DNA of 64,000 nt from a bacterium (GTDB lineage: Bacteria > Sumerlaeota > Sumerlaeia > SLMS01 > JAHLLQ01): contig JAHLLQ010000006.1 in the NCBI GenBank assembly GCA_020444065.1, positions 124,001 to 188,000 on the forward strand, in the 5' to 3' direction. Positions within the stretch are counted from its first letter, which is position 1; each line of letters begins with the position of its first letter. This document shows positions 1 through 64,000 of this stretch, in pieces. The notes beneath the pieces were generated by a model. It was not told the origin of the DNA. It made no database searches and worked only from the letters and a program-made list of their open reading frames with translations. A program made the translations under genes and the position numbers.

Positions 1-356
1 ATGGTCGGTTTGTCGGTAGAACTGAGGAAGAGGGAATCGCCTTCCTTGGTGAGTTGCAGCCGACCGTAGCGACCGACCTGCTCGCGGACTTCGATCATCA
101 CGTTTTCCGGCACCGGGTACTTTGCGTACTGGTACAGGGCCGTGCTGATTTCCTCCGCGGTCATCCCCGAAGCCGCTGCATTCCACAGGCTCAACGGGGT
201 AATCTGGTAGGTATGTATATGCTCCGGGGATTTGACGAGTTCCGCGAAACGCGCCAACTGATCCCGGCAGTCGGCATAGTGCGGGCTGTTGACTTCCAAC
301 AGAACCGACATGTCTGCCTGGGCAATCAGGGGATTATCCGGGTTGTATCCATTCAT
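1..356 (-). CDS. XPB/Rad25-type DNA repair helicase, N-terminal fragment
   Basis: Only the first ~118 codons lie in the window; the gene runs off the left edge, so the helicase motor domains are not visible. The visible part matches the N-terminal domain of bacterial XPB-like superfamily 2 helicases: an opening with N-P-L-I then L-L-E-V, followed by the conserved block with E-H-I-H-T-Y and I-T-P-L-S-L-W-N-A, then K-Y-P-V-P and G-R-Y-G-R-L. Bacterial XPB is a 3'-5' DNA helicase linked to DNA repair. The ATG at 354-356 was chosen because the family match begins within a few residues of it. No gene follows between it and position 570. Confidence 0.8.
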   Translation of the reverse strand, partial: MNGYNPDNPLIAQADMSVLLEVNSPHYADCRDQLARFAELVKSPEHIHTYQITPLSLWNAAASGMTAEEISTALYQYAKYPVPENVMIEVREQVGRYGRLQLTKEGDSLFLSSTDKPT

Positions 357-570
357 GGTTTCGAAAAGTCCACTCAGTAAGGCCGTATATCCTGCACAAC
401 TTCCCAAATACTTCGACGGAAGGTCGATTCCCTCCGACACCCGCAAAAAAGTTCACTCTCGCCGGGGAGGGTGAAACCCCACCTCCTGCGTATCGCTCCA
501 CTCGATAGCGGTGTCGAGCGAACCTGTCAATTCCGAAGGCGCCTCTGCCGCGAATGCGGTCTGCCTCGGA

Positions 571-1203
571 TCAGCCGGACGGCGTCGGCTTTGGCCGTGT
601 GCCCCGGCCGGAAGGAACGGGAACGGCCCCCCAGTACACGGGAGGCCCGTCGTCGCCTTCGGCTGCATCACCCGACTCGCCGGATTCGCCTGTCGCCCCA
701 TCGGAGGCCGCCGGTGCGGCTCCTGGAGGCGCGGGTCTCGGTGCTGCGGATGAGCCTTGTCTTCCATCCGGTCCCGCCCCGGCCTGGCCGTCGGGACGTT
801 GATCCGGAGGACGCCCGGCAGGATCAGGCGATGAATCTGGAGCACCAGGCCGGTCCGACCGGTCATTTCCTCGGGGACCGGGGCCGGAGGGGCGGGCCTG
901 GGCCAGTTGCGTTCCTGGATTCAGTGTGCGTGCATCCGAGGTCGTTTGCCCACGGGGATTGAAGCTCGTCTCAGAGCCTGGGGCGCTTGGATTGTAGTCG
1001 GTTTCATCCTCGGGATTGGAGATGGGCTGATCCGAGGGCGATTCGTCGTCTGCGGGTTCCGTATCGTCCGCGTGGACGATCGGAGATAGCGTCGTACTCG
1101 TATCGACTTCAACCGGTCGACTTTCGAGAAGCACGACAAGCAGGAGCCCGACGGCTGCCGCGACGAGGAGTATCTGGAGGGTAAGTTCCCTCTTCATAGT
1201 CAT
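571..1203 (-). CDS. Pro/Gly-rich anchored or exported protein, unknown function
   Basis: A 210-residue protein of unknown role. Residues ~5-26 form a hydrophobic segment after a short basic start (Met-Lys-Arg), which fits a signal anchor or signal peptide. The rest is low complexity: an acidic, Ser/Asp/Pro-rich stretch (~35-75), then a Pro/Gly/Arg-rich region to the end, with no recognisable domain. It probably extends into the periplasm. The start could also be the third codon. Another frame also stays open across the 3' half, a common effect of GC-rich low-complexity DNA; the hydrophobic N-terminus favours this frame. No operon partner is evident. Confidence 0.5.
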   Translation of the reverse strand: MTMKRELTLQILLVAAAVGLLLVVLLESRPVEVDTSTTLSPIVHADDTEPADDESPSDQPISNPEDETDYNPSAPGSETSFNPRGQTTSDARTLNPGTQLAQARPSGPGPRGNDRSDRPGAPDSSPDPAGRPPDQRPDGQAGAGPDGRQGSSAAPRPAPPGAAPAASDGATGESGESGDAAEGDDGPPVYWGAVPVPSGRGTRPKPTPSG

Positions 1204-1390
1204 CCAATCTCAAGATTACTGACACGGCCGCCCTTGGGAGGCGACCTCTCTTGCACCATAGCCGACTGTCCTCGGGCAGGCAAGCCCGACAATCGCCTGC
1301 AGACGCAAAGAATCCGAAGACTAGGCTCCCCCCATGGGAATGTCAAACGCGGATCGTGCGTTTGGACCGGTTGACTTTGAGAGAAATCGA

Positions 1391-2923
1391 CTAAAGGGGA
1401 CTGGTCGGCGGTGCTTCCATTAACAGACGTTTCCAGTCCGCCTCAAAAACCCAGGGCAGAAGGTCTGAGAGTGGCTGGAGTCGCTCAGCGGGAAATGCCT
1501 TTGGGACTGGTCGGATACTGGATGGGCGCAGGAACCGGCAGGCATAGTCCTTCACAATCTCACACAGCATTCCACGGACCAAAGCCAGAGCCTCAAAGAC
1601 ATCCTGGCCAGGTGGGTTTCGGCTGGCGCGCAGGATGTGCTCCAGGTCCCGAAGCGGGAATATCACGCCGGATCGATCGGCATACTGGATTCGTCGGCAA
1701 ACATTCGGGCAGGAGATAGCCCGCGCGTGAGTCCACTCCCCTGCCTGGCAGAGCAGGTGAACCTGGTAACTCTGGATCATCGCGGCGGTACGCTGGCAGC
1801 ATCGATCTGCCAGTTCGCGCAAGATTGGCCGTGATTCGTTGAGGATCTCGGTCAGGTCGTGCGCCATTCGAGCTCGGCCGATCCAATAGATCGTTCGCAC
1901 ATGCAATTGAACATGGTCGGGATCATCCGCGGTCTTCTCCAACAACTGGCGCAACTGGCGCATGGCTGCCGGCAAAAGCGCCGGGCGATCCCGCTCGAAG
2001 GCCTCACCCAAGACTCGATGCAGATGGTAGGCCTGCAGCGTGTGGGCATCGCTGGGACGGCCCGCGTCGTAGGCTTGGGAGACGAATGCCTCGATGTGTT
2101 CTTCAAACTCAGCAGTGTTGTCGGCCCCTTGCGCGATTGACCGCACGAGCAGTCGCGCAATTCGGAAGTAGGCCTGCGGATCGCTCGACTGCAGACCCTC
2201 GCGTTCGATCTGGTGGAATTGTTCCTCCAGGAAATCATGGATCTGGCAGAGGCCGCTGACGGCGTCAAATGCCTCTCCCCAAAGGGCAATCAGGCGCCAA
2301 CGTTGCCGCTCGTCTGCTTCAGGAAGTGCGAGGCGAACAAGCCGCTCGACATCATGTCCCGAGCCGTGGCGGATGAGGCTTTCGCCGCGCCATTCAGGTC
2401 CGTCGCTGTGGTAGGATTGCGATTCGGCGATTTCGTCCGTCAGCCAGCGGGCAAGCCGCTTGCCCTCTGTCGGAGTCGCTCCCAGCAAGGCCCAGCGCGA
2501 TGCGACCATCGTCTCGGTACCGGACAAGACATCGTGGCTGCGGCAGGGGTTTTCTCCGAGGTCTTCCTCATCGAATCCAGTTTGTGTCGGCTCCGTCATT
2601 CCGAGCGACAGCGTTCCGTCGGCCCGGCCGCGCTTTGCCAGGATCAGGCGCCCGTCTCCGGGAGTCAGACGATTGTACTCGGCAATGTTTCTTCGCAAGT
2701 CCGACAGCAATCGCCGGAAACGATCTTCGCGCTTGAAGATCTCATCGGAATCCGGGGATTTGCCCAGTTCCCAGATGGCTTCCTGAAGTTGGGGGACAGA
2801 AAAAGTCAATGTCTCGGAACCCATGAGTTCCGCGATCAATGCAGACTGGTTGCGCGCCCTGGGATGGACGTCGATCAACCATGACTGGAACTTTCCCCAC
2901 GCCTCGCGGCTGGAAACTGCCAC
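1391..2923 (-). CDS. Hypothetical protein, mostly helical, 510 aa
   Basis: A long reading frame with normal composition and no family I recognise. The first ~110 residues (Arg-rich, with a short basic helical stretch and a G-D-G-R-L-I-L-A-like turn) could be a winged-helix-like region, but this is a guess. Residues ~140-450 are a run of amphipathic helices rich in Leu, Arg and Ala, reminiscent of TPR/HEAT-like helical repeats as found in some large regulators. There is no signal peptide or membrane segment, so it is probably cytoplasmic. The start is a GTG preceded by a G-rich stretch; the next in-frame Met is around residue 34. It stands alone, with ppdK ending 225 bases upstream on the same strand behind a strong terminator. 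Confidence 0.6.
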   Translation of the reverse strand: MAVSSREAWGKFQSWLIDVHPRARNQSALIAELMGSETLTFSVPQLQEAIWELGKSPDSDEIFKREDRFRRLLSDLRRNIAEYNRLTPGDGRLILAKRGRADGTLSLGMTEPTQTGFDEEDLGENPCRSHDVLSGTETMVASRWALLGATPTEGKRLARWLTDEIAESQSYHSDGPEWRGESLIRHGSGHDVERLVRLALPEADERQRWRLIALWGEAFDAVSGLCQIHDFLEEQFHQIEREGLQSSDPQAYFRIARLLVRSIAQGADNTAEFEEHIEAFVSQAYDAGRPSDAHTLQAYHLHRVLGEAFERDRPALLPAAMRQLRQLLEKTADDPDHVQLHVRTIYWIGRARMAHDLTEILNESRPILRELADRCCQRTAAMIQSYQVHLLCQAGEWTHARAISCPNVCRRIQYADRSGVIFPLRDLEHILRASRNPPGQDVFEALALVRGMLCEIVKDYACRFLRPSSIRPVPKAFPAERLQPLSDLLPWVFEADWKRLLMEAPPTSPL

Positions 2924-3077
2924 CGGTAAAACCCCGCACTCAGTTTTTGATACGCAATGATAGTATGCGGCCAGTACCCACTCGACAAGGGGAAATGCAA
3001 ATTCTGGACATTCTGTGGTAATTCACACGACTTATTCATTATCAAGATTGCAAGACGCCGCGCGGCGATTCGATTGC

Positions 3078-3117
3078 CCAAAAAAGCCGCCCGCGAGGAG
3101 GAGTTCCTCGCGGGCGG
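3078..3117 (-). terminator. Rho-independent terminator of ppdK
   Basis: A perfect 13-bp inverted repeat (3087-3099 pairing with 3105-3117) with a 5-base loop. On the minus strand it is followed at once by six T residues (complement of the A-run at 3080-3085). It lies ~30 bases past the ppdK stop. Confidence 0.9.
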
Positions 3118-3148
3118 TGGTTGTCCGACGATTAGCCAGAGTCAGCGC

Positions 3149-6115
3149 TTAGCGCCTACGTCCCTTACGGGCCGCCTTCTTCGTGGCCGCCTTCTTTGTG
3201 GCTTTCCGGGCCGTCTTCTTGGCAGCCTTGGCCACCTTCTTCACGACCTTCTTGGCCGTCTTCTTCGCGGCCTTCTTGCCGGCTTTCTTAGCCGTCTTCT
3301 TCGCCGCTTTCTTCACGACCTTCTTGGCGGCTTTCTTTCCGGCGACCTTGCGGGCCTTCTTAGGAGCGGCAGCGCCGCCCTGGCCGGTCAGTTCGCCGTG
3401 CGAGAACTTGATTGCCGCCTGCGCAGCCGCCAGGCGTGCGATGGGCACGCGGAACGGCGAGCAACTGACGTAATCAAGGCCTACGCGGTGGAAGAACTCG
3501 ACGGAGGCGGGATCGCCACCGTGCTCGCCGCAGACACCAACCTTCAGGTTTCGGCGGGTTGCGCGGCCGTTCTGAGTTCCCATCTGCACCAACTGGCCAA
3601 CGCCCTGCTGGTCGATCGACTGGAACGGGTCCTGAGGCAGCATCTTCTTGTCGAGATACTCGGGCAGGAACGTGCCGATGTCGTCGCGAGAGAAGCCGAA
3701 CGTCGTCTGGGTCAGGTCGTTGGTGCCGAAGGAGAAGAACTCGGCGCCGGAGGCGATCTGTCCGGCGGTCAGAGCAGCGCGCGGCAGCTCGATCATCGTG
3801 CCGACCATGTAGTCGAACTTGATCTTCTTCTTAGCCATCACGTCCGCGGCAGCGGCGTGAACGATCGCGGCCTGGTCCTCGAACTCGGCCAAGGTGCCGA
3901 CGAGCGGGATCATGACTTCCGGCAGCACCTGAACGCGTTTCTTCTTCAACTGAGCGACAGCCTCGAAGATCGCGCGGCTCTGCATCTCGGTGATCTCCGG
4001 ATAGGTGACGCCGAGGCGGCAGCCGCGATGTCCCAGCATCGGGTTGAGCTCGTGAAGCTGCTCGATGCGGGTCTTCAGATCCTTCGCGGTAATCTTCATC
4101 TCGTGGGCCAGCTCTTCAATCTGTCCGGGCTCGCTCGGGGCGAACTCGTGCAGCGGCGGATCCAGCAGACGGATGGTAACAGGCAGTCCCTTCATGGACT
4201 TGAAGAGGCCGGCGAAGTCGCTGCGCTGATAGGGCAGCAGCTTCATAATGGCCTTGCGGCGCTGGTCGGCATCCTTGGAGACGATCAGCTCGCGGATGGC
4301 CTTGATGCGGTCCGCTTCGAAGAACATGTGCTCGGTGCGCGTGAGGCCGATGCCCTGGGCGCCGAAGTTGCGCGCCATGGTCGCATCGCGGCCGGTATCG
4401 GCGTTGGTGCGGACCTTGAGAACGCGGCGGGCGTCCGCCAGCTTCATCAGTTCACGATAGTGCTTGTTCTTGTCGGGATCGGCGGGGAGGAGCGGAAGCT
4501 GGCCGGCGTACAGCTTGCCGGTCGTACCGTTCAACGTCACCCACTCGCCTTCTTTGTACTTCTTGCCACCGACGCTCATCACGCGGGTGCTGTAGTCGAT
4601 GGAGATCTCGCCGCAGCCAACGATGCAGCACTTGCCCCAGCCGCGGGCAACGAGAGCAGCGTGGCTGGTCATGCCGCCGCGAGCGGTCAGAATGCCTGCC
4701 GCTGCGTGCATGCCGGCGACGTCTTCCGGGCTCGTTTCGACGCGGGCCAGGATGGCCTTCGTGCCCTTCTGGGCCATCTGCTCGGCGCGATCCGGGGAGA
4801 AGACCAACTGGCCGGTGGCTCCACCGGGACCGGCGGGAAGACCACTGGTGATTGGGGTTTCTTTCTTCTCGGCCTTCGGATCGATGGACGGGTGCAGCAG
4901 TTCGTCGAGCTGCGAGGGCTTGACGCGCATCAGGGCCTCGTCGGCCTTGATCATCTTCTCATTGAACATCTCAACGGCCATGCGAACGGCGGCGGTGCCG
5001 TTGCGCTTGCCGACGCGGCACTGCAGCATCCAGAGCTTGCGATCTTCGATCGTGAACTCGATGTCCTGCATGTCGCGATAGTGCTTCTCCAACTTATTGC
5101 GGATGGCCACCAGTTCCTTGAAGGCCTTCGGCATGGCCTGCTGAAGGCTCTTCACGCCGCTCTTCTTCTGGTCCGGGGTCTTGTCGCGGTTGGAAAGCGG
5201 GCTCGGCGTACGAATACCTGCCACAACGTCTTCGCCCTGCGCATTGACCAGCCACTCGCCGTAGAACTTGTTCTCGCCAGTGGACGGGTCGCGGGTGAAA
5301 GCAACGCCGGTTGCCGACGTGTCGCCCATGTTACCGAACACCATGGTCTGTACGTTGACGGCGGTGCCCCACTCGTCGGGGATTCGCTCGAGGCGACGAT
5401 AGTCCTTGGCGCGCTTGCCCATCCAGGAAGCGAACACGGCGTTGATGCCGCCGTAAAGCTGCTCCATCGGATCGTCCGGGAAGTCGGCTTTTAGGATCTG
5501 CTTCACCTTCTTCTTGTACTTCTCGCAAAGCTCCTGCAGATCTTCGGTTGTCAGGCCAGTGTCCAGTTCGCAGCCGCGCTTTGCCTTGGCTTCATCGAGG
5601 AGTTCCTCGAGCTGAATGCGAATGCCACAGTCTTCCTTCACTTCGACGCCGGCGGACTTTTCCATGACGACGTCGCTGTACATCGTGATCAGACGACGGT
5701 AAGCGTCATAGACAAACCGGGGGTTGCCGGTCTTCTTGATCATGCCCGGGATGGTCTTGCTGGTCAGGCCGATGTTGAGGACGGTTTCCATCATGCCGGG
5801 CATCGACTGGCGAGCGCCGGAGCGAACCGAGAGGAGCAGCGGGTCTTTCGGGTCGCCGAACTTGCGGCCCATTTCGCGCTCAACCTTCTTCAGGGCTGCG
5901 CGGACCTGGCGATCAAGCCCCTGCGGCCATGCACGATTGTGCTTGTAGAAATAGACGCAGACTTCAGTGGGAATCGTGAAGCCGGCGGGGACGGGGATGC
6001 CGATCTTGCACATTTCGGCGAGATTCGCGCCCTTGCCGCCCAGCAATTCTTTCATGCTGCCATCGCCGTCAGCGCTACCTCCCCCGAAAGAATACACCAT
6101 CTTCTTTGGACTCAT
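3149..6115 (-). CDS. ppdK: Pyruvate, phosphate dikinase with Lys/Ala-rich C-terminal tail
   Basis: Interconverts pyruvate, ATP and phosphate with phosphoenolpyruvate, AMP and diphosphate in the cytoplasm. Domains in order: N-terminal ATP-grasp (G-G-K-G-A-N-L near 26-32, S-V-R-S-G-A near 96-101), the swivelling phosphohistidine domain with the catalytic His at ~485 in the T-S-H-A-A context, and the TIM-barrel PEP-binding domain with the conserved C-G-E-H-G-G-D-P loop (Cys ~862). The enzyme core ends near residue 907. It continues with ~72 residues (917-988) made almost entirely of Lys, Ala, Val, Thr and Arg, like the tails of bacterial histone H1-like proteins; PPDKs are usually ~870-900 residues without this. 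The ATG is preceded by AGGAGG at good spacing. Monocistronic, with a strong terminator. Confidence 0.95.
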   Translation of the reverse strand: MSPKKMVYSFGGGSADGDGSMKELLGGKGANLAEMCKIGIPVPAGFTIPTEVCVYFYKHNRAWPQGLDRQVRAALKKVEREMGRKFGDPKDPLLLSVRSGARQSMPGMMETVLNIGLTSKTIPGMIKKTGNPRFVYDAYRRLITMYSDVVMEKSAGVEVKEDCGIRIQLEELLDEAKAKRGCELDTGLTTEDLQELCEKYKKKVKQILKADFPDDPMEQLYGGINAVFASWMGKRAKDYRRLERIPDEWGTAVNVQTMVFGNMGDTSATGVAFTRDPSTGENKFYGEWLVNAQGEDVVAGIRTPSPLSNRDKTPDQKKSGVKSLQQAMPKAFKELVAIRNKLEKHYRDMQDIEFTIEDRKLWMLQCRVGKRNGTAAVRMAVEMFNEKMIKADEALMRVKPSQLDELLHPSIDPKAEKKETPITSGLPAGPGGATGQLVFSPDRAEQMAQKGTKAILARVETSPEDVAGMHAAAGILTARGGMTSHAALVARGWGKCCIVGCGEISIDYSTRVMSVGGKKYKEGEWVTLNGTTGKLYAGQLPLLPADPDKNKHYRELMKLADARRVLKVRTNADTGRDATMARNFGAQGIGLTRTEHMFFEADRIKAIRELIVSKDADQRRKAIMKLLPYQRSDFAGLFKSMKGLPVTIRLLDPPLHEFAPSEPGQIEELAHEMKITAKDLKTRIEQLHELNPMLGHRGCRLGVTYPEITEMQSRAIFEAVAQLKKKRVQVLPEVMIPLVGTLAEFEDQAAIVHAAAADVMAKKKIKFDYMVGTMIELPRAALTAGQIASGAEFFSFGTNDLTQTTFGFSRDDIGTFLPEYLDKKMLPQDPFQSIDQQGVGQLVQMGTQNGRATRRNLKVGVCGEHGGDPASVEFFHRVGLDYVSCSPFRVPIARLAAAQAAIKFSHGELTGQGGAAAPKKARKVAGKKAAKKVVKKAAKKTAKKAGKKAAKKTAKKVVKKVAKAAKKTARKATKKAATKKAARKGRRR

Positions 6116-6480
6116 CGAGTGCCTCCTGTGACTACGGTGAAATTAGTTAAGGGCATTCCGCCCGTGACTTCGCCGTTCTGTTTGTGGGTTGAAATCTTAT
6201 GCATTGGTAGACAAAAAAAAGGTGGCTCCAAACAATCGGTGCAACTCCCCTCGTGGCGGCCCGTGTTGTCAACCATATACAGTGTGAATGGCAGTGTTGG
6301 GGAAATCTTTCAGTCTTGGAATCGCTCAGGTTGCCTCTTTGTCCCTCGTGCAAACCGCGAAAAAAGTTTGTCGTCATTGCCCCCGATGGTGCAAGGATTC
6401 GTCTGGAGCGAGCGGCTCGCGGCTTGACGCGGCGCCGGGGCCCACCGAACCATTCGCACCGCCAATTCAAGGAGTTCACC
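6116..6480. other. Divergent intergenic region, ppdK / heptose fusion gene
   Basis: 365 bases between the divergent starts of ppdK (minus) and the GmhB/RfaE2 fusion (plus). Both promoters should be here, but I could not assign convincing -35/-10 pairs. The plus-strand gene has AAGGAG 7 bases before its GTG at 6481. An in-frame ATG at 6253 would add 76 residues with no family resemblance and was not used. Confidence 0.6.
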
Positions 6481-7578
6481 GTGACCACAGAGAATAAGTA
6501 CCGCGCCCTTGCACTGATCGATCGCGATGGTTGCCTGATCGAGGAGAAGAACTACCTCGCCGACCCGGAGCAGGTTGTCCTGCTGCCGCGTGCCGCGCGT
6601 GCCATCGAGCTGCTGCAGGAGCAAGGCGTGGCCTGCGTGCTGTGCTCGAACCAGTCCGGCGTCGGCCGCGGTTACTTCGATGAGGACACGATGCGTGCGG
6701 TTCACGACCGCGTGGTCAAAGAGCTTGAGGCCCAGGGCGTTTCGCTCGACGGCGCTTTTTACTGCCCGGCCCATCCAGAGGCGAAGCACGAACAATACCT
6801 GACGGGTCTGGAACGCCGCAAGCCACAGCCAAGCATGGCGATCGAAGCCCGACGCGAGCTGGGTCTCAACGATGTTCCGGTCTTTTCGATCGGCGACAAG
6901 GTGTCCGATATCGAGTTCGGACGCGCGGCGGGGGGCACGGGAATCCTGGTGCGAACGGGGTATGGTGAGAAGAGCGAGGAGGAACTCCGCCAGCGCCAGG
7001 ATGACATACTCGTTGCGCCGGATGTGTACGATGCGGCGCGGATTCTGCTCGCCGAGCTCCTGAAGCGCGAAGCGAACGATGAGACGCTCTCGCGCAAGCT
7101 CCGGTCCCTCGGCCAGTTGCGTGATATGGCCGCCGAAGCACAGGTCGCCGGCAAGAAAGTTGTCCTTGCAAACGGCTGTTTCGACCTTCTGCACGGCGGG
7201 CATGTCAGCTTCATCGAGAACTCCAAAGCTGCGGGCGATATCCTGGTACTGGCCGTGAATTCGAATACAAGCATCAATCGCTTGAAGGGCGCAGGACGAC
7301 CGATTCTGCCGGAACACCTTCGCCTCCAGGTCCTTTCAGGGCTCGAGTCGGTCGATTACCTGACGATCTTCTATACGAATTCGGCGGACGAGGTTCTGGA
7401 GGATCTGCGGCCCGATGTGCATTCGAAGGGCACTGATTATCGTCACGATAACGTCCCCGAGTTGAAGACGTCTCGACGGCTGGGAATCCAGACCGTAATT
7501 GCCGGAGCGCCAAAGGAAAACAGCACCCGCGACATTATCGAGGTCGTCGTTGAGCGAGCGCACGCGGGTACTCTCTGA
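6481..7578 (+). CDS. Fused heptose-bisphosphate phosphatase (GmhB-like) and heptose-1-phosphate nucleotidyltransferase (RfaE2-like)
   Basis: A 365-residue two-domain enzyme for ADP-heptose synthesis, the precursor of inner-core LPS. Residues ~8-190 are a HAD-IIIA phosphatase of the GmhB type: the D-x-D nucleophile pair at D14/D16, S-N-Q-S-G near 60, and a G-D-K-x-S-D-I motif. Residues ~225-365 are a cytidylyltransferase-fold domain like the C-terminal half of HldE/RfaE: N-G-C-F-D-L-L-H-G-G-H with the H-x-G-H nucleotide-binding motif, then a late S-T-R-D-I-I segment. These steps are usually separate proteins, or the nucleotidyltransferase is fused to the heptose kinase. The GmhB zinc knuckle is half lost: C-P-A-H-P is present but the following C-x-C pair is not. 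GTG start set by a strong ribosome site; pyk follows 10 bases later. Confidence 0.88.
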   Translation: MTTENKYRALALIDRDGCLIEEKNYLADPEQVVLLPRAARAIELLQEQGVACVLCSNQSGVGRGYFDEDTMRAVHDRVVKELEAQGVSLDGAFYCPAHPEAKHEQYLTGLERRKPQPSMAIEARRELGLNDVPVFSIGDKVSDIEFGRAAGGTGILVRTGYGEKSEEELRQRQDDILVAPDVYDAARILLAELLKREANDETLSRKLRSLGQLRDMAAEAQVAGKKVVLANGCFDLLHGGHVSFIENSKAAGDILVLAVNSNTSINRLKGAGRPILPEHLRLQVLSGLESVDYLTIFYTNSADEVLEDLRPDVHSKGTDYRHDNVPELKTSRRLGIQTVIAGAPKENSTRDIIEVVVERAHAGTL

Positions 7579-7588
7579 AGGAGCGGCC

Positions 7589-9052
7589 ATGCCCAAAACT
7601 CCCCCGATGCAAAAGTCCCGGACGAAGGTCGTCGTCACCGTCGGTCCCGCGTGCGCGAAGTTCTCCCAACTACGCGCGCTGGCCGACGCAGGCGCGAGCG
7701 TCTATCGCCTGAACTTCTCCCACGGCGATTACGAATCTCACTCGGCGGCGATTGCGAATATCCGGAAGGTTTCGGAGAGGATTGGGCGCCCGCTGGCCAT
7801 TCTGGCAGACCTCAGCGGGCCAAAATTGCGCATCGGAGAAGTCCCAGGCGGCGAGGTCCCGCTCACTCCTGGCGACGTGATTACGCTGACTTCGAGCACC
7901 CCCGGCAGCCGCAATCGGACCTACCGGGTGAACATCAAGGACTTTGAGAAGTACGTCCAGGCGGGCCAGACGGTCCTGCTGGACGATGGCATGGTGAAAC
8001 TGAAAATCCTCGAAACAGGCGACGAGGACGTCACATGCGAGGTACAAAACAAGTGCGTTCTCCGCTCGCGCAAGGGCATCAATCTGCCGCACACAAGTCT
8101 GCCAATACCGGCGCTGACACCGAAGGATCGCCGCGATCTGGAGTTTGCGCTGAAGGAAGGCGTTGACCTGGTTGCGCTGAGTTTCGTCCGCAGCCCCAAG
8201 GACATTGAGTTGGCCAAGCGCGCCATGCGACGGATCGGCCGCGAGGTCCCCTTGATCGCAAAGATCGAAAAAGGCGAGGCCCTGGCGGCTCTGGACGAGA
8301 TTCTGGAACTCGCCGACGGCGCCATGGTCGCCCGCGGCGATCTCGGCGTCGAAATCCCCATTCACGAGGTTCCTTCTGCCCAGGTGCGCATCATTCGCCA
8401 ATGCAATTACCTCTGCAAACCGGTCATTACGGCGACGCAGATGCTGAACAGCATGGTGACCAATCCGGTCCCGACACGTGCCGAGGTAACCGACATTTAC
8501 AACGCGATTCTGGACGGCACAGACGCTGTCATGCTCTCAAACGAAACGGCGATGGGAGACTATCCGATCGATGCAGTCCGCGTGATGCACAATGTCTCCA
8601 AGGAGGCCGAACGCGATCTGGAGTGCTGCCGCGAGATGCTGTGGAAGACGGCGCCGGGTGAGACTCCACTTGTCGCCGAGGCGGTGAGCGAAGCAGCCGT
8701 CGATATGGCGCATGCCCTGGAGCTGGATGCGATCATCTGCCCGACCCAGTCCGGGGCGACGGCCATGCGCGTCGCGCGATTCCGTCCGAAGTGCCGCATC
8801 CTGGCGTTCAGCACCGAGCCCTCGACGGTCGGGCGCCTTTGCCTGAGTTGGGGCGTGCAGACGCGTGAAATGCGTCAGTTGTGGGGGACGGAAGAGGAAT
8901 CGAGCGAGACGGACGCGATTATTACGGCCGCCCTCCGGACGGCGCGTGACTACAAGTTGCTCAAAAAGGGCATGCGGGTCGTCGTACTGGCGGGGATGCC
9001 CCTCCGCACGCCTGGAAAGACCAACTTCCTGCGAGTTCTCGAGATCGAATGA
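7589..9052 (+). CDS. pyk: Pyruvate kinase
   Basis: Transfers phosphate from phosphoenolpyruvate to ADP, the last step of glycolysis. The 487-residue length is normal. Visible motifs: T-V-G-P-A near the start, R-L-N-F-S-H-G (substrate Arg and K+ site), the I-A-K-I-E-K-G active-site segment with the catalytic Lys and metal-binding Glu, G-A-M-V-A-R-G-D-L-G-V-E, and the T-A-T-Q-M-L-N-S-M stretch. A C-terminal alpha/beta regulatory domain is present. The ATG at 7589 is preceded by GAAGGAG. It follows the heptose fusion gene by 10 bases and overlaps the next gene by 4, so the three are probably co-transcribed. With PPDK nearby the cell could run this step in both directions. Confidence 0.96.
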   Translation: MPKTPPMQKSRTKVVVTVGPACAKFSQLRALADAGASVYRLNFSHGDYESHSAAIANIRKVSERIGRPLAILADLSGPKLRIGEVPGGEVPLTPGDVITLTSSTPGSRNRTYRVNIKDFEKYVQAGQTVLLDDGMVKLKILETGDEDVTCEVQNKCVLRSRKGINLPHTSLPIPALTPKDRRDLEFALKEGVDLVALSFVRSPKDIELAKRAMRRIGREVPLIAKIEKGEALAALDEILELADGAMVARGDLGVEIPIHEVPSAQVRIIRQCNYLCKPVITATQMLNSMVTNPVPTRAEVTDIYNAILDGTDAVMLSNETAMGDYPIDAVRVMHNVSKEAERDLECCREMLWKTAPGETPLVAEAVSEAAVDMAHALELDAIICPTQSGATAMRVARFRPKCRILAFSTEPSTVGRLCLSWGVQTREMRQLWGTEEESSETDAIITAALRTARDYKLLKKGMRVVVLAGMPLRTPGKTNFLRVLEIE

Positions 9053-9657
9053 CACCACCGGTGGCAGCCATTGTCCTGGCGGCCGGCCATTCCAAGCGCA
9101 TGGGCCGGCCGAAGCCATTCCTCCCCTACCAGGGAACGACGTTCATCGCTGCTATCCTCGGGAAGCTCCGTGATGCGGGCTTCTCTTCGCTGATCGTCGT
9201 CGCGAATCCAGCCCATTCCGAGCAGTTTGATGCGAATCCACTCTCGGATGTCCGGCTCGTCTACAATCCAAACGTGGATGCCGGAATGCTGAGTTCGCTC
9301 CAGCAGGGAGTACGCCAGGTGGATTCGAGTGCGAGCCATGCAGTGTTCTGCCTCGTCGATATGCCCGAGATTCAGGCCGAAACGCTTCGGTCGGTATTCC
9401 TGGCGTGCCGAGAGAACCCCAAACATCTGATTGTGGCGACATTCGATGGGCGATGGGCGCATCCGGTGGGAATTCCAAGGGAGTTATTCGACGCGCTTCT
9501 CTCCTACAATGGTCCGAACGGTCCTCGGGGGTTTATCGAAACCCACCTGAGCCGCGTCGTGGAGGTGGATCAGACCGATCCCGCTACTCGTGTCGATGTG
9601 GATACGCCCGCAGAGTTCGAGGCCCTGCGCCGCCGAGAGAACGATTTTGCCCAATAG
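9049..9657 (+). CDS. MobA-like NTP transferase (MocA/NTP_transf_3 family)
   Basis: A 202-residue nucleotidyltransferase of the MobA-like superfamily. It opens with the G-rich nucleotide-binding signature L-A-A-G-x-S-x-R-M-G followed by K-P-F-L-P, and has V-D-M-P (Mg-binding Asp) near residue 104 and H-P-V-G-I-P further on. Relatives include MocA, which makes molybdopterin cytosine dinucleotide, and enzymes activating other small phosphate compounds; the substrate cannot be fixed from sequence, and no molybdenum cofactor genes are nearby. The ATG overlaps the pyk stop (ATGA), implying translational coupling. The usual loading partner, a molybdoenzyme or XdhC, is not in the window. Confidence 0.8.
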   Translation: MTPPVAAIVLAAGHSKRMGRPKPFLPYQGTTFIAAILGKLRDAGFSSLIVVANPAHSEQFDANPLSDVRLVYNPNVDAGMLSSLQQGVRQVDSSASHAVFCLVDMPEIQAETLRSVFLACRENPKHLIVATFDGRWAHPVGIPRELFDALLSYNGPNGPRGFIETHLSRVVEVDQTDPATRVDVDTPAEFEALRRRENDFAQ

Positions 9658-9764
9658 GCGACTCCGGGCTTGCCCGCCGTTCCCTGCTTTGTCACATTGC
9701 CGTTGCCCCGCGTTCGCGAGGAACTAGCCCCGGCCAGTCCGAGTCGGCAGGAAAGGACACGCCA

Positions 9765-9983
9765 ATGACTCATGATTCGGTGTTGAAGAAGATTCAGGAA
9801 AAGATTCACGAGAAGGATGAGGTGATCGACGAGCAGATGGATCAGATCACCCAATTGGAGGACAAGGTCGCCGAACTGGAACTGCAGTTGGAAGAGGTCC
9901 AGTCGAAGACCAAGGACTTGATGAATATCAAGCAGGACTACGACGAGCTGAAGGCCGAACTGGACCAGATGCTGGGGGAATGA
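9765..9983 (+). CDS. Small coiled-coil protein, 72 aa
   Basis: A short, highly charged protein that is almost entirely heptad-patterned (Leu, Ile, Val and Met at a/d positions between Lys/Glu/Asp/Gln), so very likely a coiled coil from about residue 5 to the end. There is no signal peptide or membrane segment. The ATG has GAAAGGA about 8 bases upstream, and its TGA overlaps the start of the next gene, a lipoprotein, by four bases; the two are probably translated together. I know no function for it; it could be a scaffold or a partner of an envelope protein. Confidence 0.7.
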   Translation: MTHDSVLKKIQEKIHEKDEVIDEQMDQITQLEDKVAELELQLEEVQSKTKDLMNIKQDYDELKAELDQMLGE

Positions 9984-10591
9984 GAGGTTTCTGCATCGTG
10001 AGGAACTTGCTGGGATTGCGTCTGTCTGCCGCGCCTTTTGGGGTGATGATGCTGGCTGCGGTACTTCTCCTTACCGCCTGCAAAGACAAGCCAACGGAAC
10101 TGGCTCCGGATCCGGAGTTCTCGATTAATGTCATGGCTGTGCCCGTGGATTGGCCACGGGAGGAGCTGGACTGGCCGGACAATCCAACGCTGCGGCGAAC
10201 GCAGCAGGAAGCCTGGGCGCGCTACGGAACGCCGGACTTCATTCGCTTCATCTACACCATGGATCGCCGCATCGTGAAGCCTTCCGAGGCGATCGAAGGC
10301 CATCGCATGGCCGGGAAGTTCACCGAGCAAGAGCAAGAGTGGGTCTATCTTGCGGATGAGATCGTGCTGCGATTCAAAGGCGCCGAGACGATCGAACGGC
10401 CGTTGGATGATATTCTGCGCACGGTCGTGATGTACGGCGATCCGAATGAGATTAAGCGTTGGCCCGAGTTGGGCGTCGAACGAACCAGTTTCACTTACTA
10501 CGATGCCGGAAAGACATTCAATTTCTCCGGCAACAGTTTGTCCGATGTGTACGAATTCACGCCCATGCCGGGCTTCAATATGCGTGACTGA
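9980..10591 (+). CDS. Predicted lipoprotein, unknown function
   Basis: A 203-residue exported protein. Residues ~18-33 form a hydrophobic signal core ending in L-T-A-C, a lipobox with the lipidated Cys at ~34 followed by K-D-K, so the mature protein should be membrane-anchored on the periplasmic side. The mature part has R-Y-G-T-P-D-F-I-R-F and then about 130 residues of mixed alpha/beta character with no family I recognise. It overlaps the upstream coiled-coil gene by four bases and lies 34 bases before hpt, consistent with one transcript. The coupling to a coiled-coil protein hints at an envelope complex, but nothing in the sequence proves it. Confidence 0.75.
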   Translation: MRGFCIVRNLLGLRLSAAPFGVMMLAAVLLLTACKDKPTELAPDPEFSINVMAVPVDWPREELDWPDNPTLRRTQQEAWARYGTPDFIRFIYTMDRRIVKPSEAIEGHRMAGKFTEQEQEWVYLADEIVLRFKGAETIERPLDDILRTVVMYGDPNEIKRWPELGVERTSFTYYDAGKTFNFSGNSLSDVYEFTPMPGFNMRD

Positions 10592-10625
10592 GCACTGATC
10601 AAATCCCAGGGAAAAGCGATCTATT

Positions 10626-11189
10626 ATGCCGAGTAAGGACAATCCCCTTCTGAATCACATGACGGAAATCCTCTACTCGCAGGCGGATATCGAGCGCCGC
10701 GTGCGGGAACTGGGTCTGCAGATCACCGATGACTATAAGGACCGCCAGTTAGTGCTGGTCGGGATTCTTCGCGGTGCGTTGGTATTCTTGTCGGATCTCT
10801 CGCGGGCCATCCCCCTCCCCCACTCGTGGGACATGTGCGGCGCATCATCCTATGCGGGCGGAACATCATCGCAGGGCTACGTTCAAATCACGAAGGACGT
10901 CGAACTCGACCTGCGAGACAAGGACGTGATCGTCGTCGAGGATATTTACGACTCCGGCCGGACGCTGCGTGCGATTTGCGATCTCCTTCGCGTTCACCAG
11001 CCTGCGACGATCGAAGTCTGCGCGTTCCTTTATAAGAGGAAGGTGAAGCGTGCGAACGAGATCTCGGTGAAGTATCGCGGCTTCGAGATCGACGATCAGT
11101 TCGTCGTCGGCTATGGGCTCGATTACAACGAATACTATCGCAATCTGTCGTGCATCGGCGTACTGGATCCGAAGATTTACTCGGAGTAA
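10626..11189 (+). CDS. hpt: Hypoxanthine phosphoribosyltransferase
   Basis: Purine salvage: joins hypoxanthine or guanine to PRPP to give IMP or GMP. The 187-residue protein has the order expected of type I phosphoribosyltransferases: G-I-L-R-G-A (pyrophosphate loop) near 48-53, the PRPP-binding signature V-V-E-D-I-Y-D-S-G-R-T-L near 104-115, then the K-R-K-V-K and V-V-G-Y-G-L-D-Y segments that contact the base. An alternative Met twelve codons in would suit the family start equally well; the first ATG was kept. It is the last gene of a possible transcript from position 6481, with a hairpin ~30 bases past the stop. Confidence 0.93.
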   Translation: MPSKDNPLLNHMTEILYSQADIERRVRELGLQITDDYKDRQLVLVGILRGALVFLSDLSRAIPLPHSWDMCGASSYAGGTSSQGYVQITKDVELDLRDKDVIVVEDIYDSGRTLRAICDLLRVHQPATIEVCAFLYKRKVKRANEISVKYRGFEIDDQFVVGYGLDYNEYYRNLSCIGVLDPKIYSE

Positions 11190-11560
11190 GCGCCCTTTGC
11201 GGGATCAGTCGAATTGCATGAACCCGGGCCCGTTGATCAGACGGGGCCGGTTCTTTTTGCGCTCATGGCCTGAATATGGCGCACTCGCGTCGAAGAGCCG
11301 ATAAAACGTTTTTCCGTCGCGTAAGTCCTGGAAAATCGGCCTTTTTTCGTTCTGCGGCTTGGCTTTTTGGGTTGCCGCAGGCGGATTCGCTCATCTGTTC
11401 TCTTTCCCTCATTCGGCCCCATCCGACACATTCTCGTCGGAAGTTGGGAGTTGAGACTCGGCAGCGCGGGGGGATGCACCAGGCGCGCACCGGACGTCTC
11501 GCATTGGAAATGCAGCACCACAGGGAGACCTGAACCCGTCCCAGTCAGAGGTTAGCTACT
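11190..11560. other. Intergenic region between hpt and glucan phosphorylase
   Basis: 371 bases. The first part holds a likely terminator for hpt (11219-11258). The rest presumably holds the glgP promoter and leader; I could not assign -35/-10 boxes with confidence. A short open frame here on each strand has no coding signature. Confidence 0.55.
11219..11258 (+). terminator. Likely rho-independent terminator of hpt
   Basis: A GC-rich inverted repeat (AACCC-GGGCCCGT pairing imperfectly with ACGGGGCCGGTT, loop TGATCAG) directly followed by TCTTTTT. Stem has one bulge. Sits 30 bases past the hpt stop. Confidence 0.7.
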
Positions 11561-14176
11561 ATGTTGCAAAGAAAAGTTCCGACACAATTCCTTGGCAAGC
11601 TTCGCGTCCTGCCGAAGCTGCCTGCCCCTTTGGAGGGTCTCGAGGATCTGGCCAACAATTTGTGGTGGTCCTGGAACCCGTCCGCTCGCGCGCTCTTCCG
11701 GGAGATCTGTCCCGAGACGTGGCGCCGTACCGAAGGCAATCCCGTGCGCTTCATGGAGACAGTGTCTCAGAAGGTCCTGGAAGAAGCCTCGAAGAGTAAG
11801 CCCATCCTAAAAATGTACGATACCGTCATGAAGCAGTATCAGGGCTATCTTGGCGACAAGAAGACCTGGTTCGACGTCACTCATGGCGGCAAGACCGGCA
11901 CACAGATCGCCTACTTCTCCGCCGAATTCGGCCTGCACGAATCGCTTCCGATTTACTCCGGTGGCCTGGGCGTTCTGGCCGGCGATCACTGCAAGTCCGC
12001 CTCCGATCTGGGCCTGCCCTTCGTGGGCGTCGGCCTGCTGTATCGCGAAGGCTACTTCATCCAGGACATCGATCACGACGGCCAGCAGCGCGCGATCTAC
12101 AAGGCGCTCGACTGGCGCGATCTGCCCGTGAAGCCTGCGCTCGATTCCAAGAACGAGCAAATCTATGTGACCGTCGATTTGCCCGGCCGCGTCCTGACCG
12201 CCAAGGTCTGGAGGGTCCAGGTCGGTCGCAACCCGCTGTATCTGCTCGATACAGACATCGACAAGAACACGGCGGAAGATCGCCAACTGACTTTCCGCCT
12301 GTACGGCGGCGGCCACGAGATGCGCATCCAGCAGGAGATCCTCCTCGGCATCGGCGGCGTGCGTGCGCTGCGTGCTCTCGGCGTCGAACCTTCGATCTTC
12401 CACATGAACGAAGGGCACTCGGTGTTCCTGGGCCTCGAGCGTCTGCGCGAGTACATGCACAATGATAACCTGGCGTTCCGGGATGCCGTGGAAATGGTTC
12501 GTTCGTCGACGCTCTTCACGACGCACACGCCCGTCCCAGCTGGCAACGATGCCTTCCCGCCGGCGCTGATGGAGAAGTACTTCCGTCCGTTCTGGGAATC
12601 CCTGGGGATCTCCCGCGCGCAGTTCCTGGCCCTTGGCCTCGACACGCAGCAGGATGGTTCACAGCTCTACTCCTTGACGGTTCTGGCGCTGAACCTGGTC
12701 GCCATGGCCAACGGCGTTTCCGAATTGCACGGTCACGTTTCGCGCGCAATGTGGCAACACATCTGGCCGGATGTTCCCGCGCGCGAAAACCTGATCCAGC
12801 ACATCACAAATGGCGTTCACACGCGGACGTGGCTCAGCATCGACATCCAGGAACTGTTCGACAAGTACTTCGAGAAGAACTGGCGCGAGCGCCTCTCCGA
12901 TCCGAAGCTGTGGGAGCAGGTCGACAAGATTCCCGATGAGGATCTGTGGAACGCGATCAGCAAGCTGCGCGCTGACTTGATGGACTTCGTGCACAAGCGC
13001 GTGACGTCGCAGCACGCTCGCTTTGGCGAGTCGCCGGACAGGCTGCGCGAGTGGTCTGAGATCATGGACAAGGATACGCTGACGATTGGATTTGCGCGTC
13101 GTTTTGCGACCTACAAGCGTGCCACGCTGATCTTCCGCGATCGGGAGCGTCTCGCTCGCATTCTGAACAACCCCGAGCGCCCCATCCAGTTGATCTTTGC
13201 CGGCAAGGCACACCCCGCCGACGTTCCGGGTCAGGCGCTGATCCGCCAGATCCAGGAGATGTCCCGCGAGCCCGAATTCCAGGGCAAGATCATCTTCCTT
13301 GAGAACTACGACATGAACATCGGCCGCCGACTGACCAGCGGCGTCGACGTGTGGCTGAACAATCCGCGCCGCCCGTACGAAGCATCCGGTACCAGCGGCA
13401 TGAAGGTGCCTCTGAACGGTGGCCTGAACTGCTCGATCCTCGACGGTTGGTGGCCCGAGGCGTTCCGCGACAATCACCTGGTGGGCTGGGCGCTTGGCGA
13501 AGAGCGCTTCTACGACAATCCCGATCAGCAGGATGAAGCGGATGCCGAGTCGATCTACGCGACCTTCGAGCATCAGATCGCGAAGCTGTTCTACAAGCGC
13601 GACAACAAGGGCATTCCGCGCGAGTGGGTAAACCGCGTTCGCGAATCCATGAAGGAAGTCGCCGCCATGTTCTCCACGCACCGCATGGTGCAGGACTACA
13701 CGAACATGTACTACGTGCCCGCCGGGCAGCGGCATGGGCTGCTTGTCGCGAATCGCTACGAGCGCGCCCGTCAGAACGCGAAGTGGAAAGAGGAGATTCG
13801 CACGAACTGGCCGAGCATTCGGATCCACGCGTTCCTGGAGAACAACGGCGCCCCGGTGCACACGGTGCGCGTCCGCGAGAAGATGGAACTGGTTGCCGAA
13901 GTCGATCTCGGCCCCATCGATCCCGATGACGTCCAGGTGGAGATCTACATGGCATCGTTGGCCGAAACGGGCGAGGACGAATTTCCCCGGGCCGGATCGA
14001 TCCCGATGCATCCGGAAGGCAAGAACGACAAGGGCCGGTACGTCTTCCGCGGCAACTTGCTCGAAGGCGATTCCGGTGAATACGGCTATACGGTTCGCGT
14101 GGTGCCGAAGCACCCGGACCTCATCCACCCGAACGAACTCGGACTGATCAGTTGGGCGAACAGCCACCAGCACTGA
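11561..14176 (+). CDS. glgP: Alpha-glucan (glycogen/maltodextrin) phosphorylase, GT35
   Basis: Breaks alpha-1,4-glucan with phosphate to release glucose-1-phosphate. The 871-residue protein belongs to the bacterial/archaeal branch that carries an N-terminal DUF3417 domain (~15-125, with N-L-W-W-S-W-N-P). The phosphorylase core follows: Y-F-S-A-E-F-G near 118-124, H-M-N-E-G-H-S near 281, and the pyridoxal-phosphate Lys at ~615 in the G-T-S-G-M-K context. The C-terminal ~130 residues are the extra beta-rich domain common in this branch. It starts at an ATG with GAGG about ten bases upstream and ends before a hairpin terminator. Together with Pgi, pyruvate kinase and PPDK in this window it points to stored glucan feeding glycolysis. 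Confidence 0.95.
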   Translation: MLQRKVPTQFLGKLRVLPKLPAPLEGLEDLANNLWWSWNPSARALFREICPETWRRTEGNPVRFMETVSQKVLEEASKSKPILKMYDTVMKQYQGYLGDKKTWFDVTHGGKTGTQIAYFSAEFGLHESLPIYSGGLGVLAGDHCKSASDLGLPFVGVGLLYREGYFIQDIDHDGQQRAIYKALDWRDLPVKPALDSKNEQIYVTVDLPGRVLTAKVWRVQVGRNPLYLLDTDIDKNTAEDRQLTFRLYGGGHEMRIQQEILLGIGGVRALRALGVEPSIFHMNEGHSVFLGLERLREYMHNDNLAFRDAVEMVRSSTLFTTHTPVPAGNDAFPPALMEKYFRPFWESLGISRAQFLALGLDTQQDGSQLYSLTVLALNLVAMANGVSELHGHVSRAMWQHIWPDVPARENLIQHITNGVHTRTWLSIDIQELFDKYFEKNWRERLSDPKLWEQVDKIPDEDLWNAISKLRADLMDFVHKRVTSQHARFGESPDRLREWSEIMDKDTLTIGFARRFATYKRATLIFRDRERLARILNNPERPIQLIFAGKAHPADVPGQALIRQIQEMSREPEFQGKIIFLENYDMNIGRRLTSGVDVWLNNPRRPYEASGTSGMKVPLNGGLNCSILDGWWPEAFRDNHLVGWALGEERFYDNPDQQDEADAESIYATFEHQIAKLFYKRDNKGIPREWVNRVRESMKEVAAMFSTHRMVQDYTNMYYVPAGQRHGLLVANRYERARQNAKWKEEIRTNWPSIRIHAFLENNGAPVHTVRVREKMELVAEVDLGPIDPDDVQVEIYMASLAETGEDEFPRAGSIPMHPEGKNDKGRYVFRGNLLEGDSGEYGYTVRVVPKHPDLIHPNELGLISWANSHQH

Positions 14177-14200
14177 TCGGCCCTGAAATGCAGCTCTCAC

Positions 14201-14235
14201 AGCCCCTCGCCTGCCACGGCGAGGGGCTTCTCATT
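14201..14235 (+). terminator. Likely terminator of glgP
   Basis: Perfect 11-bp inverted repeat (14201-14211 with 14218-14228), 6-base loop, followed by a short T-containing tail (TCTCATT). Lies 25 bases past the glgP stop. The weak T-run lowers confidence. Confidence 0.65.
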
Positions 14236-14297
14236 GGGCTTGGCCCCCGTGGCGGCTTCTGCGAGGGTTCCTGTAATTCTCTGGGGGTGTTTCCAAC

Positions 14298-15341
14298 ATG
14301 AAGATTGAGGTCGATCTCTACAGCGATACCATCTCGCGGCCTTCGGCGGGTATGCGGCGCGCCATGGCCGAGGCCGAGGTCGGGGATGAGCAAAAGAAGG
14401 AAGACCCGACGGTCAATCGGCTGTGCCGCATGGTGGCGGATCTCCTGGAGAAGGACGATGCGATCTATCTGCCATCCGGCTCGATGTGTAACGCGATCGC
14501 CCTTCGCGTACATTGCGCACCGGGTGATGAGGTCTTGATCGACAAGACAGCACACCCTGTGCACTTCGAGGTTGGTGGAATGGCCGCGCTGGCCGGCGCG
14601 ATGCCCCGGCTCCTCGATGGAGATCGTGGCATCTTTTCGGCGGAACAGGTCCAAGAGGCCTATCGCGTTCCCGGAAGTAACCACAACCCTCGCTCGCGAC
14701 TGGTCAGCGTCGAGCAAACCACCAACATGGGCGGCGGCCGCGTGTGGCCGCTTCCGGAGATTCGCAACGTCTGCGGGCTAGCGAAGAAGCTCGGCCTCGC
14801 GCGCCACATGGACGGTGCACGACTCATGAATGCCGTCGTGAAGTCCGGTATTCCGGCTGCTGAATACGCCGCCGAGTTCGATTCACTCTGGCTGGACTTC
14901 AGCAAAGGCCTCGGCGCGCCGGTGGGTGCGGCGCTGGCCGGCAGCAAGGACTTCATTCGCGAAGCCTGGCGCTTCAAGCATCAGTTCGGCGGAGCGATGC
15001 GACAGGCCGGCGTGATTGCAGCCGCGGCCGTATACGCACTGGAGAATAACGTCGATCGCCTGGCGGAAGATCACGAGCACGCACGAATCCTGGCCGAAGA
15101 GATCTCCGACCTGCCCGGTATTCAGGTCGAAATGCCGGAAACCAATATGGTTTTCTTCGACGTGAAGGATCTGGGGATGACGGCTCAGGAGTTCGGCGCT
15201 AAGACGCTGGAACACGGCGTTCGCCTGAGTTCCGGCGGGCCGACGCGCATCCGCGCCGTCACGCACATCGACGTGTCGCGGGCGGGAATCGATCAGGCGA
15301 TCCGCGCGATTCGATCTGTCGTGGAGTCGGCGAAGAAGTAG
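14298..15341 (+). CDS. ltaE: Low-specificity threonine aldolase
   Basis: A fold-type I PLP enzyme that cleaves threonine or allo-threonine to glycine and acetaldehyde. The 347 residues have the family layout: D-L-Y-S-D-T near the start, L-P-S-G-S-M-C-N (phosphate-binding loop) near 58-65, H-M-D-G-A-R-L near 170-176 with the Asp that contacts the PLP ring nitrogen, and the Schiff-base Lys at ~203 in F-S-K-G-L-G-A-P-V-G. The start ATG follows a GGGGGT stretch. Its stop codon abuts, with no spacer, the stop of the convergent aldo/keto reductase. ThrC is encoded elsewhere in the window, but the two are not linked. Confidence 0.92.
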   Translation: MKIEVDLYSDTISRPSAGMRRAMAEAEVGDEQKKEDPTVNRLCRMVADLLEKDDAIYLPSGSMCNAIALRVHCAPGDEVLIDKTAHPVHFEVGGMAALAGAMPRLLDGDRGIFSAEQVQEAYRVPGSNHNPRSRLVSVEQTTNMGGGRVWPLPEIRNVCGLAKKLGLARHMDGARLMNAVVKSGIPAAEYAAEFDSLWLDFSKGLGAPVGAALAGSKDFIREAWRFKHQFGGAMRQAGVIAAAAVYALENNVDRLAEDHEHARILAEEISDLPGIQVEMPETNMVFFDVKDLGMTAQEFGAKTLEHGVRLSSGGPTRIRAVTHIDVSRAGIDQAIRAIRSVVESAKK

Positions 15342-16454
15342 TTAAACCTCACCAAAGACCCGCTGGCAGTACTGCATCTCTTCCATGATGGAGATGCTCT
15401 GCGTGCAATTCGATTCGCAGCCGCCGCAGAGCATGCACTCGTCGGCCTTGGGCGATTCGATCTTCTGGTACTTCTCGAGAGCCGCTTCGCGGAATCCCCA
15501 GAAGCGTTCTTCGAACATCGCCGCCATCACCGCCGGGATATCGATTCCCTGCGGACACGGCAGGCAATAGCCGCAGCCCGTGCAGTACTTCTCTTGCTGC
15601 TTCGCGACCTTCGCCAGAAACTTCTCGATCTTCTTCATCTGCTTCTTGTCGAAGCTGCCGGCGTTGACCGAAGCAATCGTATCGTCGACATCCGACGGGC
15701 GCGTCATTCCGCAGATCACCGTATCGATGTAGGGATGACTCATGATGTAGCGCAGGGCAAGATCCGGCACCGAACACGCGCCGACTTCTCTGCCCAGTTC
15801 GAGAAGGACTTCGCTGGCCTCCTTCAGTTTCCCTCCACCGACGGGGTTCATGACGATCGTGCCGATGCCGGCCTTGTGGTAGGCCTTCAGCACATCGCCG
15901 TAGCGCGTGTTCAGAAGGTTGAAAGAGAGCAGCACGATCTCGCACCAGTCGACTTCGGGCAAGTACGAGAGGAGATTCTCCGGCGTGTCATGGGAGGTGA
16001 ATCCGATGTGACCGACGAGGCCTTCGTCCTTCGCCTTCACGATCGCATCGAGCATCCCGCCCTTCGCGATAGCAGCCTCGTATTGATCGCGCTGTTGGAT
16101 ATTCCAAATCTGGTAATAGTCAAGGTAGTCCACTTCGAGGCGCGTCATGGATTCCTCAATGCGTTTGCGCGCGCAACTCTCAGATGCGTCGTCCGATTCC
16201 TCGATTTTGACGATCCATGGCGCCCACTTAGTGGAGAGAATGACCTTCTCGCGATAGCCGTCCTTCAAAGCCTGGCCCAGCTTGATCTCCGAATCCCCGT
16301 ACCCTCGGCTGGTGTCGATGTACCGCATTCCGGAATCGATGGCGTGGCGGATCAGCGCCACAGCCTCGTCTATGTCCTCGGGCAGACGCATTGCGCCGAT
16401 GTTGCCGCGGGGGACTTCAAAACCGGATCGTTGGCCGAATTTCCTGAGTTCCAT
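15342..16454 (-). CDS. Aldo/keto reductase with C-terminal 4Fe-4S domain
   Basis: A 370-residue oxidoreductase. Residues ~1-275 form the aldo/keto reductase barrel, with Y-I-D-T-S-R-G-Y-G (Asp ~47, Tyr ~52) and the S-T-K-W Lys (~76) of the catalytic set; the position where most relatives have the catalytic His reads Y-Q-I-W-N-I, so His is not evident. Residues ~290-355 hold two Cys clusters, C-x2-C-x2-C-x3-C-P (291-300) and C-x2-C-x2-C-x3-C (340-350), typical of ferredoxin-like 4Fe-4S binding. Such proteins are known as ferredoxin-linked AKRs with mostly unknown substrates. The ATG has AAGGGA upstream. It shares no spacer with ltaE at its 3' end. Confidence 0.88.
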   Translation of the reverse strand: MELRKFGQRSGFEVPRGNIGAMRLPEDIDEAVALIRHAIDSGMRYIDTSRGYGDSEIKLGQALKDGYREKVILSTKWAPWIVKIEESDDASESCARKRIEESMTRLEVDYLDYYQIWNIQQRDQYEAAIAKGGMLDAIVKAKDEGLVGHIGFTSHDTPENLLSYLPEVDWCEIVLLSFNLLNTRYGDVLKAYHKAGIGTIVMNPVGGGKLKEASEVLLELGREVGACSVPDLALRYIMSHPYIDTVICGMTRPSDVDDTIASVNAGSFDKKQMKKIEKFLAKVAKQQEKYCTGCGYCLPCPQGIDIPAVMAAMFEERFWGFREAALEKYQKIESPKADECMLCGGCESNCTQSISIMEEMQYCQRVFGEV

Positions 16455-16540
16455 GTACCGTCCCTTAGGTCGATTGAGCGCGCTTCAGCCGCTCGGGTAT
16501 GGGCATATAGGCCATCTCCCCCCGGCTTGTCGATACGGAA

Positions 16541-16882
16541 TCAGCCCAGTTTGTCTCCTGGCGCCACGTGGGGCGAGTCATCCGGGGCGATCAGAATCAC
16601 GGGGCCGCCGGCGCTGTAGACCCCAAGCGTGAGCACTTCGCTGCGATAGCCAGCGATCCGTCGCGGCGGGAAATTGACGACTCCCATGACGAGGCGTCCA
16701 ACCAGGTCCTCGGGCGCGTAGGCGTCCGTAATCTGGGCACTGGACTGCCTGATTCCAATCTCCTCACCGAAATCGATCCGAAGGCGGTAGGCAGGCTTGC
16801 GGGCGCCTTCGAAAACAGTCGCCTCCAGCACACGGCCGACTCGGATGTCCAGATTCATGAAATCGTCGAACGTGGCCGTCAT
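16541..16882 (-). CDS. csaA: CsaA-like tRNA-binding domain protein
   Basis: A 113-residue stand-alone tRNA-binding OB fold (EMAP II/MetG C-terminal type). It shows the family order clearly: an F-x-D-F-x-x-L/N-L-D-I-R-V-G opening, A-R-K-P-A-Y, I-D-F-G-x-E-I-G-I, S-S-A-Q-I-T, V-N-F-P-P-R-x-I-A-G, and a terminal P-G-D-K-L. CsaA has been described as a protein-export chaperone-like factor in Bacillus and binds tRNA; the role here is unknown. The length equals the family norm. The ATG is preceded by GGGAGG with 8-base spacing. It lies between the terminator of the giant DUF5666 gene and the AKR on the same strand, probably a separate unit. Confidence 0.9.
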   Translation of the reverse strand: MTATFDDFMNLDIRVGRVLEATVFEGARKPAYRLRIDFGEEIGIRQSSAQITDAYAPEDLVGRLVMGVVNFPPRRIAGYRSEVLTLGVYSAGGPVILIAPDDSPHVAPGDKLG

Positions 16883-16903
16883 CTCGAAAGCCTCCCGGAG
16901 GGT

Positions 16904-16939
16904 GAAGTAGAATCGGGCCGGTCGATGTGACCGGCCCGA
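16904..16939 (-). terminator. Terminator of the DUF5666 gene
   Basis: Perfect 11-bp inverted repeat (16913-16923 with 16929-16939) with a 5-base loop, followed on the minus strand by TTCTACTT. It lies between the stop of the giant gene (16973) and the csaA start (16882). Confidence 0.75.
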
Positions 16940-16972
16940 CTCTGTCGTGGGGGTATTGATGGGGGATCCCGG

Positions 16973-19900
16973 TTACGGCATCAAGACCAGTTCCTCGAAG
17001 ATGAACTCTTCAAGCGAGATCGCCTTGTTGAGGTCGTCCTGATCGTTGAAGTTCAGAATGTCGAAGGCCACCAACGCACGGGCGTTGCCGGTCGCGTTCT
17101 TCGGCATCACGAGGTACGCGTCGTAGGCGCGCGCGCCGTCGATGGGCGATTCCGGGCCGCCGTTCTCACTCGAGATGTTGACCACTGCAGCGAGATTCGC
17201 AGCGCTCGAGTTGATGCGCAGGCGGAACTCCGGAACGGTTTCGGGATTTGTGGAGGCCGACTTGACGAGGAATCGGGCGCGATAGATCTTGCCCGCTTCG
17301 AGCGTCACGCCGGTATCCTTGAACCAGAAGCCGAACGTATTCGTGTCCGTCGCGGCGAGATCCAGCGAACCGCTGGCTCCGGTGCCGGCCGCGGGCGGGG
17401 TGAAGCGCTCGGGCCAGCCGCTGAAAACCCAGCCGTTCGTTCCCGCTGCGAAGCGATCGTCGATGAACGTGCGAGCGACAGAGAGACGATCCATGTCGAT
17501 CGGACGAACGTCGATGCCCTGCAGACGGAACTCTGCATCCTGAGCAAACTGCGAATCGAAGTTCAGCATGTCCATCGAGAGGAACCACTGGCGTTCCAGC
17601 AAGCTCGCCGATTCCATCTCGACCGGTGCCGTCATCACGAACGTGTACTCGAAGCCGTCCGTCGTCGGACTGAAAGTTCCGCCGTTGTAGGAGTCGACCA
17701 CGAGGCAATTGCCCTTCGCGAAGTTACGCAGGTTTGTACGCAGGCGAAGCGTTGGAATCTCCGAACGGTTTTCAATGTTCGTCGCAACGCGGACGCGCAC
17801 TTCATACAACGTGTCCGGATCGCCGGTGAAGGAATCCTGCGGCAACGCGACATAGCCAAACGTGTTGTTGCTGGCGGAAACGATCGCAGGCTGGCCCAGT
17901 TCATTGATGCGGCCGCTCGTGATGTCGAACATCTCCATTCCGCCGGTCGTGACACTTGCGTGGCGAGTGATCACGTTGGCAATCAGTTCGCCGTCCTGGA
18001 TGTGTACCTGGATGTTCACCAGGTCGCCGATGGCCAGATCCGCGAACTCGATCGCATCGCCTTGATGCTCGCGAATCACGGTCTGCTCGACGGCCTGGAC
18101 GGTGCGTCCGTTGGCAACGAGCGTCAACGCCTCGCGATCGATGTCCTGGATGACCGTCAGGCGAACGTCGATCGTGATGGCCGTGACGACGCCGCCTTCG
18201 TCTTCCGTTCCGCGAACGCGGACGTAGTCACCGATGTTCAGATCGGCCATGGCGATGGGCTCGCCATCGAATCCATGGATGACAGTATCAGCATCCACGA
18301 TCACCGGCGTCGCGCCGACGGTCATAGTGCCGCTGGTTCCGAAATCCGTGATGAAATCACGCAACACGACGGTCCGCGGATCGTCATCGCCGGGGCCGGG
18401 GTTCTCCTCCTGCACCTTGATCAACTGAGCAACGAGAACGCCAGTCGAGGCACGCTGTCCGGCGACATCGACAAGCTGACCGACTTGGAGATCAGCGAAG
18501 TTGAGCGGCTCGCCCTTGCGGCTGATGATCTGCGTGGCTTCAACAACCTGCACGGTCGTCTCGCCAATCAGGAGTGTCTTTGCGGCAGCGTCGATGGAGA
18601 CGATACGCCCGCGAATATGATCCGGCTGTGCGGGCGGTGCCACGGGTTCGAGCAGACGAAGCTCGCACGCAGAGATCGCCGCCTCGGACGTCAGCCAACC
18701 AACGACGCGGAAGTCCGCACCGACAGTCAGATCGCCGAAGGTGATGGGATTGCGCTCCGAATCGAGCAACACGGTGTCTGGATTGATCACGACGAGGATG
18801 CCGTCGGAATCGATCGCCATGTTGGATTCATCGATCGAGTCGATCGTGCCGAAGTAGATCGAGTTCTGCGGGCAGGGCTCGCCGGGCTCGCCGGCGAGGC
18901 GAACAACGACATTCGCCATGATGTTGCCGGCTCCATCCAGGCAGCCTTCAACGTGGACCCAGTCGCCGATCTGGAAGTCGGAGATTTCGAGAGGTTCGTT
19001 CGTCTCGTGATCGATCAGGCGCGTATCCCAGGCGATCAGAACGTTCTCCTCGCCGACGATCATGCCGCCGACAAGATTGTCCTGCGTCGTCACCAGGAAG
19101 TCCATAATCGGCCCGTTCAGATGAACTTCCGGGCAGATCGGATCTTCAAGCTCGATCTCGAAAGCGACGATGTAGTTGGTTCCGGGATTCACGACGCCTC
19201 GAACGGTCACAAACATACCGACCTGCAGATCGCCGAACTCCAGCAGTCCGCCGTTCGGGCCAATGATCGCCGTCTCGGGAGTCACCTGAACAGGTCGGCC
19301 GGCCACGACAAGGCGCCCTTCGTTCGGATTGATGCGCGAGATGTTACCGCTGATTTCGACTTCGCGCGGTTCGGGATTCGGAAGGATCTGGATGAAGTGC
19401 GCGAGCACCGAATCGTCATCCAGTACGACACCGCCGACGTGGACGAATTGCTCGACTGCGAGAGCGTCGAAGCCCACTAGGTTGCCTTCCGGATCGTGGA
19501 TTTCCGTCCTGTCGGTTGTGCGGATGAAGTGCCCCTGCACAACAAGCGTATTGGAAGTCGTGTCGAGCTCTTCGACGACGCCTTCGAGTTGAATGGGTTC
19601 GCAGGGAATGTCTTCGCGATCAAGCAACGTGACCGTCTCTGCGACCAATCGCAGATTCTGGAGGTTGAAGTCTGATGCGCTGTTGAGCGACAGGTAGGCG
19701 TTGATGCGAACGATGTCGCCGGGGAAGAGATCGGCCATGCCGAAATCACTGCGCTCGCGTCCGTCGATGAACTCGGTCTCGTTCGAGATCGAGATCGGAA
19801 TCCGGTTCACGATGAGGAGGTTCTGTTCGAAGTCGACGAAGTTGACGCGGCCCTCGATGACGAGACCGTCGCCCGGTTCGCCGAATACGAGAACAAAGCG

Positions 19901-21973
19901 CGCCTCGACGGCTCCATCCGTCGAATCCAGAATGGTGAGACCGGCCACGGCGACGCGGTCGCCAACGGCCAGGTCGGAGAACTCCAGCGGATCGCCGCGG
20001 AAGTTGAAGATGCGCGTCTGGTCGTTCAGAACGATCGGACGACCGTCGACCATCATGGCTGTACGGCCGGTCGCCAGCGACTCGATCTGTCCATGAACGA
20101 TGATCGGTTCGCCGACCGGAGGCCGAGGATCTTCTACGATGATCAGGTGAGCGAAGAAGACACCATCAGCCTGCCATTCGCCCTCTGCGCACGCATGCAT
20201 GTCGGTGGTGAGATCAGAGAAGGGGATCGGGTTGTTCGCCGCATCGACAATTTGTGTATCGGGGCCGATCATCACAACGATGTCGTTGATGGTCAGGCTG
20301 CCGGTGCTGTCGATCGCCGTAATCGGTCCGCAAACATGCTGCGGGGGAACTTCGCCGAACACGTGGATTTCCTGAGCCAGCATTTGGTGCATGTTCGGAT
20401 CCGTCGTGCCGGCAGGATCGGTCGCGGGAAGTTCCTCTCCGATGGCCTCAACCAGTAGTCCCTCGCTCAAGTCGGAGAACGGCAAATTGTTGCCGTTGGC
20501 ATCGACGATCAGGGTCTGGTTGTTGATCTGAACGGCCCAATCCAGCATGTAGATCACATGGTTGGTTGATTCGATGCGCTCAATCGGTCCTGCGATATGA
20601 ATGAGCGGCGGTTCGTCGCTGCGGATGAAGATCTGGTTGGCCACAAACTCGCCGAGTCCAATCGTCCCGGCGGATGTCGGCTCCGGGTACCTGGTGACTT
20701 CGCCGATCGCCTCGACGGTCATCGTCTCAGCCAAAACCGAGAAATCGACAGCATTGCCGGCCATGTCGATGATTTCGGTCTCATTATTGGTGATCACCTG
20801 GAACTCATTCAGAAGGAACGTCGCGGCAGTGTAGTCGATGTCGCGAATCGGGCCGAAGAGATGCGTCGGACCGGGTTCCCCCGGAACGTGGATCATCTTG
20901 GCAAGGACGACCGGCAGGAAGTCGCCCCCTGCCGGATCGGTTGTCGTATCCATCGGAATGCCGACGATTTCCACAAAGAGGCCCTGGTGCAGATCGGCGA
21001 ATGGGATGACTTCCCCGCCGGGGCCGGTGATTTCCGTTTCGTTGTCGGTCAGGACCTGCGTGCCCTGAACGATCAGGCTCTGATTCGTCGTGTCGATCGC
21101 CTCAATCTCCCCCGCCAGCGTGACAACGACGGGATCCTGGGGGCGAAGGATGACCTTGCGGGCTTCAAATTCCTCCGGGATCGTGCTCGGATAGCCACGA
21201 ACGGCGACGTACATGTCCAACGCCAGGTCGCCGAAACCTGCCGGCCTGTCGTCGTAGTACATGAACACAGTCTCGCTCGTCGTTGTGACGTGAAGATGGC
21301 CATCGAGCTCGAAGGAGGTCTCATTCGGAAAGATGTCGGTCACGCGTCCGCTGACGGTTTCGAGGTTCGGATCGGAGCAATCGTTGGACTTCCGCAGGCC
21401 CTCGGCCAGGAAGACGGGCCACTCGGGAATCGAAGGCAACGGAATGCCCGCCACGGTCACGCAATCGCCGACCACGAAGTCTTCGAAGACGAGAGATGAT
21501 CCATCGAAGTCCTCGTAGACGATGTTCTGATCGAGGATGACCAGATTGTGGCCGACGACCAGGGAATCGTTTTCGATCAGAGAAATCCGACCGGTAAAGG
21601 TCACCATCTCGGGTTCCGGCGGAACGGTTGGATCGAGCAAGTGCACTTCAGTCGCGATCAACTGCATGTTCTCCATGCCGCTGGCCGTGGGACAGAATTC
21701 GACATTCGCCCACTCGCCCTGCTGGATCATTGCGAAGCCGCCCGTGGATCCATCGATGTTAAAGAATTGGGTGTCGGCATCGGTGTGGAAGACCATGCCT
21801 GCTACATTGAACGCTCGCGCGTCTGCATCCACGGCTGAAATCTGCCCGTAAATCGCCTGCGGTCGTTCGCACTCGACGGCAAGTGCCTGATCGGGTGCGA
21901 GCGAAAGAAGGCCGAGCATCATGCCGAGAATCGCAAAGGCGCGATACGCTGAAAGGCGTAATACGCTATTCAT
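16973..21973 (-). CDS. Giant exported protein with 16 tandem DUF5666-like modules
   Basis: A 1666-residue exported protein. Residues 1-32 are a signal peptide (Arg, long hydrophobic core, A-L-A cleavage). From ~35 to ~1341 I count 16 successive modules of about 82 residues. Each has the DUF5666 pattern: a G-x-I/V-x-x-I-D opening, a short strand, a T-x-I position, F-x-D-L, G-x-x-V-x-V-x-G, then a variable strand pair. The last ~325 residues hold two similar beta-rich domains (each N-T-F-G..., later L-R-L-R/F-R-L-R and L-N-F). DUF5666 is an OB-like fold of unknown role. The ATG at 21971-21973 follows AGGAG at 8 bases; an upstream in-frame TTG was rejected. It is divergent from an ECF sigma/FecR operon and has its own terminator. 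Very acidic; probably a surface or matrix protein. Confidence 0.85.
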   Translation of the reverse strand: MNSVLRLSAYRAFAILGMMLGLLSLAPDQALAVECERPQAIYGQISAVDADARAFNVAGMVFHTDADTQFFNIDGSTGGFAMIQQGEWANVEFCPTASGMENMQLIATEVHLLDPTVPPEPEMVTFTGRISLIENDSLVVGHNLVILDQNIVYEDFDGSSLVFEDFVVGDCVTVAGIPLPSIPEWPVFLAEGLRKSNDCSDPNLETVSGRVTDIFPNETSFELDGHLHVTTTSETVFMYYDDRPAGFGDLALDMYVAVRGYPSTIPEEFEARKVILRPQDPVVVTLAGEIEAIDTTNQSLIVQGTQVLTDNETEITGPGGEVIPFADLHQGLFVEIVGIPMDTTTDPAGGDFLPVVLAKMIHVPGEPGPTHLFGPIRDIDYTAATFLLNEFQVITNNETEIIDMAGNAVDFSVLAETMTVEAIGEVTRYPEPTSAGTIGLGEFVANQIFIRSDEPPLIHIAGPIERIESTNHVIYMLDWAVQINNQTLIVDANGNNLPFSDLSEGLLVEAIGEELPATDPAGTTDPNMHQMLAQEIHVFGEVPPQHVCGPITAIDSTGSLTINDIVVMIGPDTQIVDAANNPIPFSDLTTDMHACAEGEWQADGVFFAHLIIVEDPRPPVGEPIIVHGQIESLATGRTAMMVDGRPIVLNDQTRIFNFRGDPLEFSDLAVGDRVAVAGLTILDSTDGAVEARFVLVFGEPGDGLVIEGRVNFVDFEQNLLIVNRIPISISNETEFIDGRERSDFGMADLFPGDIVRINAYLSLNSASDFNLQNLRLVAETVTLLDREDIPCEPIQLEGVVEELDTTSNTLVVQGHFIRTTDRTEIHDPEGNLVGFDALAVEQFVHVGGVVLDDDSVLAHFIQILPNPEPREVEISGNISRINPNEGRLVVAGRPVQVTPETAIIGPNGGLLEFGDLQVGMFVTVRGVVNPGTNYIVAFEIELEDPICPEVHLNGPIMDFLVTTQDNLVGGMIVGEENVLIAWDTRLIDHETNEPLEISDFQIGDWVHVEGCLDGAGNIMANVVVRLAGEPGEPCPQNSIYFGTIDSIDESNMAIDSDGILVVINPDTVLLDSERNPITFGDLTVGADFRVVGWLTSEAAISACELRLLEPVAPPAQPDHIRGRIVSIDAAAKTLLIGETTVQVVEATQIISRKGEPLNFADLQVGQLVDVAGQRASTGVLVAQLIKVQEENPGPGDDDPRTVVLRDFITDFGTSGTMTVGATPVIVDADTVIHGFDGEPIAMADLNIGDYVRVRGTEDEGGVVTAITIDVRLTVIQDIDREALTLVANGRTVQAVEQTVIREHQGDAIEFADLAIGDLVNIQVHIQDGELIANVITRHASVTTGGMEMFDITSGRINELGQPAIVSASNNTFGYVALPQDSFTGDPDTLYEVRVRVATNIENRSEIPTLRLRTNLRNFAKGNCLVVDSYNGGTFSPTTDGFEYTFVMTAPVEMESASLLERQWFLSMDMLNFDSQFAQDAEFRLQGIDVRPIDMDRLSVARTFIDDRFAAGTNGWVFSGWPERFTPPAAGTGASGSLDLAATDTNTFGFWFKDTGVTLEAGKIYRARFLVKSASTNPETVPEFRLRINSSAANLAAVVNISSENGGPESPIDGARAYDAYLVMPKNATGNARALVAFDILNFNDQDDLNKAISLEEFIFEELVLMP

Positions 21974-22172
21974 CGGTTCTCTCCTCTTCGGAAGAAGCGT
22001 TTTTGGCAATGGGGGATAATGTTGAGGGTAGTGCTGGCTCTGAAAGGGTAGACACCCCGTGTCTCGGTTTTCTTACAGCCCGGAATAAAAAAGTTGGTTT
22101 CACATCGCCCGGATCGGGTCTCCTCCCATTTGGCCAAGAAACTGCTCGATCCATGTAAGAAATCCGTCCTTC

Positions 22173-22805
22173 ATGGGGTCAATCTCGGTAGTAAGGGGCC
22201 ACCGACACGCGATGAACGAAGCGGTATGCAAGGGCAGACTGGCCGATCTGGCTCTCCGCTTTCAAGAAGGAGAACACGAAGCGGTGCATGAATTGGTGGC
22301 TATTTATAGCCGTCGAATTCAGGCCTTTGTTCGTACCATCGTTCATTCACCGGAACTGGCGGAGGAACTGACGCAGGACGTTTTCGTGCGAGCCTATACC
22401 AAAAGGAACACATTGGCAAATCGGGATAAACTGGAAGCATGGCTCTTCGCGCTCGCACGCAATTGCGCCCTGAAGGAAATGAAACGGAAACGGTATCGCG
22501 TGGAATCGGTGGTCGACCAAGACGAAATCGCGGAACGAGCGGGGGGCGAGGATGCCCCCCCACAACCCCGGGAGGTGCAAGAGGCCGAACTGGCCGAATT
22601 GCTGGATGAAGCACTGGCCCAGCTCGATGAGAAGAGGCGCCAACTCATGACCTTACGCTACTACTCCCACCTGGGATTGGCGGAGATCGCAGAAGTGATG
22701 GAAATGCCCATCGGTAGCGTTGGCACCACAATCAGTCGCAGCCTGGCCCAGTTGAAGGACTTCTTCCAATCCCGGGGATTCCGAATCGAGGACTTGATGC
22801 CATGA
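22173..22805 (+). CDS. ECF-type RNA polymerase sigma factor
   Basis: A 210-residue sigma-70 family member with only regions 2 and 4, as in extracytoplasmic-function factors. Region 2 spans ~25-100, with A-E-E-L-T-Q-D-V-F-V-R-A-Y (region 2.2/2.3) and W-L-F-A-L-A-R-N (region 2.4). Region 4 spans ~145-200, with L-R-Y-Y-S-H-L-G-L-A-E-I-A-E-V and the recognition helix P-I-G-S-V-G-T-T-I-S-R. The start is uncertain; the 14th codon (22212) is also Met and neither has a clear ribosome site. Its last codons overlap the FecR gene by four bases, so the two are coupled, as with sigma/anti-sigma pairs. It probably directs its own operon and perhaps the divergent giant gene. Confidence 0.9.
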   Translation: MGSISVVRGHRHAMNEAVCKGRLADLALRFQEGEHEAVHELVAIYSRRIQAFVRTIVHSPELAEELTQDVFVRAYTKRNTLANRDKLEAWLFALARNCALKEMKRKRYRVESVVDQDEIAERAGGEDAPPQPREVQEAELAELLDEALAQLDEKRRQLMTLRYYSHLGLAEIAEVMEMPIGSVGTTISRSLAQLKDFFQSRGFRIEDLMP

Positions 22806-23620
22806 AACGGGAATCGATACCCGAGCTTTCCGAGGATCTGAAGGCCCTGGATCGTGCCCTGGGTGAAGCGGCCGATCGCCGTTTTGCCCACGATGTCAGG
22901 CCTTCCCCGGCGTTTTCCGCTCAGCTCGAGCGGCGCCTGGAGGAGGTGGACCTCGCCCGGAGCGAATCCAATGGCTCGCGCGGAGGACGCCGCTCGCTGG
23001 TCGCCATCGCCATCCTGGCAGCGGCCGCGTGTGTGGCGCTGGTTGCAGGACTATCCTTTCTGGGGGGAAGCCCGGCAGGCCAGGTTCTCTACACCGAAGG
23101 CAACGTCCTGCGTGGCGATCGCGCCGAGGTGCGCTCCGGCAGTGAGTTACAGACCGATTCAGGCCGGATCGTGGCCCTGGTGGACTCACGGGCGCACGTG
23201 CTGTTGAACGATCACAGCAAGTTGCGCGTCGAGGCCGAGAACCGCCTGCGCCTGGATGAAGGCGAAGTCTGGGTACACGTCGTCCCGGGCTCGGGAGCCT
23301 TCAGCGTGCGCACGCCTGGAGCACTGGTGGAGGTCGTCGGAACATCGTTCACCGTGACCTATCGCAACGGTGAAACAACGGTTGAAACATACAGTGGAAC
23401 CGTGCAATTGACTGGTTCGAAAGCTGCTGAAGGAGTGGCCATCGCGGCCGGGAATCGAGGCTCGGTGAGGAGCGACGAGGAGACGGCGAAAGTCGAAGCG
23501 CTCTCCGAGTCGTCCGGAGCCCAATGGGCAGCATCGCTGGCGGATCGCTATCAGCGATCAAGCCTCAGCTCCTTCTTCCCGTCGGTTGCACCCGTAGACG
23601 AATCAGGCCAAACGCCATGA
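22802..23620 (+). CDS. FecR-domain membrane protein, probable anti-sigma factor
   Basis: A 272-residue single-pass membrane protein. Residues 1-60 are a charged cytoplasmic part, where anti-sigma factors bind sigma. A transmembrane helix spans ~65-87. The periplasmic FecR domain covers ~97-205, with the hallmark F-S-V-R-T-P then V-E-V-V-G-T-S-F-T-V. FecR-type proteins pass an envelope signal to an ECF sigma factor, and its position, overlapping the sigma stop by four bases, fits this. In contrast to classical FecR systems, no TonB-dependent receptor follows; a prepilin-like protein and an FG-GAP protein do. The C-terminal ~60 residues have no clear domain. Its stop overlaps the next gene's start. 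Confidence 0.88.
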   Translation: MKRESIPELSEDLKALDRALGEAADRRFAHDVRPSPAFSAQLERRLEEVDLARSESNGSRGGRRSLVAIAILAAAACVALVAGLSFLGGSPAGQVLYTEGNVLRGDRAEVRSGSELQTDSGRIVALVDSRAHVLLNDHSKLRVEAENRLRLDEGEVWVHVVPGSGAFSVRTPGALVEVVGTSFTVTYRNGETTVETYSGTVQLTGSKAAEGVAIAAGNRGSVRSDEETAKVEALSESSGAQWAASLADRYQRSSLSSFFPSVAPVDESGQTP

Positions 23621-24348
23621 ATCGAAACAGGCAGGGATTCACATTATTGGAACTGCTGATCGGGGTCGCGATTATCGCGATCCTGGCGGCTGTTGCCCTG
23701 CCGAATATGCTGGAAGCACAACGTCGCGCCAAGACGGCGAAGGCGAAGGCAAACATCCGCGTTCTTCTGGACGGAGCGGACGCATATCGGATCGACTGGA
23801 ATGCTTATCCAAGCGCCGGCCCACATCTCCCCGACGATCCCTACGGGATTCTGGCAGATGCCCAGCTTCGCGTTCTGACAACGCCGATCAGCTACATTTC
23901 AACGGCTGCATTCTCCGATCCGTTTGGCTTGGTTCAGAGCCAGAGTCTGTCCTTCCGTCGTGTCGGTTTTGAAATGGAAACAGCCCCGCGACCCGGGCCG
24001 CCGCCCGGACCGCCCCCAGGGCCCGGAACTCATGATCCGGAGTTTCCCATCCCGGAAGTCCCCAACAGGAATCGTAGCCTGTTGTACTATCACTATCCGG
24101 ACTTCGCGGAGCAGACCGGCAATCCGAAGGTCTACGCCCGAGGTATGGCGATCGTCAGCCTGGGGCCGGACCAGCTGGACAGCTTCGGGGCGTTTCGGCC
24201 CTTCGATCAGGATGCCCTTCCCCCATTGGCGCGCCAGTTGGGTTACCAGCAACCCATCGACACGCAGTACGATCCCACGAACGGGACGGTGAGCCGGGGT
24301 GATCTCTTTGGTTTCACAGGCGAACTCTCCATCCAGCGAATCCCGTAA
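23617..24348 (+). CDS. Prepilin-like protein (type II/IV N-methylation signal)
   Basis: A 243-residue pseudopilin-like protein. The start G-F-T-L-L-E-L-L is the prepilin peptidase/N-methylation site (Gly before Phe, Glu at +5), followed by the hydrophobic assembly helix, then the Y-R-I-D-x-N-x-Y-P turn common in GspG-like proteins. Residues ~125-140 are a Pro/Gly-rich insertion. The C-terminus carries Y-D-P-T-N-G-T-V-S-R-G-D, shared with another prepilin in the window at 37952. The ATG overlaps the FecR stop by four bases and the next gene begins right after its stop, so all four genes form one coupled unit. It may be assembled by type II/IV machinery located elsewhere. Confidence 0.87.
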   Translation: MNRNRQGFTLLELLIGVAIIAILAAVALPNMLEAQRRAKTAKAKANIRVLLDGADAYRIDWNAYPSAGPHLPDDPYGILADAQLRVLTTPISYISTAAFSDPFGLVQSQSLSFRRVGFEMETAPRPGPPPGPPPGPGTHDPEFPIPEVPNRNRSLLYYHYPDFAEQTGNPKVYARGMAIVSLGPDQLDSFGAFRPFDQDALPPLARQLGYQQPIDTQYDPTNGTVSRGDLFGFTGELSIQRIP

Positions 24349-24349
24349 C

Positions 24350-27022
24350 ATGAAGGCAAGGCTCGGCGCCCTGCTGTTCATGTGTGCGGTTCTGGCGTTC
24401 ACGAGCGCCGGCGCAGTCGCGCATGCGGCAGAGGATTTCGGATGGGTGCCTCAGTCCATACAAGCCATCGACTATCAGGATGACGGGCGATTCGATCTCG
24501 CCGTCGCTTACGCCTTCACGGATAACGTCGCCGTGATCGGAACGGATCCGGTAGGCAACGAGACGCTACTCTACACAACAGAAGTGGGATTGAACGACGG
24601 CATTTTAAATGACTTGCCGCGGCAATTGTTGGTCAGAGATTTTACCAAGGATGGTGTCGACGACATCCTGGTGCTGTGCTCGGGAAACCCGAATGCACTC
24701 ACACGTTCTTCCATCCAGGTCCTTCGCGGTTCCGCAAACGCTGGGTTCATTCCTCTGCCGGCGCAAATGGCTGAGATTCCAACCGGAGAGTTCCGCTTCC
24801 CGACTTGCATCGACACGGCGGACTTGAATGGTGATGGGTTGCTCGATCTGATCGTCGGGAACACCTATCGGAATAGCTTCACGCAATTCAACGGAGTCGG
24901 TTTCGGCCAGTTTGAGTTCGAGGGAGAGCGCATCACGCCGGATGGCACAGGCGTGACGGATGTGGCGCTGGTCGATCTGAATGCCGATCGCCAACCCGAT
25001 CTCGTCTTCACAACGTACCAGTCGCTGTGGGTTGGCTTGGCGGCGGCCGACGGCAGTTTCCCTTCACTCTGGCAAGTGTCGCAGGAATTCAGCGGAACGC
25101 TGTTGGCCTTTGCAGTCGGCGATGTCGACGAAAGCGGCCGGCCCGACATCGTCACTACAACGGATTCCGGCGGAGTGACCATCTTCCACGACCTGAACGC
25201 CGTCGGACAATCGTTTGCCCGCCGACAGGAAATGCCGCTTCATTCCGGCGCGTTTCTTTCGGACGTCGCGCTGCTGGACTGGACGCGCGACGGACGTATG
25301 GAGATCGCCGTGCTGGACAAGCACTCCAATGAGGCTGTGATCCTATTTCCAGACAACAGTATCGCTCCACTGTGGCTGCCGATTCCGGCTGCTGCGCCGC
25401 GCCGGATGGCAGTGGCCGATCTGGATGGCGATGGCACGCCTGATATCGCGACTGCAAATGAAGGCGATCAAGACGACTTCCCCAATCCAGACGTTTCCAG
25501 AATCTATAACTCGTTCACAAACTCCGCCGCAGGTGACTTGGTTCCCGATGGCGTGATTCGCCTGCGTCCCCTGTTTCCAGGCAGTATCGAGATGGTCGGC
25601 GCAACGGGCGCGGGCCTGCTCGGTTTGAGTTGGGTCTTCGACACATCGACTCAGGAACTGGCCGGCTTCGATCCTGAGGGAAATCGCATCGAGACGCTGC
25701 ACATCGTAGGTGCGGGACCTGGGTCCAACGCCTACGTCGACCCATCCGGGCTCGCGTTCGAAAGCGCAACCGGCGGACGCGTCTTTCTGCTGGATGAAGC
25801 GAATAGCCGGATTCGCCAGTACTTGCTGAGTGGAGACGAATTGCGCCCGCTTGGCTCCATCGCTATCGCGAATCACGAAGGGCTCAGCGGACTGGTTTAC
25901 GAACAAGCGGCACAGCGCTTCTGGACAATCGATACCGTGCAACAGCGCGTGCTTGTCCTTGAAGAAGATGGCTCGCCGGCGATGCAGTTCGACATTGGAT
26001 TCCCGGCGGACCTGATCGCTCTGGAGTACCCCGGCGATAAGGTTTACCTCAGTCGCCGCGGAGGAGGACGGATCATCGAGTTTGCGCCGGGCAGCATGGG
26101 CATAATGCCGACGGGAAATCAGTTCTTCCTGCCACAGTTCGCCCCCGAACTGCGCGAAGATGCGATCGCCGGAATCGCGTGGAACAGCCCGGCGGAGAAG
26201 CTGATCGTGACGACCTGGAATCGCGCGATGGCCACACTCACGCTTCCCGAGCCGCCAGACGCGTCGAATCCCTTTGGGCTTCCCGAAGCGAAGCTGGCGC
26301 CGCTTAGTCGAGGCGGACGGATCGAGGCGCTGGCGATCGATCGCGATCGCAACGAGTTGTTGATCCTGGATCGCGACGGAATTCCATCCGTGATTGTGAC
26401 GGGGCTCGGCGGCGACTTGAGGCGTGTCCTGGAGCTCGATGTCCACGGCGATCCAAACAACCATCGGGAACCATCGATACCGTTCGAGCCGGCCACGATT
26501 GCCTGGGATCCGCTGCATGACGAGATCGTTGTGGGCGATCGGTGGTCGACGCGATTCATCGTGCTCTCCCCCGCCGGAGACATGATGGGATCGATCCAGT
26601 GGAACACGCCCGGTACGGCAGCAGACTCCACGTGGCCCCCCTTCACGGGTCTCGAGATTGATGACCAGGGGGACTTCCGGCTGCGCTCGCAATCGGGGAT
26701 TCTGACGGCTCGCCGCGATGGAACGATCATCGATTCAACTTATCTGGCCACACAGGATGCGGGCGATCTTGCCGGAGACGGCACGTCGTTGTTCGGTCTC
26801 GCGCCCGCGGACAAACGCCTCGATCAGCTCGCGGGCAATGCGCTCGATGCGAACAGCGTCTACCTGAACTACTTGGCCAATCCTGCGGAAACGCTAACCG
26901 GTCTGGCGACCGCCGAAGGAGCCTCGCTCTTCCTGGTGGGTGCGCCCGCCCCACGCGAAGTCCATCTGCTCCGCCGCACCACCACGACGGCCGCGGAACC
27001 CGCGTGGGCGATGTACGAGTAG
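24350..27022 (+). CDS. Exported FG-GAP/VCBS-type beta-propeller protein
   Basis: An 890-residue exported protein. Residues ~1-27 are a signal peptide (Lys-Ala-Arg start, hydrophobic core, A-H-A-A cleavage). Residues ~40-390 contain at least five repeats with the calcium-binding D-x-N/D-x-D-G-x-x-D pattern (such as D-L-N-G-D-G-L-L-D-L and D-L-D-G-D-G-T-P-D-I) of FG-GAP/VCBS propellers. Residues ~410-890 form a second set of propeller-like strands (N-H-L/SdiA-regulated or phytase-like spacing, several G-L-x-F and D-R-D pairs) without a firm family. Overall a long, repeat-built extracellular protein. It is the last gene of the ECF/FecR unit, one base after the prepilin stop, and presumably is its main output. 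Confidence 0.85.
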   Translation: MKARLGALLFMCAVLAFTSAGAVAHAAEDFGWVPQSIQAIDYQDDGRFDLAVAYAFTDNVAVIGTDPVGNETLLYTTEVGLNDGILNDLPRQLLVRDFTKDGVDDILVLCSGNPNALTRSSIQVLRGSANAGFIPLPAQMAEIPTGEFRFPTCIDTADLNGDGLLDLIVGNTYRNSFTQFNGVGFGQFEFEGERITPDGTGVTDVALVDLNADRQPDLVFTTYQSLWVGLAAADGSFPSLWQVSQEFSGTLLAFAVGDVDESGRPDIVTTTDSGGVTIFHDLNAVGQSFARRQEMPLHSGAFLSDVALLDWTRDGRMEIAVLDKHSNEAVILFPDNSIAPLWLPIPAAAPRRMAVADLDGDGTPDIATANEGDQDDFPNPDVSRIYNSFTNSAAGDLVPDGVIRLRPLFPGSIEMVGATGAGLLGLSWVFDTSTQELAGFDPEGNRIETLHIVGAGPGSNAYVDPSGLAFESATGGRVFLLDEANSRIRQYLLSGDELRPLGSIAIANHEGLSGLVYEQAAQRFWTIDTVQQRVLVLEEDGSPAMQFDIGFPADLIALEYPGDKVYLSRRGGGRIIEFAPGSMGIMPTGNQFFLPQFAPELREDAIAGIAWNSPAEKLIVTTWNRAMATLTLPEPPDASNPFGLPEAKLAPLSRGGRIEALAIDRDRNELLILDRDGIPSVIVTGLGGDLRRVLELDVHGDPNNHREPSIPFEPATIAWDPLHDEIVVGDRWSTRFIVLSPAGDMMGSIQWNTPGTAADSTWPPFTGLEIDDQGDFRLRSQSGILTARRDGTIIDSTYLATQDAGDLAGDGTSLFGLAPADKRLDQLAGNALDANSVYLNYLANPAETLTGLATAEGASLFLVGAPAPREVHLLRRTTTTAAEPAWAMYE

Positions 27023-27031
27023 TCTTCGCGC

Positions 27032-27463
27032 CTACGCCTTGTCTTTTTTTCTGAGTTCCGCCGCTACCAGATCATCCACAGACATCTGCCGGGCGATCGC
27101 GATCAGCGTGGGCAAGTCGCAGTCCCGCGCGCCGGGCAGGAGCATGTAGGATTCTCGATCGGGGATGTAGTGCCTCTTCCGGCGCAGGTGAACGATCAGC
27201 ACGTACGCATCCAGAAGCGAGACCCACTCGTAGCCCTTTTCGTTCATAATCGATTTGAGGCGAATGGACTGGACGAAGATGAAGAGCGGCAGCGCCAGCC
27301 CGACCAGGAACAGCCCCAGAAAGACCCACTCCCACGTGCCGTCGTACCGATTGGCGAGCCGCGGCATCGTGATCATGAACCCGGAAAAGAGAAGCAGATA
27401 GACAAACGGCCGACGTCGAACGGCCTCATCGGCTTCTTTTGTGACAGGGTTTGGGGCGCTCAT
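27032..27463 (-). CDS. Small two-helix membrane protein, unknown function
   Basis: A 143-residue protein with two membrane segments (about 20-34 and 46-67), a basic loop between helices and the C-terminal domain, and a cytoplasmic C-terminus ending in basic residues. The soluble part has an L-L-P-G-A-R-D-C-D-L-P segment and helices rich in Leu and Asp. No family is recognised. It converges with the FG-GAP gene, ten bases from its stop, and faces the duplicated gene pair at 27609. It has no visible operon partner. The ATG at 27461-27463 has no strong ribosome site, so the start is only probable. Confidence 0.65.
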   Translation of the reverse strand: MSAPNPVTKEADEAVRRRPFVYLLLFSGFMITMPRLANRYDGTWEWVFLGLFLVGLALPLFIFVQSIRLKSIMNEKGYEWVSLLDAYVLIVHLRRKRHYIPDRESYMLLPGARDCDLPTLIAIARQMSVDDLVAAELRKKDKA

Positions 27464-27542
27464 GTGATCCCTGGTCCTCCTGCATTTCCCAGGCTTTGTA
27501 CGGGCAGAATCACATCCTCTTCAAATAGACAACTGACTATTG

Positions 27543-28229
27543 CAATTGACGGTTCAAGTGCGAGAGGCACAGGTTAGGTCTTGAATCCCGAAAGGGAGGG
27601 AAGGGGCAGTGGACAGCAGCGCCCGACAAGCAGTGCGTTCACCTTGGGGACTCGCTTGGCTGGCGATATCAATCTTACTGATAGCCATTCTGATCATACT
27701 CGGAAGGCCCTCTACCCCAAAGCACGAGATTCGAGTCTTTGGCGAGGCGCATCTGCCCGAGGGCATGGGGTTGTACCGAGGAGATGCGGAAGATGCCTTC
27801 CGAGACTTCGCCGATCCGAATCTCAAACCCGGTCTCGTCCGCTACTTCTGGGGATATCCCGATGAGAATGTCGCTTACATTCTCCCTCTTGGAGGCGGGT
27901 CGAGTGCTGGGAGTCCATTCCTGAATGGTGATCGCGCACTTGAGGAGGCCGAGTTTCTACTCAAGACGGAATGGGACTTCCTCAACGGAGCAGCAGGGCG
28001 ACACTACAGTGGTATGGATATCCACACGAGAGACAATCGAAGGATACTTATTGTCTTCGACGGAGCCGCCGTCACTATGGCGATGTCGCCTGATAGTTCG
28101 GACCCACTCGACTACTGGCTGAAGGACGCGGGCGACGAAAGCCAAAGATTGGAGAGATTCTTCCGCAGTTACTTCGATCTGTGGAAGCAACTCTCGCTGT
28201 ATGGAACCCCGGCGCCGTCCTGGATCTGA
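27543..28229 (+). repeat. Tandem duplication, copy 1
   Basis: Copy 1 of a duplicated unit that includes the leader and the whole gene at 27609. The first 30 bases (27543-27572) match copy 2 (28269-28298) exactly, and the gene starts are offset by the same 726 bases, so gene and leader were duplicated together. Confidence 0.88.
27609..28229 (+). CDS. Single-pass membrane protein, tandem paralogue 1
   Basis: A 206-residue protein of unknown role with a GTG start preceded by GGGAGGG. Residues ~16-33 are one membrane helix with few residues before it, so the bulk is probably exported. The soluble domain has a conserved centre (V-R-Y-F-W-G, then A-Y-I-L-P-L-G, S-S-A-G-S-P-F-L-N-G-D-R-A-L-E-E-A-E-F-L-L-K) and Y-S-G-x-D-I-H-T-R-D, all shared with the next gene. 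About two thirds of positions agree. No known family. The unusual GTG here compared with the ATG of its paralogue is the only clear start difference. Confidence 0.7.
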   Translation: MDSSARQAVRSPWGLAWLAISILLIAILIILGRPSTPKHEIRVFGEAHLPEGMGLYRGDAEDAFRDFADPNLKPGLVRYFWGYPDENVAYILPLGGGSSAGSPFLNGDRALEEAEFLLKTEWDFLNGAAGRHYSGMDIHTRDNRRILIVFDGAAVTMAMSPDSSDPLDYWLKDAGDESQRLERFFRSYFDLWKQLSLYGTPAPSWI

Positions 28230-28268
28230 GATACTGAGGCACAACTCCAAGTAGACAGCTAACTGCTC

Positions 28269-28955
28269 CAATTGACGGTTCAAGTGCGAGAGGCACAGTT
28301 TAGGTTCTGAATCCGGCAAGGGAGGCATAGCGCAATGGACAGCAGCACCCGACAAGCAGTGCCCTCCCATTGGGCAATTGTCTGGCTAACGTTGCCGATC
28401 ATCCTGATCGCCCTGCTAATGTTGTTCCTCAGGGGCCCTACTCCCAAGCACGAGGTTCGGGTCTTCGGCGAAGCAAGTCGCATCAGAGGTGCAGGACATT
28501 ACAGCACCCACACAGAAGATGCATTCAAAACCTTCGCCGATCCGAGTCTGCGACGGGGTTTCGTCCGCTACTTCTGGGGACTTCCCAGTGATCATGTCGC
28601 CTACATCCTTCCGCTTGGAGTTGGGTCCAGTGCAGGGAGTCCATTCCTGAACGGCGATCGTGCACTGGAAGAGGCCGAGTTTCTTCTCAAAACGAAATGG
28701 GATTTTCCCCATGCTGGGACGGGTTTGCAGTACAGTGGGATTGATATCCACACAAGGGACGATCGAAGGATACTCATTGTCTTTGATAAGATGGTTTCCA
28801 CCTTGTTCGTATCTGCAGATGAATCGGATCCTCTGAAGTACTACCTGCAGGATGCGGGCACGGATGCTCAGAGGCTGGAGAAGTTCTTCCGAGGTTACTT
28901 CGTGCTGTGGGAGCAGCTCTCATTGTTCGACACACCGCCTCCGTCAATGATCTGA
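28269..28955 (+). repeat. Tandem duplication, copy 2
   Basis: Copy 2 of the duplicated leader-plus-gene unit, 726 bases after copy 1. The leader stays identical over 30 bases, while the coding part has diverged to roughly two-thirds protein identity. Confidence 0.88.
28335..28955 (+). CDS. Single-pass membrane protein, tandem paralogue 2
   Basis: A 206-residue paralogue of the gene at 27609, with the same length, the same membrane helix (~16-34) and the same core motifs (F-V-R-Y-F-W-G, A-Y-I-L-P-L-G, S-P-F-L-N-G-D-R-A-L, Y-S-G-I-D-I-H-T-R-D). It begins with ATG after GGGAGG. Identical protein lengths mean the pair diverged by substitution alone or by balanced indels. Function is unknown; an envelope role is likely from the membrane anchor. 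The pair probably shares a regulator because the leader is conserved. Confidence 0.72.
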   Translation: MDSSTRQAVPSHWAIVWLTLPIILIALLMLFLRGPTPKHEVRVFGEASRIRGAGHYSTHTEDAFKTFADPSLRRGFVRYFWGLPSDHVAYILPLGVGSSAGSPFLNGDRALEEAEFLLKTKWDFPHAGTGLQYSGIDIHTRDDRRILIVFDKMVSTLFVSADESDPLKYYLQDAGTDAQRLEKFFRGYFVLWEQLSLFDTPPPSMI

Positions 28956-29045
28956 AGCACGCAGCGGCTGGATGGGTTTCCGTTGCGGGCATGAGATTCC
29001 TCGCCGAATCTCTCGTCGGCATCGATCTCAGGCTCGGGGCGCTTC

Positions 29046-29903
29046 ATGCTGGATATTCACTTCGGCGACAATCTGTCCGTTCTTGCGACGTTCGAGGATT
29101 CCTCGTTTGATCTGATCTACGTCGATCCGCCGTTCAATACGGGGCGAGATCAGGAGCGCACGCGGATGCGGACGAGACGTGTGCAGGAGGGCGGCGACCG
29201 GACGGGATTCGGAGGGAATCGCTACAGCACGGAGGTGATCGGAAAGTCGGCCTGGCCGGATCGCTTCGATGACTTCATGGCGTTTCTCGAGCCGCGTCTT
29301 CGCGAGGCACATCGCCTGCTCGCGCCGACGGGCAGCTTCATGCTCCACCTCGATTATCGCGAGGTGCACTACGCCAAGGTCGTGCTGGATGAGATCTTCG
29401 GGCGCGATTGCTTCATCAACGAGATCATCTGGTCGTACGATTATGGCGCGCGATCGAAGAAGCGCTGGCCCGCGAAACACGATAACATTCTGTGGTATGC
29501 AAAGAACCCGAAGAGCTACACCTACCGTTACGACGACATCGACCGCATTCCCTACATGGCACCGGGACTGGTCGGACCGGAGAAGGCCGCGCGCGGCAAG
29601 ACGCCGACGGATGTCTGGTGGCAGACGATTGTGCCGCCCGGAGGGAAAGAGCGCACCGGCTATCCGACGCAGAAGCCCATCGCGATTCTGAACCGGATCG
29701 TTCGGGTGCACTCGAATCCGGGCGATCGCGTGCTGGACTTCTTCGCCGGTTCGGGGACGACGGGGGAAGCCGCCGCCGCGAACGATCGCGATTGCGTGTT
29801 GGTGGATTCGAATCCGGAAGCCATTCGAGTGATGGCCAAAAGGCTCACCCCGTGGGAACCGAAGTTCCACGGGGCGAAAGAACTCAACCTGGAAACCGAT
29901 TAG
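29046..29903 (+). CDS. Orphan DNA methyltransferase (N6-adenine or N4-cytosine, beta-type)
   Basis: Transfers a methyl group from SAM to an exocyclic amino group of DNA. In its 285 residues the catalytic motif D-P-P-F (27-30) precedes the SAM-binding motif F-A-G-S-G-T-T-G (233-240), the order of beta-class enzymes. The D-P-P-F form is more usual for N6-adenine. Y-P-T-Q-K-P (206-211), another landmark of the type, is present, and the region between (~50-200) would hold target recognition. No restriction endonuclease gene lies beside it: the left neighbours are duplicated membrane proteins and the right one is convergent. The ribosome site is weak, so the start is less certain. May act in gene regulation or protection. 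Confidence 0.9.
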   Translation: MLDIHFGDNLSVLATFEDSSFDLIYVDPPFNTGRDQERTRMRTRRVQEGGDRTGFGGNRYSTEVIGKSAWPDRFDDFMAFLEPRLREAHRLLAPTGSFMLHLDYREVHYAKVVLDEIFGRDCFINEIIWSYDYGARSKKRWPAKHDNILWYAKNPKSYTYRYDDIDRIPYMAPGLVGPEKAARGKTPTDVWWQTIVPPGGKERTGYPTQKPIAILNRIVRVHSNPGDRVLDFFAGSGTTGEAAAANDRDCVLVDSNPEAIRVMAKRLTPWEPKFHGAKELNLETD

Positions 29904-29906
29904 CGG

Positions 29907-31016
29907 CTATTCGCCGCCCCAAACGGCATCTTCATCATAGCCGCCGGAACTCCAACTGTCGCCACGCTGACGCTCAAAGTCCTCCTGGATCTGATCGGCC
30001 TTCATCAAGCCCACTCGGCTGATTTCATTCTGGGCCTGGAACATCTGAACGATGCTGCTCATGTGGTTTTCCTGGGTGCGCCGCTCGAATGAGTCCTCAT
30101 CGGCCCAATATGTTTCCGGTACGTCCGGCTCCGAGAACATTGGGCGAATCAAATCGTCCTCGTCGCCCCATTTTCCGTTCTTGCCGGGAGAAGAGATCAT
30201 CTGCTCTGCCGGATCGAGTCGCATCTCGTGCCCCCAACCGTCGTAGGCACACCGGCTCTCGATGATCCCACGATCGACCATGCCTGCCAGCGATTGCGGC
30301 ATGTCATCCTGCAGGCTCCCCATGTAGATGTACGGCTGCATGCCGTGCTCGACCATCTGCATCAGAATGATTGTGTACACGGCGAGTTTGAAATCCGTCG
30401 GGCTTTGCGGCGCGAATCCCTCCGCGATCGGTGAGGGCTCCCAGGGCACGGGCTGCGTCATCTTCAAAAGAGTGAATCCCGCGACCGAAATGATGAGGAG
30501 GGCGACGACCACAGCGATCACAATGACAAGTGGTGACACCGGGCGAGACTGGGCCCGTCGAATGTCCGCTTCGTCCTGACTGAAGAAATCTTCGCCCGGA
30601 ATCCCGGAGCGAGCGCCGAAGTCCGTGATACTGCTCGGAGGTCCAGCACTGTGAGCGCTGCCATAGACGCCCTGTCCGCCTTGAGGAGATGGCGGAGGCT
30701 GATGGGCGACCGGCACGCACGGTCCGGCGCCAGGCCCTGGCGGAGCCCCCCCCTGCGAGAATCCAACAGGCTTCGGAGGTTTTGGAGCGGCTCCGCCGGT
30801 CGGCGCGAACGGGAAGCTCTGTCCGCTCCCACCGCTGGCGCCCGCGGGCGGAGGCGGAGTCGCCTGTGGTTCATTCGTGGGGGGCGGTGGCGGGTTATTC
30901 ACCATCTGCTCCCACTGGCGCTGCGCATCGTCCGCGGGTGGCGGAGGCGGCTGGTTGGCGAAGTTCTCGTTGAAGCGCTGCTGCGACGAGTCTTCCGGAT
31001 GCGGAAGGTCGTTCAT
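29907..31016 (-). CDS. Pro-rich membrane protein with GspG-like C-terminal end
   Basis: A 369-residue single-pass protein. Residues ~1-160 are a Pro/Gly/Gln-rich cytoplasmic stretch with several P-P-P-P-P runs, then one membrane helix at ~165-190. The periplasmic C-terminal half ends with a Y-D-G-W-G-H segment, then S-P-G-K-N-G-K-W-G-D-E-D-D-L-I. That layout resembles the calcium-binding end of GspG-type pseudopilins (D-P-W-G-N ... G-A-D-G-x-x-G-x-x-x-D-I). It lacks the N-methylation signal, so it would not be processed as a pilin. The ATG at 31014-31016 with AAGGA 11 bases upstream was chosen over an in-frame GTG three codons earlier. Unknown role. Confidence 0.68.
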   Translation of the reverse strand: MNDLPHPEDSSQQRFNENFANQPPPPPADDAQRQWEQMVNNPPPPPTNEPQATPPPPAGASGGSGQSFPFAPTGGAAPKPPKPVGFSQGGAPPGPGAGPCVPVAHQPPPSPQGGQGVYGSAHSAGPPSSITDFGARSGIPGEDFFSQDEADIRRAQSRPVSPLVIVIAVVVALLIISVAGFTLLKMTQPVPWEPSPIAEGFAPQSPTDFKLAVYTIILMQMVEHGMQPYIYMGSLQDDMPQSLAGMVDRGIIESRCAYDGWGHEMRLDPAEQMISSPGKNGKWGDEDDLIRPMFSEPDVPETYWADEDSFERRTQENHMSSIVQMFQAQNEISRVGLMKADQIQEDFERQRGDSWSSGGYDEDAVWGGE

Positions 31017-31035
31017 AGTAAACACCGTCCTTGGC

Positions 31036-32091
31036 TCAAACGGCCGTGGATTGGGTTTCTTGCACCAGTTTATTGGCTACAGTGTATACGGTATCGGATG
31101 TCACTCTATTCATGCAACGATGATCTATTGGGCAATGGCGCAGCAGACACGGCGCGCATTCGGTCTCCTCGCGGACGATCCGGGCAATGGGTGAAAGCGG
31201 CGCGGTCGTCACCCAATCGGTGCTGCCAAAGACTGCGACCAACGGAGTTCCCAGCGCGGCCGCGAGGTGCATGGCGCCGGAGTCGTTCGTCAAATACAGA
31301 CGGCAGCGCGTGAAGAAGGCCATCAGCTCGCGCAGTTTCATCTCCCCCGCCGCGTTATAGAAGGCCGGGCCGCCGGCACTCACGACCTCCTCCGCCACAT
31401 CGCGCTCGCGGGGGATTCCCGTCACGAAAACGCGCGCGTCCAAATCCTTGGCCAGGCGGGCTGCGACCTCGGCGAATCGCTCCGGCAACCAACGCTTCGC
31501 AGTCCCGTAAAACGCCGCGGGATTGACCCCGAGAACGGGCTGGCCATCGGCAACGCCGCGGGCGCGCAACCACGCCGCCATGTCCTCGCGCTCCTGATCC
31601 GTGACGTGCAACGTCAGCGGAGGCGCGTCGCCGGCGTGGACTCCCCACGGCGAGAGGAGCCTCATGTAGTACTTCACCTCGTGCACGGCCAAGTCCTGCG
31701 GTCTCAGTTCGATGGGGTGCGTCAGCATGAAGCCGCGGGCATCGCGATCGTATCCGACGCGGTAGCGGACTCCGCCCAGTCGCAGCACGATCGCCGCATT
31801 CATCGAGTTCGGCAGTGCGAAGCCAAGGTCGGGCTTCAGTCCACGCAGCTTACGGACGCACGCCATATAGCCTTGGCGCGAGCGATCATCGATCGGCCAC
31901 ACGGCCGAAATGCATGGATGCGGGTCCAGCAGAGGCGCAACCGATGGTCGCGCCATCGCGATGATCTCCGCGTTCGGGAAGAGCGATTTCGTCGCGCACA
32001 GGAAGGGCGTGTTCATGACGACGTCGCCCACCCAGTTCGTCATGCGAACCACAATGCGCTGAATCGATGCGGGATCCGGGATCTGCTTCAT
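31036..32091 (-). CDS. waaF: ADP-heptose:LPS heptosyltransferase, WaaF-like
   Basis: A GT-B glycosyltransferase (GT9) that adds heptose to the LPS inner core from ADP-heptose. The 351 residues show R-M-T-N-W-V-G-D-V-V-M-N-T-P near the start, an acceptor-binding N-terminal domain, and the C-terminal donor site with L-T-N-D-S-G-A-M-H-L-A-A-A-L-G-T-P and V-A-V-F-G-S-T. The start ATG overlaps the stop of the upstream HAD gene by four bases (ATGA), which decides the start against longer upstream in-frame options. Together with the fused GmhB/RfaE2 at 6481 it indicates heptose-containing LPS, although they are not neighbours. Confidence 0.92.
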   Translation of the reverse strand: MKQIPDPASIQRIVVRMTNWVGDVVMNTPFLCATKSLFPNAEIIAMARPSVAPLLDPHPCISAVWPIDDRSRQGYMACVRKLRGLKPDLGFALPNSMNAAIVLRLGGVRYRVGYDRDARGFMLTHPIELRPQDLAVHEVKYYMRLLSPWGVHAGDAPPLTLHVTDQEREDMAAWLRARGVADGQPVLGVNPAAFYGTAKRWLPERFAEVAARLAKDLDARVFVTGIPRERDVAEEVVSAGGPAFYNAAGEMKLRELMAFFTRCRLYLTNDSGAMHLAAALGTPLVAVFGSTDWVTTAPLSPIARIVREETECAPCLLRHCPIDHRCMNRVTSDTVYTVANKLVQETQSTAV

Positions 32092-32798
32092 GACAGAAGG
32101 TGCTCCACGGCGGCCACCAGATCGGGCCGCGTGGGATATCCACAATCGCCAAGCCGCCCCTTGCGATCGACGAGGCAGACGTTCCATCCGGCGGCAGTCG
32201 CGCCTGCGCCGTCATCGGAGGGCTGGTCGCCCACAAAGCCGAGTCGCTCGGCAGGCAATTCCGTCTTCATGCGCGCTGCGTCGAAGATCGCCGGGTCGGG
32301 CTTTTCCACGCCCACGTGGCAGGAGACGGTCAGGTAGTCGAAGTACTTCGCCAGCCCCAGTCCATCCAGCAGGCCATCCAGGCGCGTGTCGAAATTGCTG
32401 ATGATGCCGGTCTTCGCCCCGACGCCATGAACACGTTCGAGAGCCGGTTCAACGTCGTCGAAGACGCGCCAACAGTCGGGCGACGCAAACGCATCGTACA
32501 CAATCTGGAAGTATGGATCGGCCGGCATCCGCGCGCCGGCGAGTGCAAACGTCTGCGCAACGACCGCCCGCCAGAAGAGCTTTCCCTGCATCTCCGTCTT
32601 GCCGTAGGGAGACCCGACGGCCTTCTTGCGCGTCTCGGCCCAGGCCTGCATGAAGGTCCGATCAAGCACGTCCGATGGAACGTCGATCCCGAACTGCCGG
32701 GCCACGTCGCCATAGACGGCGCCGACTCCTGGATAGGGATGGATGAGCGTCATCGCGACGTCGAAGAAGACTGCGTCCAGCTTGCGTTCTGAAGACAA
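32088..32798 (-). CDS. HAD-superfamily hydrolase
   Basis: A 236-residue HAD phosphatase of the IA type. It opens with A-V-F-F-D-V-A-M-T-L, where the nucleophile Asp is followed by V-A (rather than the usual D-x-D), then has a helical cap, S-N-F-D as motif II, the E-K-P-D-P motif III Lys, and G-D-Q-P-S-D-D motif IV. The start is the TTG at 32796-32798: it has AGGAGG 6 bases upstream and the protein then begins right before the HAD core. Longer in-frame starts would add ~230 residues without family resemblance. It is followed, with a four-base overlap, by waaF, so it may act in heptose or sugar-phosphate chemistry. The second Asp of D-x-D is missing in the visible motif, so activity is not certain. 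Confidence 0.78.
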   Translation of the reverse strand: MSSERKLDAVFFDVAMTLIHPYPGVGAVYGDVARQFGIDVPSDVLDRTFMQAWAETRKKAVGSPYGKTEMQGKLFWRAVVAQTFALAGARMPADPYFQIVYDAFASPDCWRVFDDVEPALERVHGVGAKTGIISNFDTRLDGLLDGLGLAKYFDYLTVSCHVGVEKPDPAIFDAARMKTELPAERLGFVGDQPSDDGAGATAAGWNVCLVDRKGRLGDCGYPTRPDLVAAVEHLLS

Positions 32799-32949
32799 TT
32801 GGCCCTCCTGGGCGGGAATATCCTGGGATTGGAACCCAACGGGACGACGGACGCAAGCATGGGGAAGACTTGCTTGACCCATCCCGCGGAGGGTGGCCCA
32901 TTGGGAAACAGTGGCGCCAGCCGCCGAATCTTTCCAACTGGAGCTTCCC

Positions 32950-34974
32950 ATGGCCCGCAAGAGCATTCGAATCGACGATCTGTTCAAACTGAAAGGCATG
33001 GCGGATCTGCGCATGTCACCGGATGGCCAACACGCCGTCGCGGTCGTGCAGTCGGTCAATGTGGAGGAGCAGCGCAACGAGACTGCACTGTGGCTTTGGC
33101 GGGCGGAAGACGACAGCTTTGAGCAACTGACCAAGGGGCCAGCGGACTCATCCGCCGTGTGGCTGGACAACCAGACGATCGTTTTCGCGGCCGGGAATCG
33201 TGAGGAAGATGAGAAGAAAGATGGTCCGTACCAAAAGACGCGCCTCTTCACGATGTCGCTGCGAGGCGGCGAGCCGCTCCTTCGCGCGACGCTGGACGGC
33301 ATTGTCTTCGAGATGGAGCCATCGCCCGATGGGTCGACGTTGGCTCTGACGTTCGGTGCCATGCCTGCGGTTCCGAAGAACAAGCAGGAGCTCTGGAAGA
33401 AGGTCCCACCGCCGATGGTGGCGAACCATGTGCGCTTCAAGCTGAACGGCCTCGGCGATCTTCCGCCGCGCCTGCCGTCCATCTACTTGCTCAAGACCAA
33501 GCGCGAACAATGGAGCAAGCCGAAGCCGCTGATCGACGATCCGCTCTACTGGGACAGCGGCCCGCAGTGGCTTCCCGATGGCAAGAAGATCGTGTTCTCG
33601 CGAATGGATGCAGCCTCGGTCAATATCGAGGGCCACGTCATGATTGCGGACATGAAAGGCAAGATTCAGGAACTCGATGTTCCGGTCGGTCCGATCGGCG
33701 GAGTAGTCGTCTCGCCCGATGGAAAGCACGTCGCCGCCGCCGCAAATGGAGATCCGCAGGATGGGCACTCCAAGCCGGTGCCGCTTGGTATCTGTTCGAC
33801 CGATCCGAAGAAGAAGGATTGGAAGCTGATCGTCGAGACCGATGGCCAGGTCACACGCCAGGTTGTTCTGTGCGATGGGTGCGTCAGCATGTCGGGCTTC
33901 ATGAAGTGGGAATCGGAGGATGCGATCTACACGGTGCATTCCGTCCACGGGCATTGTGAGTTGCTGCGCGTCCAGCCCTCGACCGGCGAGACGGAAGTGC
34001 TTGCAGGCAAGTACGGCATCGCGTTCCCGGCGGATTGCGTCGGCGACACGCTTCTGCACGGCATCACGGCGCCGGATTCGCCGATTGAGTTGCATCGCCT
34101 TGGCCTGAAGAAGCCGCTGAGCAAGTTGAACTCGAAGACGCGAAAGCTGTACGACATCGATCTGAAACGCTGGTGGGTGAAGACCGATCCCGATATGCAC
34201 GTCGAAGCGTTCCTGTGGGCGACCTCAAAGCAACTCAAGACGCGCAAGTCGGCATCGCTGCCGTTGATCGTCTACGTCCACGGCGGCCCCTCAGTTCAGA
34301 CGGGCGATGGCTTCATCCACGAGTATACCTGGCTCGCCCACGAGGGATATCCGGTGGTGACGCTGAATCCGCGCGGCTCGACGGGCTACGGCGTTGCCCA
34401 CGGTACGGGCATCTCCGGGAACTGGGGCGATCGCGATGTCCATGATGTGCTGACCGTAACGCGTGCGACGCTGCGCAAGTACCGCCAATTCGATCGCAAG
34501 CGCGTCTTCATCGTCGGCGGATCGTACGGCGGCTACATGGCAAACATGATGGTGACGCGACATCCCGGCGTGTATCGAGGGGCCGTCTCGCAGCGCTGCG
34601 TCTCCAACATCATCAGCATGTCGGGCACATCCGACTTCTCGAACGCGCTGCTGCCACAGATCATTGGGGTCAGCAGCATCTGGGACGATCCTCAGCGCTC
34701 GTGGGATCTCTCACCGATTTCGAAGATCCGCGACGTTCGCGATCCAATCCTGATCATTCACGCCGACCGCGATTTGCGCTGCCCGATCGGACAAGGCGAG
34801 GAGATGTTCCACGGCCTTGTCGATGCCGGCAGGAAGATCAACGAGGAGGTGCGCTTCGTGGTGTTCAAGGGCGAGACGCACGAGCTCTCCCGCGGCGGAC
34901 GTCCGGAGAACCGGCGCGTTCGTCTGGAGGAAATTCTCGGCTGGGTGAAGAAGCACGACAAGCCGCGCAAGTGA
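32950..34974 (+). CDS. S9 family peptidase (prolyl oligopeptidase-like)
   Basis: A 674-residue serine peptidase. Residues ~15-400 make a propeller of repeated W-x-x-D/S-P-D-G-type strands (for example S-P-D-G-Q, S-P-D-G-S, L-P-D-G-K). The alpha/beta hydrolase domain follows, with the nucleophile in G-G-S-Y-G-G-Y-M (Ser ~524), D-R-D-L-R in the Asp region, and a C-terminal K-G-E-T-H-E-L His. Without a signal peptide it is probably cytoplasmic, cutting short peptides. The ATG has CTGGAG a few bases upstream. It is divergent from the HAD/waaF pair and ends 6 bases from a convergent SDR gene. Confidence 0.9.
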   Translation: MARKSIRIDDLFKLKGMADLRMSPDGQHAVAVVQSVNVEEQRNETALWLWRAEDDSFEQLTKGPADSSAVWLDNQTIVFAAGNREEDEKKDGPYQKTRLFTMSLRGGEPLLRATLDGIVFEMEPSPDGSTLALTFGAMPAVPKNKQELWKKVPPPMVANHVRFKLNGLGDLPPRLPSIYLLKTKREQWSKPKPLIDDPLYWDSGPQWLPDGKKIVFSRMDAASVNIEGHVMIADMKGKIQELDVPVGPIGGVVVSPDGKHVAAAANGDPQDGHSKPVPLGICSTDPKKKDWKLIVETDGQVTRQVVLCDGCVSMSGFMKWESEDAIYTVHSVHGHCELLRVQPSTGETEVLAGKYGIAFPADCVGDTLLHGITAPDSPIELHRLGLKKPLSKLNSKTRKLYDIDLKRWWVKTDPDMHVEAFLWATSKQLKTRKSASLPLIVYVHGGPSVQTGDGFIHEYTWLAHEGYPVVTLNPRGSTGYGVAHGTGISGNWGDRDVHDVLTVTRATLRKYRQFDRKRVFIVGGSYGGYMANMMVTRHPGVYRGAVSQRCVSNIISMSGTSDFSNALLPQIIGVSSIWDDPQRSWDLSPISKIRDVRDPILIIHADRDLRCPIGQGEEMFHGLVDAGRKINEEVRFVVFKGETHELSRGGRPENRRVRLEEILGWVKKHDKPRK

Positions 34975-34980
34975 TGATCG

Positions 34981-35769
34981 TCAGATCGACTTGATCAGTC
35001 CGCCATCAACGAGCCAGTTTCCGCCGGTCAGGTAGTCGGCCCGCGGTGAGGACAAGTACGCCACCAGGCTTCCGATATCCGTCGGACTACCAAGACGTGC
35101 GGCTGGAATCGAGTCGATCGCCGCCTGGCGTATCGCGGCGGCAGGCTTGTTCATTTTCTGCGACTGCATCTCGAAGACGGCCGCGAGGCGATCCGTATCG
35201 ATGCGCCCCGGCGCGATGGAATGGCAGCGGACGCCCTCGGGACCAAGTTCACTGGCGAGGGACTTGATCATCCCAACGAGACCCGGACGCATGGTGTTCG
35301 AAAGCGTCAGGCCCGCGACGGGTTCGCGCGTGGAACTGCTGGTGACGACGAAGAACCGCGGCGCTGGGCTTTCTTTCAAGAGCGGGAGTGCATTCTTCAC
35401 AAGGTATGCCGGTGCAACGAGGAGCAGGTCCGCAGCCTTGCGCCATTGCTCGACGTCCAAATCCTTCAGGCCGCCCGGTGGTGGCCCGCCACTGTTGCAG
35501 ACAATAATGTCGAATCGGCCGTAGGAGGCGTGGATCTTATCGAGCAACTTCTGCGTCGCATCGAGCTCTGCAGAGTCTATCGCGTACGTGTTCACGCGTC
35601 GGCCCGTCTCGTCCGCGATCTCCTTGGCCGTCTGGCGCAGAGGAGCTTCACTTCGCGCGGTGAGAAGCAGATCGCACCCTTCACGCGCCAGCGCTTCCGC
35701 GATTCCGCGCCCGATTCCTTTGCTGGCGCCTTGCACCAGCGCCACGTGTCCCTTCAGTTCCAGATCCAT
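34981..35769 (-). CDS. Short-chain dehydrogenase/reductase family protein
   Basis: A 262-residue SDR. It has the NAD(P)-binding G-A-S-K-G-I-G-R-G-I (~14-23), N-S-G-G-P-P (~92-97) and a T-S-S-S region. The catalytic tyrosine motif is unusual: where Y-x-x-x-K is expected the sequence runs T-M-R-P-G-L-V-G-M-I-K, so Lys is present but Tyr is not. Some SDR groups carry this pattern and their activity is unproven. The C-terminus has the usual G-G-N-W-L-V-D-G-G. It is the third gene of the rrf2-bpt-SDR unit, 12 bases after bpt, with AAGGAGG and ideal spacing at its ATG. Confidence 0.85.
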   Translation of the reverse strand: MDLELKGHVALVQGASKGIGRGIAEALAREGCDLLLTARSEAPLRQTAKEIADETGRRVNTYAIDSAELDATQKLLDKIHASYGRFDIIVCNSGGPPPGGLKDLDVEQWRKAADLLLVAPAYLVKNALPLLKESPAPRFFVVTSSSTREPVAGLTLSNTMRPGLVGMIKSLASELGPEGVRCHSIAPGRIDTDRLAAVFEMQSQKMNKPAAAIRQAAIDSIPAARLGSPTDIGSLVAYLSSPRADYLTGGNWLVDGGLIKSI

Positions 35770-35781
35770 CGCGCAGCCTCC

Positions 35782-36492
35782 TTATTGCTCGTTCAGCCGG
35801 CGCCATCCTCCGTTGCCATCGCCGAGTTCGCAAGGCCGGAACGCCGTCTTGTAATTCATCTTCCTGCAATCTTCGATGTAGTAGCCCAGATAGTGATACG
35901 CCAATCCGTGCAGGCACGCGTAGTGATTCAGCCACATGATCACCCATGTCCCCAGGCTGCGGCGGTTCATTTCCTCATCCGGCTCGTAGTAGGTGTAGAC
36001 GGAACTGATCGCATCCGATTCGACGTCGAAAACGGTCACGGCCACGACTCGGCCATCCAGATGGAAGATCGCTTCGCGCGATTGCAGCGGCGTCTCGTAC
36101 AGAAACTGGCAATACTCCGACCATTCCGTGCACATGTCGCCGCGATGCCGAGCTTGCTGATAGCGAACGAACAGATCGAACTTCTCACGCGTGGGCTCGG
36201 GTTCCTGAATCTTCGCCTGGATGTCATGGTTACGGCGTTGGAGCTTGCGCTGCGTGCGATCGGGTTGGAACTCCCAGACCGGGATGCGAATCGGAACGCA
36301 CGCCTGGCAGCCATCGCAAGCGGGCCGATAGACGATCTTCCCGCTGCGGCGCCATCCATGGTCCATCAGCAGCCGGTATAGGCCGAAAGGCATCTTCTCG
36401 ATCAGGAAGGCCCGGTCGCGCGCCTCGCGATCCGGCAGGTAGGGACATTCATGCGGCGGACCCTTTGGAAGTTCCAGGGTATCGAGGTCCAC
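35782..36492 (-). CDS. bpt: Aspartate/glutamate leucyltransferase (arginyltransferase family)
   Basis: Adds a destabilising amino acid from aminoacyl-tRNA to proteins with an acidic or oxidised N-terminus, marking them for degradation by the N-degron pathway. The 236 residues match the Bpt/Ate family: an N-terminal C-P-Y-L-P pair, the R-P-A-C-D-G-C-Q-A-C-V-P cysteine cluster, R-N-H-D, and the C-terminal Y-I-E-D-C-x-K-M-x-Y-K-T and F-R-P-C-E-L blocks. It begins with GTG, five bases after the rrf2 stop, with a G/A-rich site upstream. ClpS and ClpA are not in the window. Its place right after an Rrf2 repressor suggests control by that regulator. Confidence 0.93.
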   Translation of the reverse strand: MDLDTLELPKGPPHECPYLPDREARDRAFLIEKMPFGLYRLLMDHGWRRSGKIVYRPACDGCQACVPIRIPVWEFQPDRTQRKLQRRNHDIQAKIQEPEPTREKFDLFVRYQQARHRGDMCTEWSEYCQFLYETPLQSREAIFHLDGRVVAVTVFDVESDAISSVYTYYEPDEEMNRRSLGTWVIMWLNHYACLHGLAYHYLGYYIEDCRKMNYKTAFRPCELGDGNGGWRRLNEQ

Positions 36493-36497
36493 AGTGC

Positions 36498-36950
36498 TCA
36501 GATTCCTTCTCCGAAGACGAACTCCTGATCTTCGATGATCTGGCGGCGCACGATGGGAGCACCGCTGAGCACCTGGGCCAGCGTGACATCGTCGACCAGT
36601 CGATCGACCTCTTCACCGATCTCGAACAGCACGCGCAAGAAGATATCGGAGCCGGCTTCCTGGCTGGCCTCTTCATCTTCCGGTCCGGAGAAGTGGCCCT
36701 CGAAGTGGCGGAGGATCTCTCCCAGTGTGATTTCTTCGGCGGGCTTGTTCAGCCGATATCCGCCCTTCTTGCCGGCGAGGCTTTCGACGAAGCCGTTCTC
36801 GCGCAACTCGCCCATGATCGCTTCGAGGAACTTGCGGGGGATCTCGTTCTTCTCCGCCAGTTCGCGGACCGAGATGGGTGCTTCTTCGACTGCGGCGGCA
36901 AGTGCCAGAAGTGCTCGAAGCGCGTACTCGGATTTGCGGCTGAACTTCAT
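36498..36950 (-). CDS. Rrf2-family transcriptional regulator
   Basis: A 150-residue winged-helix regulator. The N-terminal M-K-F-S-R-K-S-E-Y-A-L-R-A-L-L-A-L-A and the K-K-G-G-Y-R-L beta-wing are typical of Rrf2/IscR. There is no cysteine in the protein, so it cannot hold the Fe-S cluster seen in IscR or NsrR; a different signal or a simple repressor role is more likely. It is the first gene of a unit with bpt and an SDR. An inverted repeat upstream of its start (36976-36996) could be its operator. Confidence 0.88.
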   Translation of the reverse strand: MKFSRKSEYALRALLALAAAVEEAPISVRELAEKNEIPRKFLEAIMGELRENGFVESLAGKKGGYRLNKPAEEITLGEILRHFEGHFSGPEDEEASQEAGSDIFLRVLFEIGEEVDRLVDDVTLAQVLSGAPIVRRQIIEDQEFVFGEGI

Positions 36951-37261
36951 ACGGGGGCTCCCGTCCGGATTCTCCTCCTACCAAGACGATAGGAGATTCA
37001 AAGTCAACCACAGCCGGGTGCGGACGCAAGATGGCACCGTGTCATTGCCGTGGCAGCGTTCCGAAACGTACGAAGGGATCTTCCGATTCGACGGAAAGGT
37101 CCGAAGGCGAATGCTCGCGCGGAATCGTGTGGTGAGACGTAACAATCTGAATTCCTTGAACTTGATGCGACTACCTGAAGGCTTAAGTTGCACGCGCTCT
37201 GAGAGGCACAGGGGTTGCCAGAAGCAATTGCCAGAATTGCGTGTCGTGGGGGAATCACAAC
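36951..37261. other. Intergenic region between rrf2 unit and Spy-like gene
   Basis: 311 bases between divergent genes; it must hold both promoters. It contains the inverted repeat at 36976-36996. No other feature was seen. Confidence 0.5.
36976..36996. promoter_or_regulatory. Candidate operator for the Rrf2 regulator
   Basis: Inverted repeat CTCCTA (36976-36981) and TAGGAG (36991-36996) with a 9-base spacer, 26-46 bases upstream of the rrf2 start on the minus strand. The right distance for autoregulation, but the AGGAG arms could also act as a ribosome-binding sequence. Confidence 0.3.
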
Positions 37262-37879
37262 ATGAAAAACGTCACAGGAAGTAACCGCTGGAAGCTGGTG
37301 GGATCGCTGGTGCTCCTCTTGGGAGCGATCGCCTTCGTGATGGCTCAGTACAAGTCGTCGGTGCCGCAAGCTCCGGAACCCGGCGAATTGGGCCCTCGGC
37401 ATGAGCAGAATGAAAATCATTCTGCTCCGCCGCAGGGGGAAAACAAGGATGGCGAACGCCCCGAACCGGGCCGGATGCTGAATCGTCAGGAGCGCGAGAA
37501 TATGCGCGCGGAAATGACCGAGCGCCTCGGACTGACGGAGGATCAGCTCGCTCAAATCGATGAGATCGACAAGCAGTTCGAAGGCAAACGCGGCCCGGAA
37601 GCCTGGGCCGGTCGAGCGCAAGCCATGCAGGAAATCCTGACTTCCGATCAGCAGCAGAAGCTGAACGGCATGCGTGACGAGATGCGCGAGCGGTTCCAGG
37701 AGCGCATGAAGCAGCGCATGATGGAACGTGCCAGCGTTCTCTCGCCTGAGGAGCAAGAGCTCTTCATGAAGAAGCTGGAAGAGCGCATTAAGAATGGACC
37801 TCCGCACGGGTTCGGTGGGCATCCGCCGGGCGACGGCCCCCCGCCTGACGGTGAGGGCGGCCCACCGCCGGAAGACTGA
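37262..37879 (+). CDS. Exported Spy/CpxP-like LTxxQ protein
   Basis: A 205-residue protein, probably periplasmic. Residues ~10-29 are a hydrophobic signal (K-L-V-G-S-L-V-L-L-L). A Pro/Gln/Glu linker is followed by two L-T-x-D/x-Q motifs (L-T-E-D-Q near 88, L-T-S-D-Q-Q near 122) embedded in long amphipathic helices rich in Met, Arg and Glu, as in the Spy/CpxP family of envelope-stress chaperones and metal-resistance sensors. The C-terminal ~30 residues are Pro/Gly/His-rich. The ATG at 37262 was chosen over an in-frame one eight codons earlier because the signal sequence then starts at the right distance. A prepilin-like gene follows 72 bases later. Confidence 0.72.
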   Translation: MKNVTGSNRWKLVGSLVLLLGAIAFVMAQYKSSVPQAPEPGELGPRHEQNENHSAPPQGENKDGERPEPGRMLNRQERENMRAEMTERLGLTEDQLAQIDEIDKQFEGKRGPEAWAGRAQAMQEILTSDQQQKLNGMRDEMRERFQERMKQRMMERASVLSPEEQELFMKKLEERIKNGPPHGFGGHPPGDGPPPDGEGGPPPED

Positions 37880-37951
37880 TCCGAACGACTCTCTCCGATC
37901 ATTCGCAGCAAGCCTCCAACATCGAAAGAACGCATGGGAGATGCACGACCA

Positions 37952-38497
37952 ATGAAGACGCGAGCATTCACACTGATTGAGCTCATTATCGTTGTGGCGA
38001 TCATCGCCATCCTCGCAGGCATCGGAATTCCGAACCTGCTGGAGGCCCAGACCCGAAGTAAGGTCAGCCGTACGAAGGCTGATTTGGCGACTGTCGCGAC
38101 GGCGCTGGAAGCCTATCACGCGGACAACAATCGCTACCCGCCAAGCACGCTGGTCCCTCGATTTGCGCGCTTGCTGCCGCTGACAACGCCGATCTCTTAC
38201 ATTACGACTATCCCAACGGACGTCTTCAGAACGAAGGATGAGCACCATGGACCGTTCCGCGCGCTCGGCAACTATGCCTACGGCGCACAGCCAATCGATA
38301 CGGAGAGCCGATACGCGTTGGCGAGCGATGGTCCGGACCTTCGGCCAAATCACGAACCGATCGAATTTTATCCCGGCAACAAGCCGGAAATCTGGGAGAA
38401 CCCCAGCAGCGGGTATGATTACGTGCGCTATGATCCGACGAATGGAACGGTCAGCACGGGCGACATCTGGCGGATCAGCGACGGGCAGATGGAGTAG
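37952..38497 (+). CDS. Prepilin-like protein
   Basis: A 181-residue protein with a prepilin signal (M-K-T-R-A-F-T-L-I-E-L-I-I-V-V) where the Phe/Glu (+5) pattern and the hydrophobic helix are standard, though the residue before Phe is Ala and not Gly. Residues ~20-45 give L-L-E-A-Q-x-R-S-K-x-S-R-x-K-A-D and ~55-60 give N-R-Y-P. It shares L-T-T-P-I-S-Y-I and the closing Y-D-P-T-N-G-T-V-S-x-G-D with the prepilin at 23617. The start at 37952 has GGGAG about 11 bases upstream; an earlier in-frame ATG gives a six-residue longer leader. Confidence 0.83.
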   Translation: MKTRAFTLIELIIVVAIIAILAGIGIPNLLEAQTRSKVSRTKADLATVATALEAYHADNNRYPPSTLVPRFARLLPLTTPISYITTIPTDVFRTKDEHHGPFRALGNYAYGAQPIDTESRYALASDGPDLRPNHEPIEFYPGNKPEIWENPSSGYDYVRYDPTNGTVSTGDIWRISDGQME

Positions 38498-38528
38498 GGA
38501 CTCCGCCATGCCTATCGAATGAACAACG

Positions 38529-38553
38529 GCCCCGGAGCAGATCGCTCCGGGGC
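38529..38553. terminator. Bidirectional-looking hairpin between the prepilin and rpoD
   Basis: Perfect 10-bp inverted repeat (38529-38538 with 38544-38553) with a 5-base loop between convergent genes. Followed by a G/T-rich tail on the plus strand and by a short T-containing tail on the minus strand; neither is a strong T-run. Confidence 0.6.
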
Positions 38554-38581
38554 TGGTCAGTTTCAGGTTTGTTGGGGTTCG

Positions 38582-40462
38582 CTATTCCATGAACTCGATG
38601 AGCTGCTTGCGGCGGCTCGGGTGGCGCAGTTTGTTGAGCGCCTTTGTCTCAATCTGACGCACGCGCTCGCGCGTGACGTTGAAGATCGTGCCGACCTCCT
38701 CGAGCGTACGCGGGAAGTCGCTGCCGCCAATACCGAAGCGCAGGCGAAGGACCTTCTGCTCGCGCTCGGTCAGGGTCGAGAGCACCTCTTCGATCTTTTC
38801 CTGCATCAGCTTGTAGGCGGTGGCCGTCACGGGGGACTGGGCATCCTCGTCCGGGATGAAGTCTCCGAAATGGCTGTCGCCGTCCTCGCCGATAGGCGTT
38901 TCGAGACTGATGGGCTGCATGGCAATCTTGAAGACCCGGCGGATCTTCTCGACCGGCATTCCCATCTTCTCTGCGATCTCATCCGGGGTCGGTTCGCGAC
39001 CAAGTTCCTGGACCAGGAAGCGCTGCACGCGCGAGAGCTTGTTGATCGTCTCGATCATGTGGACCGGGATACGGATCGTGCGGGCCTGGTCGGCGATCGC
39101 ACGAGTCACCGCCTGGCGAATCCACCAAGTGGCGTAGGTCGAGAACTTGTAGCCGCGCTGATACTCGAACTTGTCGACGGCACGCATCAGGCCGATGTTG
39201 CCTTCCTGGATCAAATCCAGGAACTGCAGGCCGCGGTTCGTGTACTTCTTTGCGATGGAGACGACGAGGCGAAGGTTGGCCTCGACGACTTTCATCTTGG
39301 CTTCGTGAGCCTGCTTCTCGCCGCTGCGAATGCGGTCGACGATCTGGCTCAGTTCCTCGTACTTGTTTCCGCTTTCCTTCTCGAGGCGCTTGATATTGCG
39401 CTGCGCCATGCGGAGGCGCTTGTCCAGGCGGATGAACTCGTCGAGCGTCTTGCCGTGCTTGTCGAACAGCTCCTTGGCTTCGGGGCTGTTCTTCTTCGTC
39501 TTGCGGACAACGCGGCGCAGCTCGTCTTCGCTCATCATGGCTTCGAGGATCGTCCGGCGGATGTCCTCATGGGCCTTATGAATCTGCGCGTAAATGTCCT
39601 TCACGCGCTGGGCGATTTCTTCGACGATCGAGAAGTTCAAATCGACCTTCAGCAGCAGGGCGTAGATTTCTTCGCGACGCTGCTCAACGTCGACCTGAGC
39701 CTCTTCGCGCTCTTTGCCATCGAACGTCGGGTCTTCCAGCAGGTCGAGCTGGTCGGCAACGACTTCGAAGTGATCGAGTACGGATTTCAGGTTGTCGAGG
39801 ATGAGCTTGATCATCCGGGCGCGCTCTTCCGGATCGCTCTCATCGACGTTTGCGCGCAGAATATCGTTCAGATTGAACTGGCCGACTTCGATCTTGGAGT
39901 AAATGCGGCCCAGTTCCTGGGAAGTAATCGTGGCTCGGGAGATGGCGCCGGTGATTTCGTGCCGGCCCTTCTCGATGGCCTTGGCCAGATGGACTTCTTC
40001 CTCGCGGGTCAGCAGAGGAACCTTGCCCATCTCCATGAGGTAGAGGCGAACCGGATCGTCGATGCGCTGGTTATCGGCCTGAGCGCTTGCGTCGCGGCCG
40101 GTGCCTTTCGACTTGGTCGCCTTCCGTGTCGACGTCGAGGCCGCCTTGCGAGCCGATGTCGACTTCGTGGCTTTGCTCTTCGTCGCAGTCTTGCGTGTCG
40201 TCGTCTTGCGAGTCTTGGAGCTCTTCGCCGCCTTCTTTGGTTTTTGCTCGGCTTCGCTCTCCTCGACGCTGTCGTAGACCTCGATATCCAGGTCCTCGAG
40301 TTCATCGAGCAGTTTTGCCATGTCCTGAGCGGTGTAATCGGCGGGAAGCTCTTCGTTGATCTCCTCGTAGGTGAGATGTCCACGCTGCTTGCCGGTTTCG
40401 ATCAGGCGGGTGAGTCCCGCTGTCAGCTCCGACTTTTTTTTCTTCTTGGTCCGCGTAGGCAT
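38582..40462 (-). CDS. rpoD: Housekeeping RNA polymerase sigma factor RpoD
   Basis: Primary sigma-70 that directs RNA polymerase to most promoters. The 626-residue form (ATG at 40460-40462) has region 1.1 (~15-65), a linker of ~50 residues (74-122) made almost only of Lys, Thr, Ser, Ala and Arg, then region 1.2 ([11 protein letters not shown] from ~136), a long non-conserved region, region 2 ([21 protein letters not shown] and W-I-R-Q-A-V-T-R), region 3 and region 4 (E-V-G[14 protein letters not shown]). The basic linker is reminiscent of the tail on PPDK in this window. The start has AGGAG ~14 bases upstream, which is far. Confidence 0.95.
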
Positions 40463-40977
40463 ATTGTGTCGTCTGACTCCTGGGGAGAGGGTTTGGGGTG
40501 CGTTGGTGGTGTCTCTTGGATTGATCCTGCGGTGGTTCGAGTGGAGTCTGTGGTGGCCTGAGGGGTGAGGAGATCGGAAATCGTCCGAGGCGGTATCAGG
40601 GCGCACAGCTCCCCCATTATAGATTCCGGCAGCAATTTCCGGACCGCCCGGACCGGATCGGTCGAATCGCTGTCAAGAAAAAAGACTCCGTCCCTGCAAG
40701 AAGTGTTTGTCTGAGCCTTGCGGAATCCTGATAAAACAACACTTGCCAACTTGGACCGTTCTACTGTTAGAATGCTGGTTTGTTTCCGTCTCTCTCGCAA
40801 GTCCGCCTTTCCCAAACAGGCTTCATCCACAGTTCTGCGCATTTTCGACACTCTTCCCGTTGCATTCGTGAAACGTGCCGGTTCAAATCCACCTATCGGT
40901 GGAGATGCCCCAAGTTCAGGAATTCGAGTCAATCAGGCACTGCTCGAAACCGCCGATGCAGAGGAAGGAACACCCTG
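40463..40977. other. Intergenic region upstream of rpoD
   Basis: 515 bases between the rpoD start (minus) and a small membrane-protein gene (plus). It must hold the rpoD promoter. A plus-strand frame of 86 codons (40718-40978) was seen but rejected. No tRNA-like fold, riboswitch or strong repeat was found. Confidence 0.45.
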
Positions 40978-41424
40978 ATGAGTTCCCCACACCCCCCGCG
41001 CGATCCGAAGCAGCTCCTGGTGGAAATGGACGCCCGGATCAAGGTCCGCGACATCCGCGAATGGGAGAAGCTGAAGCACCAGGTTTCGATCAAATGGTGG
41101 GAATCCGGCCTCCTGTTGCTCCTCTTCCTCAGTGGCCTCGGGATCCTCGTGACCATCGCGAAGCTGGTTCCGCGCGATAATGGGTTGCTGTACGCGTTCA
41201 TTCTTGTCTGGTTCGGACTATTCGTCCTCGCCGTGATTGCGTGCCTCGAGTTCCTGGTTCTGAAGTTTCGCGCCCTGCGCCGGATGCAGACCGAGATGAA
41301 TCGGCATCTCCTCGATCAGGAGAAGGCGATGAAGGCGATACGCGATTATCTGGAAGCGCGTGAGGAGTTTCTGTCCTCATCCAGCGAAGAAGAGCCTGAA
41401 GCAGAAAGCGGCCAGACCACTTAG
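40978..41424 (+). CDS. Small two-helix membrane protein with charged C-terminus
   Basis: A 148-residue protein. About 45 charged residues come first (P-R-D-P-K-Q, R-I-K-V-R-D-I-R-E-W-E-K-L-K), then two hydrophobic helices at ~48-66 and ~76-99, then a charged coiled-coil-like tail (R-A-L-R-R-M-Q-T-E, ending in S/E-rich residues). No known family. The ATG at 40978 has AAGGAA about 8 bases upstream; the longer open frame before it lacks a family match. It lies between divergent rpoD and the convergent AAA+ gene and could be a membrane scaffold. Confidence 0.62.
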   Translation: MSSPHPPRDPKQLLVEMDARIKVRDIREWEKLKHQVSIKWWESGLLLLLFLSGLGILVTIAKLVPRDNGLLYAFILVWFGLFVLAVIACLEFLVLKFRALRRMQTEMNRHLLDQEKAMKAIRDYLEAREEFLSSSSEEEPEAESGQTT

Positions 41425-41471
41425 GTCCGACCGCCTCTTTCATTCCGCAAAAAGTTGGGTCTTTCGCTTAC

Positions 41472-42911
41472 CTAGCTTTGCGTCTTTTCCTGTTCTTCGC
41501 GTTCCCGCTCTGCGGCGGCGCGCTCTTCGAGGAGACGCTCGATCATCTTTGTGTCTTCCTCACTGATATTGTCGGTCACGCTCGCCTGCAATTGCTCGCC
41601 AAGTTTCGGGAAGGACTTGCTGACGCGTTGGATGATCCCATCAATCTCGCGCAGGTTGTCGGCGACTTCTTCGGTCTCCGCAATGATGTCGCCATCCTGC
41701 ATGAGCTCATTGGTATCTTCACCTGCAAGCAGGAAACGACGATAGATATCGCGCACGGTGACGACCGCATCGGCTTCGCGCCGGTTCAGCAACGCGACCT
41801 GGCGGCGCAGCGCCATGATGGAATCGATGCCGCGATCCAGCTCGGCCTCAAGCGCATCGGGCAGCATCTCGAGGATGTTCTCGCCGGACATGGAGAACTG
41901 ATCCGACGATTCTGCCTTCTCGCCGGCAATCGGTCCAGCCATTTGACGCGCAAGAATCTGCGACTGAGCATTGAGGCGCCGCGCCAGGGTGACGAGGCGC
42001 TGCAAACGCTGGGCGCGCTCTTCCTGCTCTTCCTCTGAGAGGGGCTCGCCGATCAGGCCTGTCGGCGCTGCTTCCTTCTTCGGAGCCTCGGCGACGGGTC
42101 GGACGGGAACTGGTGGCTCAACGCGCGGAAGGCGAACTTCGCGGGCTTCCTCGATAAGATCCGGCGGCAGGAGTCCGAGGAATTCTTCGGGGAGATCATC
42201 GAGCGAGATCAGTTCAGCCTTGGCGTTGAGGGCCGCCTCGGCCGTGACCAGCAAAAGGTCTTCCGAGTTGCCCGGCCATCTCCACTGACGGAACAGCGCG
42301 AGAACCTGGGCGTCTGCGCCGCGGGCGTTGCTGCGGCCGGTCTCTCGAGCACGCGCCGTCGCATAGCGGACCAACGCGGGAATATCCTCGGGACGTTCGC
42401 GAATCGGTGGAATGTTTACGTGATGTCCGCCAAGCAGTTCGCGCAGCTCGGGCAGAATCCCGCGCCCGCCGGGCGAATGCAGTTCGGGCTCGTGCGATGT
42501 CAGGACAATGCGCACATCGGCCTTGATTCGACGACCGAGCGTCGGGTCTTCGTAGCCGCGATCATTGACCAACTCCAGCAGCAGATACTGCAGATCGATC
42601 GGGAACTCGCGCTGTAGATTGATCACCAGCGTTCCATCGGCCGCCGTCCGCAGGTGGTCGCCCATGTTGGAAGGCAGCTTCCAGGTGATCGAGATTTTCG
42701 CAATTGGACGACTGGCCCGGTGACTGTGGTGATGGAGCAGTTTGGCGGCAAAGGACTTCTCTGTCCCCGTCTCGCCAGTGATCAGGACCGGCAAGTCGTC
42801 GTCGGCAAAGCTCTGGATCTGCTGATTGATCTCCGCCAGGGCGGCGGAGATGCCAGGAAGGAGTTGTGGAAGGTGCGCCTGGGAGACTGACACAATGTGC
42901 CTTTCGTCCAA
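41472..42911 (-). CDS. Degenerate sigma-54-activator-like AAA+ protein
   Basis: A 479-residue protein related to the central domain of NtrC-type activators, but missing key parts. A Walker A-like G-E-T-G-T-E-K-S (46-53) is present with Glu in place of the usual Gly. The G-A-F-T-G-A loop for sigma-54 contact is absent and the segment is shortened. The Walker B region reads A-D-G-T-L-V-I-N-L-Q without the D-E pair. Later blocks (P-P-I-R-E-R-P-E-D-I-P near 168-178, W-P-G-N near 212-215) are kept. Instead of a DNA-binding Fis domain, the last ~230 residues are Pro-rich then coiled-coil, rich in Arg, Glu and Ala. It therefore is unlikely to activate sigma-54 transcription. Role unknown; a nearby membrane protein and pseudo-phosphatase are neighbours. 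Confidence 0.78.
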   Translation of the reverse strand: MDERHIVSVSQAHLPQLLPGISAALAEINQQIQSFADDDLPVLITGETGTEKSFAAKLLHHHSHRASRPIAKISITWKLPSNMGDHLRTAADGTLVINLQREFPIDLQYLLLELVNDRGYEDPTLGRRIKADVRIVLTSHEPELHSPGGRGILPELRELLGGHHVNIPPIRERPEDIPALVRYATARARETGRSNARGADAQVLALFRQWRWPGNSEDLLLVTAEAALNAKAELISLDDLPEEFLGLLPPDLIEEAREVRLPRVEPPVPVRPVAEAPKKEAAPTGLIGEPLSEEEQEERAQRLQRLVTLARRLNAQSQILARQMAGPIAGEKAESSDQFSMSGENILEMLPDALEAELDRGIDSIMALRRQVALLNRREADAVVTVRDIYRRFLLAGEDTNELMQDGDIIAETEEVADNLREIDGIIQRVSKSFPKLGEQLQASVTDNISEEDTKMIERLLEERAAAEREREEQEKTQS

Positions 42912-43100
42912 TCGGTGAAGCGATCTCGTTGCTCGCGGCGACCGGCCGGGCCGCAGTCGATGCGATGAAAACCGGCGCAGCGGATATGCCGCAAGCAGGA
43001 TTCCCCAAAATCCCTTCTATGTCATTGAGGATACGGGCGAGGCGGTCAAGTCCAACCCTGATTTCCGAGGATTTAAGTCACGAGCAGGCGGGGAAGCGGG

Positions 43101-43622
43101 CTACTCCTTGACGTGCAGCTTCTTCTTCAGCTCCTCGCGCTTAGCGGGGTCGATGTCCTCCTGGTCCAGCAGGTCCGCCAGTTTGGCCGCGTTCGGGGCC
43201 ACCGGGAAGTAGCCGCACTTTGGCAGGAACTCGGGGCTCGCATCGAACAGGAGTGCCCGTGGGTAGTCTCGACACATGCCCGGTCTGGAATGGTACGAAT
43301 CGCAACGACGCGTCTTCGTATCAAAATGGGTGCATTTGAAGACAAAAGCGTTCTGCCGCGGCAGTTCGGACGTCAATTCAAAGCCGTTGACGCGCTTGTG
43401 CCAAGCCAGCATCAGGCGCCTGATCACCCGCGATCGGAAGTAGATCGGGTTTGTCTGAACAACCGGCGATTCACAGCATTGGGCGCACTTCTCACACGCT
43501 CCGCCGAGCCGATAGACGGATTTCCCCTGCAGTCGCCACAGAAAGCGCGTGGCGCTCAAGTCGATCGTGAAGCAAACCAGAGCGATTCGCTTGACGATAG
43601 TTCTGATGGGCCCGTCCTTCAT
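43101..43622 (-). CDS. YkgJ-family cysteine-cluster protein
   Basis: A 173-residue protein of the YkgJ/UPF0153 zinc/iron-chelating family. Its cysteines are set as C-x2-C-x2-C-C, then C-x-H, then C-D-S-Y-x-x-R-P-x-x-C-R-x-Y-P and a final K-C-G-Y, the family pattern thought to hold a metal or Fe-S site. A hydrophobic stretch near 12-30 may be a membrane-associated helix. The ATG at 43620-43622 follows GGAAGGA at 6 bases and is preferred to a Met 16 codons earlier. It lies upstream of the AAA+ gene on the same strand, 190 bases apart, so co-transcription is possible. Confidence 0.82.
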   Translation of the reverse strand: MKDGPIRTIVKRIALVCFTIDLSATRFLWRLQGKSVYRLGGACEKCAQCCESPVVQTNPIYFRSRVIRRLMLAWHKRVNGFELTSELPRQNAFVFKCTHFDTKTRRCDSYHSRPGMCRDYPRALLFDASPEFLPKCGYFPVAPNAAKLADLLDQEDIDPAKREELKKKLHVKE

Positions 43623-43728
43623 TTGATCCTTCCGTCGTGGCTGCGCGTTACGGTCCTTGACGACTGCCACAGAGGCAAAAAGAATATGCGCGGACAGGAG
43701 ATGATCTCAAGGGGTACGCGGCGGTTCC

Positions 43729-44787
43729 ATGCAAATCCTGTACGTCAGTTCATCGGATTTGATCCGGGCGCCGATGGCGCGTGTGCTGAGCATGAAGCTG
43801 GCCGCGGAGATGAACGCGATCGGCTCGAGCTTCGAAAGCGCCGGCCTGGACGTGGAAAACGCTGCTCCTCCCCCGCTGCCGGTCATCCAGTTTCTCCGCA
43901 GCAACCGATTGAACATCTCGAAACATCGCAGCAAGCCGGTGGATAGCCCGATTCTGCGTCGCACGGATCTGATCGTCTGCATGACGCACGATCTCGCCAA
44001 GCGCGCCCGCTCGGTCGTTGGTGCAGAGCACGAGGGCAAGATCGTGATTCTGAACGAGGCGGTCGGATTTGGCCGAACGCCGCGTGAAAAGGATATCCAA
44101 GAGCCGGAGATTCTCGAGTACGGCCCGCTGCTGAGTCTATATAGCCAGTTGAAGGCCTCTGTCGGCAGGCTCTGCCGAATACTGAGCGAGGCAGACGTCA
44201 CGCCGGCCGACTTTGGTGCTGTCGAGACGGACACGATGCCGGAGCATTTCCTCGACGATCCGCATCTGCGGCATTTCCTGGCGCATTACATCCATGAGTT
44301 CATCGAACGCGCCTTCGAGCCGCCGGCAGTGAAGCAAATCCAGGAAGCCCTGGAGGCCATGGGGCGTCCGCTTTCGCGCCTTGATGTGGAGGAACTGCTG
44401 CGCACCGATCTTCGTGGGCAAGTGAAGCGCACGCACGATGGATGCTGGGAAATCGATGCGACAGCCGCTCGGGAAAAGGAAGAGCAGGCCCGTAAGGAGC
44501 GCGAGCAGAAGAAGGCAGAAGAAGCGCGCCGTGCCCGGGAGAAGGCCGAGCGCGAGAAGGCCGCCCAGGAACAGGCCAACATGAGTATCGACGAGGCGCT
44601 CGATATCCTCTCGGTCACGATGCAGACGCCGCGCGAACAGGCTCAGAACACGTATCGTAAGCTGCTGATGCGGTACCACCCCGACAAGTTCCACGATGAC
44701 GAAGACTTCCGCAAGATGGCCGAGTCGAAAACCAAGCGCGTCAACATCGCGTGGGGGATGCTGAAGGATCGCCTGCCGGCGGGTTGA
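43729..44787 (+). CDS. Pseudo low-molecular-weight phosphatase fused to a J domain
   Basis: A 352-residue fusion. Residues 1-150 match the low-molecular-weight tyrosine phosphatase fold (I-L-Y-V near the start, I-R-A-P-M-A, S-x-G-L, then an R-T-D-L-I-V-C-M region). The catalytic P-loop, normally C-x5-R, reads S7-S-S-D-L-I-R13, so the nucleophilic Cys is Ser; the general-acid D-P is E-P. Hence it should not act as a normal phosphatase. Residues ~155-250 are an unfamiliar helical part, followed by a Lys/Glu/Arg-rich coiled coil (~255-290) and a C-terminal J domain (~290-352) with the H-P-D motif. J domains stimulate Hsp70 ATPase, so it may recruit a DnaK. I do not know this architecture from a described family. 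Confidence 0.82.
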   Translation: MQILYVSSSDLIRAPMARVLSMKLAAEMNAIGSSFESAGLDVENAAPPPLPVIQFLRSNRLNISKHRSKPVDSPILRRTDLIVCMTHDLAKRARSVVGAEHEGKIVILNEAVGFGRTPREKDIQEPEILEYGPLLSLYSQLKASVGRLCRILSEADVTPADFGAVETDTMPEHFLDDPHLRHFLAHYIHEFIERAFEPPAVKQIQEALEAMGRPLSRLDVEELLRTDLRGQVKRTHDGCWEIDATAAREKEEQARKEREQKKAEEARRAREKAEREKAAQEQANMSIDEALDILSVTMQTPREQAQNTYRKLLMRYHPDKFHDDEDFRKMAESKTKRVNIAWGMLKDRLPAG

Positions 44788-44878
44788 TATTCCCGGCACG
44801 GATTGGGCTTCAGCAATCGACCAGCGATTCGATCGCCGCGGAACGGCTCGGATCGTACTCCCTGACCGGTTGAGCGCA

Positions 44879-47116
44879 ATGAATCAGGCTGCATTTCGAA
44901 TACTGGGAATGGACTGCGCAGAGGAAATCGCCGCGCTGAAGGCTGAACTGAGCCCCATGGATGGCGTGGGCGAGCTGTCGTTCGACTTGTTGTCTGCGAA
45001 AATGACCGTAGAATTCGATCCTGCCTCGACGAATCTAGAGGCCTTGGCTGCCGCCGTCAAACGCACAGGCATGACTGCAAAGCCATGGACCGAGAAGGGG
45101 GCGGACGAAGAGACGGCCTTTTGGGAGCGCCGGGGGCGCTCGGTCATGACTACGGCGAGCGGAGCTGCCACGGCGGCCGGCTTTGTGATTCACGCGGCGA
45201 TCGGAGGCTTCCCTGCTGCCTTTGGTTGGGGAGAAACCGACGGCCCCATGCCAATCGCCCCGGTGATTCTTTACAGCCTGGCGATCATCACGGGCGGCTG
45301 GTTTGTCTTCCCGAAAGCGGCGGCATCCGCGCGCCGCCTTCGCCCCGACATGAATCTACTGATGACTGTTGCTGTGATCGGCGCCGTGGTTCTCGGTGAC
45401 TGGTTCGAAGCGGCAACCGTGGCATTCCTGTTCGCCTTATCGCTGCTTCTTGAATCATGGAGTGTCGGCCGCGCGCGCCGGGCGATCGGTACATTGATGG
45501 CGCTGGCTCCGCCAAAGGCGCGCATCATCTGTCCGCACGACGGCGACGAAGAGATGGTCGATGTCGACCGCGTCGCCGTAGGCACGACCGTGATCGTGCG
45601 CCCAGGTGAGAAGTTCCCGCTCGATGGACAGATTCTAAAGGGCGACACGACGGTCAACGAAGCCCCGATCACGGGCGAATCAGTCCCGGTCGAGAAGGCG
45701 ATAGGCGCGAACGTTTACGCCGGAACAATCAACGGTTCGGGCGCGATTGAATTCGAATCGACGAAGGAAGCAGAAGAAACAACACTGTCGCGCATCATTC
45801 ATATGGTGCGCGATGCACAGAGCAAGCGCTCCCCCACTGAGCAGTGGGTCGACAAGTTCGCCCGCGTCTACACGCCGGCAGTGATGGCTATGGCGGCACT
45901 GATCGCGGTCGTCCCGCCGCTTCTGCTCGGCGAGCCGTGGGACGAGTGGTTCTACCAGGCACTTGTTCTTCTGGTGATCGCGTGCCCCTGCGCGCTCGTG
46001 ATTTCGACGCCGGTCAGCATTGTCGCCGCGCTGGCAAGTGCCGCTCGCCAGGGGGTTCTCGTGAAGGGTGGCTTGTACCTTGAGCTCCCATCGCGCCTGA
46101 AGGCGCTCGCGCTCGACAAGACGGGAACACTGACGATTGGCAAGTCGCAGGTTCGCAAGGTCGTTCCTCTCAATGGACACACAGAGGAAGAGTTGATCGA
46201 GATTGCGGCATCGTTGGAAGCGCGTTCCGAGCATCCGCTGGCGCAGGCCATCGTGCAGCACGCGCGTGAAAAGGGACTGCAGTTCGAGGCCGCCGAAGAC
46301 TATCAGGCGTTGAAAGGCCGTGGCGCGCGTGCCCGGCGAAACGGCCGAGAATTCTGGATCGGGTCGCATCGGCTGCTGTCGGAAAGCGTTCACGAAACGC
46401 CCGAGTTGCGTGCCCAGTTTGAAGAACTCGCGTCGGTCGGCAACAGCGTGGTCGTGCTCGGGAACGAAGAGCATGTTTGCGGTCTGATCGCGCTCGCGGA
46501 TGCGGTGCGACCAGAGGCGCATGAGACCATTCACGCTCTCCACCACGCAGGCATTCGCAAAGTCGTCATGCTGACAGGCGATAATGAACCGACGGCTCGC
46601 GCCATTGCCGCGGAATCCGGCATCGACGATGTCCGGGCTGAACTGCTGCCCGAGGACAAACTGACTGCCATCGAGGAATTGGTCGCCGAGCACGGCGCCG
46701 TCGCCATGGTAGGCGATGGAGTCAACGACGCACCGGCCATGGCACGCGCAAGTCTGGGCATCGCGATGGGTGCCGTCGGGACGGACGTCGCCCTCGAAAC
46801 CGCGGACATCGCACTAATGAAAGACGATCTCTCACGCTTGCCGTGGTTAGTGAAGCACTCGCGCCGCACCCTGGGGATTATTCACCAGAACATCGTCTTC
46901 TCACTTGTCGTGAAAGGCGCATTCGTCGTCGCGACGTTGCTGGGCATCGCAACACTGTGGGCTGCGATTGCAGCAGACATGGGCGTTTCATTGCTTGTCG
47001 TGATGAATGCGCTGCGATTGCTGGGCGAACGCCCGGACAGCGCTGAAGGTGGCGCGGACATCATGGTTGGAGAGGCCTGCGGTTGCTGCGGGGACGATGA
47101 GAAGTGCTCCGCCTGA
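44879..47116 (+). CDS. P1B-type heavy-metal-transporting ATPase
   Basis: A 745-residue metal efflux pump, closest in layout to the Zn/Cd/Pb (CadA/ZntA) group. It has an N-terminal HMA-like fold (1-70) with G-M-D-C-A-E-E, in which the second Cys of C-x-x-C is Glu. Several membrane helices follow, then T-G-E-S (actuator), the C-P-C transport motif (~369-371), the phosphorylated D-K-T-G-T (Asp ~413) and the G-D-G-x-N-D hinge. The C-terminus ends in a Cys-rich G-C-C-G-x-D-E-K-C-S-A metal-binding tail. The ATG at 44879 was preferred to a TTG three codons earlier. No metal-sensing regulator is next to it. Confidence 0.92.
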   Translation: MNQAAFRILGMDCAEEIAALKAELSPMDGVGELSFDLLSAKMTVEFDPASTNLEALAAAVKRTGMTAKPWTEKGADEETAFWERRGRSVMTTASGAATAAGFVIHAAIGGFPAAFGWGETDGPMPIAPVILYSLAIITGGWFVFPKAAASARRLRPDMNLLMTVAVIGAVVLGDWFEAATVAFLFALSLLLESWSVGRARRAIGTLMALAPPKARIICPHDGDEEMVDVDRVAVGTTVIVRPGEKFPLDGQILKGDTTVNEAPITGESVPVEKAIGANVYAGTINGSGAIEFESTKEAEETTLSRIIHMVRDAQSKRSPTEQWVDKFARVYTPAVMAMAALIAVVPPLLLGEPWDEWFYQALVLLVIACPCALVISTPVSIVAALASAARQGVLVKGGLYLELPSRLKALALDKTGTLTIGKSQVRKVVPLNGHTEEELIEIAASLEARSEHPLAQAIVQHAREKGLQFEAAEDYQALKGRGARARRNGREFWIGSHRLLSESVHETPELRAQFEELASVGNSVVVLGNEEHVCGLIALADAVRPEAHETIHALHHAGIRKVVMLTGDNEPTARAIAAESGIDDVRAELLPEDKLTAIEELVAEHGAVAMVGDGVNDAPAMARASLGIAMGAVGTDVALETADIALMKDDLSRLPWLVKHSRRTLGIIHQNIVFSLVVKGAFVVATLLGIATLWAAIAADMGVSLLVVMNALRLLGERPDSAEGGADIMVGEACGCCGDDEKCSA

Positions 47117-47117
47117 A

Positions 47118-47160
47118 CTAAAAAGAAATCCGCGGACAGGGGACCATCCCCCGCCCGCGG
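47118..47160 (-). terminator. Terminator of the phospholipase D-like gene
   Basis: A stem of CCGCGG (47130-47135 with 47155-47160) plus GGGG/CCCC inside, followed on the minus strand by TTTCTTTTTAG. It lies ~25 bases past the stop of the minus-strand gene. Confidence 0.75.
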
Positions 47161-47184
47161 GCGTAACTCGATACTCTCTGCGAT

Positions 47185-48396
47185 TCAGTCCAGTACATCA
47201 TCCGCCGCTTCGACTTCTGCCGGATCCGGAAGCGGATCTTTGTAGTTCGTCGCGGTCGCGAAAATGTCGTCCACCCATGGGCGATAAACTTCGGTGACCA
47301 TGTCCTTCGAGCGAACGAGCACGGAGGCTTCGTTGTTCTTCTCCAGAGCCTCGAAGCTCCAGTTCGTCGAACCAACGACGACCGTGTCGTTGTCGATCAG
47401 CAGCATTTTCGCGTGTGTCGTTCGACCCGGATCGTCGCGATAGACCTCGATGCCAGCGGCATCCAGCCGATTCGCGAACTCCATCTCGGAGTCGTCCCAC
47501 TCGATTTGTTGCGTGCTGGTCCAGCTAAGATCCATGCACACCCGAACGCGAACGCCGCGCTTCTTGGCGGCAACCAGTTCTTCAAGCAGCAGGTTTGTCT
47601 CCGAGGGCTTCATCGCCGGACGGCCGGGGACTTCGCCGTAAACACTGTTATACCACTTCGCGTAATTCTGCACGACGTCGATGCTCTTCTGCGCCTCGCG
47701 AATGGCGTGGGCCAGGCGGACATAGTACCAGCGATTGTTCAGATACTCGATGTCGGCGGCGGGATAGGTTGCCATGTCAACGTCGGCAGGCGATACGGCC
47801 TCGGCCAGCGGAGCGAGGTCGGTGCCCTCGGGAACGAACGGAGCCGCATCGGCCACGCGCTTCGCGAAGTACTGGTAGTACTCGCGGCCCGCTTCCTTCG
47901 ACCACAGAATCACGCCGACCTCGTTGTTCAGCACCAGTGAGTAGTGCTTCCAGTTTGCAGAGGCGACAACAACCGCGTCGCGGTCGACGATGATGACCTT
48001 CTGGTGGCTCGTGATCTCGTCCGGGTCCAGGTAGACCATCGCACCGGCCTGAGCCAGTCGCTTGGCCACGCGCATGTTCGGAATGTCGTGCCGTCCCGCG
48101 GCCCAGAAGGAGGAGCGATCAATCACGGCGGTGACCTCGACGCCGCGCTCTGCGGCATGGATCAGGGCTTCGACCAGCGCATTGGACGGACTGTCCGGGT
48201 AGTTGAGGTAGTACTCGGCCTCGTAAAGACAGATGTTCACCGAATGCTTCGCGCCGTCGATCAGCTTTACAACGCCCGGAAAGTACTCGCGGCTGTTGAT
48301 CGGCGTGACCTTGCCGTCTTCAGCCCGCGCTGAGGTGCCCAGGAGAACTGCCACAGCCACCAGGATCAATGTCGACTTCCAAAAACGATTCACCAT
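47185..48396 (-). CDS. Exported phospholipase D-like protein
   Basis: A 403-residue PLD-superfamily protein with a signal peptide (residues ~1-25, ends T-S-A-R-A). It has two H-x-K-x4-D motifs: H131/K133/D138 in the first half and H328/K330/D335 in the second, each followed by an S-x-N-W run, as in bacterial PLD-like enzymes. These act on phosphodiester bonds in lipids or nucleic acids; the exported location favours an envelope or secreted substrate. The ATG at 48394-48396 has GGGAG 5-6 bases upstream and was preferred to the GTG four codons earlier. It is monocistronic with its own terminator. Confidence 0.88.
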   Translation of the reverse strand: MVNRFWKSTLILVAVAVLLGTSARAEDGKVTPINSREYFPGVVKLIDGAKHSVNICLYEAEYYLNYPDSPSNALVEALIHAAERGVEVTAVIDRSSFWAAGRHDIPNMRVAKRLAQAGAMVYLDPDEITSHQKVIIVDRDAVVVASANWKHYSLVLNNEVGVILWSKEAGREYYQYFAKRVADAAPFVPEGTDLAPLAEAVSPADVDMATYPAADIEYLNNRWYYVRLAHAIREAQKSIDVVQNYAKWYNSVYGEVPGRPAMKPSETNLLLEELVAAKKRGVRVRVCMDLSWTSTQQIEWDDSEMEFANRLDAAGIEVYRDDPGRTTHAKMLLIDNDTVVVGSTNWSFEALEKNNEASVLVRSKDMVTEVYRPWVDDIFATATNYKDPLPDPAEVEAADDVLD

Positions 48397-48507
48397 GTCT
48401 GCTCCCACAATGATCGGAATCCCCCCGCGCCCATCTGCCCGGGGCTGAATCAGCAGAGTAGCCTAGATGGGCGATGGTGCGATGGCAAGAGAGAGTTGGG
48501 GGGAGGC

Positions 48508-48614
48508 ATCCGCAGATTTCGCAGATTGCGCAGATTGGGAAAGAGAGAGTGCCAAGGATCTGGGATTTCGAGCGAAAGAATATTGAATCTGCGTAATCAT
48601 TCTAATCTGCGGAT
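48508..48614. repeat. Inverted and direct repeats upstream of the GxxExxY pseudogene
   Basis: ATCCGCAGATT (48508-48518) and its exact reverse complement (48604-48614) form an 11-bp inverted repeat spaced ~85 bases. Inside are two more GCAGATT copies (48521-48527, 48530-48536) and one inverted AATCTGC (48586-48592). The block ends ~70 bases before the GxxExxY start. Confidence 0.72.
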
Positions 48615-48683
48615 AACATCAACTGCACTTGCCCACTGACTGTTGGAGTACAAAATCAGCATTAGGCCATGAGGAGAAGGAAT

Positions 48684-49100
48684 ATGACCGCGTCCCACAA
48701 TTCCTCTGAGAAGCGTGATCCGGAGACTTATGCCATCATCGGAGCGGCGATGGAGGTGCATAAGGTCCTGGGGCGCGGGTTCCTTGAGCCAGTTTAGCAG
48801 GAAGCCCTCGCGATCGAATTCGAGTCGCGCGGCATCACGTTCCGGCGCGAGGTGGCGCTGCCCGTCACGCACAAGGATGTTCCTCTGAAGACGAGCTACC
48901 GGGCGGACTTCATCTGCTTCGATTCAGTCATTGTGGAGTTGAAGGCTTTGTCGAAGCTCACCGGAACGGAGACAGCTCAATTGCTCAATTACCTGAAGGC
49001 CACTGGCATCGAGCGTGGACTCCTGCTGAATTTCGGGGCCGCGAGTCTTGAGCGCAAGCGCCACGTCATGACCGCGACGGTATCCCCGCCCCAGCGTTAA
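48684..49100 (+). pseudogene. GxxExxY protein, disrupted by an in-frame TAG
   Basis: Matches small GxxExxY family proteins, which are common in environmental bacteria and have no settled function. A good start exists (GAGGAGAAGG before the ATG at 48684). Translation gives a helical A-M-E-V-H-K-V-L-G-R-G-F-L-E-P-V, then TAG at 48795-48797, then Q-E-A-L-A-I-E and a normal C-terminal half (about 100 codons) to TAA at 49098-49100. The stop lies exactly where the family's signature Tyr is expected (L-E-x-x-Y). Only one base change from TAC or TAT is needed, so the gene is probably recently disabled or misread. No frameshift is present. Confidence 0.85.
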
Positions 49101-49174
49101 CTCGCCTTGCACTCCAGGCCCGTTCCCCGTTTCAGTCTCGGGCGCGTGATTTTTGAAAGGACCTTCTCCGGACT

Positions 49175-50248
49175 ATGGATATCGGACTGATCGGGCTGCC
49201 TGGCAGTGGAAAAACAACGGTTTTCAATGCTTTGACGGGACAGAGCGCCTCCACGGCGCCGTCCGGCAAGCTCGAAGCGAACCAGGCAATCGTCAAGGTG
49301 CCCGACGAGCGGGTGGATCGGCTGGCGGAGCTGTACGAGCCAAAAAAGGTCACTCATGCGACGGTGAAGTACGTCGATCTGGTCGGTCTCCAGGTGCAGG
49401 AGGGCTCCGGTCTTCCGACGGCCGCGCTGACCTTGCTGGGCCAGACGGAGATGCTGGTCGTTATCCTGCGTGGATTCGATGGTGGCTTGGGTGCTCCCGA
49501 TCCGGCGTCTGAGGCTGAAGCTCTCGAACTAGAAATGACGATCAGCGATCTGCAGAAGGTCGAGAACCGCCTGCCGAAGATGGAAAAGCAGATCATGCGC
49601 GTGGCGGGCGCAGAGAAGGATCGGCTGCGCGCCGAGCAGTCTGCGCTCGAAAAGGCTCAAGGACCACTCGAAGCCGGGCAGCCGCTGCGAGAGTTGGAAT
49701 TCACGTCGGAGGAACTGCTCGCGATCCGCGGGTTCCAGTTCCTGACGCTGAAGCCAACGCTCTATCTCGTGAACACGGAATCGGTGGAGGCTGCCGCGGA
49801 TCCGGCAGCACTGGCACCCCTTTCCGAGCGCGCCGGGCGTCCTCACACGATGGTCGACGCGCTGGCGGGCAAGATCGAGGAGGAGATTGCGCAATTGGAT
49901 GCCGAGGAGCGCGAAATCTTCATGGGCGAGTACGGCATCGAGCGTCCCGGCAGCGAGCGCATCATCCGCCGCTCGTACGAGTTGCTCGGCCTGATGTCTT
50001 TCCTGACCGGTGGCAAGGACGAGGTTCGCGCTTGGACGATTCGTCGCGGATCGCCCGCTCCGGAAGCTGCCGGCGCGATTCACTCCGACATCCAGCAGGG
50101 CTTCATCCGCGCCGAGGTCGTGAAGTACGAAGACCTGATGAATCGCGGATCAATGAAGGCCTGTCGCGATCACGGGGAACTGCGCACGGAAGGCAAAGCC
50201 TACGTCGTGCAGGACGGCGACGTCATCGAGTTTCTGTTTAACAAGTAA
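49175..50248 (+). CDS. ychF: YchF-family ATPase/GTPase
   Basis: A 357-residue Obg-related P-loop NTPase. The P-loop is G-L-P-G-S-G-K-T-T (7-15), followed by the switch region and D-L-V-G-L-Q-V (G3 region), a coiled-coil insertion (~110-170) and the C-terminal TGS-like domain ending in D-G-D-V-I-E-F-L-F-N-K, all typical of YchF. YchF hydrolyses ATP rather than GTP in several species and is linked to ribosome and stress responses. The length is normal for the family. The start is an ATG about 12 bases after GAAAGGACC. The gene is convergent with the exported propeller-like gene, 36 bases from its stop. Confidence 0.95.
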   Translation: MDIGLIGLPGSGKTTVFNALTGQSASTAPSGKLEANQAIVKVPDERVDRLAELYEPKKVTHATVKYVDLVGLQVQEGSGLPTAALTLLGQTEMLVVILRGFDGGLGAPDPASEAEALELEMTISDLQKVENRLPKMEKQIMRVAGAEKDRLRAEQSALEKAQGPLEAGQPLRELEFTSEELLAIRGFQFLTLKPTLYLVNTESVEAAADPAALAPLSERAGRPHTMVDALAGKIEEEIAQLDAEEREIFMGEYGIERPGSERIIRRSYELLGLMSFLTGGKDEVRAWTIRRGSPAPEAAGAIHSDIQQGFIRAEVVKYEDLMNRGSMKACRDHGELRTEGKAYVVQDGDVIEFLFNK

Positions 50249-50284
50249 AACCTAAGCTGTTTATTGTCAGTGGGGAAGAAAGCG

Positions 50285-51415
50285 CTACCGGAGGAGTGTC
50301 CAGTAGACTTGGCCGGTGCCGCCTTCGATCTGATCGCTGATGAAGAGCAGGTGCAGTTCCCCGTTCGGGCCGGCGGCCAGACGGGGCTGCGCGACGTGCT
50401 CGAGACCTGAGACGCGCAGGCGCTCCGGACCGCTCTGGACGAGCAGATCGCTGCCCTGCGGGGTCTCTTCGCGCCATGCGTAGGCGGGTTCGGTGCGCCC
50501 ATCCACAGCGTCGGGCTCGAGTTGACGCGCGGCGGGCTGACTCGGGAGGCCACGCACGCGATCTCCTTCGGCGCGACGCGGATCGTAGGTCAGAAGGAGT
50601 TCGCCGTCGTCCTGCGGTTCAACCCAGATCGCTCCGGGGCTGAGTCCAGGTGCCGTCTGGTAGAGGATCGGGAGCCGGTTCGCAGGGAGAGCATCCAATT
50701 CGCCGACCGACTGAGAACGCCATCCGCGCTCCTCGATCAGCGCCGACTTCATCTGGAAAGCCTGTCCATCAAGCGCGTACCAATGCACGGTCGGCTGCGG
50801 TCCGCCGAAGACAGTCGGGAGGATGTCGTAGGCCTCCGGGCGCATGGTCAGCGGAATCTTCGTCCACGTGTTGCTGTCGGAATCGAAGCGCGACAAGGCC
50901 ACGGAGTAACTGGCGCCGTTGCCCTCTGTCCAGGCGACGAGCGGTCGTCCCTGGCCATCGAATCCCAGCGAGGGCGTTTCAATCATGCCCTGGCCGGAGG
51001 AATAAACTGTCTGGGGATCCTCACGAGAAACCACCGGGGAGAACTTCAGGACGTGCGAATCTGTCTCGGCTTCGATCCAGACAAGCGCCGGGCTGCCATT
51101 CGAATCGATAGCAACGATGGGCTCGCGGCAATCGGCCGTGCCGGAATCGAGGGCAAACCGGGGCGGGGTCCACTCGTTGCGGATCCGGGCCGCGATCTGG
51201 ATGCGGTTGCGACCGTCGATGAAGGCGCTCCAGGCGGCGACTGCACCATTCGGGCCGACTGCAATCGCGGGATCGTGGCACAGATCGGCCCCGGCGCTGA
51301 CCGTGATCATCGCCTCGCCGTCAAGCACGACATCTGCACGGGCCACTCCGCATGTCGCGAGAAGCGCCGCGCCAAGTGCCGTCAGAAGTCTGCCCGTCTG
51401 TTTCGCCACGCTCAT
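50285..51415 (-). CDS. Exported beta-propeller-like protein, unknown function
   Basis: A 376-residue exported protein. Residues 1-25 form a signal peptide with a cleavage site near G-V-A-R-A-D. The mature part has repeated W-x-x-D/W-T-E and aromatic-strand patterns (for example V-A-W-S, A-L-V-W-I-E, V-A-W-T-E-G, A-I-W-V-E) spaced about 45-60 residues apart, which suggests a propeller. No enzyme motif was seen. The ATG at 51413-51415 was chosen over a GTG three codons upstream. The upstream membrane glycosyltransferase on the same strand begins 171 bases away and could share a transcript. Confidence 0.68.
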   Translation of the reverse strand: MSVAKQTGRLLTALGAALLATCGVARADVVLDGEAMITVSAGADLCHDPAIAVGPNGAVAAWSAFIDGRNRIQIAARIRNEWTPPRFALDSGTADCREPIVAIDSNGSPALVWIEAETDSHVLKFSPVVSREDPQTVYSSGQGMIETPSLGFDGQGRPLVAWTEGNGASYSVALSRFDSDSNTWTKIPLTMRPEAYDILPTVFGGPQPTVHWYALDGQAFQMKSALIEERGWRSQSVGELDALPANRLPILYQTAPGLSPGAIWVEPQDDGELLLTYDPRRAEGDRVRGLPSQPAARQLEPDAVDGRTEPAYAWREETPQGSDLLVQSGPERLRVSGLEHVAQPRLAAGPNGELHLLFISDQIEGGTGQVYWTLLR

Positions 51416-51585
51416 TATGACCACCCGTACGCCTTGGCGTTTCTCCTAATATGGAGCCACGCGCTGGTACACGGCAACAGGATAATCCATCCGATTGACG
51501 CGTTTTCTGCCTCTGCCGCTCGCATGCTCGCATTGCAGGCCTGCATAAATACCTGGACTGATTGTTTCAAAGGCTGGTTTGGAGC

Positions 51586-53193
51586 CTACTCCATGATCCA
51601 TAGGTCGAACGTTCCGATTCTCTCGCGATGATGGGCGCGTTCGGGAACTTCGATCTCGGGCGCCGGCTGACGCACGAGGACGCGGGAGCCCGCGGCCGCT
51701 GTCTGATAGACGTTCAGCAGTCCCTCGGCGTTCCAGACAGGGTAAACGCGATCCGGCCAGTGTGAGTGGTACATCGCCATCCAGTGGTCCTCGCCTCGAC
51801 CGGGAATGCCCATAACGAAAAGCGCAGTGTCCGGCGGCTGGATCGGGAGGTACCCGAGCTTCCCATCGACCCAGGGACGGCCGTTGTCCCACTCGTGCTC
51901 AAGCCGGTCGAAGACCATGAGGGCTTCGGGACTGTATCCATACGCATTGGGGTAATTGGCGCGACCGTATCTGGCGGACCAGCCAACGAACACGACAAGT
52001 AAGAGAACAACAGCCGCGCGAAGAGCGATTCGGAGCGCTCCCCTCCCCTGGTCCCACAGGAGCGCGGGAAGTCCTGCGCCCAATCCAATCAATGGCAGCA
52101 GGAGAAACATCGTGTAGCGCGGACGATTATTAGAACCAACGCCGGCTTTCAGTGTGATTACCATCGAGAAGAGCAGCAGAATCGCCCAGGCGACGATGTA
52201 GAACGCCAGACGTCGGCGTCGAACAAGTGCGAAAACACCGGCGGCTGCAGGTAACACCAGGAAGTTCCAGTGATCTTGAACCAGGATCTTTGGATAGATG
52301 ACAAATCGAGTCCAGGGCGTGGAGAAGTCGTAGAGCATGTTCGTGTCGGTGTTCATCTGGGTGGCGTCCTTGGCAAACCCCAATGGCGACCCGAGATGCA
52401 CGGTGCTGCTGATCATCCAGCATGCAGGATAGGTCATTAGCAGAACGCAGCCGACCAGCGGATACCAGGCGTTGGCGTTGGGAACATCCTTGCGGAAGAG
52501 TGCCCGGCCGATGCGAAAAATGAGGAAGCAGCCGAAGAGAATCCCGACGTACCACATCTCGAAGCGGAACATCGTCCCGAATGCGAACCAGGCAGCGGCG
52601 GCGAGATAGCGACGCTCGGCCCTGATCGGCTCGTCGGTGGCCTGCCAGCCGGCGACCCAGCGCTCGATCCCTGCAAGCAGTGCCGGCAGGAAAAAGACTT
52701 CGGCGTGCGGATTCACGGAAGCCCAGAGAACAACCCAGTGCGTCCCCGCCAAGAGGCCTGATGTGACGCCCGCTATAGGATGCTTCCAGAGCCGCGTCCC
52801 CAACCGGTAGGCGAAATAGGTCGTTGCCAGCGTTCCAGCGATACTGGTCGCTGCGACCGCCAGGGGCATACTGGAGACGAGACGCGCAAGGGCGCCCAGA
52901 ATGTAGAATTGCCCGGCGAGCCAGATATGGTCCGGGGGGGCGAAGAAGGGATCGATCGACCAGTAGGTCGCATACATGGCGCGCGCGTACTCGTCGCCGC
53001 CCTGCAGGAAATCGATTCCGCTACGGAAGAGAGCATCCACGGCCAGGACCGACAGCAGCGTCCAGAGCAGCGGAATGATCGAACTTGAGGCTCCAGCATT
53101 CCGCTCGCCGTCTGATTGCTTCCAGGCAATTGCAATCGCCAGCGCTGCGACAATGGCAGCCAGGATGGCGGAGAGCATTTTCAACTGATCCAT
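51586..53193 (-). CDS. Multi-pass membrane glycosyltransferase-like protein
   Basis: A 535-residue integral membrane protein with an N-terminal helix and roughly 10-12 hydrophobic segments. After the second helix it has a periplasmic loop with G-G-D-E-Y-A-R-A, an acidic D-E pair in the position where GT-C enzymes such as ArnT/PMT (GT83/GT39) bind a lipid-linked sugar donor. A soluble C-terminal region (~430-535) follows. No further motif identifies the sugar. The start ATG is convergent-free and lies 182 bases from alaS, which is divergent. It may add sugars to exported or surface proteins such as the neighbour; that is inference. Confidence 0.75.
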   Translation of the reverse strand: MDQLKMLSAILAAIVAALAIAIAWKQSDGERNAGASSSIIPLLWTLLSVLAVDALFRSGIDFLQGGDEYARAMYATYWSIDPFFAPPDHIWLAGQFYILGALARLVSSMPLAVAATSIAGTLATTYFAYRLGTRLWKHPIAGVTSGLLAGTHWVVLWASVNPHAEVFFLPALLAGIERWVAGWQATDEPIRAERRYLAAAAWFAFGTMFRFEMWYVGILFGCFLIFRIGRALFRKDVPNANAWYPLVGCVLLMTYPACWMISSTVHLGSPLGFAKDATQMNTDTNMLYDFSTPWTRFVIYPKILVQDHWNFLVLPAAAGVFALVRRRRLAFYIVAWAILLLFSMVITLKAGVGSNNRPRYTMFLLLPLIGLGAGLPALLWDQGRGALRIALRAAVVLLLVVFVGWSARYGRANYPNAYGYSPEALMVFDRLEHEWDNGRPWVDGKLGYLPIQPPDTALFVMGIPGRGEDHWMAMYHSHWPDRVYPVWNAEGLLNVYQTAAAGSRVLVRQPAPEIEVPERAHHRERIGTFDLWIME

Positions 53194-53375
53194 GGATCGT
53201 CGTTCCCGATTGAGCTGAAGGCAGAGTGAAACCGGCCGTCAAACGAGCGAAAGGGGAATCTTGCGGGGCCTCCGGTGCCGAGAGGCGCTTTCTCCTTGCG
53301 GGGCGAGGGGCAGGGGCGCGAGAACGCTGGCCCGCGGGCGTACGACCCCGTCAAATCCACTGATCTGAAGATGCC

Positions 53376-56144
53376 ATGACTCTCTCTGGAAACGAACTGC
53401 GCAAAGAATACCTGGAGTACTTCATCAACATGCCGGACGCCCCGCACAAATTGGTGGAGTCCGCTCCGCTGATTCCGCCGGACGATCCGACGTTGCTGTT
53501 CACCAGCGCCGGCATGGTGCAGTTCAAGCGTTTCTATAGCGGCGAGATCGATCCGCTCCCCTACTGTCGCGCCACGAGCAGCCAGAAGTGCCTCCGCGCC
53601 GGCGGCAAGGGCAGCGACCTGGAGAACGTCGGCAAGACGCTGCGTCACCACACGTTCTTCGAGATGCTGGGGAACTTCAGCTTCGGCGATTACTTCAAGC
53701 GCGAAGCCATTCGCTGGGCATGGAAGTTCGTCACCGAGCATATGGGCCTGCCGAAAGAGCGGCTGTTCCCGACAATCTTCGAGGACGATGACGAAGCCGA
53801 GCAGTTGTGGCGCGAAGAGACGGACCTGCAATACACGCCTGTGCGCCTCGACGCGAAGCAGAACTTCTGGGGTCCCGCCGGCGACACCGGCGCGTGCGGC
53901 CCCTGCAGCGAATTGTGCTTCTTCATGGGCACCGATGCAGAGCTGCGCGAGATTCGCGAAGCTCTGAGCAAGAGCGAAGACGCCTACATGCCGATTCTCG
54001 CCAACCGCATCGACGAGGAAGGCGACAAGTTTCTCGAAATCTGGAACATGGTGTTCCCGCAGTTCGATCAGCAGCGCGACGGCAGCCGTCCGCAGTTGAA
54101 GAATCGTGGCATCGATACAGGCGCGGGCCTGGAGCGCATGACAACGGCCATGATGTGGATGCAAGGCAAGGCCAGCACGCCGTACGAAACCGATCTGTTG
54201 ATGCCGATCGTTTCGTCTGCCGCGAATTTGCTGAACGTGAAGTATTACAAGGTCCTTGACGAGGGCGGACACACGGCAGAGGCCGAGCGCGTTCGGCTAG
54301 CAATCAATGCCATCGCCGATCACACGCGTGCGCTTTCGTTCTGCCTCGCGGAAGGCATCACGCCGGGAAATATCGGTCGCGGCTACGTGATCCGTCGAAT
54401 CCAGCGCCGCGCGCTGCGTTTTGCATCGCTGCTCGGAATGGATCATCCCTTCATGGGCGACCTGGTCGATCCGGTGATCGATGCCATGGGTGGAACGTAT
54501 CCGGAGTTGAAAGAGAAGGCAGACTTCATTCGCAAGGCCATTCGCCTCGAAGAAGAAGCCTTCCTGCGCACCCGCAATCGCGGCATCAAGTTGCTCGATG
54601 AGTTGATGGACCAGGCGCGCGATCGCGGCGACAATGCGATCCCGGGCGCGGAAGCCTTCAAGCTGTGGGACACGTACGGATTCCCGCTCGATCTGACGCG
54701 CGAGATTGCCGAAGATCACGGCATTCGTGTCGATCGCGAAGGCTACGAGAAGTCTCTGCGCGAGCAAAAGGAACGCGGCCGTGCCAGTTGGCAGGGTGCC
54801 GAGATGGACGAAGTCGTGGAACTCGTGAAGCCGATTGCGGACGAAAAAGGGGGGACGGAGTTCCTCGGATACGATCCGAAGCTCCCTCGAATCGAAGCGA
54901 AGATTCTCGCTATCGTCTGCGACGGCAAGATGGTCGATCATCTCGAAGCTGGCTCGAAGGCTGATATCGTTCTCGATCGGACGCCCTTCTACGCCGAATC
55001 CGGTGGCCAGATTGGCGACACGGGGTTCATCGAGCATTCCCACGAGTCGACGTTCGAGGTCATGGATACGCAGAAGACACCGGAGGGCATCTTCCTGCAT
55101 CGTGGCGAACTGGAGGCAGGCATCATCCACACGGGCGATACCGTGACTGCGAAAGTCGATCGCGAACGCCGCATGGCAATTCGCCGCAACCACAGCACCA
55201 CGCACCTGCTGCAGGCGGCGTTGAAGAAGCACCTTGGCGATCACATCACGCAGGCCGGCTCGTGGGTCGGCCCGGAAGGCTTGCGATTCGATTTCTCACA
55301 CCCGGAGCAGATTCCGGCCGCAACGTTGCGGAAGGTCCAGGAAGACGTGAACCAGCACATCCTGCTCGATCTGCCAGTAACGACCGATGTGTTGGCGTTG
55401 GAAGAAGCGCGTCAGCGCGGCGCCATCGCGCCGTTCGGCGAGAAGTACGGCCCCACCGTGCGCGTCGTGCAGATGGGACGCGGAGATGCGCTGGCATCGC
55501 TGGAATTCTGCGGCGGTACGCACCTCGACCATACTGGCCAGGCGGCGCGCTTCCGCATTGTCAGCGAATCCTCGATTGCCTCCGGCGTGCGGCGCATCGA
55601 AGCCGTGACGGGCGAGAAAGCTGTCGAGATGGAGATCGAAGATCAGTACGACGTCCTTCAGCCGCTGCAGATGTCGCTGGCCTCGAAAGGCAGCGCGCTC
55701 GTCGATCGCGTCGGGCAATTGCAGTCACGCATCAAGCAGCTCGAGAAGGAGCTCGCACGCGAACGCCAGAAGGCCGCGACCTCGAACCTCGATCGCTTCA
55801 TCGAAGAGGCGCAGGAAGTCGGTGGCTGCAAAGTGGCCACGGCGGTCGTGGAAGAGATGGGCACGAACGAGTTGCGTACGTTGGCGACGACTCTTCAGGA
55901 AAAGCTCGGTGCCGATGGCATCGCGATTGCCATCTCTGCGAGCGCAGACAAGGTCGGCATCGTGGCGGCTTGCGGCGAAAACGCCCGCAAGACCTACCCG
56001 GCCGGACGCGTCGTGAACGCCGTTGCCGGTCCGCTCGGTGGCAAGGGCGGCGGCAAGCCCGACATCGCGCAGGGCGGCGCCAAGGATGTCGCCGGCGTGA
56101 AGGATGTGGCGAGCAAAGTGCCCGAACTGATCGGCGCAATCTAA
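53376..56144 (+). CDS. alaS: Alanyl-tRNA synthetase
   Basis: Charges tRNA-Ala. The 922 residues begin directly with the class II catalytic domain (L-F-T-S-A-G-M near 40, F-F-E-M-L-G-N-F-S-F-G-D-Y-F motif near 95), then the tRNA-binding region, an editing domain with N-H-S-T-T-H (~606-611) and C-G-G-T-H (~711-715), and a C-terminal oligomerisation/DHHA1 domain ending in G-G-K-G-G-G-K-P. Alanyl-tRNA synthetases are usually ~870-900 residues, so this is slightly long. Both editing motifs are intact, so mischarged Ser-tRNA-Ala should be cleared. It runs convergent to the dnaK gene. Confidence 0.97.
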   Translation: MTLSGNELRKEYLEYFINMPDAPHKLVESAPLIPPDDPTLLFTSAGMVQFKRFYSGEIDPLPYCRATSSQKCLRAGGKGSDLENVGKTLRHHTFFEMLGNFSFGDYFKREAIRWAWKFVTEHMGLPKERLFPTIFEDDDEAEQLWREETDLQYTPVRLDAKQNFWGPAGDTGACGPCSELCFFMGTDAELREIREALSKSEDAYMPILANRIDEEGDKFLEIWNMVFPQFDQQRDGSRPQLKNRGIDTGAGLERMTTAMMWMQGKASTPYETDLLMPIVSSAANLLNVKYYKVLDEGGHTAEAERVRLAINAIADHTRALSFCLAEGITPGNIGRGYVIRRIQRRALRFASLLGMDHPFMGDLVDPVIDAMGGTYPELKEKADFIRKAIRLEEEAFLRTRNRGIKLLDELMDQARDRGDNAIPGAEAFKLWDTYGFPLDLTREIAEDHGIRVDREGYEKSLREQKERGRASWQGAEMDEVVELVKPIADEKGGTEFLGYDPKLPRIEAKILAIVCDGKMVDHLEAGSKADIVLDRTPFYAESGGQIGDTGFIEHSHESTFEVMDTQKTPEGIFLHRGELEAGIIHTGDTVTAKVDRERRMAIRRNHSTTHLLQAALKKHLGDHITQAGSWVGPEGLRFDFSHPEQIPAATLRKVQEDVNQHILLDLPVTTDVLALEEARQRGAIAPFGEKYGPTVRVVQMGRGDALASLEFCGGTHLDHTGQAARFRIVSESSIASGVRRIEAVTGEKAVEMEIEDQYDVLQPLQMSLASKGSALVDRVGQLQSRIKQLEKELARERQKAATSNLDRFIEEAQEVGGCKVATAVVEEMGTNELRTLATTLQEKLGADGIAIAISASADKVGIVAACGENARKTYPAGRVVNAVAGPLGGKGGGKPDIAQGGAKDVAGVKDVASKVPELIGAI

Positions 56145-56204
56145 CCAGGAATCTCGATCACTCCACGCGTCGTCTGATCGGGCTCGACGAGTATTGCGAA
56201 ACCC

Positions 56205-58682
56205 CTACGGCATGGGCGGCGGGGGTGGCATGTCCGGGTCTTCGTCCCCGTGGTCGGGACTCAGGTCGACGTCGTCCCAGCGGGCCGGGCCGGGCTGCGG
56301 GGCTTCCCGAATAGTCGGCGGATCGAAGTCATTGTAGTCGCGGTTCGGCTCGTCGATCTCGGCATCAGGCTCGGGCGCCTGTCGAATAGTGGGAGGATCG
56401 AACTGGTCGTAATCCGCGTCGGGATCCACGTACTGAGCATTCGTTTGCTCGATCCGATACGGCGACTCTTCAATTTCCGGGTCTATCGGGGCCGGCTCTT
56501 CGTGTTGCGATTCGGGGCGTTCGATCTGGTAGGGCGACTCCTCGATTTCCGGGTCTATGGGCGGGACCGGCGCGGGCGATCCGGGCGAGAATGGCGGAGG
56601 AGTCATGGTTCCCTTGTCAGCCTTGCGCGCTGGTCGTCGCGTCGGCTTGGGAGGCAGGTTCGCGCGCTTGGGCTTTGGAGGCAGGGGCGTCTTTGGCTTC
56701 GGCTGGGCATCCTTCGAGGACTCGGCTGCAGGCGGCAGCGGAGGCTCGTAGGGGGGCGCTTCCTCAGGTTCGAGACCGACCTGGAGATCTTCTTCCTCCT
56801 CTTCCACCGGCGCGGGGGTTGAAACCCCACCCGGGTTCGATGGCGGGAGCGCGAAGCCATCGAATTCGCGATTCAGCGCCAGATGGAGCTCGTAGTTCTC
56901 CTGATAATCCTGCAGCAGTTCCTGAATTTCCGCCTCGAGCGTATCGACCTCGACGTCTTTTTGGGCTTCGATCGCGAGATCGAGCTTCAGCAGACCTTCC
57001 TTCAGACGCTTCAAGTCTTCGTCGGTCATCGCGTCGCCGACGGCGGCGATTGTGCGATTCGCGAGATCGGAGAGGCGCGCGGCCCGCGCGCGGCGATCCG
57101 CGAACCGGACGAAGTCCCTGTCCTCATCTTCGTGCGCGACGGCATCCTCGACGAGCTTCTCAACTTGCTTCCGATCGCCACCGATCTGCCCGTATTCCTC
57201 AACGACTACGCCCGTTTGCTGTCCGGTCGTCATATCGGTCGCGGTGACGCTCAGAATGCCGTTAGCGTCGATCGAGAAATGCACATCGATTTCAGGAAGT
57301 TCCTTCGGCGCCGGTGGGATTCCGACGAGGCGGAACTTTGCGAGCGAGTGGTTGTTCGAAGCCTTCTTGCGTTCGCCCTGCAGCACGTGAACAAGCACGC
57401 TGGTCTGGTTGTCCACAACCGTGGTGAATTTGCGATTGGCCTCGCAAGGAATCGTCGAGTTGCGCGGGATCAGTTCGCGGAACACGCCACCGGCGAGTTC
57501 GATGCCGAGCGTCAGTGGCGCAACATCAAGCAGGAGAACTTCGCGCAGCGCGCCGGAGATCACACCGCTCTGGATGGCAGCGCCCGCACCAACAGCTTCG
57601 TCCGGATTGATGGATCGATTCGGTTCACGGCCGAAGTACTCTCGCACGATTTCCTGCACGCGCGGAATGCGAGTAGAGCCGCCGACAAGGAGGACTTCCT
57701 CCAAGTCACGCGGCGTTAGATTCGCGTCCTTCAGCGCGCGCTTGCAGGGCTCGATCAGGCGCTGGAAGATGGGCTCCATCAACTCATTGAATTGCTGGCG
57801 GGTGACGTCGCGCTGGAAGTGCTTCGGCCCATGCGAATCGGCCACGATGAACGGCAGAGAGACGGTGGTACTCGTCAGGGACGAGAGCTCGCACTTCGCC
57901 TTCTCGGCGGCCTCGTTGATACGCTGGATGGCCTGGGAATCCTGTGTCGGATCGATGCCGGTTTCCTGCAGGATGTTGTCGCAAAGTTCTTGATAGAAGC
58001 GACGATCGATGTCATCGCCGCCCAGATTGTTGTCGCCGTTCGTCGAAAGGACTTCAAAGATGTCCTTGGAAATCTGCAGGATTGATACATCGAACGTGCC
58101 GCCACCGAAGTCAAACACAGCAACGCGGCCTTTGCGTTCGCGTTCTAGACCGTACGCGAGCGCGGCGGCCGTCGGTTCATTGATGATTCGGAGGACGGAA
58201 AGCCCTGCCATTTCCGCTGCAGATTTTGTCGCCGTACGCTGCTGGTCGTTGAAGTGCGCAGGAACCGTAATGACGACTTCCTGCACGTCCTCGCCGAGAT
58301 AACCTTCAGCAACGATGCGAAGGCGATCGAGAATGTCGGCGGAGACCTCTTCGGGGCGCAGACGGGCGCCGCCCTCCAATTCGACACCGGCCATTCCATC
58401 ATCCAGTTCGACGACCTTGAATGGCATCTCATCGAGGAATTCTGCCAGTTCGGCGTAGCGCTTGCCCATCAGTCTCTTGATGGAACGGATGCAGCGATGG
58501 GGCTGGAGGAGCGATTGGCGCTTCGCGAGATTGCCGACGATGATTTCATCATCGCTTTTGTAGAAAACGACGGAGGGAGTCGTCTTCTGGCCTTCGGAAT
58601 TGGGAATGGTCTCGACGCGCTGGCCGTCAAGGAAGGCAATCACCGAGTTTGTCGTCCCCAAATCGATCCCAATTGTCCTCAT
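56205..58682 (-). CDS. DnaK-like Hsp70 with long Pro/acidic C-terminal tail
   Basis: An 825-residue Hsp70. Residues 1-380 are the ATPase domain (G-I-D-L-G-T-T-N-S, then V-F-D-F-G-G-G-T-F-D and G-G-S-T-R-I-P), ~385-500 the substrate-binding beta domain with L-G-I-E, and ~500-610 a helical lid. From ~612 a tail of ~214 residues follows that is rich in Pro, Glu, Asp and Lys, with repeats of I-D-P-E-I-E-E-S-P-Y (twice) and F-D-P-P-T-I-R (twice). Canonical DnaK is ~640 residues and has a short, different tail. The gene starts 13 bases after a J-TPR gene. It is probably a specialised Hsp70 with its own partner, not the general heat-shock DnaK. Confidence 0.9.
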   Translation of the reverse strand: MRTIGIDLGTTNSVIAFLDGQRVETIPNSEGQKTTPSVVFYKSDDEIIVGNLAKRQSLLQPHRCIRSIKRLMGKRYAELAEFLDEMPFKVVELDDGMAGVELEGGARLRPEEVSADILDRLRIVAEGYLGEDVQEVVITVPAHFNDQQRTATKSAAEMAGLSVLRIINEPTAAALAYGLERERKGRVAVFDFGGGTFDVSILQISKDIFEVLSTNGDNNLGGDDIDRRFYQELCDNILQETGIDPTQDSQAIQRINEAAEKAKCELSSLTSTTVSLPFIVADSHGPKHFQRDVTRQQFNELMEPIFQRLIEPCKRALKDANLTPRDLEEVLLVGGSTRIPRVQEIVREYFGREPNRSINPDEAVGAGAAIQSGVISGALREVLLLDVAPLTLGIELAGGVFRELIPRNSTIPCEANRKFTTVVDNQTSVLVHVLQGERKKASNNHSLAKFRLVGIPPAPKELPEIDVHFSIDANGILSVTATDMTTGQQTGVVVEEYGQIGGDRKQVEKLVEDAVAHEDEDRDFVRFADRRARAARLSDLANRTIAAVGDAMTDEDLKRLKEGLLKLDLAIEAQKDVEVDTLEAEIQELLQDYQENYELHLALNREFDGFALPPSNPGGVSTPAPVEEEEEDLQVGLEPEEAPPYEPPLPPAAESSKDAQPKPKTPLPPKPKRANLPPKPTRRPARKADKGTMTPPPFSPGSPAPVPPIDPEIEESPYQIERPESQHEEPAPIDPEIEESPYRIEQTNAQYVDPDADYDQFDPPTIRQAPEPDAEIDEPNRDYNDFDPPTIREAPQPGPARWDDVDLSPDHGDEDPDMPPPPPMP

Positions 58683-58695
58683 AATTGCTCACCCA

Positions 58696-59496
58696 TCACT
58701 TCTTCTGGCCTTTTTCCAGGAGGCTTCCGAAGACTTTCGAGAAGAATCCCTTCTTCGAATCCTCTTCGTCCTTCATGAATCCCAATCGCAGTTTCGCGCG
58801 TTCGTTGGTCGGATCCCAGCGCAAGACATCCTGGTAAAGCTCCTTCGCCTTGCTGTGGACGCCGGCCATCTCGTGAATCTCTGCCAGAACCAACTTGAAG
58901 TCCAAGCTGTACGGATCCATCTCACAGGCCTTCTGCGCGTGCTCGACGGCCTTTGTGAAACTACCGCGTGCCTTCATGATCGCCTGTGCGTATTTCAGGT
59001 GGTATTGCGCATCGGAATCCGGGTCGTTCTTCACGGCCGCTTCGAAGAAGCTCAACGCCTGCTTGATATCATCCTGCTTCATCATCTGCATGCCGCGGAC
59101 GAAAGCCTTCTGTGCCATGGCTTTCTTCTGTGCACGAATCTCGGCGTCACCGATGCGAGGCATATCGCCCGACAACGCGGACGAACTCGAGTCCTCCGAA
59201 CTGGCTTTCGGCTTGCGAGGCGCCGGAGCGGGAGCGGATGCCGGGGGGTCGCCGCCAGCCGAGCGGCCGCGAAGCTTGGCGTCGTACTCCTGGCGCTTCC
59301 GAGCGTCCTTGAGCGTGTTGTAAGCTTGAGAGATCAGCGCGAGATCGCTGGCGTTCTTGGACGCCTCCTCGGGCGAACTCGCTTTGTCCGGGTGCAGACG
59401 GCGGGCCAGGTCGTAATAAGCCTTCTTGATCTCGCGCTCCGGTGCGTCGCGAGAGATCCCTAAAAGGCGATAATAGTCGGCTTCGTTACTCGGCAT
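58696..59496 (-). CDS. J-domain protein with TPR repeats
   Basis: A 266-residue cochaperone. Residues ~5-75 are a J domain with Y-Y-R-L-L-G-I, the H-P-D motif (R-L-H-P-D-K) and A-Y-N-T-L. A Pro/Ala/Ser linker (~78-110) follows, then ~125-245 carry helical TPR-like repeats (A-L-S-F-F-E-A-A-V-K-N-D-P-D-S and Y-Q-D-V-L-R-W-D-P-T-N). No Zn-finger or client-binding C-terminal domain of classic DnaJ is present, so it is a type III J protein. It is the first gene of a two-gene unit with the downstream Hsp70 (13 bases), so it probably feeds that chaperone alone. Confidence 0.87.
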   Translation of the reverse strand: MPSNEADYYRLLGISRDAPEREIKKAYYDLARRLHPDKASSPEEASKNASDLALISQAYNTLKDARKRQEYDAKLRGRSAGGDPPASAPAPAPRKPKASSEDSSSSALSGDMPRIGDAEIRAQKKAMAQKAFVRGMQMMKQDDIKQALSFFEAAVKNDPDSDAQYHLKYAQAIMKARGSFTKAVEHAQKACEMDPYSLDFKLVLAEIHEMAGVHSKAKELYQDVLRWDPTNERAKLRLGFMKDEEDSKKGFFSKVFGSLLEKGQKK

Positions 59497-59756
59497 CTAG
59501 TCCGCCCGCTCTTCCTTGGTTGCGGCAGCTCATTCTCGATAAACCTTGGGCATTCAATCGTATCACCCGGAATCTCGGGCCATCGAGAAATCGTGTCAAC
59601 GGATTTGGAATCGACCGTCAATCCCACCAGAGGCACATTTCATACCGTCATGAGGGTGCTTTTCAAGCCCCGATTACAAACAGCCTTTCCCCTTGAGCGT
59701 CCACACCCATCTACGCGAACATTCTTGGTTAATCTTTTGAACGAGGATCGCCCGCC

Positions 59757-61016
59757 ATGCTCCCCTACAAGTTGGTCTGTTCTGAATCCGGTGCCGAGTA
59801 CCCTCCCCAGTCGATGCACTACCTGTCGCCGGAGAAGGGGCCGGAGACTCCAGCAGGCGGTTGCCTGCGGGGGGTGCTCGATATCGTTTACGATTGGTCT
59901 GCTTCGCCACAGCCGATTACACGCGAGTCCATCGCCGCATCCAGAGCCCTCGGAACACGCCGCTACATGGACCTGCTGCCGATCGAGAGCCCGGATTCAT
60001 TACCGGCAGTCATCGTGGGAAATACGCCCGTCGTTCCCGGGGGGCGATTCGCTGAAAAGAGAGGGTTTAAGCACCTCTTCTTCAAGGACGACACGCGGAA
60101 TCCAACCGGCTCCTACAAGGATCGCGCATCCGAGATCGTGGTGGCCAAGGCGCGTGAGCTTGGCATCAGCCGGATCACTGCGGCGTCAACGGGCAATGCG
60201 GCCACGGCGCTCTCCGGGCTGTGCGCTTCCACCGGACTGGAGGCAATCGTCTTCGTCCCGGCCGGGGCGCCCCAGGGCAAGCTGGCCCAGATTCTCGCCT
60301 ACGGCGCGCGCGTCATTCGCGTCCAGGGCACCTACGACGATGCCTTCGATCTCAGCCTTGCCGCGACCGAGCGCTTCGGCTGGTATAACCGTAACACGGC
60401 CTATAACCCTTATACGATCGATGGAAAAAGGACAGCAGCGTTCGAGATTGCCGAACAGATGGGATGGGAAGTTCCGGATGTTGTGGCGGTATCGAGCGGC
60501 GACGGCGTGATTCTGTCCGGTCTCTGGAAGGGCTTCAAAGACCTGCGCGACGCGGGATTGACGGATCGCGTGCCGCGGATGCTGTCCGTCCAGGCAGAGG
60601 GCAGCAACTCGATCGTGCGAGCGATCCGAGAGGGGCTCGACGTGCCGCCGACGCTGCGCGGAGCGTCCTCGATGGCCGATTCGATTGTCGTTGAGGCGCC
60701 CCGCAACGGTGTCATGGCGGTTCGCGACATCCGCGAGAGCGGCGGAACCGCGATCGATGTCACGGAAGAGGAAATCCAGGCCGGCCTGCGCGATACGGCC
60801 CAGGAAGCGGGCATTTTCTGCGAGCCAAGTTGCGCCGCGACCGCTGCGGGTGTGGTCAAGGCCGCCGAAGAGGGTCTGATCGGCAGGGACGAGCGCATCG
60901 TCTGCGTCCTTACCGGAAATGGTCTAAAAGACGTTGCGGGGACCCTGAAATGCGTCAAGGTCCCCGAACCCATCGAGCCAAAGCTGGAAGCGCTGCCTGC
61001 CGATTTGCAGGTGTAA
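59757..61016 (+). CDS. thrC: Threonine synthase
   Basis: Converts O-phosphohomoserine to threonine with PLP, the last step of threonine synthesis. The 419-residue protein is a fold-type II PLP enzyme: the Schiff-base Lys is ~121 in N-P-T-G-S-Y-K-D, followed by A-S-T-G-N-A-A, S-S-G-D-G and the C-terminal T-G-N-G. The N-terminal ~85 residues have C-S-E-S-G and a Y-D-W segment typical of the longer threonine synthase group. The ATG at 59757 follows a G/A-rich stretch (GAACGAGGA). It ends six bases from convergent pgi. Threonine aldolase is encoded at 14298, so the window holds both a maker and a breaker of threonine. Confidence 0.93.
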   Translation: MLPYKLVCSESGAEYPPQSMHYLSPEKGPETPAGGCLRGVLDIVYDWSASPQPITRESIAASRALGTRRYMDLLPIESPDSLPAVIVGNTPVVPGGRFAEKRGFKHLFFKDDTRNPTGSYKDRASEIVVAKARELGISRITAASTGNAATALSGLCASTGLEAIVFVPAGAPQGKLAQILAYGARVIRVQGTYDDAFDLSLAATERFGWYNRNTAYNPYTIDGKRTAAFEIAEQMGWEVPDVVAVSSGDGVILSGLWKGFKDLRDAGLTDRVPRMLSVQAEGSNSIVRAIREGLDVPPTLRGASSMADSIVVEAPRNGVMAVRDIRESGGTAIDVTEEEIQAGLRDTAQEAGIFCEPSCAATAAGVVKAAEEGLIGRDERIVCVLTGNGLKDVAGTLKCVKVPEPIEPKLEALPADLQV

Positions 61017-61022
61017 CATCGC

Positions 61023-62606
61023 TTACGAGCAGGCGAATTGCGCATCGGCCGGCGATGCCGGGCCGGATTGCGTGATGCCGCGGCCGTTTGCCGCGAGGTG
61101 CTCCAGCAGCAGGTAAATCTCTTCCGCCTTGTCTGCGGCGGAGAGCTTCTCCGCCCACCCTTCTGCGCTGAGCGTGATACCCGCGTTGGCCTTCATCGTC
61201 TCAACCAACTGTCCCTGAAGTTCCAGCAGCGCTGCGGCAGCCTTCTTGCCCGCTTCGACGCCGGGTTGGTGGTAGGCGTTGATATTCACGAGCGTCGCGT
61301 AGAAGCCGACGGCGCGCTCGAAGAGTGCGATCAGCATGCCGACCGTCCGTGGGGAAACATCCTCGACGGTGATCGTCATCGATTCGCGGCCGCTGCCGGC
61401 GAGTGCCGTGCGTGTGCCCTGGAAGAACCCGTGCAGGTAATCGCCGGACGTCACGCCGGGCTCGACTTCCATCGATGCGCCTTCGCGATCCTTCAAGACC
61501 TCGATGAACGTGACGAAGAAGTTATTCACGCCGTCGCGGAGCTGCTGCACGTAGGCGTGCTGGTCTGTGGAACCCTTGTTGCCGTAGACTGAAAGACCCT
61601 GGTGGACAACGTTTCCGTCCAGATCCTTCTCCTTACCGAGCGATTCCATGATCAGTTGCTGCAGGTACTTGCTGAACAGGCAGAGGCGATCCTTGTAGGG
61701 CAGAATCACGAGGTCGCGTTCGCCTTTGCCATTCGTTGCGTAATACCACATCAGCGCCATCAGCGCGGCGGGGTTTTGGGGCGTGTTGCGATTGCGAGTG
61801 CATTCGTCCATCGCCGCGGCGCCTGCCAGGAGGCCGTCGATGTCGAAGCCTTCGAGAGCCGCCGGCAACATGCCGACCGCGCTGAATTCGCTCGTGCGGC
61901 CGCCGACGTAATCGAACATGGGAACACGACGGAGCCAGCCGTCGGCTTCGGCGACCTTGTCCAGGTTGCTGCCGATTCCGGTGATCGCGATGGCGTGGGC
62001 GGCAAAATCCAGCCCGACCTCTTCGTAAGCGGCCTTTGCTTCCAGCATCCCGTTGCGGGTTTCTTTCGTGCCGCCGGACTTGCTGATCACAACCGCCAAC
62101 GTCTCTCCGAGGACGGGTTCGAGGCCCTGCAGGACAACATCCATGCCGTCCGGGTCCGTATTGTCCAGGAAGAAGACGGCCATCGCATCGTCATTGCCGC
62201 CGAGGGCTTCCTTGACAAACTGCGGTCCGAGTGCGCTGCCGCCGATTCCGATCACCAGCACGTTCAGGAATCGGTCTGCATTCGGGGGCTTGATGGCGCC
62301 GGAATGCACGTCGGCGGCGACCTTTTTGACGGTTTCGAGGGTCGACATGACTTCCTGGCGGCGCTCCTGGTCGGGAGCGATGGCCGCATTGCGCAGCCAA
62401 TAGTGGCCAACCTGGCGCTTCTCGTCGGGATTGGCGATAGCGCCGCCTTCCAGCGCTTCCATGTCGCTGTACGCCTTCTCCATCTTCGCCTTCATCGAGT
62501 CGAAGAAGTCCGCCGGAAAATCCATTCGGCTGATATCGAGCGCCAGCCCCAAGCCCTTGGGTGCGCAGTAATAGTCCTTGAAGCGTTGCCAATTGGTCGA
62601 AGCCAT
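61023..62606 (-). CDS. pgi: Glucose-6-phosphate isomerase
   Basis: Interconverts glucose-6-phosphate and fructose-6-phosphate. The 527 residues carry G-I-G-G-S-A-L-G-P (~130), S-K-S-G-G-T-K-E-T (~175), F-D-Y-V-G-G-R-T-S (~225) and K-G-S-T-D-Q-H (~340), the sugar-phosphate-binding and catalytic blocks of the PGI family. The ATG at 62604-62606 has GAGG six bases upstream and is followed by the family start; longer frames upstream add unrelated residues. It works with glgP, pyk and ppdK of the window in glucan and glucose breakdown. Convergent with thrC. Confidence 0.95.
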
Positions 62607-62735
62607 GTGTGTCCTCGCTTGCGGTGATCTCAAAAACGGTGTCGGACCTACGCGCCGGGGGGCGGGGACGCAAGCCCTAGACGGGGGATGACGCTCCCAC
62701 TTGCGTCGCCGGAGGGCGTCGCTTAGGCGAAGACC

Positions 62736-63533
62736 ATGATGAATGGACCATTTCTGCAGGATTTCTCTACAGAATTGCGGCGGATCTGCTCTTCTTTTGA
62801 CTGGAGCCGCATGGAAATCGGCATGTCTGGGCATTCGACCTGGCGGGGCGCTCGCGACGGGCGGGCCGAGGTCTTCCTGAAGCTCTCCGGCGAAAAGGGG
62901 ATGCTCCCCCTCTCGGACGAAGCGGAGCGATTGCGCTGGCTGGCGGGAAGACTGCCGGCGCCGCGGCTCCTGCACTTCGAGACGGATGATCACAGGGAGG
63001 CTCTGCTAATGTCCGCCGTTCCGGGCGTCGATGCGACGCGTGTCATCGAAGGCAAGCCGCGTGAGACCGCTCGTGTTCTCGGCGAAGCCCTTCGGCTTTG
63101 GCACGAGACTCCAGCCGCGGACTGTCCGTTCGATGAGCGCCTGGACGTGGAACTCGAGCTTGCCCGCCGGCATGTGGAACTTGGGAAGGTCGATGTGGAA
63201 GACTTCGACGACTGCCGCCTCGGCCGCTCGGCGGATGAAGTGTTTGCGGAGTTGCTGCAGACTCGTCCGATTCAGGATGGCGAATTCCTGACGCACGGCG
63301 ATTACTGCGTCCCCAATATCATGATCGATCCGGATACCATGAAGGCAACGGGTTTCGTCGACATCGGCCGGGCGGGTATCGGTTCCATCTACCGCGATGT
63401 TGCGCTCGCGCTCCGTAGTTTGGGCTACAATGGAGCAGGCGATTGCCAGCAGGATTTCCTGGCGGCGTATGGACTGACGGAAGTGAATGAAGAGTTAGTG
63501 GAGTACTACCAACTGCTGGACGAGTTCTTCTGA
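62736..63533 (+). CDS. Aminoglycoside phosphotransferase (APH)-family kinase
   Basis: A 265-residue kinase of the APH(3')-like fold. It has the catalytic T-H-G-D-Y-C-V-P-N block (~186-195), matching H-G-D-x4-N, then V-D-I-G-R-A-G-I-G (~206-214) in the position of the Mg-binding D-x-G-R, and Y-R-D-V-A-L-A. Antibiotic resistance is possible, but many chromosomal members phosphorylate other small molecules, so no substrate is assigned. The ATG at 62736 is followed by a second Met, and no strong ribosome site decides between them. Its stop is one base from the convergent thioredoxin-like gene. Confidence 0.8.
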
Positions 63534-63534
63534 G

Positions 63535-63855
63535 CTACTCGAGTTCCTGGAGCGCCGCCCGCACAGTTTCTTCCTCGATCACACCGATGTAGCGCCGCGC
63601 GAGATTTCCTCGGTGGAAGATCAACACGGTCGGCGTTCCGAAGCTCCGATGCCGGCGCGCCCAACGACGGTAGGCCGTGAATCCGAGGTGAAGCAATTGC
63701 ACGCCGGCCTGCGGTTCGCAAATCGCCCGTACGCGATCCACCATCATGAGGCCGCCGGGATGATGGGGCTCGGAAAGACAAACGACAAGAAGCTCTTCCG
63801 CGCGCGCAATCAGTTCATCGAGCGCTTGCTCGTCGCGACTGAGATGGCTGCTCAT
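63535..63855 (-). CDS. Thioredoxin-like protein without the C-x-x-C site
   Basis: A 106-residue protein whose second half fits the thioredoxin fold: F-G-T-P-T-V-L-I-F-H-R-G with the cis-Pro loop, then R-Y-I-G-V-I-E-E-E-T-V. The redox C-x-x-C is missing. Where it should lie, the sequence has a C-L-S-E-P-H-H-P stretch and then C-E-P-Q, so it is unlikely to act as a disulfide reductase and may be a binding protein. The ATG at 63853-63855 overlaps the stop of the upstream regulator gene by four bases, so the two are coupled. Confidence 0.7.
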   Translation of the reverse strand: MSSHLSRDEQALDELIARAEELLVVCLSEPHHPGGLMMVDRVRAICEPQAGVQLLHLGFTAYRRWARRHRSFGTPTVLIFHRGNLARRYIGVIEEETVRAALQELE

Positions 63856-64000
63856 AGCAACTCCTCCAGTTCCTCGCGCGAAATGCCGAGTTGCTTCATG
63901 TTCCGATAGAGCGTCGACTTATGCACGCCGAGATCGCGTGCGGCCTGCGTCAGATTGCCGCCAGCCGCGCGGAAAGCCTCACGGATGTTCTCCGGAGTCA
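63852..64000 (-). CDS. Fis-type HTH regulator, C-terminal fragment
   Basis: The 5' part runs off the window, so only the last 48 codons are seen. They encode an HTH of the Fis type: I-R-E-A-F-R-A-A-G-G-N-L-T-Q-A-A-R-D-L-G-V, then K-S-T-L-Y-R-N-M-K-Q-L-G-I. This is the DNA-binding end of NtrC-like sigma-54 activators (and of Fis itself); the length and partial view do not settle which. The stop overlaps the start of the thioredoxin-like gene by four bases. If it is an activator, the full AAA+ domain would lie outside the window. Confidence 0.8.
   Translation of the reverse strand, partial: TPENIREAFRAAGGNLTQAARDLGVHKSTLYRNMKQLGISREELEELL

Follow-up and report, generated by a model that had tools for sequence, protein, structure and literature searches.

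What is left of a bEBP when the parts that make it a sigma-54 activator are gone, and what would such a protein be kept for? Both questions are raised by a gene in the window, the 64,000-nucleotide stretch of DNA analysed here, whose product the initial annotation had read as a sigma-54-activator relative stripped of its activator parts. We call this protein and its orthologues pseudo-bEBPs. The ORF lies at 41472-42911 on the reverse strand and has 479 codons when read from TTG. Its place holds, but the TTG at 42911 is the less likely start: GTG 42893, which gives a protein of 473 aa, is probably the true one, since 10 of the 11 N-termini aligned carry a GTG, and the other an ATG, shortly before LPGIS, and in the window copy GAAAGG lies 6 nt upstream of the GTG. 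Only a short N-terminus precedes the AAA+ core. Pfam finds no receiver domain and no HTH anywhere in the protein, and no HTH family match in any of nine pseudo-bEBP C-termini, which agrees with the reported loss of the Fis domain after the AAA+ part. Functional sigma-54 activators usually, but not always, carry a C-terminal HTH. The features are collected in Table 1.

Table 1. Features of the pseudo-bEBP gene and its neighbours in window coordinates, with residues in 479-codon numbering.
Feature	Position	Strand	Basis or context
Pseudo-bEBP gene, probable GTG start	41472..42893	-	ORF list, aligned N-termini, orthologues
AAA+ core and lid, bEBP type, residues ~16-244	42180..42866	-	Pfam, AlphaFold, structure matches
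P-loop changed to GETGTEKS, residues 46-53, with Glu for the last Gly of canonical GExGTGKE	42753..42776	-	Alignment
Site of missing L1 loop/GAFTGA, residues 77-91	42639..42683	-	Alignment
Former Walker B VINLQ, residues 96-100	42612..42626	-	Alignment
Former RxDxxxR arginine-hand, now LPELREL, residues 153-159	42435..42455	-	Alignment; motif as given in PMC3419264
WPGNSEDL, residues 212-219; canonical WPGNxREL	42255..42278	-	Alignment
Acidic helical C-terminal domain, residues about 291-479, pI 4.5	41475..42041	-	Models, composition, phylum search
Small ORF with membrane-like stretch	40978-41421	+	One flank of the pseudo-bEBP gene; rpoD (-) beyond
CxxCxxCC protein	43104-43670	-	Other flank of the pseudo-bEBP gene
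Low-molecular-weight phosphatase (PF01451) fused to C-terminal DnaJ (PF00226)	43729-44784	+	Pfam; beyond the CxxCxxCC gene

The AAA+ fold and its replaced residues

A profile search for similar proteins recovered the bEBP AAA+ core and lid above the Pfam cut-offs, with 51.3 bits for PF00158 (cut-off 20.2), 47.9 bits for PF14532 (Sigma54_activ_2; curated cut-off 25) and 47.2 bits for the lid PF25601 (cut-off 27). The AlphaFold model has core pLDDT values mostly of 80-91; Foldseek matches it to FleQ at E about 1e-13, and VIA aligns 230 residues with NtrC1 1ny5_B (Z 22.8, rmsd 2.9) and 232 with FleQ 6jdi (Z 22.5, rmsd 2.9). NtrC1, FlrC, LuxO, FleQ and PspF are among the matches by fold and by PDB sequence profile. 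The fold marks named in the initial annotation, GETGTEKS, RERPEDIP and WPGN, are all found in the translation, although the first of them is kept only as letters: as a P-loop it is already broken compared with the canonical GExGTGKE. PDB 3n70, an example of PF14532, can be superposed on the model along 135 residues (Z 16.1, rmsd 3.1). Most of the listed matches in the class to this 138-position profile span about 171 codons, which suggests that the L1 segment is missing from the profile too. PF14532 is a domain family and not a functional class, and the helical C-terminus of the pseudo-bEBP lies outside it.

Motifs were compared by aligning 10 pseudo-bEBP rows with 20 canonical bEBP paralogues from the genome of the window copy. 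This 5.2-Mb genome has 26 PF00158 matches, from which we left out the pseudo-bEBP itself, four weak matches of 23-32 bits, and L092, which the P-loop filter missed. By inspection, L092 (G000:C3:593809-594309) is an RtcR-like sigma-54 activator in which GAFTGA is present. On the family side, 15 pieces came from 12 genomes, and five contig-end fragments were not counted; two of these, L049 and L052, include the P-loop and have GTEK there as well. P-loop counts are out of nine, since one family row begins after it.

The last Gly of the P-loop is Glu in 9/9 family rows and Gly in 20/20 canonical rows, so that the Walker A pattern GxxxxGK is intact in none of the nine. The P-loop Lys, K52, is retained in eight of the nine, with Arg in one, and in 20/20 canonical rows. 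The L1/GAFTGA segment, about 20 columns long, is absent from 10/10 family rows, and GAFTGA, GSFTGA, GSFSGA or GAFTDA is present in every canonical row. Both Walker B acids, found in 20/20 canonical rows, occur in none of the ten family rows, where the Asp has become N, Q or H and the Glu L or V. At the columns that we take, from general knowledge of bEBPs, to be sensor I and sensor II, the former has lost its Asn (0/10 against 20/20) and the latter reads Glu 217 in 10/10 family rows in place of the Arg found in 20/20 canonical ones. The two Arg at positions 153 and 159, which belong to the RxDxxxR arginine-hand described for bEBPs (PMC3419264), are likewise each present in 0/10 family and 20/20 canonical rows. 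The losses of the GAFTGA loop and of the Walker B acids claimed from the single sequence are thus both borne out on alignment, and the changes at the P-loop Gly, sensor I, both arginine-hand residues and sensor II go beyond that earlier list. What separates the pseudo-bEBP from canonical bEBPs such as NtrC1, FleQ, PspF and LuxO, with which it shares the AAA+ core and lid and the RERxEDIP and WPGN marks, is that it keeps only the P-loop Lys of the ATPase residues, has neither GAFTGA nor HTH, and ends in an acidic helical domain.

Loss of the ATPase activity, indicated by replacements at the key pocket positions that were examined, and of the sigma-54 activity is strongly supported by these alignments. 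The protein would neither hydrolyse ATP nor touch sigma-54; the latter, already suspected in the initial annotation, fits the absence of the L1 loop from all 10 rows compared. ATP binding has probably gone as well, although with K52 kept in 8/9 rows some weak nucleotide binding may persist.

Distribution, selection and descent

In an alignment-based search of 39 genomes of the class (E <= 1e-30), all 12 genomes of the order matched and none of the 27 others did. The C-terminal domain alone was found once in each of the 12 order genomes and in 0/28 other genomes of the phylum. The gene is whole in eight order genomes, split at contig ends in three, and represented by its C-terminal half only in one. 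In a homologue search, matches outside the order had E values of 1e-22 or weaker and were no closer than ordinary bEBPs. Scanning 84,980 named genomes with two peptide patterns, which distant relatives outside Sumerlaeota could escape, gave 10 confirmed loci, all in MAGs labelled Candidatus Sumerlaeia or Sumerlaeota apart from two labelled only 'bacterium'.

Five within-genus pairs gave dN/dS values of 0.26, 0.29, 0.06, 0.16 and 0.15, which are rough, as some pairs are close to saturated with synonymous changes. At 10 of the 228 positions compared, the family and the canonical group each have a conserved residue, but not the same one (G->E51, A->K78, E->L99, R->E113, R->D122, R->L153, D->E155, F->A184, R->E217 and E->D218), and several of these are former catalytic sites. 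As judged from the sequences, the replacements arose long ago, are the same throughout the family and are maintained by purifying selection within a single order of Candidatus Sumerlaeota.

Two trees were built, one with the genome's own 20 canonical bEBPs and a second with five relatives added, three of them degenerate. The family forms one clade with a stem support of 100% in both, with its sister group left unsettled; support is low among the canonical bEBPs and weak at some nodes of the enlarged tree, and long-branch effects are likely. The family stem measures about 2 substitutions per site, its inner branches are shorter, and branching within it largely tracks two taxonomic families, a pattern that fits one burst of change followed by vertical descent.

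The class also holds other degenerate bEBPs. By inspection, L098 (G001:C9:37500-40500, ORF from 534, forward strand) is a receiver-AAA-HTH response regulator whose AAA part has the P-loop GEMGTETD and neither GAFTGA nor the Walker B acids. Its relatives are L102 (G035), without GAFTGA but with GTGK, and one at G008:C79. L097 (G018:C618, reverse strand), again by inspection, joins a receiver to a degenerate AAA part without L1, and spans PF14532 exactly, with 138 positions in 414 bases. L097, L098 and L102 were considered as intermediates. In the tree they branch outside the pseudo-bEBP family, as its closest neighbours in the direction of the canonical bEBPs (support 72-75 between them). Given this placement we treat them as separate losses, which is what they look like, though a shared origin with the family is possible.

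The helical C-terminus and the gene neighbourhood

An acidic helical C-terminus is common to all pseudo-bEBP copies compared. After a low-confidence linker, AlphaFold predicts long helices at about 293-325, 351-395, 407-433 and 451-478, with low to moderate confidence, and a separate model of the C-terminal part has a pTM of 0.29. The coiled-coil end that the protein had been said to have gained is therefore upheld as far as predicted helices go; a coiled-coil oligomer is read from the helix prediction only. Foldseek gave 0 matches to the C-terminal model at E <= 0.001 and nine, all weak, at E <= 10. We claim no new fold, the model being too uncertain, and the only Pfam names to come up, CDT1_C with a score under its cut-off and TBCA in a single weak match, were not adopted. 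The tails of orthologues L043, L050, L046 and L039, from genera g2 and g3, are acidic, those of g3 being long, and repeat E/D-rich Thr motifs (for example DEETHP and EETLAADF) that may be phosphothreonine sites.

Neighbouring genes were compared by BLAST, and ten were named by Pfam; a small gene caller, trained partly on the pseudo-bEBP family, was used for listing neighbours only. No partner gene emerged from this comparison. The neighbours mostly differ across genera and are common to close genera only, as with a downstream ORF cluster common to g2 and g3, and the neighbourhood was accordingly rejected as a clue to function. The PADLOC matches are to RtcR-type CARF-AAA-HTH models and cover only the AAA part of the pseudo-bEBP; we did not read them as a link to defence. 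A canonical bEBP with intact motifs, L088, lies about 400 bases past the end of the window (G000:C6:188410-188913).

Possible roles of a bEBP relative without its key motor residues

That selection keeps the pseudo-bEBP across an order suggests a new, non-motor job. Proteins that stay strictly conserved without catalysis most often serve by binding. The new invariant residues of the family, which would sit partly at the former pocket and the subunit face, together with the acidic helical tail, would suit a protein used as a scaffold or as a regulatory partner, and we consider it probable that the pseudo-bEBP is a non-catalytic pseudo-AAA+ protein of bEBP descent that acts as one, joined via its helical C-terminus. 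Scaffold or sensor, as the initial annotation had offered, is the most likely description of its role. The reshaped pocket and subunit face would bind a partner protein or a small ligand, the helical C-terminus would oligomerise the protein, and it may work alone as a scaffold or regulatory partner. Arginine-hand variants of PspF are reported as constitutive hexamers (PMC3419264), so assembly and ring contact without these residues are conceivable. That helices can act on bEBP rings is shown by PspA, an inhibitor of PspF that binds across the side of its ring and, in modelling, does so with its first two helical domains (PMC3791423). A more specific and rather speculative version is that the motor was converted once, in the ancestor of the order, to a nucleotide-independent block whose pocket and arginine-hand became a fixed interface between subunits or with a partner, so that the protein either assembles constitutively into a scaffold, as a ring or a filament, or specifically silences canonical bEBPs.

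Several other readings start from the same losses. FleT of Cereibacter sphaeroides is likewise a bEBP without receiver or DNA-binding domain, and is reported to work only when hetero-oligomerised with FleQ (PMC7175178, PMC11999139). A pseudo-bEBP that, in the same manner, entered or capped canonical bEBP hexamers as an inactive subunit and changed or blocked their activity would find sigma-54 and 20 canonical bEBPs encoded in its genome, and the hexamers of the PspF variants make ring contact without the arginine-hand residues possible. This is nonetheless doubtful, because both the P-loop side and the arginine-hand side of the canonical subunit interface are changed, the FleT complexes are reported as active whereas the pseudo-bEBP has almost no catalytic residue to give, and no bEBP gene adjoins it among the Pfam-named neighbours, a subset of all neighbours. 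The emptied nucleotide pocket could instead bind another small molecule and signal through the helices, much as FleQ and VpsR bind c-di-GMP. The invariant residues at pocket positions suit such a sensor, and structures of both proteins with c-di-GMP in their titles are among the fold matches, yet the helices would have to be its sole output domain, and we hold this to be improbable.

The remaining readings fare worse. GAFTGA loss is a common mark of regulators in which L1/GAFTGA is deleted or changed, such as the NtrC proteins of R. capsulatus and Caulobacter, VpsR, TyrR, DhaR and HupR (PMC10274813, PMC3162934), and the pseudo-bEBP could be a sigma-70-type transcription regulator that has lost only its sigma-54 contact, like R. 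capsulatus NtrC, VpsR or TyrR. These sources describe such proteins as transcription regulators, and Caulobacter NtrC requires its Walker A and Walker B residues (PMC10274813); the pseudo-bEBP has no Walker B acids. Pfam finds in it neither the HTH nor the receiver domain, which makes this reading very unlikely. Decay to a pseudogene might account for so many missing catalytic residues, but its probability is close to nil: the frames are intact, the replacements are uniform, and both the occurrence in 12/12 order genomes and dN/dS values of 0.06-0.29, well below 1, contradict it.

bEBP relatives without GAFTGA (PMC3162934, PMC10274813) and bEBPs without receiver and DNA-binding domains (PMC7175178) were already known. 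Searches of the open-licence PMC literature showed no protein that in addition lacks the ATPase residues and has a helical domain specific to its family. Domain matches alone would mislabel the pseudo-bEBP as a sigma-54 activator. Pseudo-enzymes reveal what a fold is good for after catalysis goes, and this is a clean case: throughout one order, selection maintains a family whose key motor residues and DNA-binding part have given way to others. The pseudo-bEBPs thus offer a control, supplied by nature, for telling where a bEBP ring depends on ATP.

Follow-up and report, generated by a model that had tools for sequence, protein, structure and literature searches.

The window, a 64,000-nucleotide stretch of bacterial DNA, encodes on its forward strand a 352-residue protein (43729–44787; ATG at 43729, TGA at 44787) that joins a low-molecular-weight phosphatase (LMWPTP) fold lacking its catalytic cysteine to a winged-helix-like domain, a linker and a C-terminal J domain. 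From sequence and predicted structure, we regard this fusion protein as probably a class C J-domain co-chaperone, in which the dead LMWPTP/YwlE-type domain and the winged-helix domain would recognise a partner that the J domain passes to DnaK. The earlier note on this DNA had described a phosphatase-like domain fused to a J domain, and both Pfam matches indeed score above their curated cut-offs. The AlphaFold2 model, built with nine orthologues as input (mean pLDDT 87), divides into four stretches, three folded domains and one linker: an α/β phosphatase domain at residues 1–152, a helical/winged-helix domain at 178–242, a 40-residue helix at 244–283 and the J domain at 287–345.

Domain architecture and the altered active site

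The phosphatase domain (residues 1–152; 43729–44184) matches the Pfam family LMWPc over residues 3–143 with an E value of 1e-10 and 42 bits against a cut-off of 23, and is modelled at a pLDDT of ≈93. The phosphatase-like fold proposed for the N terminus is upheld by the predicted structure, since the first three Foldseek matches of the AlphaFold model in the PDB are all YwlE (4etn, 4kk3 and 4kk4), with target TM-scores of 0.91–0.92 and an rmsd of 1.7–1.8, at a sequence identity of ≈20–22%. Entry 4kk4, the C7S form of YwlE, is also the best match in a profile search with this domain. The P-loop, S7-SSDLI-R13 (43747–43767), aligns to C7-TGNTC-R13 of YwlE, with serine in place of the catalytic cysteine and the arginine retained, as the earlier note had claimed. 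Its reading of a change from Asp-Pro to Glu-Pro is equally borne out by the alignment of D-I-Q-E125-P to D115-V-L-D118-P of YwlE, in which Glu125 (44101–44103) stands where YwlE has its general acid, Asp118.

These features hold throughout the fusion family. Ser7 and Arg13 are invariant in all 10 members, including one that is split over two contigs, and among the nine full-length members that we aligned Pro15, Met16 and Arg18 are invariant as well; positions 8, 9 and 11 vary, and position 125 is Glu, Pro, Arg or Ala and never Asp. The signature of active LMWPTPs, C(X)4CR(S/T), is missing from the family, with Ser7 at the position of the nucleophilic cysteine in every one of the 10 members. 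The alignments support the view that the domain is inactivated, as an LMWPTP fold without the nucleophile Cys and the general acid Asp. The invariance of Ser7 and Arg13 beside variable positions 8, 9 and 11 nevertheless suggests a pocket that is under selection despite the loss of catalysis by the LMWPTP route.

Between the phosphatase and J domains lies a winged-helix domain (residues ≈172–243; 44242–44457) that is conserved in the fusion family and was absent from the earlier note. Predicted alone, it reaches a pLDDT of 92.9 in AlphaFold2; it lies outside every Pfam and NCBIfam match, and in Foldseek it comes closest to winged-helix domains, those of IclR, Zur/Fur and TM1602 (TMq 0.6–0.7). 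The charged coiled coil that had been proposed as the link to the J domain stands only in part. Residues 244–284 (44458–44580) are charged and modelled as helical in the window protein, but the stretch is Pro- or Gly-rich in the orthologues and has no invariant column; we therefore read it as a variable linker and rule out a conserved coiled coil as a functional part.

The J domain (residues 287–347; 44587–44769) is the least variable part of the fusion family and matches Pfam DnaJ over residues 292–347 (E 9.3e-8; 32.5 bits, cut-off 27.8). Its HPD motif at residues 317–319 (44677–44685) is intact, in agreement with the earlier claim, being invariant in the nine full-length aligned orthologues and present in the split tenth. 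The protein lacks the layout of a class A or B DnaJ, in that the J domain is C-terminal and no CTD is matched in Pfam or NCBIfam. The best NCBIfam match of the J part is DjlA, at 31.9 bits against a cut-off of 162 and covering the J part only, and Pfam finds no TerB match in the fusion protein, the N terminus of which is occupied by the LMWPTP domain.

Distribution of the fusion and origin of its phosphatase domain

A search for the architecture across genomes, which the earlier note had called for, found orthologues in 10 of the 12 genomes sampled from the same order, 38–46% identical to the window protein and all from two families (f1 and f2). The recurrence of the same architecture in 10 genomes rules out a chance or assembly fusion. 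The fusion is absent from both genomes of genus g4 in the order (88–91% complete), and a search of the remaining 28 genomes of the phylum (40 genomes; the phylum is small) and of ≈490 genomes of other phyla, ≈345 from several phyla and 146 from one more, gave no full-length relative. In the latter 146 genomes, J domains occur only with other N-termini. A viral or plasmid origin was set aside, as viral contigs and plasmids yielded no relative of the fusion. The phosphatase parts of the family form one clade (100/100), and the main split follows f1 and f2 in one tree, while a second tree leaves one member unresolved; this pattern broadly agrees with vertical descent from an ancestor of the order. 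Apart from this family, the genome searches turned up a TerB-J protein, other unlabelled N-termini with J domains, and three frames of 352, 285 and 341 residues in large genomes of another phylum (L158, L159 and L160), in each of which a low-complexity linker joins an N-terminal domain without assignment to a C-terminal J domain that is close to the fusion's own.

Genomes that encode the fusion also encode a canonical CMGNICRSP phosphatase and a separate YwlE-like protein with the Cys and Thr11 intact (YwlE, 89 bits). The dead domain is therefore not simply the decayed only copy of a phosphatase, an explanation that we discarded. Trees set the fusion's phosphatase domain beside a basic-tailed YwlE-like family (89/100), a placement on a long stem that is not decisive, and the AU test does not reject a grouping with the canonical LMWPTPs instead (p 0.15). 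A join to X_L100 in the first tree was flagged as a long-branch join. The domain may derive from one of the basic-tailed, YwlE-like LMWPTPs that occur in this class.

Most genomes of the class encode one such YwlE-like LMWPTP, whose long basic tail is rich in Lys, Ala and Pro (G000:C12:6320–7042, L082; relatives L012–L015, L017, L018, L020, L021, L023, L025–L027, L031, L041–L059 and L088–L096). In this group Asp takes the place of the catalytic Cys throughout family f6, and Ser does so in f4, f11 and f12, which amounts to at least three changes on the tree; the Arg and usually the Asp-Pro are retained. McsB is present in genomes whose basic-tailed protein has lost the Cys. The nucleophile of this family, a likely arginine phosphatase, has been lost repeatedly.

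Proposed mechanism and its alternatives

We favour a co-chaperone with a client-selecting dead phosphatase on the grounds that the fusion is a conserved unit, that it is kin to YwlE and that McsB is present in the phylum. As sequence and model indicate, the phosphatase domain folds and retains an anion-binding loop with Arg13 but can form no cysteinyl-phosphate intermediate; it would therefore bind without turnover. The partner might, more speculatively, be a phosphorylated or otherwise anionic protein, and conceivably, as the preferred case, either a component of the McsB system or a protein that this system has phosphorylated on arginine. By analogy with its family, the J domain with its HPD would stimulate ATP hydrolysis by a DnaK, onto which the partner would be loaded.

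The P-loop position X5 sets substrate preference, Thr favouring phosphoarginine and Ile phosphotyrosine (PMC8001253). In the fusion family this position is Leu, Val, Ile, Arg or Gln, which points to no single ligand, and the Thr of YwlE-type phosphoarginine recognition is not found; as both this Thr and Asp118 are lost, the known mode of arginine-phosphate recognition is not conserved. In addition, Asn10 of the P-loop is replaced by Asp in eight of the nine aligned members and Ser14 by Gly or Ala, changes that may weaken phosphate binding. Together with the failure to retain residues specific for phosphoarginine or phosphotyrosine, and with the fixed docking domain used by many J proteins, these replacements would fit a dead phosphatase that serves as a docking or regulatory module without a phospho-ligand, the J domain recruiting DnaK to remodel a complex whose members might be, for example, the active YwlE-like protein, McsB or a complex unrelated to phosphorylation. 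A pure docking surface, however, would have no need of Ser7 and Arg13, which close off the anion-binding loop on either side and are invariant in 10 of 10 members, and we consider this explanation rather unlikely, if a serious one.

The setting in which a phosphoarginine ligand would arise is widespread. PF00217 identifies McsB in 35 of the phylum's 40 genomes, including 20 of the 20 good ones; the PF00217 control matched no control genome, although B. subtilis has McsB, and is thus uninformative on McsB absence. The gene order mcsA-mcsB-clp(C) occurs in the four genomes of the order examined (G000, G001, G007 and G008). In G000, profile searches place the operon at G000:C1:923071–927480 (L124:5071–9480), where McsB scores 348 bits against the NCBIfam protein arginine kinase, under its curated cut-off (385). 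The gene before it encodes McsA (122 bits, below the cut-off of 210), and the one after it an Hsp100 as large as ClpC, with Clp_N and two AAA modules. According to a passage in PMC9112008, citing Trentini 2014, a phosphatase trap mutant captures arginine-phosphorylated proteins.

A narrower form of the favoured reading would make the fusion a natural phosphoarginine reader that routes McsB-marked proteins to refolding by DnaK, in competition with degradation by ClpCP. In favour of this idea are the kinship with YwlE, the serine at position 7 and the phylum-wide presence of McsB; the loss of Thr11 and Asp118 argues against it, as does the genomic setting, in which we found nothing to link mcsB, clp or dnaK specifically with the fusion, McsB being phylum-wide and the fusion order-wide. 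We think it doubtful that the fusion is such a reader. With the mcsA-mcsB-clp(C) operon in the same genomes, the fusion allows a direct test of whether a phosphoarginine mark can lead to refolding as well as degradation.

The winged-helix fold, with its best Foldseek matches among transcription factors, raises the alternative of a chaperone-coupled regulator: the middle domain would bind DNA or RNA, the dead phosphatase would respond to a phospho-signal, and DnaK, brought in by the J domain, would tune the regulator. We judge this improbable, given that the domain is acidic in the window protein (9 K+R against 15 D+E), that the best Foldseek E value is 0.02 and that winged helices often make protein contacts. 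We know of no LMWPTP that uses Ser as the nucleophile for turnover, and the general-acid position of the fusion family varies as described above. A changed chemistry, in which Ser7, Asp10 and Arg13 would form a different active site with, for instance, a transient phosphoserine as in YwlE C7S, is for these reasons very hard to credit, even with Ser7, Arg13 and (in 8/9) Asp10 conserved and with a PDB title, that of 4kk4, according to which the C7S serine can carry phosphate.

Candidate Hsp70 partners and comparison with known systems

If the fusion is a co-chaperone with a client-selecting dead phosphatase, its Hsp70 could be one of several, as the genome (G000) contains five long Hsp70 matches along with five J domains. 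The DnaK that the earlier note had placed at 56205 is real (56205–58682, reverse strand; Pfam HSP70, 680 bits) and is a protein of 825 residues with a Pro/acidic tail of ≈200 residues. It is one of the five long Hsp70 matches and one of several possible partners of the fusion; nothing that we found ties the two together, and the adjoining J-TPR protein (58696–59496, reverse strand; Pfam DnaJ and TPR) is the more obvious dedicated partner of this DnaK. The gene neighbourhood was set aside as a guide to the partner, with nothing common to it across the order: the divergent neighbour, a CxxCxxCC (YkgJ-type) metal-binding protein (43101–43670, reverse strand; PF03692), lies next to the fusion in four f1 relatives and not in f2. 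Farther along, at 41472–42911 on the reverse strand, is a sigma-54-activator-like AAA protein that matches Sigma54_activat over 56 residues only, with the lid domain present and a long C-terminal part without an assigned kind.

Which clients reach Hsp70 is decided by J proteins. Should the favoured reading be true, a pocket for a phospho-residue can provide the basis for targeting to Hsp70, and the architecture suggests a former enzyme turned selector of clients for a chaperone. Should the fusion prove to read phosphoarginine, it would give protein-arginine phosphorylation a reader arm that leads to Hsp70 and not to a protease.

J proteins that combine assorted N-terminal modules with a C-terminal J domain are already known, as in DjlA and TerB-J. 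A limited search of domain libraries and papers returned no report of a pseudophosphatase joined to a J domain; the phosphatase-derived module on a J protein, in an architecture shared across one order, may be new. The fusion resembles the class C co-chaperones DjlA and TerB-J in its C-terminal J domain behind an unrelated N-terminal module; it differs from DjlA in that the module is a dead phosphatase plus a winged helix and not TerB, with no membrane anchor among the features listed from Pfam and the model. Its YwlE-like domain is shared with the basic-tailed LMWPTPs, which, unlike the fusion, usually have the Cys and Asp-Pro intact, carry a Lys/Ala-rich tail and have no J domain. As in pseudophosphatases in general, a phosphatase fold that has lost its nucleophile would have been kept for binding. 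YwlE itself is the best match in both sequence and structure, with the LMWPTP fold and the P-loop Arg13 in common, whereas the fusion is without the catalytic Cys, Thr11 and Asp118 and has the additional winged-helix and J domains. The Trentini trap for arginine-phosphorylated proteins is reportedly a YwlE mutant, and Ser7 of the fusion family is, at that position, the natural equivalent of the YwlE C7S mutant captured in 4kk4.
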